From: Actinomycetes bacterium
GTDB taxonomy: Bacteria > Actinomycetota > Acidimicrobiia > Acidimicrobiales > RAAP-2
Direction: 5' to 3'
NCBI GenBank assembly: GCA_021831125.1
Contig: JAKBNI010000007.1
Span: 1-46,190, forward strand
Length of the DNA: 46,190 nucleotides
Below, in pieces: positions 1 to 46,190 of this stretch (its first letter is position 1; the number at the start of each line of letters is the position of its first letter). The position numbers were made by a program, and so were the translations under genes. The notes below the pieces were generated by a model, which made no database searches, was not told the DNA's origin, and saw only the letters and a list, made by a program, of their open reading frames with translations.

Positions 1-2168
<2,168 letters not shown>

Positions 2169-2182
2169 TCACAGCCCGCGCC

Positions 2183-2188
2183 TAGCCT
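2183..2188 (+). promoter_or_regulatory. Leaderless-type -10 box of radA (TAGCCT)
   Basis: TAGCCT lies 7 nt before the GTG of radA, so transcription would begin at or next to the start codon. No Shine-Dalgarno sequence is present. The same geometry recurs through the window. Confidence 0.45.
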
Positions 2189-2195
2189 GCGCCCC

Positions 2196-3524
2196 GTGCG
2201 CGGGACCGGCTACGTCTGTACGTCGTGCGGGGCCCGGGCGCCCCGCTGGCAGGGGCGCTGCGGGGCCTGTGCCGAGTGGAACACCCTCGAGGTGACGGCG
2301 TCGGCGCCGCGGACGCGCCCGGCCGCCGACGCGACGACCCAGCCCCTGCGCGGGGTCGACCCCGAGGGGGCCGCCCGGCGGGCGACCGGCGTCGACGAGC
2401 TCGACCGGGTGCTCGGGGGCGGCCTGGTGGCCGGGTCCACGACGCTGCTCTTCGGCGAGCCGGGCGTGGGCAAGTCGACCCTGGCCCTCACCGCACTGCT
2501 CTCGGTCGCCGCGCGCGGCGAGGAGGTCCTGCTCGTGGCCGCCGAGGAGTCCGCCGGCCAGGTGGCCGGCCGCGCCCGGCGGCTCGGCCCGGTGCCCGAG
2601 GGCGTCGAGGTGGCGACCACCACCTCGGCCCCGGCCGCGGCGGAGCTCATCGCCCGGCGCGCCCCGACCCTGTGCGTTGTGGACTCGGTCTCGGCGATGA
2701 GCGACGAGGGGCTGGCCTCGGCGACCGGCTCGGTGCCCCAGGTCCGCCAGGCGGCCGAGCGGCTCTGCGCCGTCGCCAAGGCCGCGGGCACGGCGCTCGT
2801 GCTGGTGGGCCACGTGACCAAAGACGGCGACCTCGCCGGGCCGCGCGCCCTCGAGCACCTGGTCGACACGGTGGTGCGCGTCGAGGGCGACCGCCACGGG
2901 TCGCTGCGGGTGGTGCGCGCCCTCAAGCACCGATTCGGCGCCACCGGGGAGGTCGGGCTGTTCGAGATGGGCGAGGCGGGTCTCGTCGAGGTGGCCGACG
3001 TGGCCGCGCTCGCCGGTCCGCGCCTCAGCGTGCCCGGGGTGGCGCGCACGATCACCAACGACGGCAGCCGGGCCTTCCCGGTCGACGTCCAGGTCCTCGT
3101 CGCGCGCGCGCCCGGGGCCCCCCGGCGCGTCGCCTACCAGGTCTCCGCGGCCCGGCTCTCGCTGCTCATCGCCGTGCTCGAGGCGCGCTGTGGCGTCGAC
3201 CTCGGCCCCCACGACGTCTTCGCCGCCGCCGCCGGCGGGCTGCCCGCGAGCGAGCCGGCCGTCGACCTCGCCCTGGCCCTCGCCCTGGCCTCGGCGGCCA
3301 CGGGCACGGCCCTCGACCCCGACCTCGTCGCCCTGGGCGAGGTGGGCCTCGCCGGGGAGCTGCGCGCCGTCGAGGGCCTGGAGCGACGGGTGCGCGAGGC
3401 CCGTCGGCGCGGGGCGCGCGTCATCCTCGTGCCCGGGGGCGCCGTCGCCGGGGACGCCGGCGCGGGGGCGGTACGCCCCTGTAGGTCCCTCGCCGAGGCC
3501 CTGGCCGCGGCCGGCCTGGCCTAG
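2196..3524 (+). CDS. radA: DNA repair protein RadA (Sms)
   Basis: RecA-like ATPase/helicase that promotes branch migration in recombinational repair. The 442-residue length is usual. Visible parts: a C4 zinc ribbon at the N terminus (Cys8, Cys11, Cys22, Cys25), Walker A GEPGVGKST at 87-95, Walker B around 159-166 (LCVVDSVS), a KHRFG motif at 244-248 (the family consensus is KNRFG, so Asn is replaced by His), and a Lon-like C-terminal domain rich in Ala and Leu. The GTG start is chosen because the zinc ribbon begins at residue 8 and a TAGCCT box sits 7 nt upstream. It lies between clpC and carD, which is common in actinobacteria. Confidence 0.95.
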   Translation: MRGTGYVCTSCGARAPRWQGRCGACAEWNTLEVTASAPRTRPAADATTQPLRGVDPEGAARRATGVDELDRVLGGGLVAGSTTLLFGEPGVGKSTLALTALLSVAARGEEVLLVAAEESAGQVAGRARRLGPVPEGVEVATTTSAPAAAELIARRAPTLCVVDSVSAMSDEGLASATGSVPQVRQAAERLCAVAKAAGTALVLVGHVTKDGDLAGPRALEHLVDTVVRVEGDRHGSLRVVRALKHRFGATGEVGLFEMGEAGLVEVADVAALAGPRLSVPGVARTITNDGSRAFPVDVQVLVARAPGAPRRVAYQVSAARLSLLIAVLEARCGVDLGPHDVFAAAAGGLPASEPAVDLALALALASAATGTALDPDLVALGEVGLAGELRAVEGLERRVREARRRGARVILVPGGAVAGDAGAGAVRPCRSLAEALAAAGLA

Positions 3525-3547
3525 GTGCGAGGACCGCCGCCATCTGC

Positions 3548-3553
3548 TACAAT
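3548..3553 (+). promoter_or_regulatory. Extended -10 promoter of carD (TGC-TACAAT)
   Basis: TACAAT is preceded by TGC, an extended -10 element, in the gap between radA and carD. No good -35 hexamer is seen. The predicted start near 3560 leaves a leader of about 50 nt containing a strong hairpin. Confidence 0.5.
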
Positions 3554-3568
3554 GGTTAACCCCCAAAA

Positions 3569-3586
3569 CGCCCCCTCTCGGGGGCG
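3569..3586 (+). terminator. 7-bp GC hairpin in the carD leader; radA terminator or leader element
   Basis: CGCCCCC (3569-3575) pairs perfectly with GGGGGCG (3580-3586) around a TCTC loop. No T-run follows. Because it lies downstream of the TACAAT box, it would be in the carD 5' UTR, and it is also the only hairpin after radA. Confidence 0.35.
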
Positions 3587-3613
3587 ACGTCCCTGATGAG
3601 GAGCATTGTGGTC

Positions 3614-4102
3614 ATGGCGGCGCGCAAGTACAAGAAGGGCGATCGACTCGTCTACCCCCACCACGGGGCCTGCACCGTGGAGAAGATCGAGAAGATGGAG
3701 GCCTTCGACGTCAAGCAGGACTACCTGAAGCTCAAGGTCGCCTACACCGACCTGACCCTGATGGTGCCGGTGGCCAACGCCGAGGCCGTGGGGCTGCGCG
3801 AGGTGATCAACGACGAGGAGGTCGAGGAGGTCTTCGCGGTGCTGCGCAAGCGCGAGGCCCGCATGCCGACCAACTGGTCGCGCCGGTTCAAGAACCACTC
3901 CGAGAAGCTGCGCTCGGGCGACATCTACCAGGTCGCCGAGGTCGTGCGGAACCTCTCGATCCGCGACAAGGACAAGGGCCTGTCGGCCGGCGAGAAGCGG
4001 ATGCTGACCCGGGCCCGCCAGATCCTGGTCTCGGAGCTGACCTTCGCCCTCAACGTGGACACCGCGGCGGCGGAGGAGAAGCTCGCCTCGGTCCTGCCGT
4101 AG
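3614..4102 (+). CDS. carD: CarD family RNA polymerase-binding transcription factor
   Basis: CarD binds the RNA polymerase beta lobe and the upstream edge of the -10 bubble and stabilises open complexes at rRNA and other promoters. The product is about 162 residues, as in mycobacteria. It shows the Tudor-like RNAP-interacting domain (KGDRLVYPHHGACTVEKIE) and a helical C-terminal half with the NWSRRFKNHSEKL basic segment and a Trp positioned like the DNA-wedging Trp. Starts at 3596 (ATG) and 3608 (GTG) are also in frame; GAGGAG at 3598-3603 fits best with ATG 3614. ispD begins 2 nt after its stop. Confidence 0.93.
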   Translation: MAARKYKKGDRLVYPHHGACTVEKIEKMEAFDVKQDYLKLKVAYTDLTLMVPVANAEAVGLREVINDEEVEEVFAVLRKREARMPTNWSRRFKNHSEKLRSGDIYQVAEVVRNLSIRDKDKGLSAGEKRMLTRARQILVSELTFALNVDTAAAEEKLASVLP

Positions 4103-4104
4103 TC

Positions 4105-4737
4105 GTGGGCGTCGCGGCCGTGGTGGTGGCCGCGGGGGCGGGCCGGCGCTTCGGCGCGCCCAAGCAGTTCGCCGACCTCGGCGGCGCGAGCGTCGCCCGG
4201 CGCTCGGTCGCCGCCTGCCGCGCCGTGGCCGACCTCGTCGTGCTCGTCGTGCCCGCCGGCTACGACGGCGACGGCGAGGGGGCGGACCTCGTCTGCGAGG
4301 GCGGGGCGACCCGCTCGGCGTCGGTGCGCGCGGGCCTGGCCCACGTGGGCGAGGTCGAGGTGGTCGTAGTCCACGACGCGGCCCGCCCCTGGGCGGCGCC
4401 GGCGCTCTTCTCGGAGGTCGTCGCCGCGGTGCGCGCGGGAGCCGACGGCGCGGTGCCCGGACTCGAGGTCACCGACACGCTCAAGCGCGTCGCCCGTCGC
4501 GACGGCGTGCGCGTCGTCGAGGGCACGGTCGCGCGAGAGTCGCTCGTCGCCGTCCAGACCCCCCAGGCTTTCCGCACCGCGGCCCTGGTGGCCGCCCACG
4601 CCGCCGGCGCCGAGGCGAGCGACGACGCGGCCCTCGTCGAGGCGACCGGCGGTCGCGTCGTGGTCGTCGCGGGCGACCCGACGAACCGCAAGATCACCCG
4701 GCCCGAGGACCTCGTGGTCGAGGGGGTGCGCGCGTGA
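4105..4737 (+). CDS. ispD: 2-C-methyl-D-erythritol 4-phosphate cytidylyltransferase
   Basis: Third step of the MEP isoprenoid pathway: CTP plus MEP gives CDP-methylerythritol. The frame is open far upstream, through carD into radA, but the protein proper begins at GTG 4105, 2 nt after the carD stop, giving 210 residues. Signatures: nucleotide-binding AAGAGRRFGAPKQ (9-21), GGATRSASVRAG (66-77), HDAARP (90-95), VQTPQAF (150-156) and NRKIT (194-198). It is slightly shorter than the usual 225-235 residues, mostly from compact loops. It overlaps ispF by 4 nt (GTGA), so the two are translationally coupled. Confidence 0.93.
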   Translation: MGVAAVVVAAGAGRRFGAPKQFADLGGASVARRSVAACRAVADLVVLVVPAGYDGDGEGADLVCEGGATRSASVRAGLAHVGEVEVVVVHDAARPWAAPALFSEVVAAVRAGADGAVPGLEVTDTLKRVARRDGVRVVEGTVARESLVAVQTPQAFRTAALVAAHAAGAEASDDAALVEATGGRVVVVAGDPTNRKITRPEDLVVEGVRA

Positions 4738-5204
4738 GGATCGGCCAGGGCATCGACGTCCACCGGGTGAGCGACGACCCCACCCGCGGGCTGTGGCTGG
4801 GGCTGGTGCACGTGCCCGACGCGCCCGGCCTCGTCGGCCACTCCGACGCCGACGTGGCGACCCACGCCCTGTGCGACGCGCTGCTCGGCGCGGCCGGTCT
4901 GGGCGACCTCGGCCGCCACTTCCCCGACAGCGACCCGGCCTTCGCGGGCGCCCCCTCCCGGCGGCTCCTCGAGGCGGTCGTCGACCTCGTCGGCGCCGCC
5001 GGCTACGCCGTCACCTCGGGCGACGTGACGATCGTCGCCGAGCGGCCCAAGCTCGCCCTCTACCTGGCCGCGATGTCGCACGAGCTCTCCTCGGTCACCG
5101 GCGCGCCGGTCTCGGTCAAGGCGACGACGGCCGAGGGCCTCGGCGCCCTGGGGCGCGTCGAGGGCATCGGGGCGAGCGCCGTGGTGCTGTTGAGCGCGTC
5201 GTGA
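4734..5204 (+). CDS. ispF: 2-C-methyl-D-erythritol 2,4-cyclodiphosphate synthase
   Basis: Cyclises CDP-methylerythritol 2-phosphate to MEcPP in the MEP pathway as a zinc trimer. The 156 residues match the family. Metal ligands are seen at Asp8/His10 (GIDVHR) and His44 in the HSDADVATHALCDALLG block starting at residue 36; the C-terminal TTAEGLGALGR motif is at 131-141. The GTG start overlaps the ispD stop by 4 nt and its own stop overlaps the rlmB start by 4 nt. In many actinobacteria cysS sits between ispF and rlmB; here it is absent. Confidence 0.95.
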   Translation: MRIGQGIDVHRVSDDPTRGLWLGLVHVPDAPGLVGHSDADVATHALCDALLGAAGLGDLGRHFPDSDPAFAGAPSRRLLEAVVDLVGAAGYAVTSGDVTIVAERPKLALYLAAMSHELSSVTGAPVSVKATTAEGLGALGRVEGIGASAVVLLSAS

Positions 5205-6043
5205 CCCCCCGTCCGAGTCGACCCGGCCCCCCGCGCCGCCCCGGGGGGCGCCCGCCCGCCCGGCGCACCCCCCCGGGCCCGTCGCCTCGACGGGCCCCGC
5301 GCGTCGAGGGCGTCGGCGGTGACCAGGTCGAGGGGCGCCGCGCCGTGCTCGAGCTGCTCGCGGCCCGGCGCCGGACGGTCCGGGCGGTCTACGTGGCCGA
5401 CGCCCAGGAGCCCGCGGCGATCCTCGACGAGATCGAGGCGCTGGCCCAGCGTCGCCGGGTTCCCCTCCACCTCGTCTCTCGCGCGCGCCTCGACAAGATG
5501 GCCGCCACCGAGGGCCACCAGGGGGTCCTCGCCCACGCCGCGCCGATCGAGACCGTCGGGCTCGAGACGCTCGCCGAGGACCCGCGGGCCTTCCTCCTCG
5601 TGTGCGACGGCGTGACCGATCCACGCAACCTCGGGGCGATGCTGCGCAGCGCCGACGGGGCGGGTGTGACCGGGGTCGTCCTCGCGCGCCACCGCTCCGC
5701 CCGGGTCTCGCCGAGCGCGGCCAAGACGGCGGCCGGGGCGATCGAGCACCTGCGCTTCTGCGACGTCGGCGGGATCCCGAGCGCGATCGACCAGTTGAAT
5801 CGGAACGGCGTTCTGACGATCGGTCTTGCCGGTGAGTCCACCGCATCCCTCTACGACCTCGACCTGTCGTCAACACCCGTCGCGCTCGTCGTCGGAAGTG
5901 AGGAGAAGGGGCTGTCCCCTCTGACTCGTAAACGTTGTGGGGTGGTTGTCTCGATTCCTCAGAAGGGGCGTCTATCTTCCCTCAACGCGGGTGTCGCCCT
6001 CTCAGTCGCAGCGTTCGAGGTCGCAAGGCAACGGCGAAGCTGA
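5201..6043 (+). CDS. rlmB: 23S rRNA (guanosine-2'-O-)-methyltransferase RlmB, SpoU/TrmH family
   Basis: SAM-dependent ribose methylase with a trefoil-knot (SPOUT) fold. The GTG at 5201 overlaps the ispF stop and gives 280 residues: a Pro/Arg-rich tail (1-38), a substrate-binding domain starting at VEGRRAVLELL (43-53), then SPOUT motif 1 DPRNLGAMLRSADGAG (140-155), motif 2 ALVVGSEEKGLS (228-239) and motif 3 IPQKGRLSSLNAGVALSVAA (252-271). From about residue 198 (nt 5790) the codon usage changes sharply to more A/T-ending codons, as in the island that follows, although the protein stays intact. The 3' third may therefore have a different history from the 5' part. Confidence 0.92.
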   Translation: MTPRPSRPGPPRRPGGRPPARRTPPGPSPRRAPRVEGVGGDQVEGRRAVLELLAARRRTVRAVYVADAQEPAAILDEIEALAQRRRVPLHLVSRARLDKMAATEGHQGVLAHAAPIETVGLETLAEDPRAFLLVCDGVTDPRNLGAMLRSADGAGVTGVVLARHRSARVSPSAAKTAAGAIEHLRFCDVGGIPSAIDQLNRNGVLTIGLAGESTASLYDLDLSSTPVALVVGSEEKGLSPLTRKRCGVVVSIPQKGRLSSLNAGVALSVAAFEVARQRRS

Positions 6044-6199
6044 CTGATTGGCGGCGTCCGCGGTCCTTGCGGCTGTGTGAGTCACCAGAAGAGTCCGATT
6101 TCCACCTTGTGTCAACTGACGACTTGAAGGGCGCTCTCGCACTGCACGGCGAATCGAGCGCAGCGACCGTTGTGTGGAGCTGCAGAAGGGTTGGTGAGC

Positions 6200-8131
6200 G
6201 TGTCGAGACTATTCCTCTCAACTCAGTTGCGGGTTCTCGCACGAGAGTTGAGAAGGTCGAAGCATGGGCGCAGATGGTTAGTGACTCTTGTCCGACTTGC
6301 TCTAGTGAGCGTGATACTGACTCTTGTCTCAATTCCTCTCACCGAGTTTGTGGCTTCGGCAACGTCCGTCTATCACGCCGTGACATTCGAAGAGAATGAC
6401 AACTCCTCTGACGGCGTGTACGCGACTCAGACTGAGAATGCTGCAACTCCATTGACGCTGTTCGCGTCGCTCAACCCCTCCTTTAGCAATCCCGGTTTCA
6501 CCTTCGTGGGCTGGAATACGGCGTCTAATGGCACAGGAACCGCCTACGCCAACGGTGAGACCTACAACTTCTCTTCAGACTTAGTCCTTTTCGCCCAATG
6601 GCAAGGCAGTTATCACGCAGTGACCTTCTACGAGAACGACTCATCGGGTGACAGTGTTTATGCGACCCAGTCTGCGAACATTCCCGAAGCTCTCACCACT
6701 TTCTCAAGCCTCTCTCCTAGTTTCTCGAACACTGGCTATACCTTCACAGGCTGGAACACCTCAGCCAATGGATCTGGTGTTTCCTATGCAGATGGAGCCC
6801 TTTACTCATTCGCTGCAGATATCTCGCTCTACGCTCAGTGGACCGCGAACGCGTCGTACATCGTGAACTTCGCGGACAACGGTGGTTCTGGTACCGTCAC
6901 TCCGCTCTCGTCCCCGCCCGGAACCCCCTTCGTCCTGCCTGGTGGGAGTGGACTCAGCGACCCTGGCTACACCTTCACGGGATGGAACACGCAACCCAAC
7001 GGCCAGGGAACCGCTTACCCGGTGGGCTCGTCGCTCACCCTGACCTCCAACCTCACCCTTTACGCCCAGTGGTCGGCCGACGCGGTTGTGTCGGTGACCT
7101 TCGTTGACAATGGGGGTACGGGAACCGTGAACCCGGTGTCGGCGCCGGGGGGATCGTCGGTCACCCTTCCTGGCGGGACGGCGCTCAGCAACGTCGGGGA
7201 GACGTTTGTGGGCTGGAACACGCAACCCAACGGCCAGGGAACCGCCTATGCGGTGGGCTCGTCCCTGACCCTCATCTCGAACTTGACCCTCTACGCCCAG
7301 TGGACGACGTCGAAGCTCGTCGTGACCTTCGACGCGGATGGCGGCTCGGCCAGCGTCTCGTCGGAGCAGTTCGCTGCCGGCGCACCGCCCGTCGCGCTGC
7401 CCGGCGCCACGATGGTGGGATCGACTTTCGAGGGGTGGTTCACGGCCCCGACGGGCGGAACGCTCGTCGGCGTTGCCGGCGCGTCCTACGCGCCGACCGA
7501 CTCGGTCACCCTGTACGCCCAGTGGTCGAAGTCGGTGTCGCCGACGCCGACGTCGTCGACACCGACGTCGTCGGTTGTGCTCACGTTCGCGGCCAACGGT
7601 GGAAGTGGATCCCTCTCGCCGGAGACCGTGGCGGCGGGCACGTCAGCGAGTCTGCCCGGTGACGTGTTCATCCGCCCGGGCTTCGTCTTCAAGGGGTGGT
7701 CGACGTCACCAAAGGGGAGCGGAGCGCTCTACGCCGCCGGAGAGTCGATAGCGCCGACGACGTCCGAGACGCTCTACGCGGTGTGGCGTCGCAACGCGGC
7801 GGTGGCCACCCTGTACGGAGCGGTCGGAGACTTCCCGCGCTTCACGACCGCCCTCACCCCTGCGCTGTCTCGCCAGGTCATGACCTTGGCCCGTGTCATC
7901 CGAGCGCGGCGGTGTCGGAAGGTCGAGCTCCTGGGCTATACCGCCTCGACGGGGCTCTTGAGCATCGACCGTGTGGTGAGCGCCCGGCGGGCCCAGGTCG
8001 TCGCGCGAGCCCTGCGGATGGACCTTCGTCGACTACGCGTGCGGGGCGTCACCATCCGGGCGAGTGGGCAGGGCTCGATCGACCGACGGACCGCACCCGT
8101 GTACTCACGGGTCGAGGTCTTCCTCGCCTAG
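6200..8131 (+). CDS. Exported protein with six InlB-type B repeats (Flg_new/List-Bact repeat) and OmpA-like C-terminal domain
   Basis: Probable surface or envelope protein. A basic N terminus and one hydrophobic segment (WLVTLVRLALVSVILTLVSI) serve as signal anchor. Six beta-grasp repeats of about 70-77 residues follow, each ending in a form of G-x-T/F-x-GWNT ... LYAQW (approximate nt 6380-6600, 6612-6840, 6859-7071, 7090-7302, 7318-7524, 7576-7782). A Thr/Ser/Pro linker (nt 7538-7570) separates repeats 5 and 6. The last 110 residues resemble an OmpA peptidoglycan-binding domain (LLGYTAS..LS..R..SARRAQVVARAL). The start is uncertain: TTG 6170, GTG 6194 and GTG 6200 are in frame; AGAAGGG at 6184-6190 favours 6200. 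The 5' half is A/T-richer than the flanking genes. Function unknown; adhesion or wall association is inferred from the family. Confidence 0.85.
   Translation: MSRLFLSTQLRVLARELRRSKHGRRWLVTLVRLALVSVILTLVSIPLTEFVASATSVYHAVTFEENDNSSDGVYATQTENAATPLTLFASLNPSFSNPGFTFVGWNTASNGTGTAYANGETYNFSSDLVLFAQWQGSYHAVTFYENDSSGDSVYATQSANIPEALTTFSSLSPSFSNTGYTFTGWNTSANGSGVSYADGALYSFAADISLYAQWTANASYIVNFADNGGSGTVTPLSSPPGTPFVLPGGSGLSDPGYTFTGWNTQPNGQGTAYPVGSSLTLTSNLTLYAQWSADAVVSVTFVDNGGTGTVNPVSAPGGSSVTLPGGTALSNVGETFVGWNTQPNGQGTAYAVGSSLTLISNLTLYAQWTTSKLVVTFDADGGSASVSSEQFAAGAPPVALPGATMVGSTFEGWFTAPTGGTLVGVAGASYAPTDSVTLYAQWSKSVSPTPTSSTPTSSVVLTFAANGGSGSLSPETVAAGTSASLPGDVFIRPGFVFKGWSTSPKGSGALYAAGESIAPTTSETLYAVWRRNAAVATLYGAVGDFPRFTTALTPALSRQVMTLARVIRARRCRKVELLGYTASTGLLSIDRVVSARRAQVVARALRMDLRRLRVRGVTIRASGQGSIDRRTAPVYSRVEVFLA
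6983..7302 (+). repeat. Near-identical DNA repeat, period 231 nt, inside the B-repeat gene
   Basis: A 32-nt block starting TGGAACACGCAACCCAACGG occurs at 6983 and again, identical, at 7214. Similarity continues to the LYAQW codons of each repeat. The offset of 231 nt is 77 codons, so repeats 3 and 4 look like a recent in-frame duplication. Confidence 0.8.
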
Positions 8132-8184
8132 GACCTCTTGGGGTGGGGTGGCCGTGATGGCCCCCCGGGCCACGTCCGGGTGAG

Positions 8185-8259
8185 AGCCGGTGGAGGGATT
8201 CGAACCCACGACCTGACGATTACAAATCGCCTGCGCTAACCAGACTGCGCCACACCGGC
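8185..8259 (-). tRNA. tRNA-Thr (anticodon TGT)
   Basis: Read on the minus strand: acceptor GCCGGTG pairs with CACCGGC (8186-8192 against 8253-8259), the D arm closes with GCGC/GCGC, the anticodon loop is TTTGTAA with TGT at 8222-8224, and the T loop is TTCGAAT. The T stem (GTGGG/CCCTC) has one T-T mismatch at its second pair. CCA is not encoded. It lies between two plus-strand genes and is transcribed against them. Confidence 0.93.
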
Positions 8260-8295
8260 GGAGCCCCCAGGCTAGTGAAGCCCGGGCCCGGACTC

Positions 8296-8301
8296 TAGAG
8301 T
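8296..8301 (+). promoter_or_regulatory. Leaderless-type -10 box (TAGAGT)
   Basis: TAGAGT is 7 nt before the ATG at 8309. This spacing argues for ATG 8309 rather than the in-frame GTG at 8300, which lies inside the box. Confidence 0.4.
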
Positions 8302-8308
8302 GGACGCG

Positions 8309-8812
8309 ATGAGCGACCGGATGCCCTCCAGCCACGAGGCGCGCCCGGCGGGCTCCCACTACCAGCCGTCCCTGTGGGTCGTCCTCGTGATCGTCGTGCT
8401 CTTCATCGGCGGCGCGGTGGTGATGCTGCGGACGCCCGGCGCCTCAGCGCCCGGCGCACCCACGACCACCACCACCGCCACGGGCTCGCCGACGACGACA
8501 ACCACCCTTGTCGTCAACCGGGCGAGGGTCACCGTGCAGGTGGCCAACGGCACGCACGTCACCGGCCTCGCCGCCTCCTACACCCAGAAGCTCCAACTGC
8601 TCAACTGGGCGACGCTGCCCCCCGGGAACTCGACGCCCGCCGGGCGGACCATCATCTACTTCAACCCCGGCTACGTGAACGCGGCGCGCGAGATCGCCGC
8701 GGAGATAAAGATGCCGGCATCGATCGTGCGCCCACGCGGCGGGGCGAACCCCATCGCGAACGCGGCGCACGACGACATCATCCTCGTCCTGGGTCCGAAC
8801 GCCGCCGGTTAG
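8309..8812 (+). CDS. Membrane-anchored LytR_C domain protein
   Basis: A 167-residue protein: short cytoplasmic N terminus, one transmembrane helix (about residues 20-40, SLWVVLVIVVLFIGGAVVML), a Thr-rich spacer (TTTTTATGSPTTTTT) and a C-terminal domain of about 85 residues resembling the LytR_C module found after LytR-CpsA-Psr wall-polymer ligases or alone in actinobacteria (VTVQVANGTHVTGLAASYTQ...IIYFNPGYVNAAREIA). No catalytic LCP domain is present. The role is unknown, probably in the envelope. Its TAG overlaps the convergent stop of gpgS by 4 nt. Confidence 0.75.
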   Translation: MSDRMPSSHEARPAGSHYQPSLWVVLVIVVLFIGGAVVMLRTPGASAPGAPTTTTTATGSPTTTTTLVVNRARVTVQVANGTHVTGLAASYTQKLQLLNWATLPPGNSTPAGRTIIYFNPGYVNAAREIAAEIKMPASIVRPRGGANPIANAAHDDIILVLGPNAAG

Positions 8813-8817
8813 CCGGC
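8804..8817. terminator. Small hairpin in the convergent stop overlap
   Basis: GCCGG (8804-8808) pairs with CCGGC (8813-8817) around TTAG, exactly where the two convergent genes end. It lacks a T-run in either direction, so bidirectional termination is only a possibility. Confidence 0.25.
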
Positions 8818-9579
8818 GCCGGGACGCTCGACGCCGAAGCGCTCGAGCGCCGCGCGCAGCACCTCGGTGGCCATGGGCCGAAGCTCGTCGAGGGGACGAT
8901 TGCGGTGGCGACGCACGCCGAGGTCGACCTGGGCCATCGCGTCGAGTCCGTAGTGCCGAGCGACGTCGATGAGCAGCGCGATCTCGACGTCGTAGCCCGG
9001 CGCGAGCTCCACGCCGTCGAGGGCGCTCCGTCGTAGGGCGGTCTCGCCGGCGAGCGGCTGGCGGACCTCCTCGAGCCCGGGGAAGAGGAGGGCGAGGATG
9101 GGCCGAGCGGCGAGCTCGTTCACCCGGCCGCCCCCGGTTGGCATGTCGAAGTAGGGGCGCTCGTAGATGGGCTTGACGAGCTGGGTCCGGGGCGACTCCA
9201 GGAGGGGCTGGACGAGCCGGGCCACGTAGTCCGGGGTCGTGTTGACGACGTCGCCGTCGAGGAAGACGAGCAGCGACGAGGTGGTCGCCTGGACCCCGGC
9301 CGCGAGCGCCCGCCCCTTGCCTCCCGGGCCCTCGGCCAGGACCACCTTGGCCCCGTGGCGCTCGGCGACGCGGGCCGACCCGTCGCTCGAGTGGTCGTCG
9401 ACGACCACGAGCTCGTCGATGAGCTCCTCGTGGTCACGGACGGCGTCGATGACGGCCCCGACGGTGGCGGCCTCGTCGCGCACCGGGATGACGACGGCGA
9501 TGGACTCCTCGCCGCGCTGGTCGCGTACGCGGGAGTACGAGTAGGCCGAGGCGGGCAGCGTCCAGGGGGCGTCGGCCAT
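8809..9579 (-). CDS. gpgS: Glucosyl-3-phosphoglycerate synthase
   Basis: GT81 glycosyltransferase that joins a glucose from an NDP-glucose donor to 3-phosphoglycerate, the first step to glucosylglycerate and, in mycobacteria, methylglucose lipopolysaccharide. The 256 residues form a GT-A fold: IPVRDEAATVG (31-41), VVVDDHSSDGS (58-68), the DXD metal site at D108-D110 (LDGD), GGGRVNELAARP (149-160), and the strongly conserved PGYDVEIALLID and LGVRRHRNRPLDEL segments (about 194-233). It is shorter than the roughly 320-residue mycobacterial enzyme at both ends. The ATG at 9579 has a TAGCCT box 6 nt upstream (9586-9591, minus strand). Confidence 0.9.
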   Translation of the reverse strand: MADAPWTLPASAYSYSRVRDQRGEESIAVVIPVRDEAATVGAVIDAVRDHEELIDELVVVDDHSSDGSARVAERHGAKVVLAEGPGGKGRALAAGVQATTSSLLVFLDGDVVNTTPDYVARLVQPLLESPRTQLVKPIYERPYFDMPTGGGRVNELAARPILALLFPGLEEVRQPLAGETALRRSALDGVELAPGYDVEIALLIDVARHYGLDAMAQVDLGVRRHRNRPLDELRPMATEVLRAALERFGVERPGAG

Positions 9580-9585
9580 GGGACG

Positions 9586-9591
9586 AGGCTA
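9586..9591 (-). promoter_or_regulatory. Leaderless-type -10 box of gpgS (TAGCCT)
   Basis: On the minus strand TAGCCT lies 6 nt before the gpgS ATG. The divergent thrC-like promoter begins only about 20 bp further on. Confidence 0.4.
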
Positions 9592-9610
9592 GGCGTGGGG
9601 GGGGGCGCCC

Positions 9611-9638
9611 TTGACAATCCCGACCGCACCGGTAAGAA
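9611..9638 (+). promoter_or_regulatory. Sigma-70-like promoter of the riboswitch/thrC-like operon
   Basis: A perfect -35 TTGACA (9611-9616) is followed after 16 nt by TAAGAA (9633-9638, TAAGAAT in full). Transcription would begin around 9645, at the first bases of riboswitch helix P1. Confidence 0.65.
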
Positions 9639-9644
9639 TTGGGG

Positions 9645-9754
9645 GGTCATCAAGAGCGACTGAGGGACGGCCCCTTTGACGTCGCGACAACCAGTGTGGG
9701 TCCCGGGTTCACCCTCCACACCAGGTGCCAAAGGCCGAACGATGAAAGGGAGAC
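9645..9754 (+). ncRNA. SAM-I clan riboswitch (SAM-I or SAM-I/IV variant)
   Basis: Cis-regulatory leader expected to bind S-adenosylmethionine. P1 is TCATC (9647-9651) with GATGA (9741-9745). The conserved core reads CAAGAGCGACTGAGGGACGG, then GGCCCC, TTTGACGTCGC, GACAACC, and GGTGCCAA at 9724-9731. P2 closes with GCGAC (9656-9660) and GTCGC (9681-9685); P3 with GTGTGG (9694-9699) and CCACAC (9716-9721). P4 is nearly absent, only about 9 nt between GGTGCCAA and P1', which suggests the SAM-I/IV variant; GGCC 9669-9672 could form the pseudoknot with GGCC 9733-9736. The Shine-Dalgarno AAAGGGAG (9745-9752) abuts P1', so control is probably at translation. CCCTTT (9672-9677) is complementary to AAAGGG (9745-9750). 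Confidence 0.88.
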
Positions 9755-11002
9755 ATGGGATATTCGCTCGGGCTCATCTGTCGAGAGTGCGCCACCACCT
9801 ACCCCGCGGAGGCGCGTTACGTGTGTGAGCGGTGCTTCGGACCGCTCGAGGTCGCCTACGACCTCGACGCGGCGCGTGGGCGGGTGACCCGCGAGTCGAT
9901 CGAGGGCGGGCCGCGCTCGATGTGGCGCTACCGCGACCTGCTGCCTGAGGTCGGCGACACGCCGGTCGACCTCGGGACGGGCTGGACGCCGCTGCGCCGG
10001 GCCGACCGACTCGCCGAACGGCTCGGGGTGCGCGAGCTGTGGCTGAAGGACGACACGCTCAATCCGACGGGATCGTTCAAGGACCGGGTCGTGTCGGTGG
10101 CGCTCTCGGTCGCGCGTCGACTGGGCTTCACGACGGCGGCCTGCGCCTCGACCGGCAACCTCGCGACCTCGGTGGCGGCCCACGCCGCGGCGATGGGCTG
10201 GCCCAGCGTGACGATCATCCCCTCGGACCTCGAGACCTCGAAGATCGTGATGGCCGCGGTCTTCGGGGGAGTCGTGCTCGGCGTCGAGGGCAACTACGAC
10301 GACGTGAACCGGCTCTGTGTGGAACTGGTGAGCGAGCACCCCGACTGGGCGTTCGCCAACGTCAACCTGCGCCCCTTCTACGCGGAGGGGTCGAAGACCC
10401 TCGCCTTCGAGATCGCCGAACAGCTGGGGTGGCGGCTGCCCGACCAGGTGGTCGTGCCGATCGCCTCAGGGAGCCAGTTCACCAAGGTGGCCAAGGGTTT
10501 CGCCCAGCTGCGTGCGCTCGACCTCGTCGAGGGGGCGCCGCCCCGGCTCTTCGGCGCTCAGGCCGCCGGCTGTTCGCCGGTGGCCACCGCTTTCGCCGAG
10601 GGCGCCACGGCCATCCGGCCCCAGAAGCCGCGCACACTCGCGCGCTCGCTCGCCATCGGCAACCCGGCCGACGGCCCCTACGTGCTCGACGAGCTTCGTG
10701 CGGGCGGGGGGGACTGCGGGTCGGTCACCGACGAGGAGATCCTGGAAGGGATCGAGCTGCTCGCCTCGAGCGAGGGGGTCTTCGCCGAGACCGCCGGCGG
10801 GACGACGATCGCGTCGTTGCGCCAGATGGTCCGACGCGGAACCGTCGACCCCGAGGGATCGATCGTGGCGATCATCTCGGGCCACGGCCTCAAGACCGTC
10901 GAGGCGCTCGCGGGGCGCTCGGGGGTCACCGCCACGATCCCACCGACCCTGGTCGCCGCCGAGGACACCCTGACGGCGCGGCTGCTGGTGGGGGCGTCGT
11001 GA
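9755..11002 (+). CDS. thrC: Threonine-synthase-like PLP enzyme; candidate sulfur-carrier-dependent homocysteine synthase
   Basis: By family, a fold-type II PLP enzyme acting on O-phosphohomoserine, usually named threonine synthase. The 415 residues carry an N-terminal zinc ribbon (Cys9, Cys12, Cys24, Cys27), the PLP lysine at K109 in NPTGSFKDR, a CASTGNLATS phosphate-binding loop and a C-terminal ETAGGTTIAS segment. Two contextual facts point away from plain threonine synthesis: a SAM-type riboswitch precedes it, and the next gene, overlapping by 4 nt, is a ThiS/MoaD-like carrier ending in Gly-Gly. By analogy with CysM-CysO (O-phosphoserine plus carrier thiocarboxylate gives cysteine), I infer O-phosphohomoserine plus carrier thiocarboxylate giving homocysteine. 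The family call is firm; the homocysteine role is inference. Confidence 0.88.
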   Translation: MGYSLGLICRECATTYPAEARYVCERCFGPLEVAYDLDAARGRVTRESIEGGPRSMWRYRDLLPEVGDTPVDLGTGWTPLRRADRLAERLGVRELWLKDDTLNPTGSFKDRVVSVALSVARRLGFTTAACASTGNLATSVAAHAAAMGWPSVTIIPSDLETSKIVMAAVFGGVVLGVEGNYDDVNRLCVELVSEHPDWAFANVNLRPFYAEGSKTLAFEIAEQLGWRLPDQVVVPIASGSQFTKVAKGFAQLRALDLVEGAPPRLFGAQAAGCSPVATAFAEGATAIRPQKPRTLARSLAIGNPADGPYVLDELRAGGGDCGSVTDEEILEGIELLASSEGVFAETAGGTTIASLRQMVRRGTVDPEGSIVAIISGHGLKTVEALAGRSGVTATIPPTLVAAEDTLTARLLVGAS

Positions 11003-11274
11003 GCGTCGTGGTGCGCCTGCCGGCCCAGCTGCGGGCCCTGGTCGGTGGCGCGGGGGAGGTCGAGGTCGAGGCGCGCACGGTGCGCGAGGCGATCCTCACG
11101 GTCGACGCGGCCCACCCCGGTCTCGCCGAGCGGGTGCTCGACGACGGGGGGGCACTGCGACGCTTCGTCAACGTGTTCGTGGCGGACGAGGACGTCCGAT
11201 TCCTCGACGGGCTGGACACCGTGCTGTCCGATGGCGAGACGATATCCCTGGTCCCAGCGGTCGCGGGGGGGTGA
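10999..11274 (+). CDS. ThiS/MoaD/CysO-type sulfur carrier protein
   Basis: A 91-residue beta-grasp protein (VVVRLPAQLRALVGG...VREAILTVDAAHPGLAERVLDD...FVNVFVADEDVRFLDGLDT...GETISLVPAVAGG). It ends precisely in Gly-Gly, the C terminus that is adenylated and converted to a thiocarboxylate in ThiS, MoaD and CysO. GTG 10999 overlaps the stop of the ThrC-like gene by 4 nt, which implies coupled translation and shared riboswitch control. The likely job is sulfur donation to that enzyme. No activating E1-like enzyme or JAMM protease gene is in the window. The CIRCE of groEL begins 9 nt after its stop. Confidence 0.88.
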   Translation: MSVVVRLPAQLRALVGGAGEVEVEARTVREAILTVDAAHPGLAERVLDDGGALRRFVNVFVADEDVRFLDGLDTVLSDGETISLVPAVAGG

Positions 11275-11282
11275 GGACCCCG

Positions 11283-11309
11283 TTAGCACTCTCAGAGGGT
11301 GACTGCTAA
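11283..11309 (+). promoter_or_regulatory. CIRCE operator (HrcA binding site) of groEL
   Basis: TTAGCACTC (11283-11291), 9-nt spacer, then GACTGCTAA (11301-11309). The consensus right arm is GAGTGCTAA, so there is one mismatch. It indicates heat-shock repression of groEL by HrcA. Confidence 0.92.
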
Positions 11310-11335
11310 CATCGGTCTGTACCGAGTTGTGGTGA

Positions 11336-12976
<1,641 letters not shown>

Positions 12977-12999
12977 ACCCACTCCGTCACCGGACGAGG

Positions 13000-13033
13000 A
13001 CGGCGCGGGGCCTGGGCCCCGCGCCGTTCTCGT
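13000..13033 (+). terminator. Rho-independent terminator after groEL
   Basis: ACGGCGCGGGGCC (13000-13012) is perfectly complementary to GGCCCCGCGCCGT (13015-13027), followed by TTCTCGTTG, a weak T-rich tail. Confidence 0.75.
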
Positions 13034-13069
13034 TGTGGCGGCGTCGGACGCGGGGACGAGGGTCCCCTC

Positions 13070-13075
13070 TAGCAT
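13070..13075 (+). promoter_or_regulatory. Leaderless-type -10 box of hemQ (TAGCAT)
   Basis: TAGCAT is 7 nt before GTG 13083. The in-frame ATG at 13074 overlaps the box and is therefore less likely as start. Confidence 0.45.
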
Positions 13076-13082
13076 GGGCCCC

Positions 13083-13769
13083 GTGACCACGCCCGAGCCC
13101 CTCGCCCCCTCGCGGGGGCTCAACGTCGTGCACCTCTTCTGCCACCGCAGGACCGAGGTCGACGCGGCCGCCCTGCACAAGGCCGTCGACGAGGCGAGCG
13201 CCGCCGGACTCCAGGTCATCGCCCTCGCCCTCGTCGGAGCGAAGGCCGACGTCGGCTTCATGGTAGTCGGGCCCGACCTCTGGGAGATCCGCCGGTTCCA
13301 GTCGAGGGTGCAGGCGGCGGGGCTCTCGGTCGACGACTCCTACGTCTCGGTGACCGAGGTCAGCGAGTACGCCCAGGGCATGCCCGAGGCGATGCTGAAC
13401 GCCCGTCTCTACCCGGTGCTGCCGCCCGAGGGCAAGCGGGCCTTCTGCTTCTACCCCATGTCCAAGCGGCGCGGCGAGGTGAACAACTGGTACGCGCTCG
13501 ACTACGAGCGCCGCGAGCGACTGATGCGCGAGCACGGCTCGACCGGCAAGACGTTCCGCGGGCGGGTCCTGCAGCTGGTGACCGGGTCGACGGGACTCGA
13601 CGACTGGGAGTGGGGCGTCTCGCTCTTCGCCGTGCACGTCGACGACCTCAAAGAGTGCGTCTACACGATGCGCTACGACGAGGGCTCCACCCTCTACGGC
13701 GAGTTCGGGCCCTTCTACACCGGCATCGTGGGCACCCTCGACGAGGTCCTCGACGCGGCCCTGGGCTAG
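13083..13769 (+). CDS. hemQ: Coproheme decarboxylase HemQ (chlorite dismutase-like family)
   Basis: Last step of the coproporphyrin-dependent heme pathway of monoderm bacteria: oxidative decarboxylation of two propionates of coproheme to heme b. From GTG 13083 it has 228 residues, as in other actinobacteria. It matches the family along its length: an N-terminal half with AKADVGFMVVGPDLWEIRRF, then FCFYPMSKRRGEVNNWYALD, LMREHGSTGKTFRGRV with the proximal heme His in EHG, a DWEWGVSLFA strand and the FYTGIVGTLDEVL tail. The Nudix gene begins 5 nt after its stop. No other heme genes are in the window. Confidence 0.9.
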   Translation: MTTPEPLAPSRGLNVVHLFCHRRTEVDAAALHKAVDEASAAGLQVIALALVGAKADVGFMVVGPDLWEIRRFQSRVQAAGLSVDDSYVSVTEVSEYAQGMPEAMLNARLYPVLPPEGKRAFCFYPMSKRRGEVNNWYALDYERRERLMREHGSTGKTFRGRVLQLVTGSTGLDDWEWGVSLFAVHVDDLKECVYTMRYDEGSTLYGEFGPFYTGIVGTLDEVLDAALG

Positions 13770-13774
13770 GGCCC

Positions 13775-14464
13775 GTGCCCGGCGACGTCCCCGAGAAGAC
13801 GCTGCGGCGCTGGGCCGAGGCCCTGGCCGGCGTGGCCAAGACCGGGCTCGGCTTCTCCGACAGCCCCTACGAGCGTGAGCGCTTCGAGGAGGTTCTCGCG
13901 ATCGCGGCCGACATCCGCGCGGCCGCCGACGAGGGGCTCGAGGGCGTGCCCGACGCCGACGGCGTGGTGACCCAGTGGCTGGCCGAGGTCGGACGCGGCG
14001 TCCCCGGCTACCAGACGCCGAAGGTCGCGGTCGGGGCCGCGGTGACCGACGGCGAGGGGCGCCTGCTGCTCATCCAGCGCTCCGACTCGGGCTACTGGCT
14101 CTACCCGACGGGGTGGTGCGACGTCGGCTACTCCGCCCCCGAGGTCGTGGTGAAGGAGGTCCGCGAGGAGACGGGTGTGCTCGTCGAGCCGGTTCGGCTC
14201 ATCGGCGTGCTCGACGGGATGCGCCTCGGCGAGTCGCGCATCCCCTTGTACTCGCTGCTCTTCCTCTGCCGGGCCGTGGGCGGCGAGCTGCGCCCGCACC
14301 CCCAAGAGGTCCTCGACGTCGGGTGGTTCGAGCGCGACCGGCTGCCCAGCCCGATCATCGGCGCGGAGCGGTGGGCCGGACCCATCTTCGGGGCGATCGA
14401 CGGCGAGGTCGGCGACGTCTTCTACGACGACCTGCGTCGCCCCGTCTGGCGGGGGGAGGGGTGA
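13775..14464 (+). CDS. NUDIX hydrolase with N-terminal NUDIX_N helical domain
   Basis: Hydrolyses a nucleoside diphosphate linked to another moiety; the substrate cannot be read from sequence. The 229 residues contain an N-terminal helical region (1-75) typical of the YjhB-like ADP-ribose pyrophosphatase group and a Nudix core. The Nudix box reads GWCDVGYSAPEVVVKEVREE (then TGV): the first Glu of GX5E is Tyr and the Arg of REUXEE is Lys, while the metal-binding REET Glu pair is kept. This pattern is common in that subgroup, so I do not call it inactive. GTG 13775 is 5 nt after hemQ; its stop overlaps the next start by 4 nt. Confidence 0.85.
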   Translation: MPGDVPEKTLRRWAEALAGVAKTGLGFSDSPYERERFEEVLAIAADIRAAADEGLEGVPDADGVVTQWLAEVGRGVPGYQTPKVAVGAAVTDGEGRLLLIQRSDSGYWLYPTGWCDVGYSAPEVVVKEVREETGVLVEPVRLIGVLDGMRLGESRIPLYSLLFLCRAVGGELRPHPQEVLDVGWFERDRLPSPIIGAERWAGPIFGAIDGEVGDVFYDDLRRPVWRGEG

Positions 14465-14895
14465 TCGAGGTCTCGGCGGCGACGTCGGTCGACGACGAGC
14501 TCGTCACGGGGCTCAACGCCCTCATTCCCCAGCTGTCGACGAGCGCCCCGCCCCTCACCCGCGAGGCCGTCGCGGCGATCGTGGACTCGTCGGCCACGAC
14601 GTTGTACCTCGCGCGCGAGGAGGGGCGCGTGGTGGGCGCTTTGACCCTGTGCCTCTTCGCCATACCGACCGGACTGCGCGCCTGGATCGAGGACGTCGTC
14701 GTGGACGAGGGCGCGCGGGGCCGCGGGGTGGGCGAGGCCCTGACGCGCCGGGCCATCGAGGACGCCCGACGCCTCGGCGCTCGCACCGTCGACCTCACGA
14801 GCCGGCCCTCGCGCGGGGCCGCGAACTCGCTCTACCAGCGGGTCGGCTTCGAGGTGCGCGACACCAATGTCTATCGTTTCGTCGTGGAGAGCTGA
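14461..14895 (+). CDS. GNAT family N-acetyltransferase
   Basis: A 144-residue acetyl-CoA-dependent transferase of unknown substrate. Motif A is seen as VVVDEGARGRGVGEALTRRA (about residues 80-99) with the R-G-x-G pyrophosphate loop, and a C-terminal ANSLYQRVGFEVRDTNVYRF motif B region. GTG 14461 overlaps the Nudix stop by 4 nt, so hemQ, nudix and this gene form one transcription unit. G+C drops immediately after its stop. Confidence 0.83.
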   Translation: MIEVSAATSVDDELVTGLNALIPQLSTSAPPLTREAVAAIVDSSATTLYLAREEGRVVGALTLCLFAIPTGLRAWIEDVVVDEGARGRGVGEALTRRAIEDARRLGARTVDLTSRPSRGAANSLYQRVGFEVRDTNVYRFVVES

Positions 14896-14962
14896 CGCGC
14901 AGACGGGATCCATCGTGCGCACTCGCTGGGAGTGACGCGTCGTCTCGTCGTAGGATCCCCGA

Positions 14963-15406
14963 ATGGTCGAATCTCGGTCCACAGACAACTTCTCTGGGTT
15001 GCCTCGATCACAGTTTGCGTTTCCAGGTCCACTTCGAGATCGTCTGGTAGAGGCCATCCTCGATGGTCGCAAGACGGCGACCACGTCACTGGCCCAGGAG
15101 TACGCAGATGACCGAGAGCCACTGCCGCGTAGCGGTCAGCGCTCTGTCGTGGTTGACTCCAACAATCTGCCTGTATGTGTGATCGAGACGATCGAGGTGC
15201 GCATCGTTGCACTGGGAGAAGTGGACTTCAGACACGTGGTGGATGAAGGCGAAGGGCACGCGACAGTCTCGGATTGGCGTCAGGGCCACGAAGAATTCTG
15301 GCGGAGCGAGGAGATGAACGATTCGCTCGCAGGTTCGGCTCTCAATGTCGACGATGAGACACGGGTCGTCTTGGAGCGCTTTCGGGTAGTGGAGCGACTG
15401 CCTTGA
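14963..15406 (+). CDS. ASCH domain protein (PUA-like fold)
   Basis: A 147-residue protein with the ASCH signatures: FPGPLRDRLVEAILDGRKTATTSL, where the G-x-K-T/S-x-E/T-like motif forms the nucleic-acid pocket, a VVDSNNLPVCVIET strand pair and an HEEFW segment near residue 106. ASCH proteins bind RNA or modified nucleosides, and some are ribonucleases or amidohydrolases; which applies here is not visible. A TAGGAT box (14951-14956) lies 6 nt before the ATG. It opens an A/T-richer stretch with two toxin-antitoxin modules, so it may be an accessory gene. Confidence 0.82.
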   Translation: MVESRSTDNFSGLPRSQFAFPGPLRDRLVEAILDGRKTATTSLAQEYADDREPLPRSGQRSVVVDSNNLPVCVIETIEVRIVALGEVDFRHVVDEGEGHATVSDWRQGHEEFWRSEEMNDSLAGSALNVDDETRVVLERFRVVERLP

Positions 15407-15446
15407 CCATCGCGTGATTCTCCAGATCTGGCGACCCTTGTGGTTG

Positions 15447-15644
15447 GTGAAAGTTCGTGAGATCATCAAAGAACTCGAGCGCGACGGCTGGGTTCAGGTC
15501 CGCCACAGGGGGAGTCATCGGCACTACCACCATCCGACGAAGGCCGGCACCGTGACGGTGCCCGGTGCGATGGGAGATGATCTGCACCGAGAGCTCCTCG
15601 GTAGCATTATGAGGCAGGCAGGACTGCAAAGGGGAAGGCGATGA
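15447..15644 (+). CDS. hicA: HicA-type mRNA interferase toxin
   Basis: Small double-stranded RNA-binding-fold toxin that cleaves mRNA. From GTG 15447 it has 65 residues: VREIIKELERDGWVQVRHRG, the catalytic His in GSHRHYHHP, and TVTVPGAMGDDLHRELLGSI. The frame extends upstream to 15414, but those residues do not match the family. The toxin gene comes first and overlaps hicB by 4 nt, the usual hicAB order. No clear Shine-Dalgarno is present. Confidence 0.87.
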   Translation: MKVREIIKELERDGWVQVRHRGSHRHYHHPTKAGTVTVPGAMGDDLHRELLGSIMRQAGLQRGRR

Positions 15645-15856
15645 TCGAGTACGCGGTCGTAATTGAGCGCTCTCCGAGTAACTACGGAGCATGGGTCCCC
15701 GACCTCGATGGATGTGTCTCAACCGGAAAGACCATCGAGGAGGTCAAGGCGAACATCGCTGAGGCCATTGAAATGCACATCGAGGTAATGCGCGAGCATG
15801 GTGAGGTTGTCCCGCCCCCATCGGTGCAAGTGGCGGTTGTGCAAGTTGCCTCGTAG
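15641..15856 (+). CDS. hicB: HicB-type antitoxin (short form)
   Basis: A 71-residue partial RNase H-fold antitoxin (YAVVIERSPSNYGAWVPDLD, then GCVSTGKTIEEVKANIAEAI, EMHIEVMREHGE) that would neutralise HicA. It lacks a C-terminal HTH or ribbon-helix-helix DNA-binding domain, so autoregulation by this protein alone is doubtful. ATG 15641 overlaps the hicA stop by 4 nt. Confidence 0.88.
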   Translation: MIEYAVVIERSPSNYGAWVPDLDGCVSTGKTIEEVKANIAEAIEMHIEVMREHGEVVPPPSVQVAVVQVAS

Positions 15857-16043
15857 CCAGTGCCGCTGACGACAGAGTTCGCCACACAAACGTCCACGGA
15901 ACTCATGTAGTACCAGACTCGCCGTAGCCTGAGTCGGAGTAGCTAGTCAATTCCAGTTCTGGGCTGGGTGCCGATGAACTGCGCTCGCCGCGTGTCGACG
16001 ACCGATCGATTCCGAAGGAACAATCTCGGTGTGACGAGTACTT

Positions 16044-16072
16044 AACGCTTGACGTTCATAACGTGAAGCGTT
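16044..16072 (+). promoter_or_regulatory. Palindromic operator overlapping the higBA promoter
   Basis: Outer arms AACGCTT (16044-16050) and AAGCGTT (16066-16072) and inner arms ACGTT (16052-16056) and AACGT (16060-16064) form a 29-bp inverted repeat with one mismatched pair (G/G). A promoter is nested in it: TTGACG (16049-16054), 17-nt spacer, TATACC (16072-16077). Start would be at or next to GTG 16084. Expected binding site of the HigB-HigA complex. Confidence 0.65.
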
Positions 16073-16083
16073 ATACCCCAGTC

Positions 16084-16365
16084 GTGCTGCAAACGTTCGG
16101 CGGCAAGGACACTGAACGGGTTTGGATTCGGATGTTGGTGCGCAAGATCGACGTCGAGGTCCAGCGAGTTGCTTTGCGGAAACTCGTCATGCTCGACGCC
16201 GCCGAGAGCCTCGCTCACCTTCGGGTGCCCCCAGGAGACCGTCTCGACAAGCTCGGCGGCGACCGTGCCGGTCAGCACAGGATCAGGGTGAACGATCAGT
16301 GGCGAATTTGCTTTCGTTGGACGAAGGCGGGTCCTGAAGACGTCACCATTACGGACTACCACTGA
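16084..16365 (+). CDS. higB: HigB-type toxin (RelE/ParE superfamily, host inhibition of growth)
   Basis: Ribosome-dependent mRNA endonuclease toxin. From GTG 16084 it has 93 residues: TFGGKDTERVW, LRKLVMLDAAESLAHLRVPP, GDRLDKLGGDRAGQHRIRVN, DQWRICFRW and a terminal TDYH; the basic and His residues of the RelE-like active surface are kept. GTG 16063 is also in frame but lies inside the palindromic operator and adds residues foreign to the family. higA follows 11 nt after the stop. Because the partner antitoxin is frameshifted, the toxin gene being intact is noteworthy. Confidence 0.87.
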   Translation: MLQTFGGKDTERVWIRMLVRKIDVEVQRVALRKLVMLDAAESLAHLRVPPGDRLDKLGGDRAGQHRIRVNDQWRICFRWTKAGPEDVTITDYH

Positions 16366-16376
16366 GAGGAGAGACG

Positions 16377-16672
16377 ATGAGGAATGAGATAGCACCGGTA
16401 CATCCGGGCGAGATCTTGATGGAGGACTTCCTCGTGCCCTTGGGTGTGACCCAGCACCGCCTGGCGGTGTCAATTGGTGTACCGGCTCGGCGAATCAACG
16501 AGACTTTCCCGGCAAGCGGCGAATCAGGGAGGACATCGCGCTTCGCCTAGCCAAGTTCTTCGCCACGAGCGAGCGCTTTTGGATCAACCTTCAGTCTCGA
16601 TACGATCTTGAGCTCGAACGAGACCAACTGGGCGAAGTGTTGGACGACATCACTCCGCTCTCGGTGGCCTAA
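16377..16672 (+). pseudogene. higA: HigA antitoxin with a -1 frameshift in the HTH region
   Basis: The zero frame from ATG 16377 (Shine-Dalgarno GAGAGGAGAG at 16364-16373) gives MRNEIAPVHPGEILMEDFLV, GVTQHRLAVSIGVPARRINE and then TFPASGESGRTSRFA before a TAG at 16548-16550. From GGC 16511 the -1 frame encodes the expected remainder, GKRRIREDIALRLAKFFATS, ERFWINLQSRYDLELERDQL, ending in SVA and TAA 16670. Re-reading one base at TTTCCCG (16505-16511) would restore a full-length XRE-family HigA with no residue gained or lost relative to the family pattern NE-xxx-GKR. It may be a true mutation, a sequencing error or a translational frameshift. Confidence 0.82.
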
Positions 16673-16740
16673 TGTGCGATTCGGGCTCTTGGCGCCAGAC
16701 AAACGTCTATCAGCTGGGCCTCGACTAGGGGCGGGTCCGC

Positions 16741-17259
16741 GTGCTCGAGGGAGAGGGGTTCGTCCTATGGCCCTGGCGCGACGACGACCTCGACGCACTG
16801 GCGGCGATGAACGCCGACCCCCTCGGCATGGCCCACTTCCCCGCGACGGTCGACCGTGAGCGGTCCGCGGAGTTCCTCACCCGCCAGCGCGAGGCCCTCG
16901 CCTCGACCGGGATGGGCCTGTGGGTCGTCGAGACCGAGGACCGCTTCGCCGGGTTCGTCGGGCTCTCGAGGGTCACTCGCGACATCCCGATCCACGGCGA
17001 GGTCGAGGTCGGCTGGGGCCTCGCCCGGTGGGCGTGGGGGCGCGGACTCGCGACGCGGGGCGCGCGTCTCGCCATCGAGGACGGCCGGCGTCGGCTGGGG
17101 GTCGGTGACGTCTACGCCGCGACGAGCGTGCGCAACGCGCGCAGCGAGGCCGTCATGGTGCGACTGGGCATGGTCCGGCGCCCCGACCTCGACTACGCGC
17201 TAGCGGGGTTCCCCGACTGGCCGGGCTCGCCGCACATCGTCTACGTCCTCGCGCGCTGA
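16741..17259 (+). CDS. GNAT N-acetyltransferase, RimJ/RimL-like
   Basis: A 172-residue transferase of the Acetyltransf_3 type. Visible: the N-terminal LEGEGFVLWPWRDDDLDALA, central FAGFVGLSRVTRDIPIHGEV leading to the conserved VGWGLARWAWGRGLATRGAR acetyl-CoA block and SVRNARSEAVMVRLGMVRRP. RimJ-like enzymes acetylate protein N termini or small amines; the substrate is unknown here. GTG start; a TAGGGG box at 16726-16731 is 9 nt upstream. Returns to the high G+C of the chromosome. Overlaps the convergent methyltransferase by 19 nt. Confidence 0.87.
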   Translation: MLEGEGFVLWPWRDDDLDALAAMNADPLGMAHFPATVDRERSAEFLTRQREALASTGMGLWVVETEDRFAGFVGLSRVTRDIPIHGEVEVGWGLARWAWGRGLATRGARLAIEDGRRRLGVGDVYAATSVRNARSEAVMVRLGMVRRPDLDYALAGFPDWPGSPHIVYVLAR

Positions 17260-17867
17260 GTCCGACGCTCCAAGACGGCCCAGGTGAAGGGCTGGGTGGA
17301 GCCCCACGGCGTGGTATGCATGACGCGCTCGGCGCGGGTGAGCTCGAAGGCGGGCCCAATCGCTGTCGCGAGCCCCTCGGCGTCGTGGCGAGCGACCGGC
17401 AGGCCCGAACAGGTCTCGGGCCCGTCGGGTGCGAACGTCGCGAGCACGACGGCCGACCCGACGGCGGTCGCCTTGAGGAGCACCCGGACGTAGTCCTCGC
17501 GGGCCGCGGCGTCGGTGAGGAAGTGGAAGACGGCCCGGTCGTGCCAGAGCCGGTAGGTCCGCACGGGGGACCACGACGTCACGTCGGCCACGATCCACTC
17601 GACCCGGGAGGCGAGCGTGGGATCCTCGAGGCGGGCTCGGGCCTCGTCGAGCGCGCTCGCGGCGAGGTCGAGGACGGTGAGGTCGACGAACCCTCGCGCC
17701 AAGAGGGCGTCGACGAGTTGTGACGCCCCACCACCCACGTCGATGAGGGCGTCGCTCGGCTCGAGTCCGAGGGCGTCGATCAGGGCGAGGGACTCGAGCG
17801 GGTCGGCCTCGGTCCAGGAGCGTTCCTCGGGGACGGTCGAGCGGTAGCGCTCGTCCCAGTAGGTCAC
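17241..17867 (-). CDS. Class I SAM-dependent methyltransferase
   Basis: A 208-residue Rossmann-fold methyltransferase. SAM-binding motif I is ALIDVGGGASQLVDALLARG (about 39-58), motif II the acidic TVLDLAASALDEAR, and a DVTSW motif III. The opening MTYWDERYRSTVPEERSWTE resembles the small TehB/trans-aconitate-like group; the substrate cannot be assigned. GTG 17867 is preceded on the minus strand by TAACGT with a 6-nt gap. Confidence 0.82.
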   Translation of the reverse strand: MTYWDERYRSTVPEERSWTEADPLESLALIDALGLEPSDALIDVGGGASQLVDALLARGFVDLTVLDLAASALDEARARLEDPTLASRVEWIVADVTSWSPVRTYRLWHDRAVFHFLTDAAAREDYVRVLLKATAVGSAVVLATFAPDGPETCSGLPVARHDAEGLATAIGPAFELTRAERVMHTTPWGSTQPFTWAVLERRTQRART

Positions 17868-17896
17868 CGCCTCACGTTAGGGGTGGCGCGCCTGGG

Positions 17897-17902
17897 TACG
17901 AT
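17897..17902 (+). promoter_or_regulatory. Leaderless-type -10 box (TACGAT)
   Basis: TACGAT lies 5 nt before ATG 17908, back to back with the minus-strand TAACGT box (17874-17879) of the methyltransferase. Confidence 0.4.
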
Positions 17903-17907
17903 GGCCC

Positions 17908-18324
17908 ATGCCCGCCGAGGAGTTGACGGCCGACGACGAGTCGGCGACGGTCACCCTGTGGGAGGCGGCGGGCCTCACCCGCCCCTGGAACGACCCGCGG
18001 GCCGACTTCCGTCGCGCGCTCGAGGGACCCTCGTCGACCGTGCTCGGCGTGCGTCGCGACGACGCCCTGGTGGGGGCGGCCGTGGTCGGCGAGGATGGTC
18101 ACCGGGGATGGCTCTACTACGTCGGGGTCGCTCCGGCCCACCAGGGGCGCGGCGTCGGGCGCGTCCTCGTGGCCGCGGCCGAGGGGCGGCTGCGCACACG
18201 CGGTGTTGCCAAGGCCCTCCTCATGGTGCGCCGGGAGAACGACGCCGTGCGCGGCTTCTACGCGAGCGTGGGCTTCGCCGAGGAGGACGTCGTGGTGCTG
18301 GGACGTCGGCTGGACCGGCGGTGA
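17908..18324 (+). CDS. YpeA-like GNAT acetyltransferase
   Basis: 138 residues aligning along their length with E. coli YpeA: VTLWEAAGLTRPWNDPRADF, then VGAAVVGEDGHRGWLYYVGV, the acetyl-CoA loop APAHQGRGVGRVLVAAAE, and NDAVRGFYASVGFAEEDVVV. The substrate of this family is not established. The stop overlaps the next start by 4 nt. Confidence 0.87.
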   Translation: MPAEELTADDESATVTLWEAAGLTRPWNDPRADFRRALEGPSSTVLGVRRDDALVGAAVVGEDGHRGWLYYVGVAPAHQGRGVGRVLVAAAEGRLRTRGVAKALLMVRRENDAVRGFYASVGFAEEDVVVLGRRLDRR

Positions 18325-18851
18325 GCGAGTCCATCCGCGAGAAGGCGTCGGTGCGCCGCGTCGTGGAGGCGCTCGCGCGCGCGGGCCTGGCGACGTCGGT
18401 GCGGGTGCTCGACGACTCGGCGCGTACCGCGGCCGACGCGGCGGCGGCGCTCGGGGTCGAGGTCGGCCAGATCGCCTCGTCGATCGTCTTCAGGCTGCCC
18501 GACGGTCACCCGCTCCTCGTCATCACGAGCGGCCGCCACCGGGTCGACACCGCGAAGGTGGCCGCCGCCCTCGGCCACGCCGAGCTGCACCGGGCCGACG
18601 CCGACTACATCCGAGCCTGGACGGGATTCGCCATCGGTGGGGTGAGCCCCGTGGGCTGGAGCGCGACGGCGAGCGCCGGGGTGACCGCCACCGGCTACCC
18701 GAGAGAGGCGACCGTCGTGATCGACGGGGCCCTCGGCGACTACGAGATCGTCTGGGCGGCCGCCGGACACCCCCACGCCGTCTTCGCGACGACCTTCGAG
18801 GACCTCGCGCGGGTGACCGGTGCGACGTCCCTCGTGGTCGCCGACGACTGA
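18321..18851 (+). CDS. YbaK/EbsC-type aminoacyl-tRNA deacylase
   Basis: 176 residues of the YbaK/ProX editing domain, which hydrolyses mischarged aminoacyl-tRNA (typically Cys- or Ala-tRNAPro). Seen: VRVLDDSARTAADAAAALGV, QIASSIVFRLPD, and the GFAIGGVSPVGW loop characteristic of the family, followed by VVIDGALGDYEIVWAAAGHP. GTG 18321 overlaps the YpeA stop by 4 nt. Which misacylated tRNA it edits is unknown. Confidence 0.87.
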   Translation: MSESIREKASVRRVVEALARAGLATSVRVLDDSARTAADAAAALGVEVGQIASSIVFRLPDGHPLLVITSGRHRVDTAKVAAALGHAELHRADADYIRAWTGFAIGGVSPVGWSATASAGVTATGYPREATVVIDGALGDYEIVWAAAGHPHAVFATTFEDLARVTGATSLVVADD

Positions 18852-18891
18852 CGCTCTCGACGTCACGCGTCGTCCCTGGCAGACTGGCGCG

Positions 18892-19560
18892 GTGAGCGAA
18901 CGCGACTCTGCCGGGGTGGACCGCTACCTCGCGGACACCCTGCTCGGGGACGACCCCGCGCTCGCGGCGGCCCTCGCGGCGAGCGACGACGCGGGTCTCC
19001 CGCCGATCGCGGTCTCGCCGCTGCAGGGCCGCCTCCTCGACCTGCTCGTGCGTGCCCTGGGCGCCCGGCGAGTCCTCGAGATCGGGACCCTCGGCGGCTA
19101 CTCGGCTATCTGCCTCGCCCGAGGACTGGCCGACGGGGGCCGCCTCGTCACCCTCGAGCTGGAGCCCCACCACGCCGCGGTGGCGCGGGAGAACCTCGAG
19201 CGAGCCGGACTCGGTGACCGGGTCGAGGTCCGGGTGGGGCCGGCGGCCGAGTCTCTGAGGGCGCTCGCCCACGAGGGCGCGGGACCCTTCGACTTCGTCT
19301 TCATCGACGCCGACAAGTCGGGGTACCCCGAGTACTTCGAGCTAGCGCTCGGGCTCGTGCGGGTCGGCGCCGTGATCGTCGCCGACAACGTCGTGCGCGA
19401 CGGAGAGGTGGCCAACGACGCCTCCACCGACGAGGCCGTCCGGGGGGTCCGGCGCTTCTTGGAGCTGGTGGGTCGCGACGCCCGGGTCGAGGCGACGGCG
19501 ATCCAGACGGTGGGAGTCAAGGGCTACGACGGGTTCAGCGTCGCGGTAGTCGTCGCGTGA
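18892..19560 (+). CDS. Family 3 O-methyltransferase (catechol/caffeoyl-CoA type)
   Basis: 222 residues. SAM motif RRVLEIGTLGGYSAICLARG (about 60-79), LVTLELEPHHAAVARENLE, the metal-binding FVFIDADKSGYPEYFELAL and VIVADNVVRDGEVANDAS with the Asp/Asn ligand pattern of Mg-dependent O-methyltransferases. The frame is open further upstream, but GTG 18892 gives the family's normal N terminus and has a weak CAGACT box 6 nt before it. The substrate is unknown. Overlaps the next gene by 4 nt. Confidence 0.87.
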   Translation: MSERDSAGVDRYLADTLLGDDPALAAALAASDDAGLPPIAVSPLQGRLLDLLVRALGARRVLEIGTLGGYSAICLARGLADGGRLVTLELEPHHAAVARENLERAGLGDRVEVRVGPAAESLRALAHEGAGPFDFVFIDADKSGYPEYFELALGLVRVGAVIVADNVVRDGEVANDASTDEAVRGVRRFLELVGRDARVEATAIQTVGVKGYDGFSVAVVVA

Positions 19561-20354
19561 CCTCGTCCGAGGTCTACACCCACGGTCACCACGAGTCGGT
19601 GCTGCGCAGCCACCGGTGGCGCACCGCCGAGAACTCGGCCGCCTTCGTTCTCGCGCACCTCTCGCCCGCGGCGCGCGTCCTCGACCTTGGGTGTGGGCCG
19701 GGCACGATCACGGCCGACCTCGCCCGGCGCGTGCCCGAGGGGGAGGTCCTCGGGATCGACCGCGGGGCCGCGGTGGTGGAGGCGGCGAGGGCGGAGCACG
19801 TGGCCGCGAACCTCACCTTCCGCGTCGGCGACGTCTACGCCCTCGATCTCCCCGACGCCTCCTTCGACGTCGTCTACGCCCACCAGGTCCTCCAACACCT
19901 CACCCGCCCGGTCGTGGCGATCGCCGAGATGCGTCGGGTCCTGCGGCCCGGGGGGCTGCTCGCGGTGCGCGACGCCGACTACGGCGGCTTCCTCTGGGCG
20001 CCCGCGGACCCGGCCCTCGACCGGTGGAACGCCGCCTACCACCGGCTCGCCCGGCTCAACGGCGCCGAGCCCGACGGCGGGCGCCACCTGCCGGGGTGGG
20101 TCCGCGCGGCGGGCTTCGCCGACCTCGAGGTCTCGGCGTCGACCTGGACCTACGCGAGCGCGCGGGAGCGTCGCTGGTGGGGTGGCCTGTGGGCCGAGCG
20201 CGTGACCGAGAGCGACCTCGCCACCCAGCTCCTCGAGCGCGGGCTGTGCGACGAGGCCGAGCTCGAGGCGTTCGCCGAGGCCTTCGCGCGCTGGGCGGCG
20301 AGCCCCGACGGGGTCTTCGTCGTGCCCCACGTCGAGGTGCTGGCCCGTCGCTAG
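19557..20354 (+). CDS. UbiE-like class I methyltransferase
   Basis: 265 residues beginning EVYTHGHHESVLRSHRWRTA, then SAM motif I ARVLDLGCGPGTITADLARR, motif II LGIDRGAAVVEAAR, FDVVYAHQVLQHLTRP and LRPGGLLAVRDADYGGF. The C-terminal WWGGLWAERV region is shared with a group of fungal and bacterial methyltransferases of unknown substrate. Start codon overlaps the O-methyltransferase stop (GTGA), so the two methyltransferases are coupled. Confidence 0.87.
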   Translation: MTSSEVYTHGHHESVLRSHRWRTAENSAAFVLAHLSPAARVLDLGCGPGTITADLARRVPEGEVLGIDRGAAVVEAARAEHVAANLTFRVGDVYALDLPDASFDVVYAHQVLQHLTRPVVAIAEMRRVLRPGGLLAVRDADYGGFLWAPADPALDRWNAAYHRLARLNGAEPDGGRHLPGWVRAAGFADLEVSASTWTYASARERRWWGGLWAERVTESDLATQLLERGLCDEAELEAFAEAFARWAASPDGVFVVPHVEVLARR

Positions 20355-20374
20355 GGGCCGTCCGCGACCTGGCT

Positions 20375-20380
20375 TAGAGT
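20375..20380 (+). promoter_or_regulatory. -10 box of the cbs operon (TAGAGT), leadered
   Basis: TAGAGT is 20 nt before ATG 20401. Here a short 5' UTR with a good AAGGAG (20391-20396) follows, in contrast to the leaderless genes nearby. Confidence 0.4.
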
Positions 20381-20400
20381 GAGGGCGACGAAGGAGCACC

Positions 20401-21804
20401 ATGCCCTACGGCGACATGGACGTGGCGGCGAGCCCGCTCGAGTTGATCGGCCACACCCCGATGGTGCGCCTGACCAAGGTCGCCGAGGGCGTGGCGTGCG
20501 ACGTGATCGCCAAGCTCGAGACCACCAACCCCGGGGGCAGCGCCAAGGACCGTCCGGCCCTCACCATGGTCGAGGCGGCCGAGCGCGACGGACTGCTCGG
20601 ACCGGGCTCGACGATCATCGAGCCCACGAGCGGCAACACCGGGGTGGGCCTCGCCATCGTCGCCGCCCAGCGCGGCTACCGGTGCGTCTTCGTGATGAGC
20701 GACAAGATGGCGCCCGAGAAGATCGACGTCCTGCGCGCCTACGGGGCTCAGGTGGTGGTCTGCCCGACCGCCGTGGCGCCCGAGCACCCCGACTCCTACT
20801 ACTCGACGGCTGAGCGGCTCACCCGCGAGACCCCCCACGCCTTTCGACCCGACCAGTACTCCAATCCGAACAACCCCCGGGCCCACTACGAGACGACCGG
20901 TCCCGAGATCTGGACCCAGACCCGCGGGCGGGTGACCCACTTCGTCGCCGGGGCCGGGACCGGGGGCACCATCTCGGGCGTCGCGCGCTACCTCAAAGAG
21001 CAGGACCCGTCGGTCCAGGTGATCGCGGCCGACCCCGAGGGATCGGTCTTCTCCGGTGGGGCCGGCCGACCGTACCTCACCGAGGGTGTGGGCGAGGACT
21101 TCTGGCCGGCCAACTACGACCCCTCGCTCGTCGACCGCGTCGTGCCGGTCTCGGACGCCGACGCGTTCGCCATGGCGCGTGCGGTCACTCGTCGTGAGGG
21201 ACTGCTCATCGGGGGCTCGGGCGGGACGGCCGTGGCGGCCGCGCTGCGTGTCGCCCGCGACCTGCCGGCTGAGGCGCTCGTGGTCGTCCTCATCCCCGAC
21301 TCGGGGCGGGGCTACCTGTCGAAGATCTTCAACGACACGTGGATGACCGAGTACGGCTTCTTACGCCCCCACGACGAGGACGACGTGGGCGACGTGCTCG
21401 CGGCCAAGCGGGCGCGTCCGGGCGAGGGCCTGGACGACCTCGTGCTCGTGACCGAGGACGTACTCGTGCGTGACGCCATCGCCCTCATGCGCGCGAAGGA
21501 CGTGAGCCAGCTGCTCGTGACCGTTACCGACGAGCTCCCGCTCGCCGCGAAGGAGGTCTCGGGCTCGTTGAGCGAGCTCGGGCTGCTCGAGGCGACGACC
21601 CGAGACGCGTCGGTGCTCGGGCTCCGAGCCAAGGACGTGGCGGACCCGCCGCTCGCGATGGTGGGGGTGGGCATGCCCGTCACCGACCTCACCCGGGAGC
21701 TGTCGCGCACCGCGGGGGTCCTCGTGCTCGACGGCGGGCACCCGGTGGGCGTCCTCACGCGCTCGGACCTCTTGAGCTTCCTCGAGCAGCGCAGGGCCGG
21801 ATGA
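20401..21804 (+). CDS. cbs: Cystathionine beta-synthase with C-terminal CBS pair
   Basis: PLP enzyme condensing serine and homocysteine to cystathionine (reverse transsulfuration). 467 residues: catalytic fold-type II domain (1-325) with PLP Lys49 in NPGGSAKDRPA, SGNTGVGLAI, GAGTGGTISGVA and IGGSGGTAVAA, then two CBS motifs (about 335-465) that in some relatives bind adenosyl ligands. It lacks an N-terminal heme domain. Overlaps the following cystathionine gamma-synthase/lyase by 4 nt, which gives a complete homocysteine-to-cysteine route. Confidence 0.93.
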   Translation: MPYGDMDVAASPLELIGHTPMVRLTKVAEGVACDVIAKLETTNPGGSAKDRPALTMVEAAERDGLLGPGSTIIEPTSGNTGVGLAIVAAQRGYRCVFVMSDKMAPEKIDVLRAYGAQVVVCPTAVAPEHPDSYYSTAERLTRETPHAFRPDQYSNPNNPRAHYETTGPEIWTQTRGRVTHFVAGAGTGGTISGVARYLKEQDPSVQVIAADPEGSVFSGGAGRPYLTEGVGEDFWPANYDPSLVDRVVPVSDADAFAMARAVTRREGLLIGGSGGTAVAAALRVARDLPAEALVVVLIPDSGRGYLSKIFNDTWMTEYGFLRPHDEDDVGDVLAAKRARPGEGLDDLVLVTEDVLVRDAIALMRAKDVSQLLVTVTDELPLAAKEVSGSLSELGLLEATTRDASVLGLRAKDVADPPLAMVGVGMPVTDLTRELSRTAGVLVLDGGHPVGVLTRSDLLSFLEQRRAG

Positions 21805-22928
21805 GCGGGTTCAACACGCGCGCGATCCACGTGGGCTCCGAGCCCGACGCGACCGGCGCCGTCAACCCGGCCGTCTACCTCACCTCGACCTACGCCCAGG
21901 AGGCGGTCGGGGTGCCGCGCTTCGCCGACTACTCCCGGGTCGACAACCCGACCCGCCACGCCCTCGAGGACTGCCTGGCCGACCTCGAGGGGGCGGAGTG
22001 GGGCGTGGCCTTCGCCTCGGGTCTCGCGGGCGAGGACGCCCTGTTGCGCACGCTCGGCCCCGGGGACCACGTCGTGCTCGGCAGCGACGCCTACGGCGGG
22101 ACCTACCGCCTGCTCACTCGGGTCTTCGGCGCCTGGGGGGTCGAGGTGACCTGTGTCGACCTCGCCGACGCCGCGGCGGTGGCCGCGGCGATGCGGCCCA
22201 CCACGCGACTCGTGTGGGCCGAGACGCCGAGCAACCCCCTGCTCGGGATCGTCCCGATCGGTGACCTGGCCGACCTGGCGCACACCCACGGATCACGCCT
22301 CGTGGTCGACAACACGTTCGCCACGCCGTACCTCCAGCGGCCCCTCGAGCACGGCGCCGACGTCGTCGTGCACTCGACGACCAAGTACGCCGGAGGCCAC
22401 TCCGACGTCGTGGGTGGCTTCGTCGCCACGAGCGACGAGGAGCTGGCCGAGCGGCTGCGCTTCCACCAGTACGCCATCGGCGCGGTCCCCGGGCCGCTCG
22501 ACTGCTATCTCGTGCTGCGCGGACTCAAGACCCTCGGGGTGCGCATGGAGCGCCACTGCGCGAGCGCCGCCGCCGTGGCCGACTTCCTGGCGGCTCACCC
22601 CGCCGTCGAGCGCGTCTACTACCCCGGTCACACGGACCACCCGGGCCACGAGGTCGCGCGACGCCAGATGACGGGCTTCGGCGGCATGGTGAGCTTCACG
22701 GTGGTCGGTGGGGACGAGGCCGCGCGCGAGGTCTGCGAGGCGACGCGCGTCTTCACCCTGGCCGAGTCGCTCGGGGGCGTGGAGAGCCTCATCGAGCTGC
22801 CGGCCGCGATGACCCACGCCTCGACGAGTGGGTCGGTGCTGGAGCCGCCGGCCTCGCTCATCCGGCTCTCGGTCGGCCTCGAGGACGTCGAGGATCTGAT
22901 CGAGGACCTCGGCGAGGCCCTCGGCTGA
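21801..22928 (+). CDS. metB: Cystathionine gamma-synthase / gamma-lyase
   Basis: Fold-type I PLP enzyme of the Cys/Met metabolism family, 375 residues. PLP Lys195 in HSTTKYAGGHSDVVGG, GFNTRAIHVG start, YSRVDNPTRHALE, ASGLAGEDALL, VVDNTFATPYLQRPLEHGAD and the C-terminal SLGGVESLIELPAAMTHAST. Sequence alone does not separate synthase from lyase; coupling to cbs argues for gamma-lyase activity (cystathionine to cysteine). A hairpin follows its stop. Confidence 0.92.
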   Translation: MSGFNTRAIHVGSEPDATGAVNPAVYLTSTYAQEAVGVPRFADYSRVDNPTRHALEDCLADLEGAEWGVAFASGLAGEDALLRTLGPGDHVVLGSDAYGGTYRLLTRVFGAWGVEVTCVDLADAAAVAAAMRPTTRLVWAETPSNPLLGIVPIGDLADLAHTHGSRLVVDNTFATPYLQRPLEHGADVVVHSTTKYAGGHSDVVGGFVATSDEELAERLRFHQYAIGAVPGPLDCYLVLRGLKTLGVRMERHCASAAAVADFLAAHPAVERVYYPGHTDHPGHEVARRQMTGFGGMVSFTVVGGDEAAREVCEATRVFTLAESLGGVESLIELPAAMTHASTSGSVLEPPASLIRLSVGLEDVEDLIEDLGEALG

Positions 22929-22943
22929 GCGGACCCGGTCCGC
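22929..22943 (+). terminator. Hairpin directly after the cbs-metB operon
   Basis: GCGGAC (22929-22934) pairs with GTCCGC (22938-22943) around CCG, starting at the base after the stop codon. There is no T-run. Confidence 0.35.
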
Positions 22944-22998
22944 GGCGAGAGCCCGACGCACGACGTCGGAGTGGCCGTCGTCGCTAGGGTCGAGCTCG

Positions 22999-23646
22999 AT
23001 GAACGCACGGGTCAGGATCGAGGGCTTCTCGCTGTCGCGCGACGGCTTCGGCGCCGGGCTCCACCAGTGCGAGGGCGAGCCGCTCGGTGAGGGCGGACGG
23101 GCGTTGCACGAGTGGATCTTCGCCACGCGCACTGGCCGGGCCATGATCGGGCTCGAGGGCGGGAGCGAGGGCGTCGACGACGCCCACTTCCGCGCCCGCC
23201 GCGACGCCGTGGGCGCGACGGTCATGGGCCGCAACATGTTCGGCCCCGAGAGGGGCCCGTGGTCGCCCGAGCCGTGGCGTGGGTGGTGGGGCGACGAGCC
23301 ACCCTTCGCCCACCCCGTCTTCGTCCTCACCCACTTCGCGCGTCCCCCGCTCGAGCTCGGGTCGACCACCTTCCACTTCGTCACCGGTGGCCTCGCTGAC
23401 GTGGTCGCCCGGGCGAAGGTCGCCGCGGCCGGTCGCGACGTGAGCGTCGGCGGGGGGGTGGCGACCGTGCGGGCCGCCCTCGCCGAGTGCCTGGTCGACG
23501 AGGTGGACCTCGCGCTCGTCCCGGTCGAGCTCGGTGCGGGCGAGCGCCTGCTGGACGATCCCCGACGGTGGCCCGACGGCTACGACGAGGTCGAGCGCGT
23601 CGAGGGCGAGGGCGCGACCCACGTGCGACTGGCGCGCGCGCGGTGA
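22999..23646 (+). CDS. Dihydrofolate reductase/RibD C-terminal family reductase
   Basis: 215 residues of the RibD_C/DHFR-like fold: VRIEGFSLSRDGF, ATVMGRNMFGPERG, VFVLTHFARPPLEL, the NADPH-loop-like DVSVGGGVATVRAALAECLV and VDLALVPVELGAGERL. Members are usually named dihydrofolate reductase family protein and their substrates are mostly unknown. A TAGGGT box (22985-22990) lies 8 nt before ATG 22999. Overlaps the following GNAT gene by 4 nt. Confidence 0.87.
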   Translation: MNARVRIEGFSLSRDGFGAGLHQCEGEPLGEGGRALHEWIFATRTGRAMIGLEGGSEGVDDAHFRARRDAVGATVMGRNMFGPERGPWSPEPWRGWWGDEPPFAHPVFVLTHFARPPLELGSTTFHFVTGGLADVVARAKVAAAGRDVSVGGGVATVRAALAECLVDEVDLALVPVELGAGERLLDDPRRWPDGYDEVERVEGEGATHVRLARAR

Positions 23647-24101
23647 GCGTCGAGATCGCGCGCGCCGGCCTCGCCGACGCGGCGACGCTCGCGGCCCTGC
23701 GCTTCCGGTGGCGTACCGAGGAGGCCGGCGAGACGGGGCCGACGCAGGAGGCGTACGCGTCCGCACTCGCCGAGTGGATGTTGGACCACCGCGCGAGCCA
23801 CGTGGCCTACCTGGCCCGCGGGGACGCGGACGCGATCGGCGAGGCCTGGCGGGCCACCGTCGACCGCGTGCCCGGGGTCGCGCGCCCGCGTCGGTTCTGC
23901 GCGTTCGTCCAGGCCGTCTACGTGGCGCCCGAGCACCGGGGACGGGGCGTGGGCACTGCCCTTGTGGGCCGGCTGGTCGAGGAGGCTCGCGCCGAGGGTC
24001 TCGACTACCTCGTGGTGCACCCGACCCCCCGGTCGGTCGACTTCTACCGGCGCCTCGGCTTCGCCGACGCCGACCGCGCCCTCGAGCTGCGATTCAGTTA
24101 G
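23643..24101 (+). CDS. GNAT family N-acetyltransferase
   Basis: 152 residues from GTG 23643. Acetyl-CoA site AVYVAPEHRGRGVGTALVGR (about 93-112) followed by VHPTPRSVDFYRRLGFADAD. The substrate is unknown. Start overlaps the stop of the reductase upstream by 4 nt; its end overlaps the convergent gene by 8 nt. Confidence 0.83.
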   Translation: MSVEIARAGLADAATLAALRFRWRTEEAGETGPTQEAYASALAEWMLDHRASHVAYLARGDADAIGEAWRATVDRVPGVARPRRFCAFVQAVYVAPEHRGRGVGTALVGRLVEEARAEGLDYLVVHPTPRSVDFYRRLGFADADRALELRFS

Positions 24102-24696
24102 ATCGGTCCTCGATCTCCCAGGCGTGGTCGAGCACGTGCCACGCGATGCGCCGCAGCGCGTAGCCGGCGGGCCACCGAGCCTCGGGGTCGTCACGGGTGA
24201 GCGCCGTCGCGAGGACGGCGCGCTGCTCGGGCCACGGGGTGCGGGGGGGGAGCGGGTGGCCCACGCGCGACGCGTACGCCCGTTCGGCCTCGCGCACGTG
24301 CTCGACGATGGCGTCACGGTCGCGCCCGCCTCCTCGAGGGCCCGTGCGCAGTCGCGCGGGGGCACGCTCGACGACGCCGTCGAAGTAGCGCCAGCAGTCT
24401 TCGAGGCGCTCGATGTGGCGGCGGCGCTCGGCGCGCGAGGGCAGCAGTCGGTCCTCGGGCCACACGGCGTCGGGCGCGCCGAAGTCGGTGGTGGCCGAGC
24501 CGGCCACCACCCCGAGCACCTCGAGCGGCCCGGGTCGGAACGTGATCGACGGGACCGCGCGGTAGCGGTCGCGGTACTCGGACAACGCCGCGAGCGCCGC
24601 CTCGGGGCTCCGCCCCCGTCGGCACCACCCCGGCCAGTCGAGGGCGACGGCGAAGACCGAGGTGCGGCCCTCCTCGAGGTAGACGCGTGCGGGCAT
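24094..24696 (-). CDS. DinB/YfiT-like putative metal-dependent protein
   Basis: 200 residues. The N-terminal third (ARVYLEEGRTSVFAVALDWP, then GWCRRGRSPEAALAALSEY) resembles a HicB-like substrate-mimic module; the C-terminal part (AIVEHVREAERAY, RRIAWHVLDHAWEIEDR) resembles the DinB/YfiT four-helix fold with His residues positioned like metal ligands. Function is unknown; the fusion is seen in other actinobacterial proteins. ATG 24696; no convincing -10 box upstream. Confidence 0.65.
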   Translation of the reverse strand: MPARVYLEEGRTSVFAVALDWPGWCRRGRSPEAALAALSEYRDRYRAVPSITFRPGPLEVLGVVAGSATTDFGAPDAVWPEDRLLPSRAERRRHIERLEDCWRYFDGVVERAPARLRTGPRGGGRDRDAIVEHVREAERAYASRVGHPLPPRTPWPEQRAVLATALTRDDPEARWPAGYALRRIAWHVLDHAWEIEDRSN

Positions 24697-24738
24697 TCGC
24701 GTCGAGTCTCGCCGCGCCCCGGGCGCGCGTCAAGGGTC

Positions 24739-24744
24739 TAGCCT
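24739..24744 (+). promoter_or_regulatory. Leaderless-type -10 box (TAGCCT)
   Basis: TAGCCT is 6 nt before ATG 24751, with no Shine-Dalgarno sequence. Confidence 0.42.
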
Positions 24745-24750
24745 CGCCCC

Positions 24751-25491
24751 ATGCCCCTGGAGCGCTCGCTCGCCCTGTCCACCATCGAGTCCCACGCGCG
24801 CGCCGTATCGGCGGCCGCGCCCGCGGACTGGGCGGCCCCGGTGGCCGGCTGTCCCGGCTGGAGCGTCGAGGACGTGGTGCGACACCTCTGCGACGTGCAC
24901 TGGTTCTGGGAGCGGATCGTCGCCGAGCGGCTCGAGGCTCCCCTCGAGGGGGACCACCCGCCGACGCCCGGGCTCGATCGGCTGGCCGGACACTTCGAGG
25001 AGGGGGTGGCGCGCCTCGTCGCCACGCTGGCGGCGACCGACCCGAAGGCGCCGGTGTGGACGTGGGCGCCGGCCCAGCGCGACGTCGCCTTCGTCACTCG
25101 CCACCAGGTCCAGGAGATGGCCGTCCACCACTTCGACGTCGCCACGGCCCTCGGGGCACCGTGGTCGCTGGCGCCGGCCGTCGCCGCCGACGCGATCGAG
25201 GAGTTCCTGACCTTCTCGGTCTCGAGCCCGCTGGATCCGGCGGACCCCCCGCGAGCGCCGCTCGAGGGCCGGCTCGCGCTGGTCGCGCGTGACGCGGATG
25301 CCGCGTGGACCGTTCTCGACGCCGGTGCGGGGACCGTCACCTGGGAGCCCGGGGCGAAGGAGCCGGCCGGGTCGCTCACGGCCGACGCCGAGGACCTGCT
25401 GCTGTGGCTCTACGGTCGCGCCGAGGTCGACGGCGACGCCACGGCCCTCGCCCTGGGTGCGCGCCTGCGCGCGCTGTCCTTCACCGACTAG
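24751..25491 (+). CDS. Maleylpyruvate isomerase family mycothiol-dependent enzyme (DinB fold)
   Basis: 246 residues with the mycothiol-dependent DinB architecture: an N-terminal helical domain with GCPGWSVEDVVRHLCDVHWF (first His ligand), QVQEMAVHHFDVATALG (further His ligands) and a C-terminal sterol-carrier-like module (LVARDADAAWTVLDA, ADAEDLLLWLYGR). Family members transfer or use mycothiol; the specific substrate is unknown. Its presence suggests that the organism makes mycothiol, the actinobacterial thiol. Confidence 0.87.
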   Translation: MPLERSLALSTIESHARAVSAAAPADWAAPVAGCPGWSVEDVVRHLCDVHWFWERIVAERLEAPLEGDHPPTPGLDRLAGHFEEGVARLVATLAATDPKAPVWTWAPAQRDVAFVTRHQVQEMAVHHFDVATALGAPWSLAPAVAADAIEEFLTFSVSSPLDPADPPRAPLEGRLALVARDADAAWTVLDAGAGTVTWEPGAKEPAGSLTADAEDLLLWLYGRAEVDGDATALALGARLRALSFTD

Positions 25492-25516
25492 CGCCGACGA
25501 GCACTAGAACGGGGGG

Positions 25517-26398
25517 GTGAGCGTCGCGCAGATCACCCCCGCGCGGGAGTCGTCGGTCGGCGAGCTCGCCGTGCGACGGGCCCTGCCCACGCGGGGCCGT
25601 CGCACCGTCGGGCCGTGGTGCTTCTGCGACCACCTCGGGCCCGCGACCTACCGGGAGGACCGCCGCTACGACGTGGCCCCGCACCCCCACGTCGGGCTCC
25701 AGACGGTGACCTGGCTGCTCGAGGGCGCGATGGTGCACCGCGACAGCCTCGGCAGCGAGCAGCTGATCCGCCCGGGCCAGGTGAACCTCATGTCGGCGGG
25801 CGACGGGGTCGTCCACTCCGAGGAGAACCCCGGTCTCGACCACGGGGAGCTCCACGGCGTGCAGCTCTGGCTCGCCCAGCCCGACGCCACCCGCCACGGC
25901 GCCCCGGCCTTCGCGCACCACGAGGACCCGCCCCGGGTCGAGCTGGATCACGGGCTCGCCACGCTGGTCGTGGGGTCCTCGATGGGACTGGTCTCGAGCG
26001 CTCGACCCGACGCGCCGGGCCTCGCGCTCGAGCTGCGCCTCGCCCGGGGCACGAGCGCGGTGGCCCTCGACGCGGGCTTCGAGCACGCCCTCCTCGTCGC
26101 CGAGGGCGAGGTGGTCCTCGGGGGCGAGGCCGTCACCCCCGGCTCGCTCGCCTACCTCGAGCCCGGCCTCGACGAGGTCGACCTCGTCGCCCACGAGGGG
26201 GCGGTCGCCCTGCTCATCGGCGGCGCGCCCTTCCCCGAGGCCGTCGTGATGTGGTGGAACTTCGTCGCGCGCAGCCACGAGGAGATCGCGCGGGCCTACG
26301 AGGCCTACCTCAAGCACGACGAGCGCTTCGGGGAAGTCGACTCGGCGCTCGCGCGCCTCGAGGTCGCCCCGCCCCCGTGGTTCTCCTCGCGACGCTGA
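25517..26398 (+). CDS. Pirin family protein
   Basis: 293-residue bicupin. The N-terminal cupin keeps the iron site: HPHVGLQTVTWLLEG (two His), VHRDSLGSEQLIRPG, and HSEENPG (His and Glu). Some pirins have quercetinase activity, others are redox-dependent regulators; no closer call is possible. GTG start with TAGAAC (25505-25510) 6 nt before it. The C-terminal WWNFVARSHEEIARAYEAY is the standard pirin ending. Confidence 0.9.
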   Translation: MSVAQITPARESSVGELAVRRALPTRGRRTVGPWCFCDHLGPATYREDRRYDVAPHPHVGLQTVTWLLEGAMVHRDSLGSEQLIRPGQVNLMSAGDGVVHSEENPGLDHGELHGVQLWLAQPDATRHGAPAFAHHEDPPRVELDHGLATLVVGSSMGLVSSARPDAPGLALELRLARGTSAVALDAGFEHALLVAEGEVVLGGEAVTPGSLAYLEPGLDEVDLVAHEGAVALLIGGAPFPEAVVMWWNFVARSHEEIARAYEAYLKHDERFGEVDSALARLEVAPPPWFSSRR

Positions 26399-26436
26399 CC
26401 GGCCCCGGCGGGTCCCGGCGCGCGACGGCCCGCCCG

Positions 26437-26442
26437 TAACGT
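26437..26442 (+). promoter_or_regulatory. Leaderless-type -10 box (TAACGT)
   Basis: TAACGT is 6 nt before GTG 26449. Confidence 0.4.
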
Positions 26443-26448
26443 GGGCGC

Positions 26449-27495
26449 GTGCCCGCCCTGACCCACACCCTCGCGGTGACCTGGTCGCCGTTCGTGTTGG
26501 TGGCCGGTCTCCTGCTGATCGGCCAGGTGGCCGCGGGCGAGGGCCTCTTCACCCTCGTCGGGTCGTGGTGCGCGCGCGTGCCCGGCGGCGCCCGGGTGAG
26601 CCTCGTCGTCACGCTCCTCGCCGTCGCCGCCGTCACGGCCGTGTTGAACCTCGACACGGCGGTCGTCTTCATGACCCCGGTCGCCCTGCACGCGGCGCGC
26701 CGCCGCTCGACCGACGAGCGGGCCTTCCTCTACGGCACGGTCTTCATGTCGAACGCCGCGTCGCTACTGCTCGTCGGGTCGAACCTGACCAACCTGCTCG
26801 TCGTGGCCGATCGTGGCGGGGGAGGGTCGGACTTCGCCGCCCACACCGTCCTGCCCTGGCTGGCGTGCGTCGTGGCGACGGTGGCCGTGGTCCTCTTGTG
26901 GCGGTGGCGGGCGCTGGGCGCGGGGTCCGGGGTCGACGTCGCGGGTGAGACCTTCCGGGCCGGCCCGGGAACCCTCGGCGCCGCGGTCGCGGTCCTCGCG
27001 ATGCTGGTGACCCGCCAACCCGCGCTCTGGGTCCTCGGCGCGGGGCTCGTCGTCGCGGCGGTCGACGTCGCGGTACGCCGACGGCTCGAGCTGCGCGAGG
27101 CGCTCGCGGTGACGAACCCCGCGCTATTGGGTGCGCTGTTCGTCGTGGCGAGCGCCGTGGGGTGGTTCGCGCGCACGTCGGGCTTCGCCGCGGGCGTCCT
27201 CGCGCACACCGACGTCGCCGCGACCGTGGCGATCGCCGCGCTCACGACCGTCGTGATCAACAACCTCCCCGCCGCGTCGTTCTACGCCGCGCACGTCGTG
27301 GCTCACCCCTTCGGACTCCTCGTGGGGCTCGACGTGGGTCCGAACCTCGCGGTCACCGGGGCCCTCTCGTCGCTGCTGTGGCGCCGGATCGCCGCGCGCG
27401 AGGGCGCGGCGACCTCCCTGGCGACGTTCAGCCGCGTGGGCGTCGCCATCGCGGTCGTGGCCGGCGCGGCCGCGACCCTGCTCGTGCGCGGCTAG
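26449..27495 (+). CDS. ArsB/NhaD-type (SLC13-like) anion or arsenite permease
   Basis: 348-residue polytopic membrane protein with about ten hydrophobic segments. Conserved ArsB-like blocks: VLNLDTAVVFMTPVALHAAR (near 65-85), SNAASLLLVGSNLTNLLVV and the second half VVINNLPAASFYAAHVV. These Asn/Pro-containing hairpins form the substrate site in ion-transporter superfamily members. Arsenite is possible, but no arsR or arsC is near, so the substrate is open. Shorter than the 430 residues of classical ArsB. Overlaps the convergent phosphatase by 4 nt. Confidence 0.82.
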   Translation: MPALTHTLAVTWSPFVLVAGLLLIGQVAAGEGLFTLVGSWCARVPGGARVSLVVTLLAVAAVTAVLNLDTAVVFMTPVALHAARRRSTDERAFLYGTVFMSNAASLLLVGSNLTNLLVVADRGGGGSDFAAHTVLPWLACVVATVAVVLLWRWRALGAGSGVDVAGETFRAGPGTLGAAVAVLAMLVTRQPALWVLGAGLVVAAVDVAVRRRLELREALAVTNPALLGALFVVASAVGWFARTSGFAAGVLAHTDVAATVAIAALTTVVINNLPAASFYAAHVVAHPFGLLVGLDVGPNLAVTGALSSLLWRRIAAREGAATSLATFSRVGVAIAVVAGAAATLLVRG

Positions 27496-28073
27496 ACCCG
27501 CCCGTCGGTGGGGACGGTCTCGAGGGGCCAGAGCGTCGCGTTGTCGACCCGCTCCCATGCCATCCCCTCGAGCGCGACGCCGGAGACCACGGCGCGCGCC
27601 GCCCGGACGAAGCCGCCGTGGGTCACGACCAGCAGGCGGCGCTCCGGCCAGGCGAGCTCGGCCTTCTCGAGGAAGCGCCGGGCCCGTAGCGCCACGTCAC
27701 GGAAGGACTCGCCCCCGGCGGGTCGAGCGTCGGGGTCGACGAGGACGTCCCCGGCGATGCCGGTGTCGGAGGGTGACACCGCCGCCAGCGGGCCGCCCTC
27801 GAGGTAGCCGAAGGACCGCTCTCGCACCAGGGGGTCGATGAGCCGTGTGACGCCGAGTGCGCCGGCCACGAGGTCCGCGGTCTCGAGCGCGCGTGTGAGG
27901 TCGCTCGCCACGATGAGGTCGACGCCGCGCGCGCGCACCGCGCCGACCGCCTCGACGGCCTGGGACCGTCCCGTCTCGGTGAGCCGGGCGCGGTCGTCTT
28001 GGCCCTGGCAGCGCCGGGCCACGTTCCAGTCGCTCTCGCCGTGACGCAAGAGGGTGAGAGTGAGCGGGGCCAT
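27492..28073 (-). CDS. Histidine phosphatase family protein (phosphoglycerate mutase-like)
   Basis: 193 residues from ATG 28073. Catalytic LRHGESDWN (R9/H10-type RHG motif), an ERSFGYLEGG acid segment and the second His in VVTHGGFVRA. The substrate is not predictable. An upstream in-frame ATG at 28136 exists, but TAGCGT (28081-28086, minus strand) sits 7 nt before ATG 28073 and the RHG motif is then near the N terminus as usual. Confidence 0.87.
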   Translation of the reverse strand: MAPLTLTLLRHGESDWNVARRCQGQDDRARLTETGRSQAVEAVGAVRARGVDLIVASDLTRALETADLVAGALGVTRLIDPLVRERSFGYLEGGPLAAVSPSDTGIAGDVLVDPDARPAGGESFRDVALRARRFLEKAELAWPERRLLVVTHGGFVRAARAVVSGVALEGMAWERVDNATLWPLETVPTDGRV

Positions 28074-28272
28074 CGCCCCCACGCTAGGGAGTCGGCGCCA
28101 CGCGCTTCGCGTCGCGCCGACCGCGACGAGGCGCACGAAGCGCTCCCGGGTCCATTCTCAGGATTCTCTAAGGGCGTCGCCTAACGCGCTCTCAGCGTGT
28201 TTTCCCGTAGTTCTGGGCGCATCGGTCGATCGGGGGGTCATACGTCCCTGGAGCCGAGAGGCCCCCCGTCGT

Positions 28273-28278
28273 TAGCAT
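28273..28278 (+). promoter_or_regulatory. Leaderless-type -10 box of the comA operon (TAGCAT)
   Basis: TAGCAT is 6 nt before GTG 28285. The 211-bp divergent gap to the phosphatase holds no other gene that I can see. Confidence 0.42.
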
Positions 28279-28284
28279 CGAAAC

Positions 28285-29058
28285 GTGCCCCTTCGTCTCC
28301 CCGATCGCTCGCCGAAGCCCCGTGCCACGGGCCTCACGATGACCATCGACAAGGGGCTTCCGCTCGGCCAGTTCACCGACCTCGTCGAGAGCCACGGCGA
28401 GTTGATCGACCTCGTGAAGTTCGGCTGGGGTACCTCGGTGGTGACCAAGGACTTCCCGGCCAAGGTGGCCGCGCTGGTCGAGCGGGGCATCGACTTCTAC
28501 CTCGGCGGGACCCTCTTCGAGAAATACGTCCTGCAGGACCGCTTCGACGAGTTCCGCGAGCTGTGCTCGAGGATCGGCTGCCCGGTGGTCGAGGTCTCCA
28601 ACGGGACGATCGACATCACCAACGACGACAAGGCCGACTACGTCAAGCGCCTCTCGGACGACTTCCGCGTCATCTCCGAGGTCGGGTCGAAGGACCTGGT
28701 CAAGAGTGAGACCATGGCGCCCCACCTGTGGATCCACTACATCCAGGCCGACCTCGACGCCGGGGCCGAGCTGGTGACCCTGGAGACCCGTGAGGGTGGC
28801 CGGGGCGGGATCTGCCGCTCCAACGGGGAGCTGCGCTACGGGCTGATCGAGGAGATCCTCGACGCCGGCCTCCCGCACGAGCGGCTTCTCTTCGAGGCGC
28901 CCTCGACCGAGCTGCAGACCTACTTCGTCAAGCGGGTCGGGCCCAACGCCAACCTCGGCAACATCGCCGTCACCGACATCGTCCCGTTGGAGACGATCCG
29001 GCTCGGCCTGCGCTCCGAGACCCTCCTCGAGTTCGAGCCTCGCGACTGGGAGGACTAG
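28285..29058 (+). CDS. comA: Phosphosulfolactate synthase
   Basis: Adds sulfite to phosphoenolpyruvate to give (R)-2-phospho-3-sulfolactate. It is the first step of coenzyme M synthesis in many methanogens and is also found in bacteria such as Bacillus, which makes sulfolactate. The 257 residues align throughout with ComA: TMTIDKGLPLGQFTDLVESH, DLVKFGWGTSVV, FYLGGTLFEKYV, VVEVSNGTIDI, SEVGSKD, a TLETREGGRGGI segment and NANLGNIAVTDIVPLETIRL. The partner steps ComB and ComC are not in the window. First gene of an operon whose next gene starts on the base after its stop. Confidence 0.92.
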   Translation: MPLRLPDRSPKPRATGLTMTIDKGLPLGQFTDLVESHGELIDLVKFGWGTSVVTKDFPAKVAALVERGIDFYLGGTLFEKYVLQDRFDEFRELCSRIGCPVVEVSNGTIDITNDDKADYVKRLSDDFRVISEVGSKDLVKSETMAPHLWIHYIQADLDAGAELVTLETREGGRGGICRSNGELRYGLIEEILDAGLPHERLLFEAPSTELQTYFVKRVGPNANLGNIAVTDIVPLETIRLGLRSETLLEFEPRDWED

Positions 29059-29472
29059 GTGCGCGAGCCCCGCGACGTCTTCCACCTCGCCGTGCCCTGT
29101 TACGACCTCGAGGCGACGATCGACTTCTACGTGGGCCGGCTCGGTTGCAAGCTCGCGCGTCGCTACGACGACCGCGTCACGCTGGACTTCTTCGGGGACC
29201 AGCTCGTCTGCCACCTCTCACCGGCGCCCGAGCGTCTGGTGCCGATGAACGAGCTCGCGATGTACCCGCGACACTTCGGGGTCACGTTTCGCGACGGCGA
29301 GGACTTCGACGCGCTCCACGCGTTGTGCCAGCAGCGGGGTGTCCCGTTCTTCGCCGACGTGAGTCGTCGCTTCGAGGGGCGCGTGGAGGTCCACCGGACC
29401 TTCGTCGTCTGTGACCCGGCCAACAACCTCCTCGAGTTCAAGCACTACGACGACCACCGAATGATGTACTAG
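29059..29472 (+). CDS. VOC (glyoxalase/dioxygenase superfamily) protein
   Basis: 137-residue protein with paired beta-alpha-beta-beta-beta modules: VFHLAVPCYDLEATIDFYVG with a His metal ligand, RHFGVTFRDGEDFDALHALC, and VCDPANNLLEFKHYDDHRMM with the C-terminal Glu ligand. Resembles small dioxygenase-like VOC proteins of unknown substrate. GTG 29059 follows comA without a gap, so a role on the same pathway is likely, perhaps isomerising or oxidising a sulfonate intermediate; that is inference. Confidence 0.87.
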   Translation: MREPRDVFHLAVPCYDLEATIDFYVGRLGCKLARRYDDRVTLDFFGDQLVCHLSPAPERLVPMNELAMYPRHFGVTFRDGEDFDALHALCQQRGVPFFADVSRRFEGRVEVHRTFVVCDPANNLLEFKHYDDHRMMY

Positions 29473-29479
29473 GCGGGCC

Positions 29480-30997
29480 ATGGAGCCGAGGCCGCCGACG
29501 ACACCCCAGTCCCTCGCCGCGCTCGTCGAGCGACGAGGGGCCGACGCGCCCGACGCGCCCTTCCTCCTCGAGGCGCGAGGTCCCCGGACCGTCACCTTCG
29601 GGGCCCTCGCGGGAGACCTCGCGGCGGACCGCTCCTGGCTGGCCGCCGAGGGGCTCGTCCCGGGCTCGCGGATGGGGCTCGTCGTCGCCGATCCCCTCGA
29701 CTTCTGCCGGTGGTTCCTCGCCGGACTGAGCGCGGGGCTGTGGGTCGCGCCCCTCGACCCGACGCCCGTTCCCGGGGCCGCCTCGACGACGGCCGAGCGG
29801 ATCCGGACCCTCGCGCTCGACGCGGTGCTCGCCGACCGCCCCCGTCCCGAGGGCCTCGCGCTGCCGTGGCTCGAGGTCGCGCGCGCGCACCCCGGGCCGG
29901 CCCTCGAGGCCCCCGGCGCCGTCGGGGGAATCCTGCTCGCCTCCTCGGGCACGACGGGCACGCCCAAGGTGATGGCCCTCCCGGTCGCCCAGGTCCTGGC
30001 CACGGCCGTGCTGGTGGCCGACCACCACGGGCTGGGCCCGGGCGAGCGGGGCTTCAACCCGCTGCCCCTGTGGCACGTGAACGCCGAGGTGGTGGGGGTG
30101 CTGGCCGCGCTGGTCTCGGGGGCGTCGCTGGTCCTCGACGACCGCTTCCACCGCACCGGGTTCTGGAAGGTGGTCGACGAGTCCGGGGCGACCTGGGTCA
30201 ACGCGGTGCCGGCGATCATCGCCCGACTCGTCGCGCCCGAGGTGGGCGAACGAGTCCCGGAGCGCGTGCGCTTCGTGCGCAGCGCGTCGGCCCCCCTCGC
30301 CCCCGCGCTCGAGGAGGCCTTCGGGCGCGCGACCGGCGTGCCGGTGGTGCAGTCCTACGGCATGACCGAGGCCGCGAGCCAGATCTGCGTCAACCCGGTC
30401 GACGGGCCGCGCAAGCCGGGCTCGGCCGGCCGGCCGGTGGGCGTGGCGCTTCGGGTCGTGTCGGTGGAGGGGCGCACCGTGCTCGGCCCCGGCGCGGTGG
30501 GCTCGATCGAGATCAGTGGGCCCACCGTCATCGACCACTACGAGTGGGGCGCCTACGCCGACCGGTTCGACGACGAGGGCTGGCTGCGCACCGGGGACCT
30601 CGGCTACCTCGACGAGGAGGGGTACGTCTTCCTCGTGGGGCGCAGCGACGACGTGATCAACCGCGGCGGGGAGAAGGTCTACCCGCTCGAGATCGAGCAC
30701 GTCCTGGCCGGGGTCGAGGGCGTGGCCGCCGTCGCGGTCGTCGGTGAGCCCGACGAGGTCTTCGGGCAGGTGCCGGTCGCCTTCGTCCAGCCGCGCGACG
30801 CGAGCGACCTCGAGGGCGAGCGGGCCGGCGCACTGGTGGCGCGGTTGCGCGAGGCGGCCGAGGTGGCCCTCGCCCGACCGACCCGACCCGCGCGGGTCAA
30901 GCTCGTCGAGGCCTTCAGCGCGCACGCGACCGGCAAGATCCAGAAGAACCGGCTGCGTGACGGCACGGTGCCCGTCGCCTACGTCGAGGGGCTCTAG
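29480..30997 (+). CDS. AMP-forming acyl-CoA synthetase/ligase (ANL superfamily)
   Basis: 505 residues. The adenylate P-loop SSGTTGTPK is at 155-163; later motifs are SYGMTEAASQICV, GWLRTGDLGYLDEEG, the hinge GRSDDVINRGGEKVYP and catalytic Lys in ATGKIQKNRL. It activates a carboxylate as acyl-AMP and probably acyl-CoA. The resemblance is to short/medium-chain ligases of the oxalate-CoA and FadD type; chain length cannot be read. It begins 7 nt after the VOC stop and ends 2 nt before the membrane acyltransferase, so its product may be the donor for that enzyme. Confidence 0.9.
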   Translation: MEPRPPTTPQSLAALVERRGADAPDAPFLLEARGPRTVTFGALAGDLAADRSWLAAEGLVPGSRMGLVVADPLDFCRWFLAGLSAGLWVAPLDPTPVPGAASTTAERIRTLALDAVLADRPRPEGLALPWLEVARAHPGPALEAPGAVGGILLASSGTTGTPKVMALPVAQVLATAVLVADHHGLGPGERGFNPLPLWHVNAEVVGVLAALVSGASLVLDDRFHRTGFWKVVDESGATWVNAVPAIIARLVAPEVGERVPERVRFVRSASAPLAPALEEAFGRATGVPVVQSYGMTEAASQICVNPVDGPRKPGSAGRPVGVALRVVSVEGRTVLGPGAVGSIEISGPTVIDHYEWGAYADRFDDEGWLRTGDLGYLDEEGYVFLVGRSDDVINRGGEKVYPLEIEHVLAGVEGVAAVAVVGEPDEVFGQVPVAFVQPRDASDLEGERAGALVARLREAAEVALARPTRPARVKLVEAFSAHATGKIQKNRLRDGTVPVAYVEGL

Positions 30998-30999
30998 CC

Positions 31000-32259
31000 G
31001 TGGCCGAGGACGCGGCCGGCGCCGCGGCGGCCGACGCCACCCGGGGGACGCGCCAGCGCCTCGACCACGTCGACGCGATGCGGCCCATCAAGCAGTCGGC
31101 GGTCATCTCGACCCACGCGCTGATCTACTTCGCCCCGCTCTCGACCAGCCTGTGGGCCTCGGGGATGCTCACGCTCACCCACTTCTCGCGCGACGCCTTC
31201 TTGTTCGTCTCGGCGTGCATGCTCGCCTATAGCTACCGCGACAGCGCGCGCGTCGCCCTCGGGAGGTACTGGCAGCGTCGGTTCATGTCGGTGGGACTGG
31301 TCTACATCGCCTGGACGGTCATCTACGTCCCCGTGGCCATGGCCACGCCGACCACGAGCTTCCCCTTCTACCGGCTGTCGGCCTCGACCCTCTTCTCGAC
31401 GGTGGGGCTGCGTCACCTGGGGGTGGCGCTCGCGACGGGCTACTACCACCTCTACTTCCTGCTCCTGCTGCTGGAGTTCTACGTCCTCTTCCCGTACCTG
31501 TTCTGGCTGATCCGACGGTTCCCGCGCTCGCACCTGGCCCTGGTGGTCGGGGCGGCGCTGTGGCAGTTCGCCGTGCCCTACCTCTTTCGCCACGGCTACC
31601 TGGGCTTCACGATCTCCCCGTGGCTCGAGACGCGCCTGGTCTCGAGCTACCCGCTCTACCTCATCGGGGGCGTCGTCTGCGCCTTCCACCTCGAGGCCTT
31701 CCACGACTGGGTCGTGCGCCACTGGCGCGGTCTGCTGGTGGCGACCGTGGCCCTGGCGGCGCTGCCGCTGGTGCTCGACGCTCTGCACCGTCACTACGGG
31801 TTCCTCTCGCCGATCATCGTCCCCGGCGGTGACCCCTTCGCTTCGGCCGTGATCCCCTACAACGTCGGGGCAATCATCGCGATCTACCTGCTCGGGGTGT
31901 TCCTCGTCGACCGACGTCGCAGCCCGCGGACCCGGGCGATCACCAAGTCCGGCTCCGAGGCGGCCTACGGCATCTACGTCAGCCAGCTCCTGTGGATCCT
32001 CTTCTTGCACCAGTGGCTGGCGGTGAGCGGCGAGCTCGACCGCGTGTGGTGGGTGGCGAACGTGCTCGGGGTCATCGTCGTGACCTACTTCGCCGGGTGG
32101 CTCTTCAGCGCCGTCTTCGCGCGCACCGCGCTCGCGCGCGCCCTCGTCGGTCGCAGCCGCGTCACCTGGGCGTCGCTCTGGCCGCGCCCCCTGGAGCACG
32201 CGGTCGCGAGCTCCGCCGCCGAGGTGGGCGAGGGACCGCTCAACCTCACCGACGTCTAG
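31000..32259 (+). CDS. Integral membrane acyltransferase (Acyltransferase_3-like)
   Basis: 419 residues with about ten membrane helices. The start RLDHVDAMRPIKQSAVISTH carries the early Arg and the HxxxP-like His of membrane O-acyltransferases, followed by FSRDAFLFVSACMLAYSYRD, PFYRLSAST, and SEAAYGIYVSQLLWILFLHQ. Such enzymes move an acyl group onto sugars, lipids or small acids across or at the membrane. GTG 31000 is 2 nt after the ligase stop. Last gene of the comA operon. Acceptor unknown; a sulfonate is proposed from context only. Confidence 0.83.
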   Translation: MAEDAAGAAAADATRGTRQRLDHVDAMRPIKQSAVISTHALIYFAPLSTSLWASGMLTLTHFSRDAFLFVSACMLAYSYRDSARVALGRYWQRRFMSVGLVYIAWTVIYVPVAMATPTTSFPFYRLSASTLFSTVGLRHLGVALATGYYHLYFLLLLLEFYVLFPYLFWLIRRFPRSHLALVVGAALWQFAVPYLFRHGYLGFTISPWLETRLVSSYPLYLIGGVVCAFHLEAFHDWVVRHWRGLLVATVALAALPLVLDALHRHYGFLSPIIVPGGDPFASAVIPYNVGAIIAIYLLGVFLVDRRRSPRTRAITKSGSEAAYGIYVSQLLWILFLHQWLAVSGELDRVWWVANVLGVIVVTYFAGWLFSAVFARTALARALVGRSRVTWASLWPRPLEHAVASSAAEVGEGPLNLTDV

Positions 32260-32283
32260 CGGCCCGGGCCCGGGCGTGAGGGC

Positions 32284-33705
32284 GTGACTACGATGGGGCG
32301 TCTTCAGCGGGTGAGGTCACGCGTGGCGGGATCGAGGGGAGAGAGCGAGCGCCAGCGGGTGCCGGCGCCCCTCCTCAAGCGACGCCTGCCCTCGGGGCGC
32401 GGCGCGATGGAGCAGCCCAACGTCACGAGCGACCCCGACGCGCCCCAGACCGGGCGGTTCTGGATCGCGGTCGTGGTGACCGGCGTGGTGACCGGGCTCT
32501 TCGGGGACTTCCTCATGTGGGTCCTCTACTGGGCCGAGCGGGTGGGCTTCGGCTACGCCGGCGGCAGCGTCGAGGCGGCGGTGATGCGCACCGGCGAGGT
32601 TCGCCGCCTGGTGGCCCTGGCGGGCGCGGCGGCGATCGGGTCGGTCGCGTGGTACCTGATCCGGCGGTTCCTCGCCCGCGAGCACGCGGAAATCGATGAG
32701 GCGCTGTGGCGCGGCTCGGGCGAGCTGAGCTTCCGGCGGAGCCTGCTCACTTCGCTGACCTCGGAGGTGGTGGTGGGCCTGGGGGCCTCGATCGGCCGCG
32801 AGGCCGCGCCCAAGCTGATGGGCGGCGCGTCGGCGAGCGTGCTCGGGGAGTGGTTCGGGCTGACCCCGGGACAGGTCCGCCTGCTCGTCGCCTGCGGTGG
32901 CGGGGCCGGGCTGGCGTGCGTCTACAACGTGCCCTTCGGTGGGGCGCTCTTCACTGCCGAGGTCCTCTACGGCAGCTACGCCCTGCCCGTGGCCCTGCCG
33001 GCGCTGGCGACCTCGTTCATCGCCACGACGGTGGCCTGGGCCTACCTGCCCAGTCGAGCCACCTACGTGAACGTTCCCCTCTACCACTTCAGCGCGACGA
33101 TCATGGTCTGGTCGTTGGCGGCCGGCGTCGTGATCGGCCTGCTCGCCGTCCTCTACGTGCGCCTCATCGGCGTCGCCGCCCACTATCGATCCCGGGGTGC
33201 GAACATCTTCTGGACGATGCCCCTCACCTTCCTCGCCCTCGCCGGGATCGGCGCGTGGTTCCCCCAACTCTTCGGAAACGGCAAGGGGATGGCCCACGAC
33301 GCCTTCTTGGGCGCCGGCTCGATCGGCCTGCTGTTCGCCCTGGCGATGCTCAAGCCGCTGGTCACCGCCGCGGTCCTCGGCTCGGGCGCCTCGGGCGGGG
33401 TCTTCACCCCGTTCCTCTCGACCGGCGCCGTCCTCGGGGCGTTCCTCGGGACCCTCTGGAGCCACCTGTGGCCCGGGGCGCCGGTGGGGGCCTTCGCCCT
33501 CGTCGGGGCGGCCGCCATGATCGGCGCCTCGATGCAGGCGCCCTTCGTCGGGCTGGTCCTCGTGATGGAGCTCTCCCACGGCGGCTACGACCTCGTGGTG
33601 CCGATGATCGCCGCGACGGTGATCGCGACGCTGCTGGTGCGCTGGATCGACGGCTACTCGATCTACTCGGCGCGCCTGCCCTTCACCGAGCGGGTCCATG
33701 ACTGA
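32284..33705 (+). CDS. ClC family chloride channel/transporter
   Basis: Polytopic ClC protein, 473 residues from GTG 32284. Motifs: GREAAPKLMGG, the GREGP-type segment with the gating Glu, YNVPFGGALFTAEVL and GSGASGGVFTPFLSTGAVLG for the GxFxP segment. The classical GSGIP segment is not recognisable, the nearest region being the SVEAAVMRTG loop, so ion selectivity is uncertain. No CBS domains. Start is uncertain: ATG 32293, GTG 32311 and ATG 32407 are also in frame, and TACGAT at 32289-32294 would fit a start at 32311. Overlaps the next gene by 8 nt. Confidence 0.87.
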   Translation: MTTMGRLQRVRSRVAGSRGESERQRVPAPLLKRRLPSGRGAMEQPNVTSDPDAPQTGRFWIAVVVTGVVTGLFGDFLMWVLYWAERVGFGYAGGSVEAAVMRTGEVRRLVALAGAAAIGSVAWYLIRRFLAREHAEIDEALWRGSGELSFRRSLLTSLTSEVVVGLGASIGREAAPKLMGGASASVLGEWFGLTPGQVRLLVACGGGAGLACVYNVPFGGALFTAEVLYGSYALPVALPALATSFIATTVAWAYLPSRATYVNVPLYHFSATIMVWSLAAGVVIGLLAVLYVRLIGVAAHYRSRGANIFWTMPLTFLALAGIGAWFPQLFGNGKGMAHDAFLGAGSIGLLFALAMLKPLVTAAVLGSGASGGVFTPFLSTGAVLGAFLGTLWSHLWPGAPVGAFALVGAAAMIGASMQAPFVGLVLVMELSHGGYDLVVPMIAATVIATLLVRWIDGYSIYSARLPFTERVHD

Positions 33706-34675
33706 CGCGCCCGAGCCCGACGACCTCGTCGTGCGACCCACGACGGCCGACGACGCCGACGCCTACCGAGCCCTGCGCCTGGAGGCGCTCGCCGATAGCC
33801 CGGACGCCTACGGCACGACCCTCGCCGAGGCCCTCGCCTACGACCTGGCCCGCTGGGTGACGATGGCCGAGAGGGGGGCGACCGTGCTCGCCTGGCGCGG
33901 GGGGCGACCCGTGGGCATGGCCACCGGCGGGACGAACGACGCCTACCCCGGCACGCGGTGGCTCTACGGGATGTACGTCGCGCCCGACGAACGGGGCCGG
34001 GGGGTCGGTGAGGCGCTGGTCGAGGCCATCGCCGAGCGCGCCCGGGCCCTGGGTGCTCCGGCGCTCTACCTCCAGGTGACCGGGGTGATGGGCCGTGCGC
34101 GGGCCTTCTACGCGCGCCTCGGCTTCGAGCCGACCGGCGAGCGCACGGCGATGCGCCGGGACCCGTCCCTCGCGCTCGCGACGCTCGCGCGTCCGCTCGA
34201 GCGCGAGCCGGTGTCGGTGCGTCGCGTCGCGGCCGAGGCGCTCGTCGAGTTGCGCACCCGCGTCCTGCGCGACGGCGACCCGTCGCGCGCGGCGCGCCAT
34301 CCCCACGACGCGGACCCGACGACGTGGCACTTCGGGGCGCTCCTCGGTGGCGAGGTGGTGGGCTCGGCCTCGTTCTTCTCGAGCGACGGGCCGTCCGACG
34401 GCACCCACGGCGCCTACCAGCTGCGCTACATGGCCGTCGAGCCCGACCTCCAAGGACGCGGGGTCGGTCGCGTCCTGCTCGAGCACGCCGAGGCGATCCT
34501 CGCGGCGAACTCAATACAGCGTGTATGGGCTCACGCCCGCGACAGCGCGCTCGGCTTCTATCGGGCGACGGGCTGGGAGGTCGTCGCGGGCAGTGAGCAC
34601 CTGAGCGTCGAGACCGGGCTCCCGCACACGACCGTGACCAAGGTGCTGACCGGCGCCGGCGGGGGGGCTGGGTAG
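33698..34675 (+). CDS. Tandem GNAT acetyltransferase (two fused domains)
   Basis: 325 residues containing two GNAT folds. The first has GMYVAPDERGRGVGEALVEA and RARAFYARLGFEPTGERTAM; the second has LRYMAVEPDLQGRGVGRVLL and SALGFYRATGWEVV. Both acetyl-CoA loops (RGRGVG and QGRGVG) look intact, as in mycothiol synthase MshD-like double GNATs, but the sequence does not identify it as MshD. Its TAG is also the first three bases of the TAGGCT box of the next gene. Confidence 0.85.
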   Translation: MTDAPEPDDLVVRPTTADDADAYRALRLEALADSPDAYGTTLAEALAYDLARWVTMAERGATVLAWRGGRPVGMATGGTNDAYPGTRWLYGMYVAPDERGRGVGEALVEAIAERARALGAPALYLQVTGVMGRARAFYARLGFEPTGERTAMRRDPSLALATLARPLEREPVSVRRVAAEALVELRTRVLRDGDPSRAARHPHDADPTTWHFGALLGGEVVGSASFFSSDGPSDGTHGAYQLRYMAVEPDLQGRGVGRVLLEHAEAILAANSIQRVWAHARDSALGFYRATGWEVVAGSEHLSVETGLPHTTVTKVLTGAGGGAG

Positions 34676-34678
34676 GCT
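34673..34678 (+). promoter_or_regulatory. Leaderless-type -10 box (TAGGCT)
   Basis: TAGGCT is 6 nt before GTG 34685. Its TAG doubles as the stop codon of the upstream gene. Confidence 0.4.
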
Positions 34679-34684
34679 CGTCGG

Positions 34685-35701
34685 GTGCGCCGGTTCCTCG
34701 TCCTCGTCCTCGTCGTGCTCGTGGCGGCGGGCGTCCTGCTCGCGCGCACGATCCATCACCACTCGGGCGCCAGCACCACGACCACGGTCGTCTCGTCCCC
34801 GACGACCTCGACGACGCCGGCGCCGATCGCGCCGCTCACCGGCCTGCCCGACCCCGGGGGGGCGGCGCTGCGCCGTCCGGCGCTCACCGTCAAGATCGAG
34901 AATACGCCCGAGGCGCTGCCCCAGTGGGGCGTCGCCCAGGCCGACGTCGTCTACGAGGAGATCGTCAACGGCGGCATCACCCGGCTCGCCGCCGTCTTCA
35001 ACTCCCAGGCGCCGGGCAAGGTGGGCCCGGTTCGCTCGGTGCGCCCGACCGACACCCAGGTCGTCTACCCCCTCGGGGGCATCTTCGCGTTCTCGGGCGG
35101 GGCGCCCTACGCGATCGCCTCGATCCAGACCGCGCCGGTGAAGCTCGTCGACGAGAGCTCCGCCGGCAACGCCATGTTCCGTGACCCCAACCTCTACGCC
35201 CCCCACAACCTCTTCGCCCGGGCCCCGCAGCTCTTCGCCTTTGGCGGGACCCCCGTGCCGCCGCCGGCCCTCTTCACCTACCGCTCGCCGGGCCAGTCGG
35301 CCACCGGCCCCAAGGCGGCCCGGGTCGTGGTGCCCTTCCCCAGCATCTACGCGGTGACCTGGACCTGGGACGCCGCGACGGGCTCGTGGGACCGGACCCT
35401 CTTCGGCAAGCCCGACGTCACCGGGACCGGGCAGCGCGAGTCGCCGAAGAACGTGGTCGTCATGGAGGTCAACTACGTCAACGGCGTGGGCACCTTCACC
35501 TCCTACGCGGACCTCCAGGGCTCGGGGCCGGTCACCGTCTTCACCGACGGCCACGAGGAGAGGGGCACCTGGTCGCGCGGGGCGAGCAAGTCCGACGTCA
35601 TCCAGTACGACGGGGCCAACGGCAAGCCCCTCGCACTCACGCCGGGCCAGACCTGGGTCGAGCTGCTCGACAACGCCGTCACCCCCCAGGTCACGCCCTG
35701 A
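34685..35701 (+). CDS. DUF3048 (YerB-like) exported protein
   Basis: 338 residues: N-terminal membrane anchor or signal (RRFLVLVLVVLVAAGVLLA) without a lipobox Cys, a Thr/Ser/Pro linker, then the two-part DUF3048 domain (PALTVKIENTPEALPQWGVA, ADVVYEEIVNGGITRLAAVF, GKVGPVRSVRPTDTQVVYPL, and the C-terminal VVVMEVNYVNGVGTFTSYAD with WVELLDNAV). Members are extracytoplasmic and of unknown function. Confidence 0.87.
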   Translation: MRRFLVLVLVVLVAAGVLLARTIHHHSGASTTTTVVSSPTTSTTPAPIAPLTGLPDPGGAALRRPALTVKIENTPEALPQWGVAQADVVYEEIVNGGITRLAAVFNSQAPGKVGPVRSVRPTDTQVVYPLGGIFAFSGGAPYAIASIQTAPVKLVDESSAGNAMFRDPNLYAPHNLFARAPQLFAFGGTPVPPPALFTYRSPGQSATGPKAARVVVPFPSIYAVTWTWDAATGSWDRTLFGKPDVTGTGQRESPKNVVVMEVNYVNGVGTFTSYADLQGSGPVTVFTDGHEERGTWSRGASKSDVIQYDGANGKPLALTPGQTWVELLDNAVTPQVTP

Positions 35702-35718
35702 CCCGTCGCGCCCTGGGT

Positions 35719-35724
35719 TAGGGT
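35719..35724 (+). promoter_or_regulatory. Leaderless-type -10 box (TAGGGT)
   Basis: TAGGGT is 7 nt before ATG 35732. Confidence 0.42.
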
Positions 35725-35731
35725 CGCGCCC

Positions 35732-36616
35732 ATGGACTACTCGAACGAGGTGCTCACCCTCGACGACGGTCGCCGTCTCGAGGTCGCCACGATGGGCGAC
35801 CCGTCCGCGCCGACGGTCTTCTACCACCACGGCACGCCCGGGGCGGCCTCCTTCGTACGTGAGAACGCCATCCTCTTGGAGCACGCGGACCTCTTCTTCG
35901 TGACGGTCTCTCGTGCGGGCTACGGTGCCTCCGATCGCCGGGCCGGGCGGCGCGTCGTGGACTGCGTCGACGACGCGCGCGCGGCGCTCGCGCACCTGGG
36001 CCGGGCGACCTACGTCGCCTACGGCCACTCGGGCGGCGGGCCGCACGCGCTGGCCTGCGCCGCGCTCGACGAGCGCTGCAGCGGCGCCCTGTCGCTGGCC
36101 GGGGTCGCGCCCTACGCCGAGGGCTTCGACTGGACCGCGGGGATGGCCGAGGAGAACGTCGAGGAGTTCCGCCTCGCGCTCGAGGGCGGCGAGGCGTACG
36201 TCGCGATGCTCGAGGCGGCGCGGTCGATCTTCCTCGAGGCGACCCCCGACACGGTGGTCGAGCTCCTCGGGGGCCTGCTGCCCCCGGTCGACCGGGCGGC
36301 CCTCGCTCCGCTCGAGGTCCGTCAGATCTTCGTCGACGGCCTGGTCGAGGGGTTCGCCGAGGGCTACTGGGGCTTCCACGACGACGACCGTGCCTTCCTC
36401 GGCGACTGGGGCTTCGACCCGGCGGCCATAGCCACGCCGGTCGCGGTGTGGTTCGGCGACGCCGACACGATGGTGCCGCCGACCCACGGCGAGTGGCTGG
36501 TCGGGCACGTGGCCGGTGCGACGCGACGCTTCGCCCCCGGCGAGGGCCACCTCTCGATCCTCTCGGCGAGGGCCGCGGAGATCGCCGCCGACCTCGTGGC
36601 GCTGGGCGGGCGATGA
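35732..36616 (+). CDS. Alpha/beta hydrolase
   Basis: 294 residues. Oxyanion loop HHGTPGAAS, nucleophile Ser100 in GHSGGGP, an acid in WFGDADTMVPPTHGEWL and the catalytic His in PGEGHLSIL. The substrate is unknown; the closest look is to proline iminopeptidase-like or epoxide-hydrolase-like hydrolases. Overlaps the ureohydrolase by 4 nt. Confidence 0.87.
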   Translation: MDYSNEVLTLDDGRRLEVATMGDPSAPTVFYHHGTPGAASFVRENAILLEHADLFFVTVSRAGYGASDRRAGRRVVDCVDDARAALAHLGRATYVAYGHSGGGPHALACAALDERCSGALSLAGVAPYAEGFDWTAGMAEENVEEFRLALEGGEAYVAMLEAARSIFLEATPDTVVELLGGLLPPVDRAALAPLEVRQIFVDGLVEGFAEGYWGFHDDDRAFLGDWGFDPAAIATPVAVWFGDADTMVPPTHGEWLVGHVAGATRRFAPGEGHLSILSARAAEIAADLVALGGR

Positions 36617-37611
36617 CCCGCCTGGGCAACCTCTACGGACCCGACGCCACCTTCCTCGGGGTGCCGGCGGCCGACCCCGACGACCGCTCGAGCTGGGGTG
36701 ACGCGAAGGCGGCGATCGTGGGCGCGCCCTTCGACGGGGGCACCTCGCACCGGCCGGGAGCCCGCTTCGGCCCTCAGGCGATCCGCCTCACCGACTACCT
36801 GCCCCACGACGGGCGCCGCCCGAGCCTGGCGCTCGGGGTCGACCCGCTCGAGGCGCTCGCGGTGGTGGACCTGGGCGACGTGGAGATGCCCTCGGGTGAG
36901 ACCGAGCGCTCGCTCGCGGCCCTCGAGGGCGCCGTCGAGGCGGTCGCGCGCGCGGGCGTCGTGCCGGTCGTGCTCGGCGGCGACCACACCATCGCCCTAC
37001 CCGACGTCACCGGGGTCGCCCGCCACGTGGGGTGGGGGCGCGTGGCGGTCGTACACTTCGACGCCCACGCCGACACCGGGGACACCCAGATGGGCTCGCT
37101 CTACGGCCACGGCACGCCGATGCGCCGGCTCATCGAGTCGGGCGCCTGCCGGGGCGACCGGTTCATCCAGATCGGCCTGCGCGGCTACTGGCCCGAGCCC
37201 GAGACCCTCGAGTGGATGGCCAGCCAGTCGATGCGGTCGTTCGAGATGTCCGAGATCGTGGCCCGCGGGCTCGACGCGGTGCTCGACGAGGCCCTCGGGC
37301 TCGCCACCGACGACTGTGACGCGGTCTTCCTCTCGGTCGACGTCGACGTCGTCGACCCGGGGCACGCTCCCGGCACCGGGACCCCCGAGCCCGGCGGCCT
37401 CTCGAGCCGCCAGCTCCTCGACGCGGTGCGGCGCATCGCGATGGAGGTGCCCCTCGCGGGGATGGACGTCGTCGAGGTCGCCCCGCCCTACGACCACGCC
37501 GAGGTCACGGCCTACCTGGCGAACCGGGTCGTGCTCGAGGCCCTGTCGGGCCTCGCCTGGCGCCTCGGCGGCGGGCGCGCGCCGGCGCGCCCGCTGCTTG
37601 AGGGCCGCTAG
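36613..37611 (+). CDS. Agmatinase/arginase family ureohydrolase
   Basis: 332-residue binuclear manganese hydrolase. Metal motifs: GGDHT (122-126), FDAHAD (149-154) and SVDVDVVDPGHAPGTGTPEP (about 238-257). These are complete, so it should cleave a guanidino compound to urea and an amine. Agmatine, guanidinobutyrate or proclavaminate analogues cannot be distinguished. The ATG at 36613 overlaps the hydrolase stop. Its end overlaps, convergently, the stop of a group II PLP decarboxylase. Confidence 0.9.
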   Translation: MTRLGNLYGPDATFLGVPAADPDDRSSWGDAKAAIVGAPFDGGTSHRPGARFGPQAIRLTDYLPHDGRRPSLALGVDPLEALAVVDLGDVEMPSGETERSLAALEGAVEAVARAGVVPVVLGGDHTIALPDVTGVARHVGWGRVAVVHFDAHADTGDTQMGSLYGHGTPMRRLIESGACRGDRFIQIGLRGYWPEPETLEWMASQSMRSFEMSEIVARGLDAVLDEALGLATDDCDAVFLSVDVDVVDPGHAPGTGTPEPGGLSSRQLLDAVRRIAMEVPLAGMDVVEVAPPYDHAEVTAYLANRVVLEALSGLAWRLGGGRAPARPLLEGR

Positions 37612-38975
37612 TCCCTCATCGAGTCGAGGATCTCGGTGACGAGCTCCTCGGTGGTGTCGGGGTGGAGGAAGGCCAGTCGGCCCACGGTCTCGCCCTCCCA
37701 CTTCGTGGGGGTCACGAAGGCGATCTGGCGGCTCAGGAGCTCCTGGCTCCAGGCGTTGTAGCGCGCGGCGTCCCAGCCCCGGCGCCGGAAGAGCACGACC
37801 GAGAGGCCGGCCGGGCGCACCAGCTCGAGGTGGTCGCTCGAGGCGATGCGCTCGGCCGTCCACGTGGCGAGGTCGATGCCGCGCTGGACGGCGCTTCGGT
37901 ACGCCTCGACGCCGTTGGTGCACAGGGAGAACCAGAACGGCAGCCCCCGGGCGCGGCGCGAGAGGTGGATGCCGAAGTCCGAGGGGTTCCAGTCGTACTC
38001 TTCGTCGCTGGCCTCGTGCAGGACGTCGAGGTAGCCCGCCTGCTGGGCCAGCACCTTGCGGGCCACGGTCGGGTCCCGGTAGAGGAGGGCGCAGCAGTCG
38101 AGTGGCGCGAAGAGCCACTTGTGCGGATCGACGATGAAGCTGTCGGCGTGGCGCAGCCCCTCGAAGAGGTGGCCGTGGCTGGCCGAGAGCATCGCCGCGC
38201 CGCCGTAGGCGCCGTCCACGTGGAACCACAGGTCGCGCTCACGGCAGATGGCGCCGAGCCCCTCGAGGTCGTCGACGATCCCGGCGTTGGTGGTCCCGGC
38301 GGTCGCCGCGACCCCGATGACGGTCTCGGGATGGGGGTCGGCCGCGAGCGCCGCCTCGAGGGCCGCGCGGGTGAAGCGATGGTCGTCGGTGGTGACGAGG
38401 AAGGGCTCCACGTCGAGGATGTGCAGGGCCTTGCCGATGCTCGAGTGGGCGTCGTCGGACATGGCGACGCGCACGCGGGCCGTCGGTGAGCCGAGCCGGG
38501 CCCGGCCCACGTCGCGCGCGACCGTGAGGGCCGACAGGTTGCCGAGCGACCCGCCCGAGACGAAGGTGCCGCCCGAACCCTCGGGCAGACCGGCCGCCCC
38601 CGCGAGGAAGTCGAGGGCCTGGTTCTCCGCGACGACGACGCCCGAGGACTCCAGCCAGCTCGTCCCGTTGAGCCCCGAGCAGGCGACGACCATGTCGAAG
38701 AGCAGCGAGTTCTTGGTCGGGGCGTTCGGGATGAAGGCGAGGAAGCCGGGCGAGTCGATGGAGACGACCGCCGGGGCGAGGTGGGTGCGGAAGACCTCGA
38801 GCACCTCCTCGGCCGGTGTGCCGGACTCGCAGATGAGCCCGCGCAGGGCGCCGTCGGCCACGTCGACCGCGGCGCCGAAGTCGAGCGGCACCGGGTCGAG
38901 CGAGAGCCGCTCACGGCAGTAGTCGAAAATCGCCTCGCCGAGCTTCTCGTCGTAGTGGAACATCGGGTGCGCCAT
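37608..38975 (-). CDS. Group II pyridoxal-dependent amino acid decarboxylase
   Basis: 455 residues from ATG 38975 (minus strand), with GGAC-type Shine-Dalgarno. PLP Lys in DPHKWLFAPLDCC, FHVDGAYGGAAML, GVAATAGTTNAGIVDDLEGL and GTFVSGGSLGNLSALTVARD are typical of aromatic-L-amino-acid, histidine and aspartate/glutamate decarboxylases of this fold. The frame is open upstream for more than 1.9 kb, but that extension only mirrors pheA and the dehydrogenase on the other strand. The substrate is not determined; the order of motifs suits DOPA/tyrosine decarboxylase-like enzymes. Confidence 0.9.
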   Translation of the reverse strand: MAHPMFHYDEKLGEAIFDYCRERLSLDPVPLDFGAAVDVADGALRGLICESGTPAEEVLEVFRTHLAPAVVSIDSPGFLAFIPNAPTKNSLLFDMVVACSGLNGTSWLESSGVVVAENQALDFLAGAAGLPEGSGGTFVSGGSLGNLSALTVARDVGRARLGSPTARVRVAMSDDAHSSIGKALHILDVEPFLVTTDDHRFTRAALEAALAADPHPETVIGVAATAGTTNAGIVDDLEGLGAICRERDLWFHVDGAYGGAAMLSASHGHLFEGLRHADSFIVDPHKWLFAPLDCCALLYRDPTVARKVLAQQAGYLDVLHEASDEEYDWNPSDFGIHLSRRARGLPFWFSLCTNGVEAYRSAVQRGIDLATWTAERIASSDHLELVRPAGLSVVLFRRRGWDAARYNAWSQELLSRQIAFVTPTKWEGETVGRLAFLHPDTTEELVTEILDSMRD

Positions 38976-39053
38976 TGCACGTCCTTCCCGTTTGGGCCCC
39001 GTCCATCGTACGCGTCCGAACGATTCCCCCCGGGGGCGCCGGCGGCGCACCGC

Positions 39054-39059
39054 TAGCAT
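39054..39059 (+). promoter_or_regulatory. Leaderless-type -10 box of pheA (TAGCAT)
   Basis: TAGCAT is 6 nt before ATG 39066. Confidence 0.45.
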
Positions 39060-39065
39060 CCCCCC

Positions 39066-39980
39066 ATGGTCACCGGACGCGTCGGCTTCCTCGGCCCGGA
39101 GGGCTCCTTCTCCCACGAGGCCGTGAGCTCCCTCGGCGCGGCCGAGCCCGTCGCCTACCCCACGATCGAGGACCTCCTCGCGGCCGTGTCGGCCGGCGAG
39201 GTGGGTGAGGCGCTCGTGCCCCTGGAGAACGCGCTGGAGGGGACGGTCTCGGCGACCATCGACGGGCTCGTCTTCGACCACGACCTCGTGATCCGCCGAG
39301 AGGTCGTCCTGCCGATCCACCTCCACCTGCTGGCCCGTCCGGGCGTGAGGGTCGAGGACGTCACCCTCGTGCGCAGCTACGTCCACGCCCTCGCCCAGGT
39401 GCGCGCCTTCCTCCACCACCACGGGCTGGCGAGCGAGGCCACGGCCTCCACGTCCCAGGCGGCCCGTGAGGTCGCGGCCTCCGAGGAGCCGTGGGCCGCG
39501 GTGGGCTCGGCGCTGGCGGCCGAGCTGTTCGGCCTCGAGGTCGTGGCGCGCGACGTCGAGGACCATCCGGGCAACGCCACGCGCTTCGTCCTCGTCGGAC
39601 GCGGGTCGATCGCCGCCCCCACCGGCCACGACCGTACGACGATCGTCTGCTTCCAAGACGCCGACCGGCCGGGCTCGCTCTACGGGATCCTCGGGCGCTT
39701 CGCCGCGCGCGACCTCAACCTGACCAAGCTCGAGAGCCGCCCGACCAAGCGAGGCTTGGGCGACTACTGCTTCGTCATCGAGTTCGAGGGCCACGTGGCC
39801 GACGACGTGGTCGCCGACGGTCTGGCCGATCTCGAGGCCCACCTCGCGCGGGTGAAGTTCCTCGGCTCGTACCCGGTCACCGGCGAGGGCGCGGGGGCCC
39901 GCCGCGACGAGGTGACCGCACGCCGGCGGGCCGCCGAGGCGTGGATCGACGCGCTGCGTGCCCGGGTGGAGGCGACCTAG
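39066..39980 (+). CDS. pheA: Prephenate dehydratase
   Basis: Converts prephenate to phenylpyruvate for phenylalanine synthesis. 304 residues: catalytic domain (1-185) with VGFLGPEGSFSHEAV, ALVPLENALEGTVSATIDGL and HPGNATRFVLVGR containing the conserved TRF, then an ACT domain (about 190-270) with GSLYGILGRFAARDLNLTKL and ESRPTKRGLGDYCFVIEFEG, the phenylalanine feedback site. No chorismate mutase domain is fused. The next gene starts on the base after its stop. Confidence 0.94.
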   Translation: MVTGRVGFLGPEGSFSHEAVSSLGAAEPVAYPTIEDLLAAVSAGEVGEALVPLENALEGTVSATIDGLVFDHDLVIRREVVLPIHLHLLARPGVRVEDVTLVRSYVHALAQVRAFLHHHGLASEATASTSQAAREVAASEEPWAAVGSALAAELFGLEVVARDVEDHPGNATRFVLVGRGSIAAPTGHDRTTIVCFQDADRPGSLYGILGRFAARDLNLTKLESRPTKRGLGDYCFVIEFEGHVADDVVADGLADLEAHLARVKFLGSYPVTGEGAGARRDEVTARRRAAEAWIDALRARVEAT

Positions 39981-40904
39981 GTGGACCTCGTCGTGAGCGT
40001 CCCGGACGACGCGCTCGCCGCGTCCCTCGGCGAGGTCGAGGGGGCGCGCGTGGTGCGCTGGGACCTCAGCGGTCCCGCACCCGAGGAGTCGATCGACCTC
40101 GTCGTCCTGCCCTACACGATGGGGGCCGTCGACCTCACGCGCCTCGAGGGGGTCACCACGCGCCTCGTCCAGACCCAGACCCTGGGCTACGACAACCTCG
40201 TGGGACGCGTGCCCGCGGGCCACCGGGTCGCCAACGCGGTCGGCGTCCACGAGGGGCCGACCGCCGAGCTGGCCCTCGCTCTGATCCTCGCCTCGCGACG
40301 GGGCCTCGACCGCGCGGTTCGCGCCCAGCTCGAGCACGCGTGGTCGCGCGAGTGGTCGGGGGGGCTGCTCGGGGCGCGCGTGGTCCTCGTCGGCTACGGC
40401 GGGGTCGCCCGGGCGGTCGCCGCGCGCCTCGAGCCCTTCGGCTGCGTGATCGAGGCGGTCGCCACCCGGGCCCGTCGCGTCGAGGGACGCGAGGTGCACG
40501 GGCCCCAGGACCTCGGGGCCCTCGTGGGGGCGGCCGACGTCGTCGTGCTGGCCGTCCCGCTGTCGTCCTCCACCGACGGTCTCGTCGACGGCGAGTTCCT
40601 CGAAGGGATGAAGGACGGGGCGCTCCTGGTGAACGTCTCGCGCGGAAGGGTCGTCGACACGAACGCCCTCCTCGTCCAGCTGCGCGCGCGGCGCCTGCGC
40701 GCCGCGCTCGACGTCGTCGACCCCGAGCCGCTGCCCGCCGACCACCCCCTGTGGGACGCCCCCGGACTGGTGCTGACCGCGCACGTGGGGGGGCTGGTCG
40801 GCTCGATGGCCGGGCGGGTCGGCGCGCTCGTGCGCGACCAGCTGGCGCGGCTCGCTCGCGACGGGGCCCCGGCGAACCTGGTGGACGTGGGGTCCGCGAC
40901 CTAG
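39981..40904 (+). CDS. NAD-dependent D-isomer-specific 2-hydroxyacid dehydrogenase
   Basis: 307 residues. NAD-binding glycine motif in VVLVGYGGVARAVAARLEPF (about 135-154), DVVVLAVPLSSSTDGLV, catalytic Arg in NVSRGRVVDT, Glu in VVDPEPLPADHPLWD and His in LTAHVGG. It could reduce phenylpyruvate or another 2-oxoacid; being adjacent to pheA makes an aromatic 2-oxoacid plausible but unproven. GTG start directly after the pheA stop. Confidence 0.88.
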   Translation: MDLVVSVPDDALAASLGEVEGARVVRWDLSGPAPEESIDLVVLPYTMGAVDLTRLEGVTTRLVQTQTLGYDNLVGRVPAGHRVANAVGVHEGPTAELALALILASRRGLDRAVRAQLEHAWSREWSGGLLGARVVLVGYGGVARAVAARLEPFGCVIEAVATRARRVEGREVHGPQDLGALVGAADVVVLAVPLSSSTDGLVDGEFLEGMKDGALLVNVSRGRVVDTNALLVQLRARRLRAALDVVDPEPLPADHPLWDAPGLVLTAHVGGLVGSMAGRVGALVRDQLARLARDGAPANLVDVGSAT

Positions 40905-40938
40905 CCGGTCACAGCGCTCCCACAGCCAAGCCTTCACG

Positions 40939-40959
40939 GACAATTATATACAAATTGTC
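40939..40959. promoter_or_regulatory. AT-rich palindrome, candidate operator
   Basis: Arms GACAATT (40939-40945) and AATTGTC (40953-40959) are perfect inverted repeats around ATATACA. It is strikingly A/T-rich in about 70% G+C DNA and resembles the operators of MarR/OhrR-type repressors. It lies 80 bp upstream of a small membrane ORF. The regulator is unknown. Confidence 0.5.
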
Positions 40960-41038
40960 TATTCCTTACGTCCGCGGGGCATCGTGGATGACGGAGGTGA
41001 GAAGGGCCGGAGCGAGCGACCACCGGCCTAGAGCACAC

Positions 41039-41203
41039 ATGACATGGATACTGATGGGTGTGATGACGGCGGTGGTGATCGCGGTGGCGATCGTTCCCCT
41101 GGTCGTCGGGATCGCGATTCAGAAGAGGGACGAGCGACGGGCCGTCGTCACGACCGACGCGGCGACCTACTGGGCGGAGCTCGAGCACTCCCTCACGCGC
41201 TGA
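41039..41203 (+). CDS. Small single-pass membrane protein (54 residues), hypothetical
   Basis: ATG 41039 opens MTWILMGVMTAVVIAVAIVP, a hydrophobic segment of about 23 residues, then a charged tail (QKRDERRAVVTTDAATYWAE) ending LTR. Another in-frame ATG at 40987 would add 18 residues. I do not recognise it. Support comes from the clean membrane-helix pattern, an AT-rich palindrome upstream and a 15-bp hairpin directly after the stop. It could still be a chance ORF. Confidence 0.45.
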   Translation: MTWILMGVMTAVVIAVAIVPLVVGIAIQKRDERRAVVTTDAATYWAELEHSLTR

Positions 41204-41205
41204 GC

Positions 41206-41238
41206 CGTGGTCCCGCGGGCGAGGCCCGCGGGACCACG
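41206..41238. terminator. 15-bp perfect hairpin between the small ORF and tRNA-Ser
   Basis: CGTGGTCCCGCGGGC (41206-41220) pairs without mismatch with GCCCGCGGGACCACG (41224-41238) around GAG. It lies 2 nt after the small ORF stop and about 40 bp beyond the 3' end of the minus-strand tRNA-Ser, so it could terminate both. No T-run. Confidence 0.65.
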
Positions 41239-41278
41239 CCGGGCCCGGCCGTCGCCGACGAGCGCACGGGGGCCCAAG

Positions 41279-41363
41279 CGGAGGGAGTGGGATTCGAACC
41301 CACGGTGGGCGAGCCCACGCCGGTTTTCAAGACCGGTACATTCGTCCGCTCTGTCATCCCTCC
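41279..41363 (-). tRNA. tRNA-Ser (anticodon TGA)
   Basis: On the minus strand: acceptor GGAGGGA pairs with TCCCTCC, anticodon stem CCGGT/ACCGG with loop CTTGAAA (TGA at 41327-41329), a long variable arm GTGGGC-TCG-CCCAC typical of class II tRNAs, T arm GTGGG-TTCGAAT-CCCAC, and discriminator G as expected for serine. CCA is not encoded. Confidence 0.95.
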
Positions 41364-42027
41364 GCGGACGACGATAGCGAACGAGTGGCTCGCGCCCGCC
41401 GCGAGGTCCGAGGGAGCGCGGAGACGGTGTGGTCGCGCCGGTCGAGGCTCGAGAGCGCATCGCCCCCTCGTACGCGGGTGATCAGTCGGTCACCCCGGCT
41501 CGCGACGGGCCGACCGTACAACCGAGCGGCGCCGATGGTCTCACGGCCGAGGTCGGCGAAGGGGATGCGCCGAGGCGGCTCGGCGGCCCGCTGGGATCCT
41601 CGCCGATCCACTCGGCGCTCTGGTGGCCCCGGTAGGCGAGCCGGCGCGTCGAGGGGTCCCGGAGGGAGTGCGTCGAGCTCGCCGGCCACGTGCCGTAGCT
41701 CTCTCGAGTCGTCACCTGCCCGGGCTCGCCCGAGGTTCTCGGCGAGCGCGACGCGCCGGCGTCCCGACGGCACTCGCGCGAGCGTGACGCCGGGCTGGTC
41801 GCCGGGCGCGACCGCCCTGGCGAAGGAGACCTCGTCCGCGTTCGGGCGCATCTCCCACCGGGCGTCCGCCGGCTGCTCGCCACCGGAGCACGCCTTGATC
41901 AAGCCGGCCTCGAGGAGGCGCGGGTGGTGCGCCGTCTCGAGACCGGTCCCGCCGTTGAAAGTGTCGTCCTCGCGATCGCGGACCGAGGAGACGTCGTGTG
42001 GATCGGGGCCCGGGACCGGCGCGTCAC
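41364..42027 (-). pseudogene. Decayed protein-coding gene of unknown function
   Basis: The 721 bp between typA and tRNA-Ser hold no intact gene. On the minus strand a TAGCGT box (42035-42040) lies 7 nt before GTG 42027, the window's usual leaderless start. The GTG frame stops after 43 residues of Arg/Ser/Thr-rich sequence. A neighbouring frame without its own ATG or GTG near the start reads protein-like (SSVRDREDDTFNGGTG, AHHPRLLEAGLIKACSGGEQ, RWEMRPNADEVSFARAVAPG), the middle fits a third frame better (RLAYRGHQSAEWIGEDPSG), then it returns (RRIPFADLGRETIGAARLYG) and stops inside the tRNA. I recognise no family. This looks like an old gene with several frameshifts. Confidence 0.4.
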
Positions 42028-42084
42028 CGGGCGCACGCTAGGGGGTCGTCGCCGGACGCTCCGTCGGACGTTGCGGGGGTCGCG

Positions 42085-43923
<1,839 letters not shown>

Positions 43924-44096
43924 GACCGATCCACGCTAGTGGCGCGCCGTGGGCCGTCCGTGCTGAGATTCGACCCGGGTGCGCCGTCGGGGCTCGGCGC
44001 GCCCCGGGCCGCCTCCCCGGGTCCGCCGTCTCGAGCCCGACGCCTGCGGGTCCGCCGGACGCGGCGCCCCCCGATCGAGCCTCCGCTCGAGCCCTG

Positions 44097-44110
44097 TTAC
44101 CCTTGGGTAA
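44097..44110. promoter_or_regulatory. Inverted repeat TTACCC-TT-GGGTAA upstream of the CoA transferase
   Basis: Perfect 6-nt arms (44097-44102 and 44105-44110) about 12 nt before the Shine-Dalgarno AAGGGA (44123-44128). Position and symmetry suit a dimeric repressor; TetR- or GntR-type control of an acyl-CoA operon is only a guess. Confidence 0.4.
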
Positions 44111-44139
44111 GCCGGTGACCGTAAGGGAATGTGGTGGTT

Positions 44140-45318
44140 ATGACCGAGGGGCCGCTCGAAGGACTTCACGTCCTGGACCTCTCGCGAGTGCTCGCCGGCC
44201 CCTACGCCACGATGATCCTGGGCGACCTGGGCGCCGAGGTCATCAAGGTCGAGCACCCCGTCGCCGGCGACGACACCCGCTCGTGGGGCCCGCCCTTCAT
44301 GACGACCGCGACCGGCCGCGAGAGCACGTACTTCCTCTCGGCGAACCGCAACAAGCGCAGCCTCACCCTCGACCTGAAGGACCCCGCGGAGCGGCCCTTC
44401 GTGGAGGACCTGGTGCGATGGGCCGACGTGGTGGTGGAGAACTTCCGCCCCGGGGTGATGGACCGGCTCGACCTCTCCGACGCGCGCCTCGAGGAGCTCA
44501 ACCCCTCGTTGGTGCGCTTCTCGATCAGCGGCTTCGGCGAGGATGGCCCCGACGCCGAGCGCGTTGGCTACGACCACATCCTCCAGGCCGAGGGCGGACT
44601 GATGTCCTTCACCGGCCCGCGCGAGGGCCCGGCGGTCAAGGTCGGGGTGCCCATCGCCGACCTCACGGCCGGGCTCTACGGGGTCATCGGCGTCCTGGCG
44701 GCGCTCCTCGAGCGCGCCCGCAGCGGCCGGGGACAACGAGTGACGACCTCGCTGCTCGCGGGTCAGATCGCCCTGCACTCCTACCAGGGCACCCGCTACC
44801 TCGTGGCCGGCGAGGTCCCGCGTCCCCTCGGCAACGACCACCCGTCGATCTGCCCCTACGGGGTCGTCGAGGCCGCCGACGGGCCGATGGTGCTCGCCGT
44901 GGGCAACGACGCCATCTGGCGGCGCTTCGCGCCGCTCGTCGGGATCGACCCCGCGGACGAGCGCTTCGCGACCAACGACGCGCGCATCACGCGCTCGGGC
45001 GAGCTCGTCGAGCTCATCGAGGGGGCGCTCGCGGCGCGCCCCGCGGCCGAGTGGATCGCCGCGTGCGACGAGGCGGGGGTGCCCGCCGGGGTCGTGAAGG
45101 CCCTCGACGCGGTCTACGCCACCCCCCAGGTTCGCCAGCAGGGGCTGGTGTGGCGCACCGAGCACTCCACCCTGGGGGATATCGAGCTGCCGGGCAGCCC
45201 GCTGCGCTTCGGCCGCTCCGCGGTGGGGGTGCGCCGGCCGCCGCCGACCCACGGCGAGCACTCGGCCGAGGTCCGCGAGGAGTTCGCCGCGGGCCCGCCG
45301 GTGACGGGGGACCGGTGA
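44140..45318 (+). CDS. CaiB/BaiF family (class III) CoA transferase
   Basis: Moves CoA between carboxylic acids, for example in carnitine, bile-acid, oxalate or 2-methylacyl metabolism. About 392 residues: LEGLHVLDLSRVLAGPYATM, LGAEVIKVEHPVAGDDTRSW, NRNKRSLTLDLKDP, the catalytic Asp in GVPIADLTAGLYGVIGVLAA and the C-terminal GSPLRFGRS. GTG 44131 and 44134 are in frame upstream; ATG 44140 gives the standard N terminus and is 11 nt after AAGGGA. Overlaps the crotonase gene by 4 nt, suggesting a CoA-thioester degradation unit. Confidence 0.9.
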   Translation: MTEGPLEGLHVLDLSRVLAGPYATMILGDLGAEVIKVEHPVAGDDTRSWGPPFMTTATGRESTYFLSANRNKRSLTLDLKDPAERPFVEDLVRWADVVVENFRPGVMDRLDLSDARLEELNPSLVRFSISGFGEDGPDAERVGYDHILQAEGGLMSFTGPREGPAVKVGVPIADLTAGLYGVIGVLAALLERARSGRGQRVTTSLLAGQIALHSYQGTRYLVAGEVPRPLGNDHPSICPYGVVEAADGPMVLAVGNDAIWRRFAPLVGIDPADERFATNDARITRSGELVELIEGALAARPAAEWIAACDEAGVPAGVVKALDAVYATPQVRQQGLVWRTEHSTLGDIELPGSPLRFGRSAVGVRRPPPTHGEHSAEVREEFAAGPPVTGDR

Positions 45319-46190
45319 CCCCCTCGACACGGCTCGGCCGCTCCTGGGGTCGGGCGGTGGCCCGGGTGGGCGACACGGCGCGGCGCGGGGCCCACCGCTG
45401 GGGACCGCGCCGGGTGCGGCCGGCGGCGCCCCCGCCGACGCCCCTCGAGGTGTCGGTCGAGGACGGCGTGGTCGAGCTGCGCCTCGCGGGCGGGGAACGG
45501 CGCAACGTGCTCGGTCGTGCGACCCTCGATCGGATCGAGCGGGTCGTCGCGGACCCGCCGCCGGGCGCGCGGGTGATCGCGATAACCGCCGAGCCGCCCG
45601 ACTTCTGCGCGGGCTACGACCTGCTCGAGGCGGCCCGCACAGACCCCTCGTCGCTCATCGCTAACGAGGCGAACTTCGCGGCGCTGCGCGCGTCGCGGCT
45701 GCCGGTCGTGGTGGCCCTCTCGGGCAACGTCATCGGCGGCGGGCTGGAGCTGGCCCTGCTCGGCGACGTGCGCGTCGCCACCCCGGACACGCGCTTCTCG
45801 ATCCCGGCGTCGCGCATGGGCCTCGTCTACTCCGCGGCCGGGACCCGGCTCGTGGTCGACGCCTTCGGGGCCAGCGTCGCGCGCTCGATGTTCCTGTCGG
45901 GGGCGGTGGTCTCGTGCGAGACGGCGCTCTCGCGCGGGGTGGTCGCGGCGGTCGTGGGCCGTGAGCAGCTGCGGGCCGAGGCGCTCTCCGTGGCGCGCGA
46001 GATCGCGTCGTGGCCCGAGGTGGCGACCTCGGGCAACCGTCGGGTCCTCGACCTGGTGACCGGTCGCGCGACCGGTGACCCGGCCGCCCTGCGCGAGGCG
46101 AGCTTCGCGACGGGCGGGCCGCTCGCCGCGACGATCCAGGGCTTCGTCGAGCGCCGCGCTCGCCGCGCCGCCACGGCCCCCGAGCCGTCG
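45315..46190 (+). CDS. Enoyl-CoA hydratase/isomerase (crotonase) family protein, 3' end outside the window
   Basis: Open from GTG 45315, overlapping the CoA transferase stop by 4 nt, to the window end without a stop: at least 292 residues. An unusual Arg/Pro-rich N-terminal stretch of about 45 residues precedes the crotonase fold. Oxyanion-hole segments are DFCAGYDLLEAA (A-G-x-D-L) and SGNVIGGGLELALLGDVRVA, followed by FSIPASRMGLVYSAAGTRLV. The usual catalytic Glu after the second Gly-rich loop is not obvious (RMGLVYS in place of E-x-x-L-G), so hydratase activity is not assured. Confidence 0.85.
   Translation, partial: MTPSTRLGRSWGRAVARVGDTARRGAHRWGPRRVRPAAPPPTPLEVSVEDGVVELRLAGGERRNVLGRATLDRIERVVADPPPGARVIAITAEPPDFCAGYDLLEAARTDPSSLIANEANFAALRASRLPVVVALSGNVIGGGLELALLGDVRVATPDTRFSIPASRMGLVYSAAGTRLVVDAFGASVARSMFLSGAVVSCETALSRGVVAAVVGREQLRAEALSVAREIASWPEVATSGNRRVLDLVTGRATGDPAALREASFATGGPLAATIQGFVERRARRAATAPEPS

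Follow-up and report, generated by a model that had tools for sequence, protein, structure and literature searches.

The window analyzed here is the whole stretch of 46,190 nucleotides of contig JAKBNI010000007.1 (assembly GCA_021831125.1). It harbors a SAM riboswitch followed by a gene for a ThrC-like enzyme, referred to as metM, and by a gene for a ThiS/MoaD-like sulfur carrier, referred to as metO, the two genes overlapping by four nucleotides (GTGA). The features are listed in Table 1. The initial annotation had described this array as a SAM riboswitch, a zinc-ribbon ThrC-like gene, and an overlapping carrier gene ending in Gly-Gly, and all these elements were confirmed. Further downstream, the gene for a cystathionine beta-synthase (CBS), an enzyme that consumes homocysteine in reverse transsulfuration, overlaps by 4 nt that of a cystathionine gamma-lyase/synthase; no other product of the genome matches PF01053 at full length (the next best reaches 28.8 bits over 109 positions). 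These two genes represent the context and lie outside the metM-metO unit.

Table 1. Features of the window discussed in the text (feature; coordinates; strand; basis or details).
SAM (S-box, SAM-I) riboswitch aptamer	9644..9748	+	RF00162, 47.1 bits vs. gathering score 44.4
AAAGGGAG, likely ribosome-binding site	9745..9752	+	sequence and aptamer end
metM, ThrC-like zinc-ribbon PLP enzyme of fold type II; putative O-phosphohomoserine-dependent homocysteine synthase	9755..11002	+	ATG start, 415 aa; PF00291, TIGR00260
Zinc-ribbon cysteines C9, C12, C24, C27 of MetM	9779..9835	+	alignment
Codon of K109, presumed PLP lysine in SFKDR	10079..10081	+	alignment
metO, ThiS/MoaD-like sulfur carrier	10999..11274	+	GTG start, 91 aa, ends ...LVPAVAGG
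C-terminal Gly-Gly codons of metO, proposed thiocarboxylate site	11266..11271	+	sequence
groEL	11354..12976	+	named by eye
Cystathionine beta-synthase (CBS)	20401..21804	+	TIGR01137 538.4 bits, cut-off 510.25
Cystathionine gamma-lyase/synthase	21801..22928	+	NF005871 577.1 bits, cut-off 513; PF01053 456.2 bits

The metM product matches PF00291 with 236.5 bits and the threonine synthase model TIGR00260 with 263.1 bits, above its cut-off of 167.1; the match to NF006050 (278.1) lies under the cut-off of 303, and the 34.5 bits obtained on TIGR01136, whose cut-off is 344.15, place it outside the cysteine synthase (cysKM) family. The nearest solved folds are those of threonine synthases (2c2b, Z 50.2), and the role of K109 as the PLP lysine is taken from the established knowledge of this fold. 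The four cysteines of the ribbon are invariant in 21/21 aligned sequences and are kept in all the 26 MetM rows, as well as in the four rows of a sister protein (see below). No MetM-like ribbon is present in the N-termini of the nine ThrC orthologues compared; most ThrC rows of the alignment spanned the matched stretch only, and the N-termini were then read upstream of it. Since similar N-terminal cysteine pairs occur in three distant ThrC rows (L136, L139, and L140), the ribbon alone cannot separate MetM from ThrC, and it was rejected as a hallmark of MetM. Concerning the carrier, MetO matches PF02597 (ThiS) with 50.8 bits and the NCBIfam SAMP1 model with 63 bits (cut-off 60).

The aptamer score is only 2.7 bits above the gathering score, and P4 is absent from the RF00162 alignment. 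The start codon of metM lies 6 nt past the aptamer end, and the likely ribosome-binding site overlaps the 3' end of the aptamer, which suggests that the riboswitch acts on the translation of metM-metO. A SAM riboswitch precedes the MetM-type gene in 69 out of 80 related loci, and in each of 12 additional MetM loci from the order; it was not found at the remaining 11 of the 80, at a MetM locus of the window's own genus (L128), at any of the four loci of the sister protein, or at the two canonical thrC loci searched (L002 and L131).

The association between the two genes is also conserved, a MetO-like gene adjoining the ThrC-like gene, overlapping or close to it, in 78 out of 80 related loci. 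In two Aquificota loci, the enzyme gene has no adjacent carrier (L046 and L049, the contig of the latter ending 633 nt downstream). The comparison with the nearest relative (L006) revealed that the differences fall mainly on third codon positions both in metM (20/13/97 by codon position) and in metO (5/3/20). Judging from the related loci and from this third-position bias, the riboswitch-metM-metO arrangement exceeds chance. In 38/80 related loci, metM is followed within 1.5 kb by a groEL gene of the same strand; the likeness to the streptomycete gene order pointed out by the initial annotation holds, groEL starting 1283–1446 nt past the metM end in the seven Streptomyces loci examined. It is a frequent neighbor that is not thought to have a role in the pathway.

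The initial annotation had recommended a search for a second, canonical thrC, and regarded its own reading as untenable if the gene at hand were the only one, with normal threonine synthase kinetics and no homocysteine formation. A canonical threonine synthase gene does exist on contig C61 (TIGR00260 315.9 bits, product 37% identical to MetM), so that this check did not refute the reading, and MetM as the sole threonine synthase of the genome was rejected. This thrC adjoins a frame that, by eye, resembles a homoserine dehydrogenase gene, and the interval separating it from a Rho-like frame of the same contig contains no thrB. In the phylogenetic tree, which was rooted at midpoint only and in which some long branches meet, a branch with a support of 98/99 separates all the 30 MetM rows (Streptomyces included) from the 12 ThrC rows, which do not form one group; here the reference system is represented by Streptomyces species other than S. 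albulus. Canonical ThrC (1uim, 1v7c, 2zsj, and 2c2b) shares with MetM the fold, the PLP lysine, and, presumably, the substrate O-phosphohomoserine, but it works without a carrier. The active site differs as well: residues such as 136, 137, 206, 209, 213, 238–240, 306, 307, 346, 348, and 349 are conserved in 25–26 of the 26 MetM rows and differ from 8–9 of the nine ThrC orthologues, the three distant ThrC rows having been set aside beforehand. Thus, although MetM scores above the cut-off of the ThrC family model, the motifs STGNTS, NPxR.EGQK, GNAGN, NPASW, and EPASAAS of the order's ThrC orthologues are replaced by STGNLA, RxxY.EGSK, SGS, NPADG, and ETAGG, respectively.

The pair can be compared with other carrier-dependent systems. 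The CysM-CysO-Mec+ system of Mycobacterium tuberculosis (PDB 3dwg) also pairs a fold-type II PLP enzyme with a ThiS-like carrier. Against 3dwg, MetO gives an E-value of 2.1e-18 on the carrier chain, and MetM a weak match (E 4e-6) on the enzyme chain. In that system, however, the product is cysteine, formed from O-phosphoserine, and a locus of this kind is present on contig C19 of the source genome, with genes for a JAMM protein, a carrier, and a cysteine-synthase-like enzyme. In Wolinella succinogenes, Krishnamoorthy and Begley are said to have found in 2011 that the sulfur of homocysteine comes from a carrier thiocarboxylate, a source that MetM-MetO would share; the enzyme of that route is reportedly of the MetY type (fold-type I) and uses O-acetylhomoserine. 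In the window, by contrast, the enzyme paired with the carrier belongs to PF00291, and the sole full-length PF01053 protein pairs with CBS.

The closest counterpart is found in Streptomyces, as the initial annotation had correctly recollected. According to passages of PMC12172450, the homocysteine synthase MetM of Streptomyces albulus converts O-phosphohomoserine, and its gene adjoins the sulfur-carrier gene metO and is preceded by a SAM riboswitch; the same source credits this MetM-MetO system to Hasebe et al. 2024 (Appl Environ Microbiol 90:e01247-24). Since the route has already been reported, the mechanism is not new. The window shares with Streptomyces the ThrC-like enzyme, the adjacent ThiS-like carrier, the upstream riboswitch, and the downstream groEL, and its enzyme shows 55–58% identity to the copies of Streptomyces species other than S. 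albulus, which have the same architecture. There are, nevertheless, some differences: metM and metO are separated by about 55–118 nt in most Streptomyces loci (L085 being read from an upstream start), whereas they overlap in the window, and the distance between aptamer end and start codon is about 59–89 nt in Streptomyces vs. 6 nt here. Moreover, the host belongs to the order of Acidimicrobium and apparently lacks the classical MetX route. The system is already known and the host group is new.

The distribution of MetM was then compared with that of the classical homocysteine routes in two sets of genomes: 298 genomes, evenly drawn from the larger order under a completeness filter of 90% and including the source genome, and 41 genomes, i.e., the source genome and 40 relatives, under a filter of 85%, poorer genomes being dropped by both filters. 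The lines used for the calls were our own: for MetM, E <= 1e-80 and an identity of 57% or more; for MetX, a TIGR01392 match with E <= 1e-60 (order) or at least 390 bits (relatives), because the TIGR01392 cut-off of 500 bits was reached by no genome and by none of 14 controls. In the order, MetM and MetX mostly exclude each other: 84 genomes have MetM only and 190 MetX only, while 16 have both and 8 have neither. For the last two classes, about 69 and 61 genomes would be expected if the enzymes were independent; relatedness is ignored in the Fisher p-value of this comparison. At the family level, MetM alone occurs in 19 families, MetX alone in 26, and both in five. MetX is therefore missing from 84 of the 100 MetM genomes of the order; the 16 genomes with both, together with four further ones in which a sister protein (43–47%) accompanies MetO and MetX, indicate that MetM need not be the sole route. 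Among the 41 close genomes, 12 contain no MetX, MetA, HcyBio, or full-length PF01053 enzyme, and all of them harbor MetM, cut or split by contig ends in two cases. Six of these 12 give short PF01053 matches of 27–31 bits (family cut-off 27), which are read as other PLP enzymes. The HcyBio (DUF39) route was rejected, since it is present in 0/41 genomes (the control was positive in 3/14 known genomes), and so was the MetA route, detected in three of the 41, the source genome not being among them. MetX, MetA, and HcyBio were not found in the source genome, whose completeness of 87% makes these absences, taken alone, weak.

On the basis of homology, genomic context, and gene-content complementarity, the pair of the window is very probably a MetM-MetO system, making homocysteine from O-phosphohomoserine and carrier sulfur. 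The Gly-Gly end of MetO would be adenylated by an E1-like enzyme, for which the MoeB-rhodanese protein of contig C59 (NF006444 MoeB, 570.9 bits against a cut-off of 449; its N-terminal part is rhodanese-like) is the most likely candidate, and the addition of sulfur would then yield a thiocarboxylate, the form in which the S. albulus carrier is said to have been found by Hasebe et al. in 2024. By analogy with the Streptomyces report and with CysM-CysO, MetM would bind O-phosphohomoserine as a PLP aldimine and eliminate the phosphate, after which the carrier sulfur would add at the gamma carbon to give homocysteine, either free or as a carrier adduct released by a protease. Homocysteine might in turn be methylated to methionine or enter the CBS-CGL pair of the window, and high SAM would switch metM-metO off via the riboswitch, probably at the translational level. 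The conversion of O-phosphohomoserine and carrier thiocarboxylate into homocysteine, already put forward by the initial annotation, is supported by the identity to the Streptomyces copies and fits what passages of PMC12172450 report for S. albulus. As neither MetX, MetA, nor the HcyBio route was found, MetM-MetO is probably the main or only route to new homocysteine in the source organism.

A different reading, in which the product of the first gene is simply a further threonine synthase, or combines this activity with that of a threonine deaminase, and the carrier is a passenger, might be suggested by the TIGR00260 score and the nearest solved folds, and also by published data. Passages of PMC12172450 describe a homologue from Microcystis, which shows 51.6% identity to S. 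albulus MetM and is encoded beside a metO-like gene, as mainly a threonine synthase and also a threonine deaminase that is not fully functional as MetM in the cell; likewise, the SAM riboswitch unit SLIV_16930-SLIV_16925 of Streptomyces lividans, presumably of the metM-metO type, is listed under threonine biosynthesis in a passage of PMC8079986. This reading is nonetheless very improbable, given that the genome also encodes a canonical ThrC, that the carrier is kept beside the enzyme gene and the ThrC active-site positions are replaced, that the SAM riboswitch is frequent at MetM-type loci and was found at neither of the two canonical thrC loci, and that the exclusion between MetM and MetX bears on methionine rather than on threonine.

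It is very improbable that MetM is a homocysteine synthase using free cellular sulfide, with MetO raising the local sulfide or acting as an accessory, as the two Aquificota loci devoid of an adjacent carrier might suggest; the conserved proximity of the carrier gene, and the Nitrospirota gene row that includes E1-like and JAMM genes, argue against this reading. Finally, homocysteine might derive mainly from the PF01053 protein, e.g., a plant-like cystathionine gamma-synthase acting on O-phosphohomoserine, with MetM doing something else. The best NCBIfam name of this protein is in fact cystathionine gamma-synthase (NF005871), but the overlap of its gene with that of CBS points to the reverse direction, and the 12 close genomes without a full-length PF01053 match keep MetM; the protein was thus rejected as the homocysteine source, and this reading is extremely unlikely.

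The MetM-MetO interpretation can be extended to other lineages. Passages of Price et al. 2018 (PMC5764234) state that at least one homocysteine route is still undiscovered, naming Acidimicrobium ferrooxidans, Aquifex aeolicus, and Pyrolobus fumarii. The genome taken as that of A. ferrooxidans contains the SAM riboswitch, metM, and metO, and MetX was not found in it, which makes the pair a concrete candidate for the missing route. The presence of MetM-MetO in this genome is a new observation, and the pair looks like the way in which iron-oxidizing relatives such as Acidimicrobium make methionine. A MetM homologue is also present on a contig labelled Aquifex, and in Nitrospirota MetM-MetO is accompanied by a cysteine-synthase-like gene and two ThiF/E1-like genes in 6/6 loci, JAMM being confirmed by Pfam in both loci tested. 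Among the matches listed for the open literature, no paper links MetM to Acidimicrobium, Aquifex, or Nitrospirota, and PMC5764234 states the gap only; the available passages of PMC12452182 contain nothing on the MetM-MetO pair, MetM is unmentioned in PMC13257386, and the GapMind paper (PMC7311316) names neither Aquifex nor Acidimicrobium.

It is reasonably likely that MetM-MetO is the homocysteine route reported as missing in autotrophs such as A. ferrooxidans and the Aquificota, and that it replaced the MetX route in this lineage, cysteine and methionine both being formed from phosphorylated amino-acid precursors and carrier-bound sulfur, with a common activating enzyme and with a JAMM protease for trimming the carriers or releasing their amino-acid adducts; in Nitrospirota, the whole set would lie in one gene row. 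The findings also suggest that genes named thrC beside a ThiS-like gene may often be misannotated methionine genes, a misannotation that could give bacteria the false look of methionine auxotrophy.

The initial annotation had described a SAM riboswitch followed by a ThrC-like gene and by a ThiS/MoaD-like gene ending in Gly-Gly, and this arrangement, with a 4-nt overlap of the two genes, was observed at positions 9644-11274. It resembles that of Streptomyces albulus, in which a SAM riboswitch upstream of metM and a metO gene are described as well; according to a paper citing Hasebe et al. (PMC12172450), these authors identified MetM as a homocysteine synthase in Streptomyces, with homologues in cyanobacteria, in agreement with the related ThrC-like route in this genus mentioned in the initial annotation. 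In a Streptomyces lividans reannotation, a SAM riboswitch precedes SLIV_16930-SLIV_16925, filed under threonine biosynthesis (PMC8079986) and probably representing the MetM-MetO unit under an old name.

Coordinates of the discussed features, in the window or, where a locus is named, on other contigs of the same genome
Feature	Position	Strand	Remarks
Repeat-containing frame, 653 aa	6170-8131		
SAM riboswitch aptamer	9644-9748	+	RF00162, 47.1 bits (gathering cut-off 44.4)
metM, ThrC-like, 415 aa	9755-11002	+	protein family match
metO, ThiS/MoaD-like, 91 aa, C-terminal Gly-Gly	10999-11274	+	protein family match
groEL	starts at 11354		3' of metO
CBS and cystathionine gamma-lyase/synthase genes	20401-22928		4-nt overlap
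thrC, then Rho-like frame	L098 (contig C61), 1003-3867		Rho-like frame judged by eye
CysO-like carrier gene	L096 (contig C19), 4344-4628		ends AVAGGFL; directly 3' of JAMM gene

The likely ribosome-binding site AAAGGGAG is partly embedded in the metM aptamer, whose end lies 6 nt 5' of the start codon; on the basis of this overlap, the riboswitch would act on translation. The distance between the aptamer end and the matched metM start is 6-7 nt in the close relatives L006, L009, L012, and L013, and about 59-89 nt in seven Streptomyces loci among those listed. Nucleotides differing from L006, counted at the first, second, and third codon positions, number 20/13/97 for metM and 5/3/20 for metO; both genes therefore look to be under purifying selection. 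The 653-aa frame of the same window has repeats, each about 70 residues long with LYAQW at its end, and a repeat-free C-terminal part; it looks like a secreted repeat protein.

MetM has the fold of ThrC, since its AlphaFold model (pLDDT 90.2, pTM 0.90) matches the threonine synthase fold 2c2b with a Z of 50.2 and an rmsd of 2.2 over 405 aligned positions, but its active site and gene company are not those of ThrC. The source genome, which is 87% complete and comprises 139 contigs (2.02 Mb), harbors the second, canonical thrC that the initial annotation had proposed to look for; it is located on contig C61 (315.9 bits on TIGR00260, 37% identity to MetM) and adjoins a frame resembling, by eye, a homoserine dehydrogenase. 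A branch with a support of 98/99 divides a tree of 44 proteins so that the 30 MetM rows, among them those from Streptomyces, are separated from the 12 ThrC rows. The motifs STGNLA, RxxY.EGSK, SGS, NPADG, and ETAGG, present in 25-26 of the 26 main MetM rows, are replaced by STGNTS, NPxR.EGQK, GNAGN, NPASW, and EPASAAS in 8-9 of the nine ThrC orthologues of the order, a count leaving aside three distant ThrC rows that have a few MetM letters. The C61 thrC, the tree split, and the differing active-site letters argue strongly against MetM as the threonine synthase. The N-terminal four-cysteine ribbon is found in every MetM row and partly also in the three distant ThrC rows, and is therefore not decisive.

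Among the best 80 related MetM loci of a larger set, retrieved by scanning named genomes, a MetO-like gene adjoins MetM in 78 and a SAM riboswitch lies 5' of it in 69. No adjoining MetO-like gene was found at L046 and L049, both from Aquificota, the L049 contig stopping 633 nt downstream. The riboswitch was not found at 11 of these loci, i.e., three from Aquificota (L046, L049, and L057), six from Nitrospirota (L059, L063, L066, L070, L071, and L077), L008 (where the search covered 90 nt upstream), and L010. It was detected at 12/12 further MetM loci of the order and also at L121, L126, L127, and L129; it was not found at the MetM locus L128, at the four loci (L122-L125) of a divergent sister group, or at the two canonical thrC loci examined (L002 and L131). 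MetO ends exactly in Gly-Gly in 55 of the 78 cases (L006-L085, best loci listed), and extends past it by 1-3 residues in 21 (tails including C, CC, A, AR, AS, AN, Q, SH, SHD, and GHG) and by eight in L057, L056 being left outside these counts; such tails would need trimming prior to activation.

The occurrence of MetM and MetX (390 bits or more) was compared in 41 genomes at least 85% complete, that is, the source genome and 40 relatives. MetM is present in 30 (including G011, where a contig end cuts it, and G019, where it is split), MetX in 20, both in nine, and no genome has neither. Outside the genus of the source organism, the six MetM genomes are all without MetX, and the ten MetM-less genomes, one of which (G028) has a sister protein 47% identical to MetM, all possess it. 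MetA occurs in three of the 41 genomes and HcyBio was found in none. In twelve genomes (G006, G009, G011, G013, G014, G016, G017, G019, G020, G031, G032, and G036), all having MetM, no full-length PF01053 match, MetX, MetA, or HcyBio was found; MetM is thus their sole remaining homocysteine-route candidate among the routes searched. Their best PF01053 matches are short, not exceeding 31.1 bits and in six barely above the family cut-off of 27, and were read as other PLP enzymes. Across 298 genomes of the order, 84 have only MetM, 190 only MetX, 16 both, and eight neither, about 69 (both) and 61 (neither) being expected under independence. The sister proteins (43-47% identical; G028, G061, G097, and G150) are each adjoined by MetO in genomes having MetX; counting them as MetM gives 20 genomes with both and 186 with MetX only. 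The eight genomes with neither by the thresholds used (G044, G074, G083, G113, G181, G233, G252, and G279), at least 90% complete, may reflect assembly gaps or another route.

Concerning sulfur activation, the source genome encodes on contig C59 a MoeB-like E1 that includes a rhodanese-like part and scores 570.9 bits against NF006444 (cut-off 449); a second ThiF match, on C56, is weaker (87.4 bits). On C19, a JAMM peptidase (84.4 bits, Prok-JAB), a CysO-like carrier, and a cysteine-synthase-like gene (321.5 bits on TIGR01136, below its cut-off of 344.15) form a row sharing these three components with an actinobacterial operon type composed of ThiS/MoaD, JAB, cysteine synthase, and ClpS, as outlined in Iyer et al. 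2006 (PMC1779556). The GGFL end of this carrier, encoded directly behind the JAMM gene, points to trimming by the JAMM protein, and, judging from the gene row, a carrier-dependent synthesis of cysteine probably accompanies that of homocysteine. In Nitrospirota, a cysteine-synthase-like gene and two E1-like genes surround MetM-MetO in all six loci (tblastn, best loci listed). Pfam confirmed a JAMM protein in L063 and, in L071, the series ThiS-like protein, PALP, ThiF, MetO, NIL domain protein, ThiF, and JAMM; MetM of L071 follows the first ThiF and precedes MetO. Of all the contextual evidence, these rows point most clearly to an activation and processing of MetO like that of other sulfur carriers.

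The substrates of MetM, as Hasebe and colleagues are said to have reported in 2024, are O-phosphohomoserine and thiocarboxylated MetO, and the pair reportedly occurs in other bacteria and archaea. In the mechanism proposed here, MetO would be activated by a putatively assigned E1 and thiocarboxylated, MetM would perform a gamma-replacement yielding homocysteine, a presumed release step would free the product, and metM expression may be translationally controlled. No homoserine kinase gene lies between the C61 thrC and the Rho-like frame, so the O-phosphohomoserine source would be elsewhere or of unusual type. The CBS-cystathionine gamma-lyase/synthase pair of the window would convert homocysteine into cysteine by reverse transsulfuration.

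Three organisms, Aquifex aeolicus, Pyrolobus fumarii, and Acidimicrobium ferrooxidans, were described as devoid of every known homocysteine route by Price et al. 2018 (PMC5764234). The genome taken as A. ferrooxidans (G052) has a MetM 57% identical to that of the window, a MetO ending in PAVAGG, and a SAM riboswitch (60.0 bits), and MetX was not found in it. A contig labelled Aquifex aeolicus (L049) also carries a MetM homologue, with neither a riboswitch detected nor a carrier in the short downstream stretch. A search of open papers retrieved no report tying MetM to the gap in these two genera. The present analysis adds MetM-MetO, accompanied by the riboswitch in G052, as a candidate for the homocysteine gap that Price et al. 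2018 named in A. ferrooxidans.
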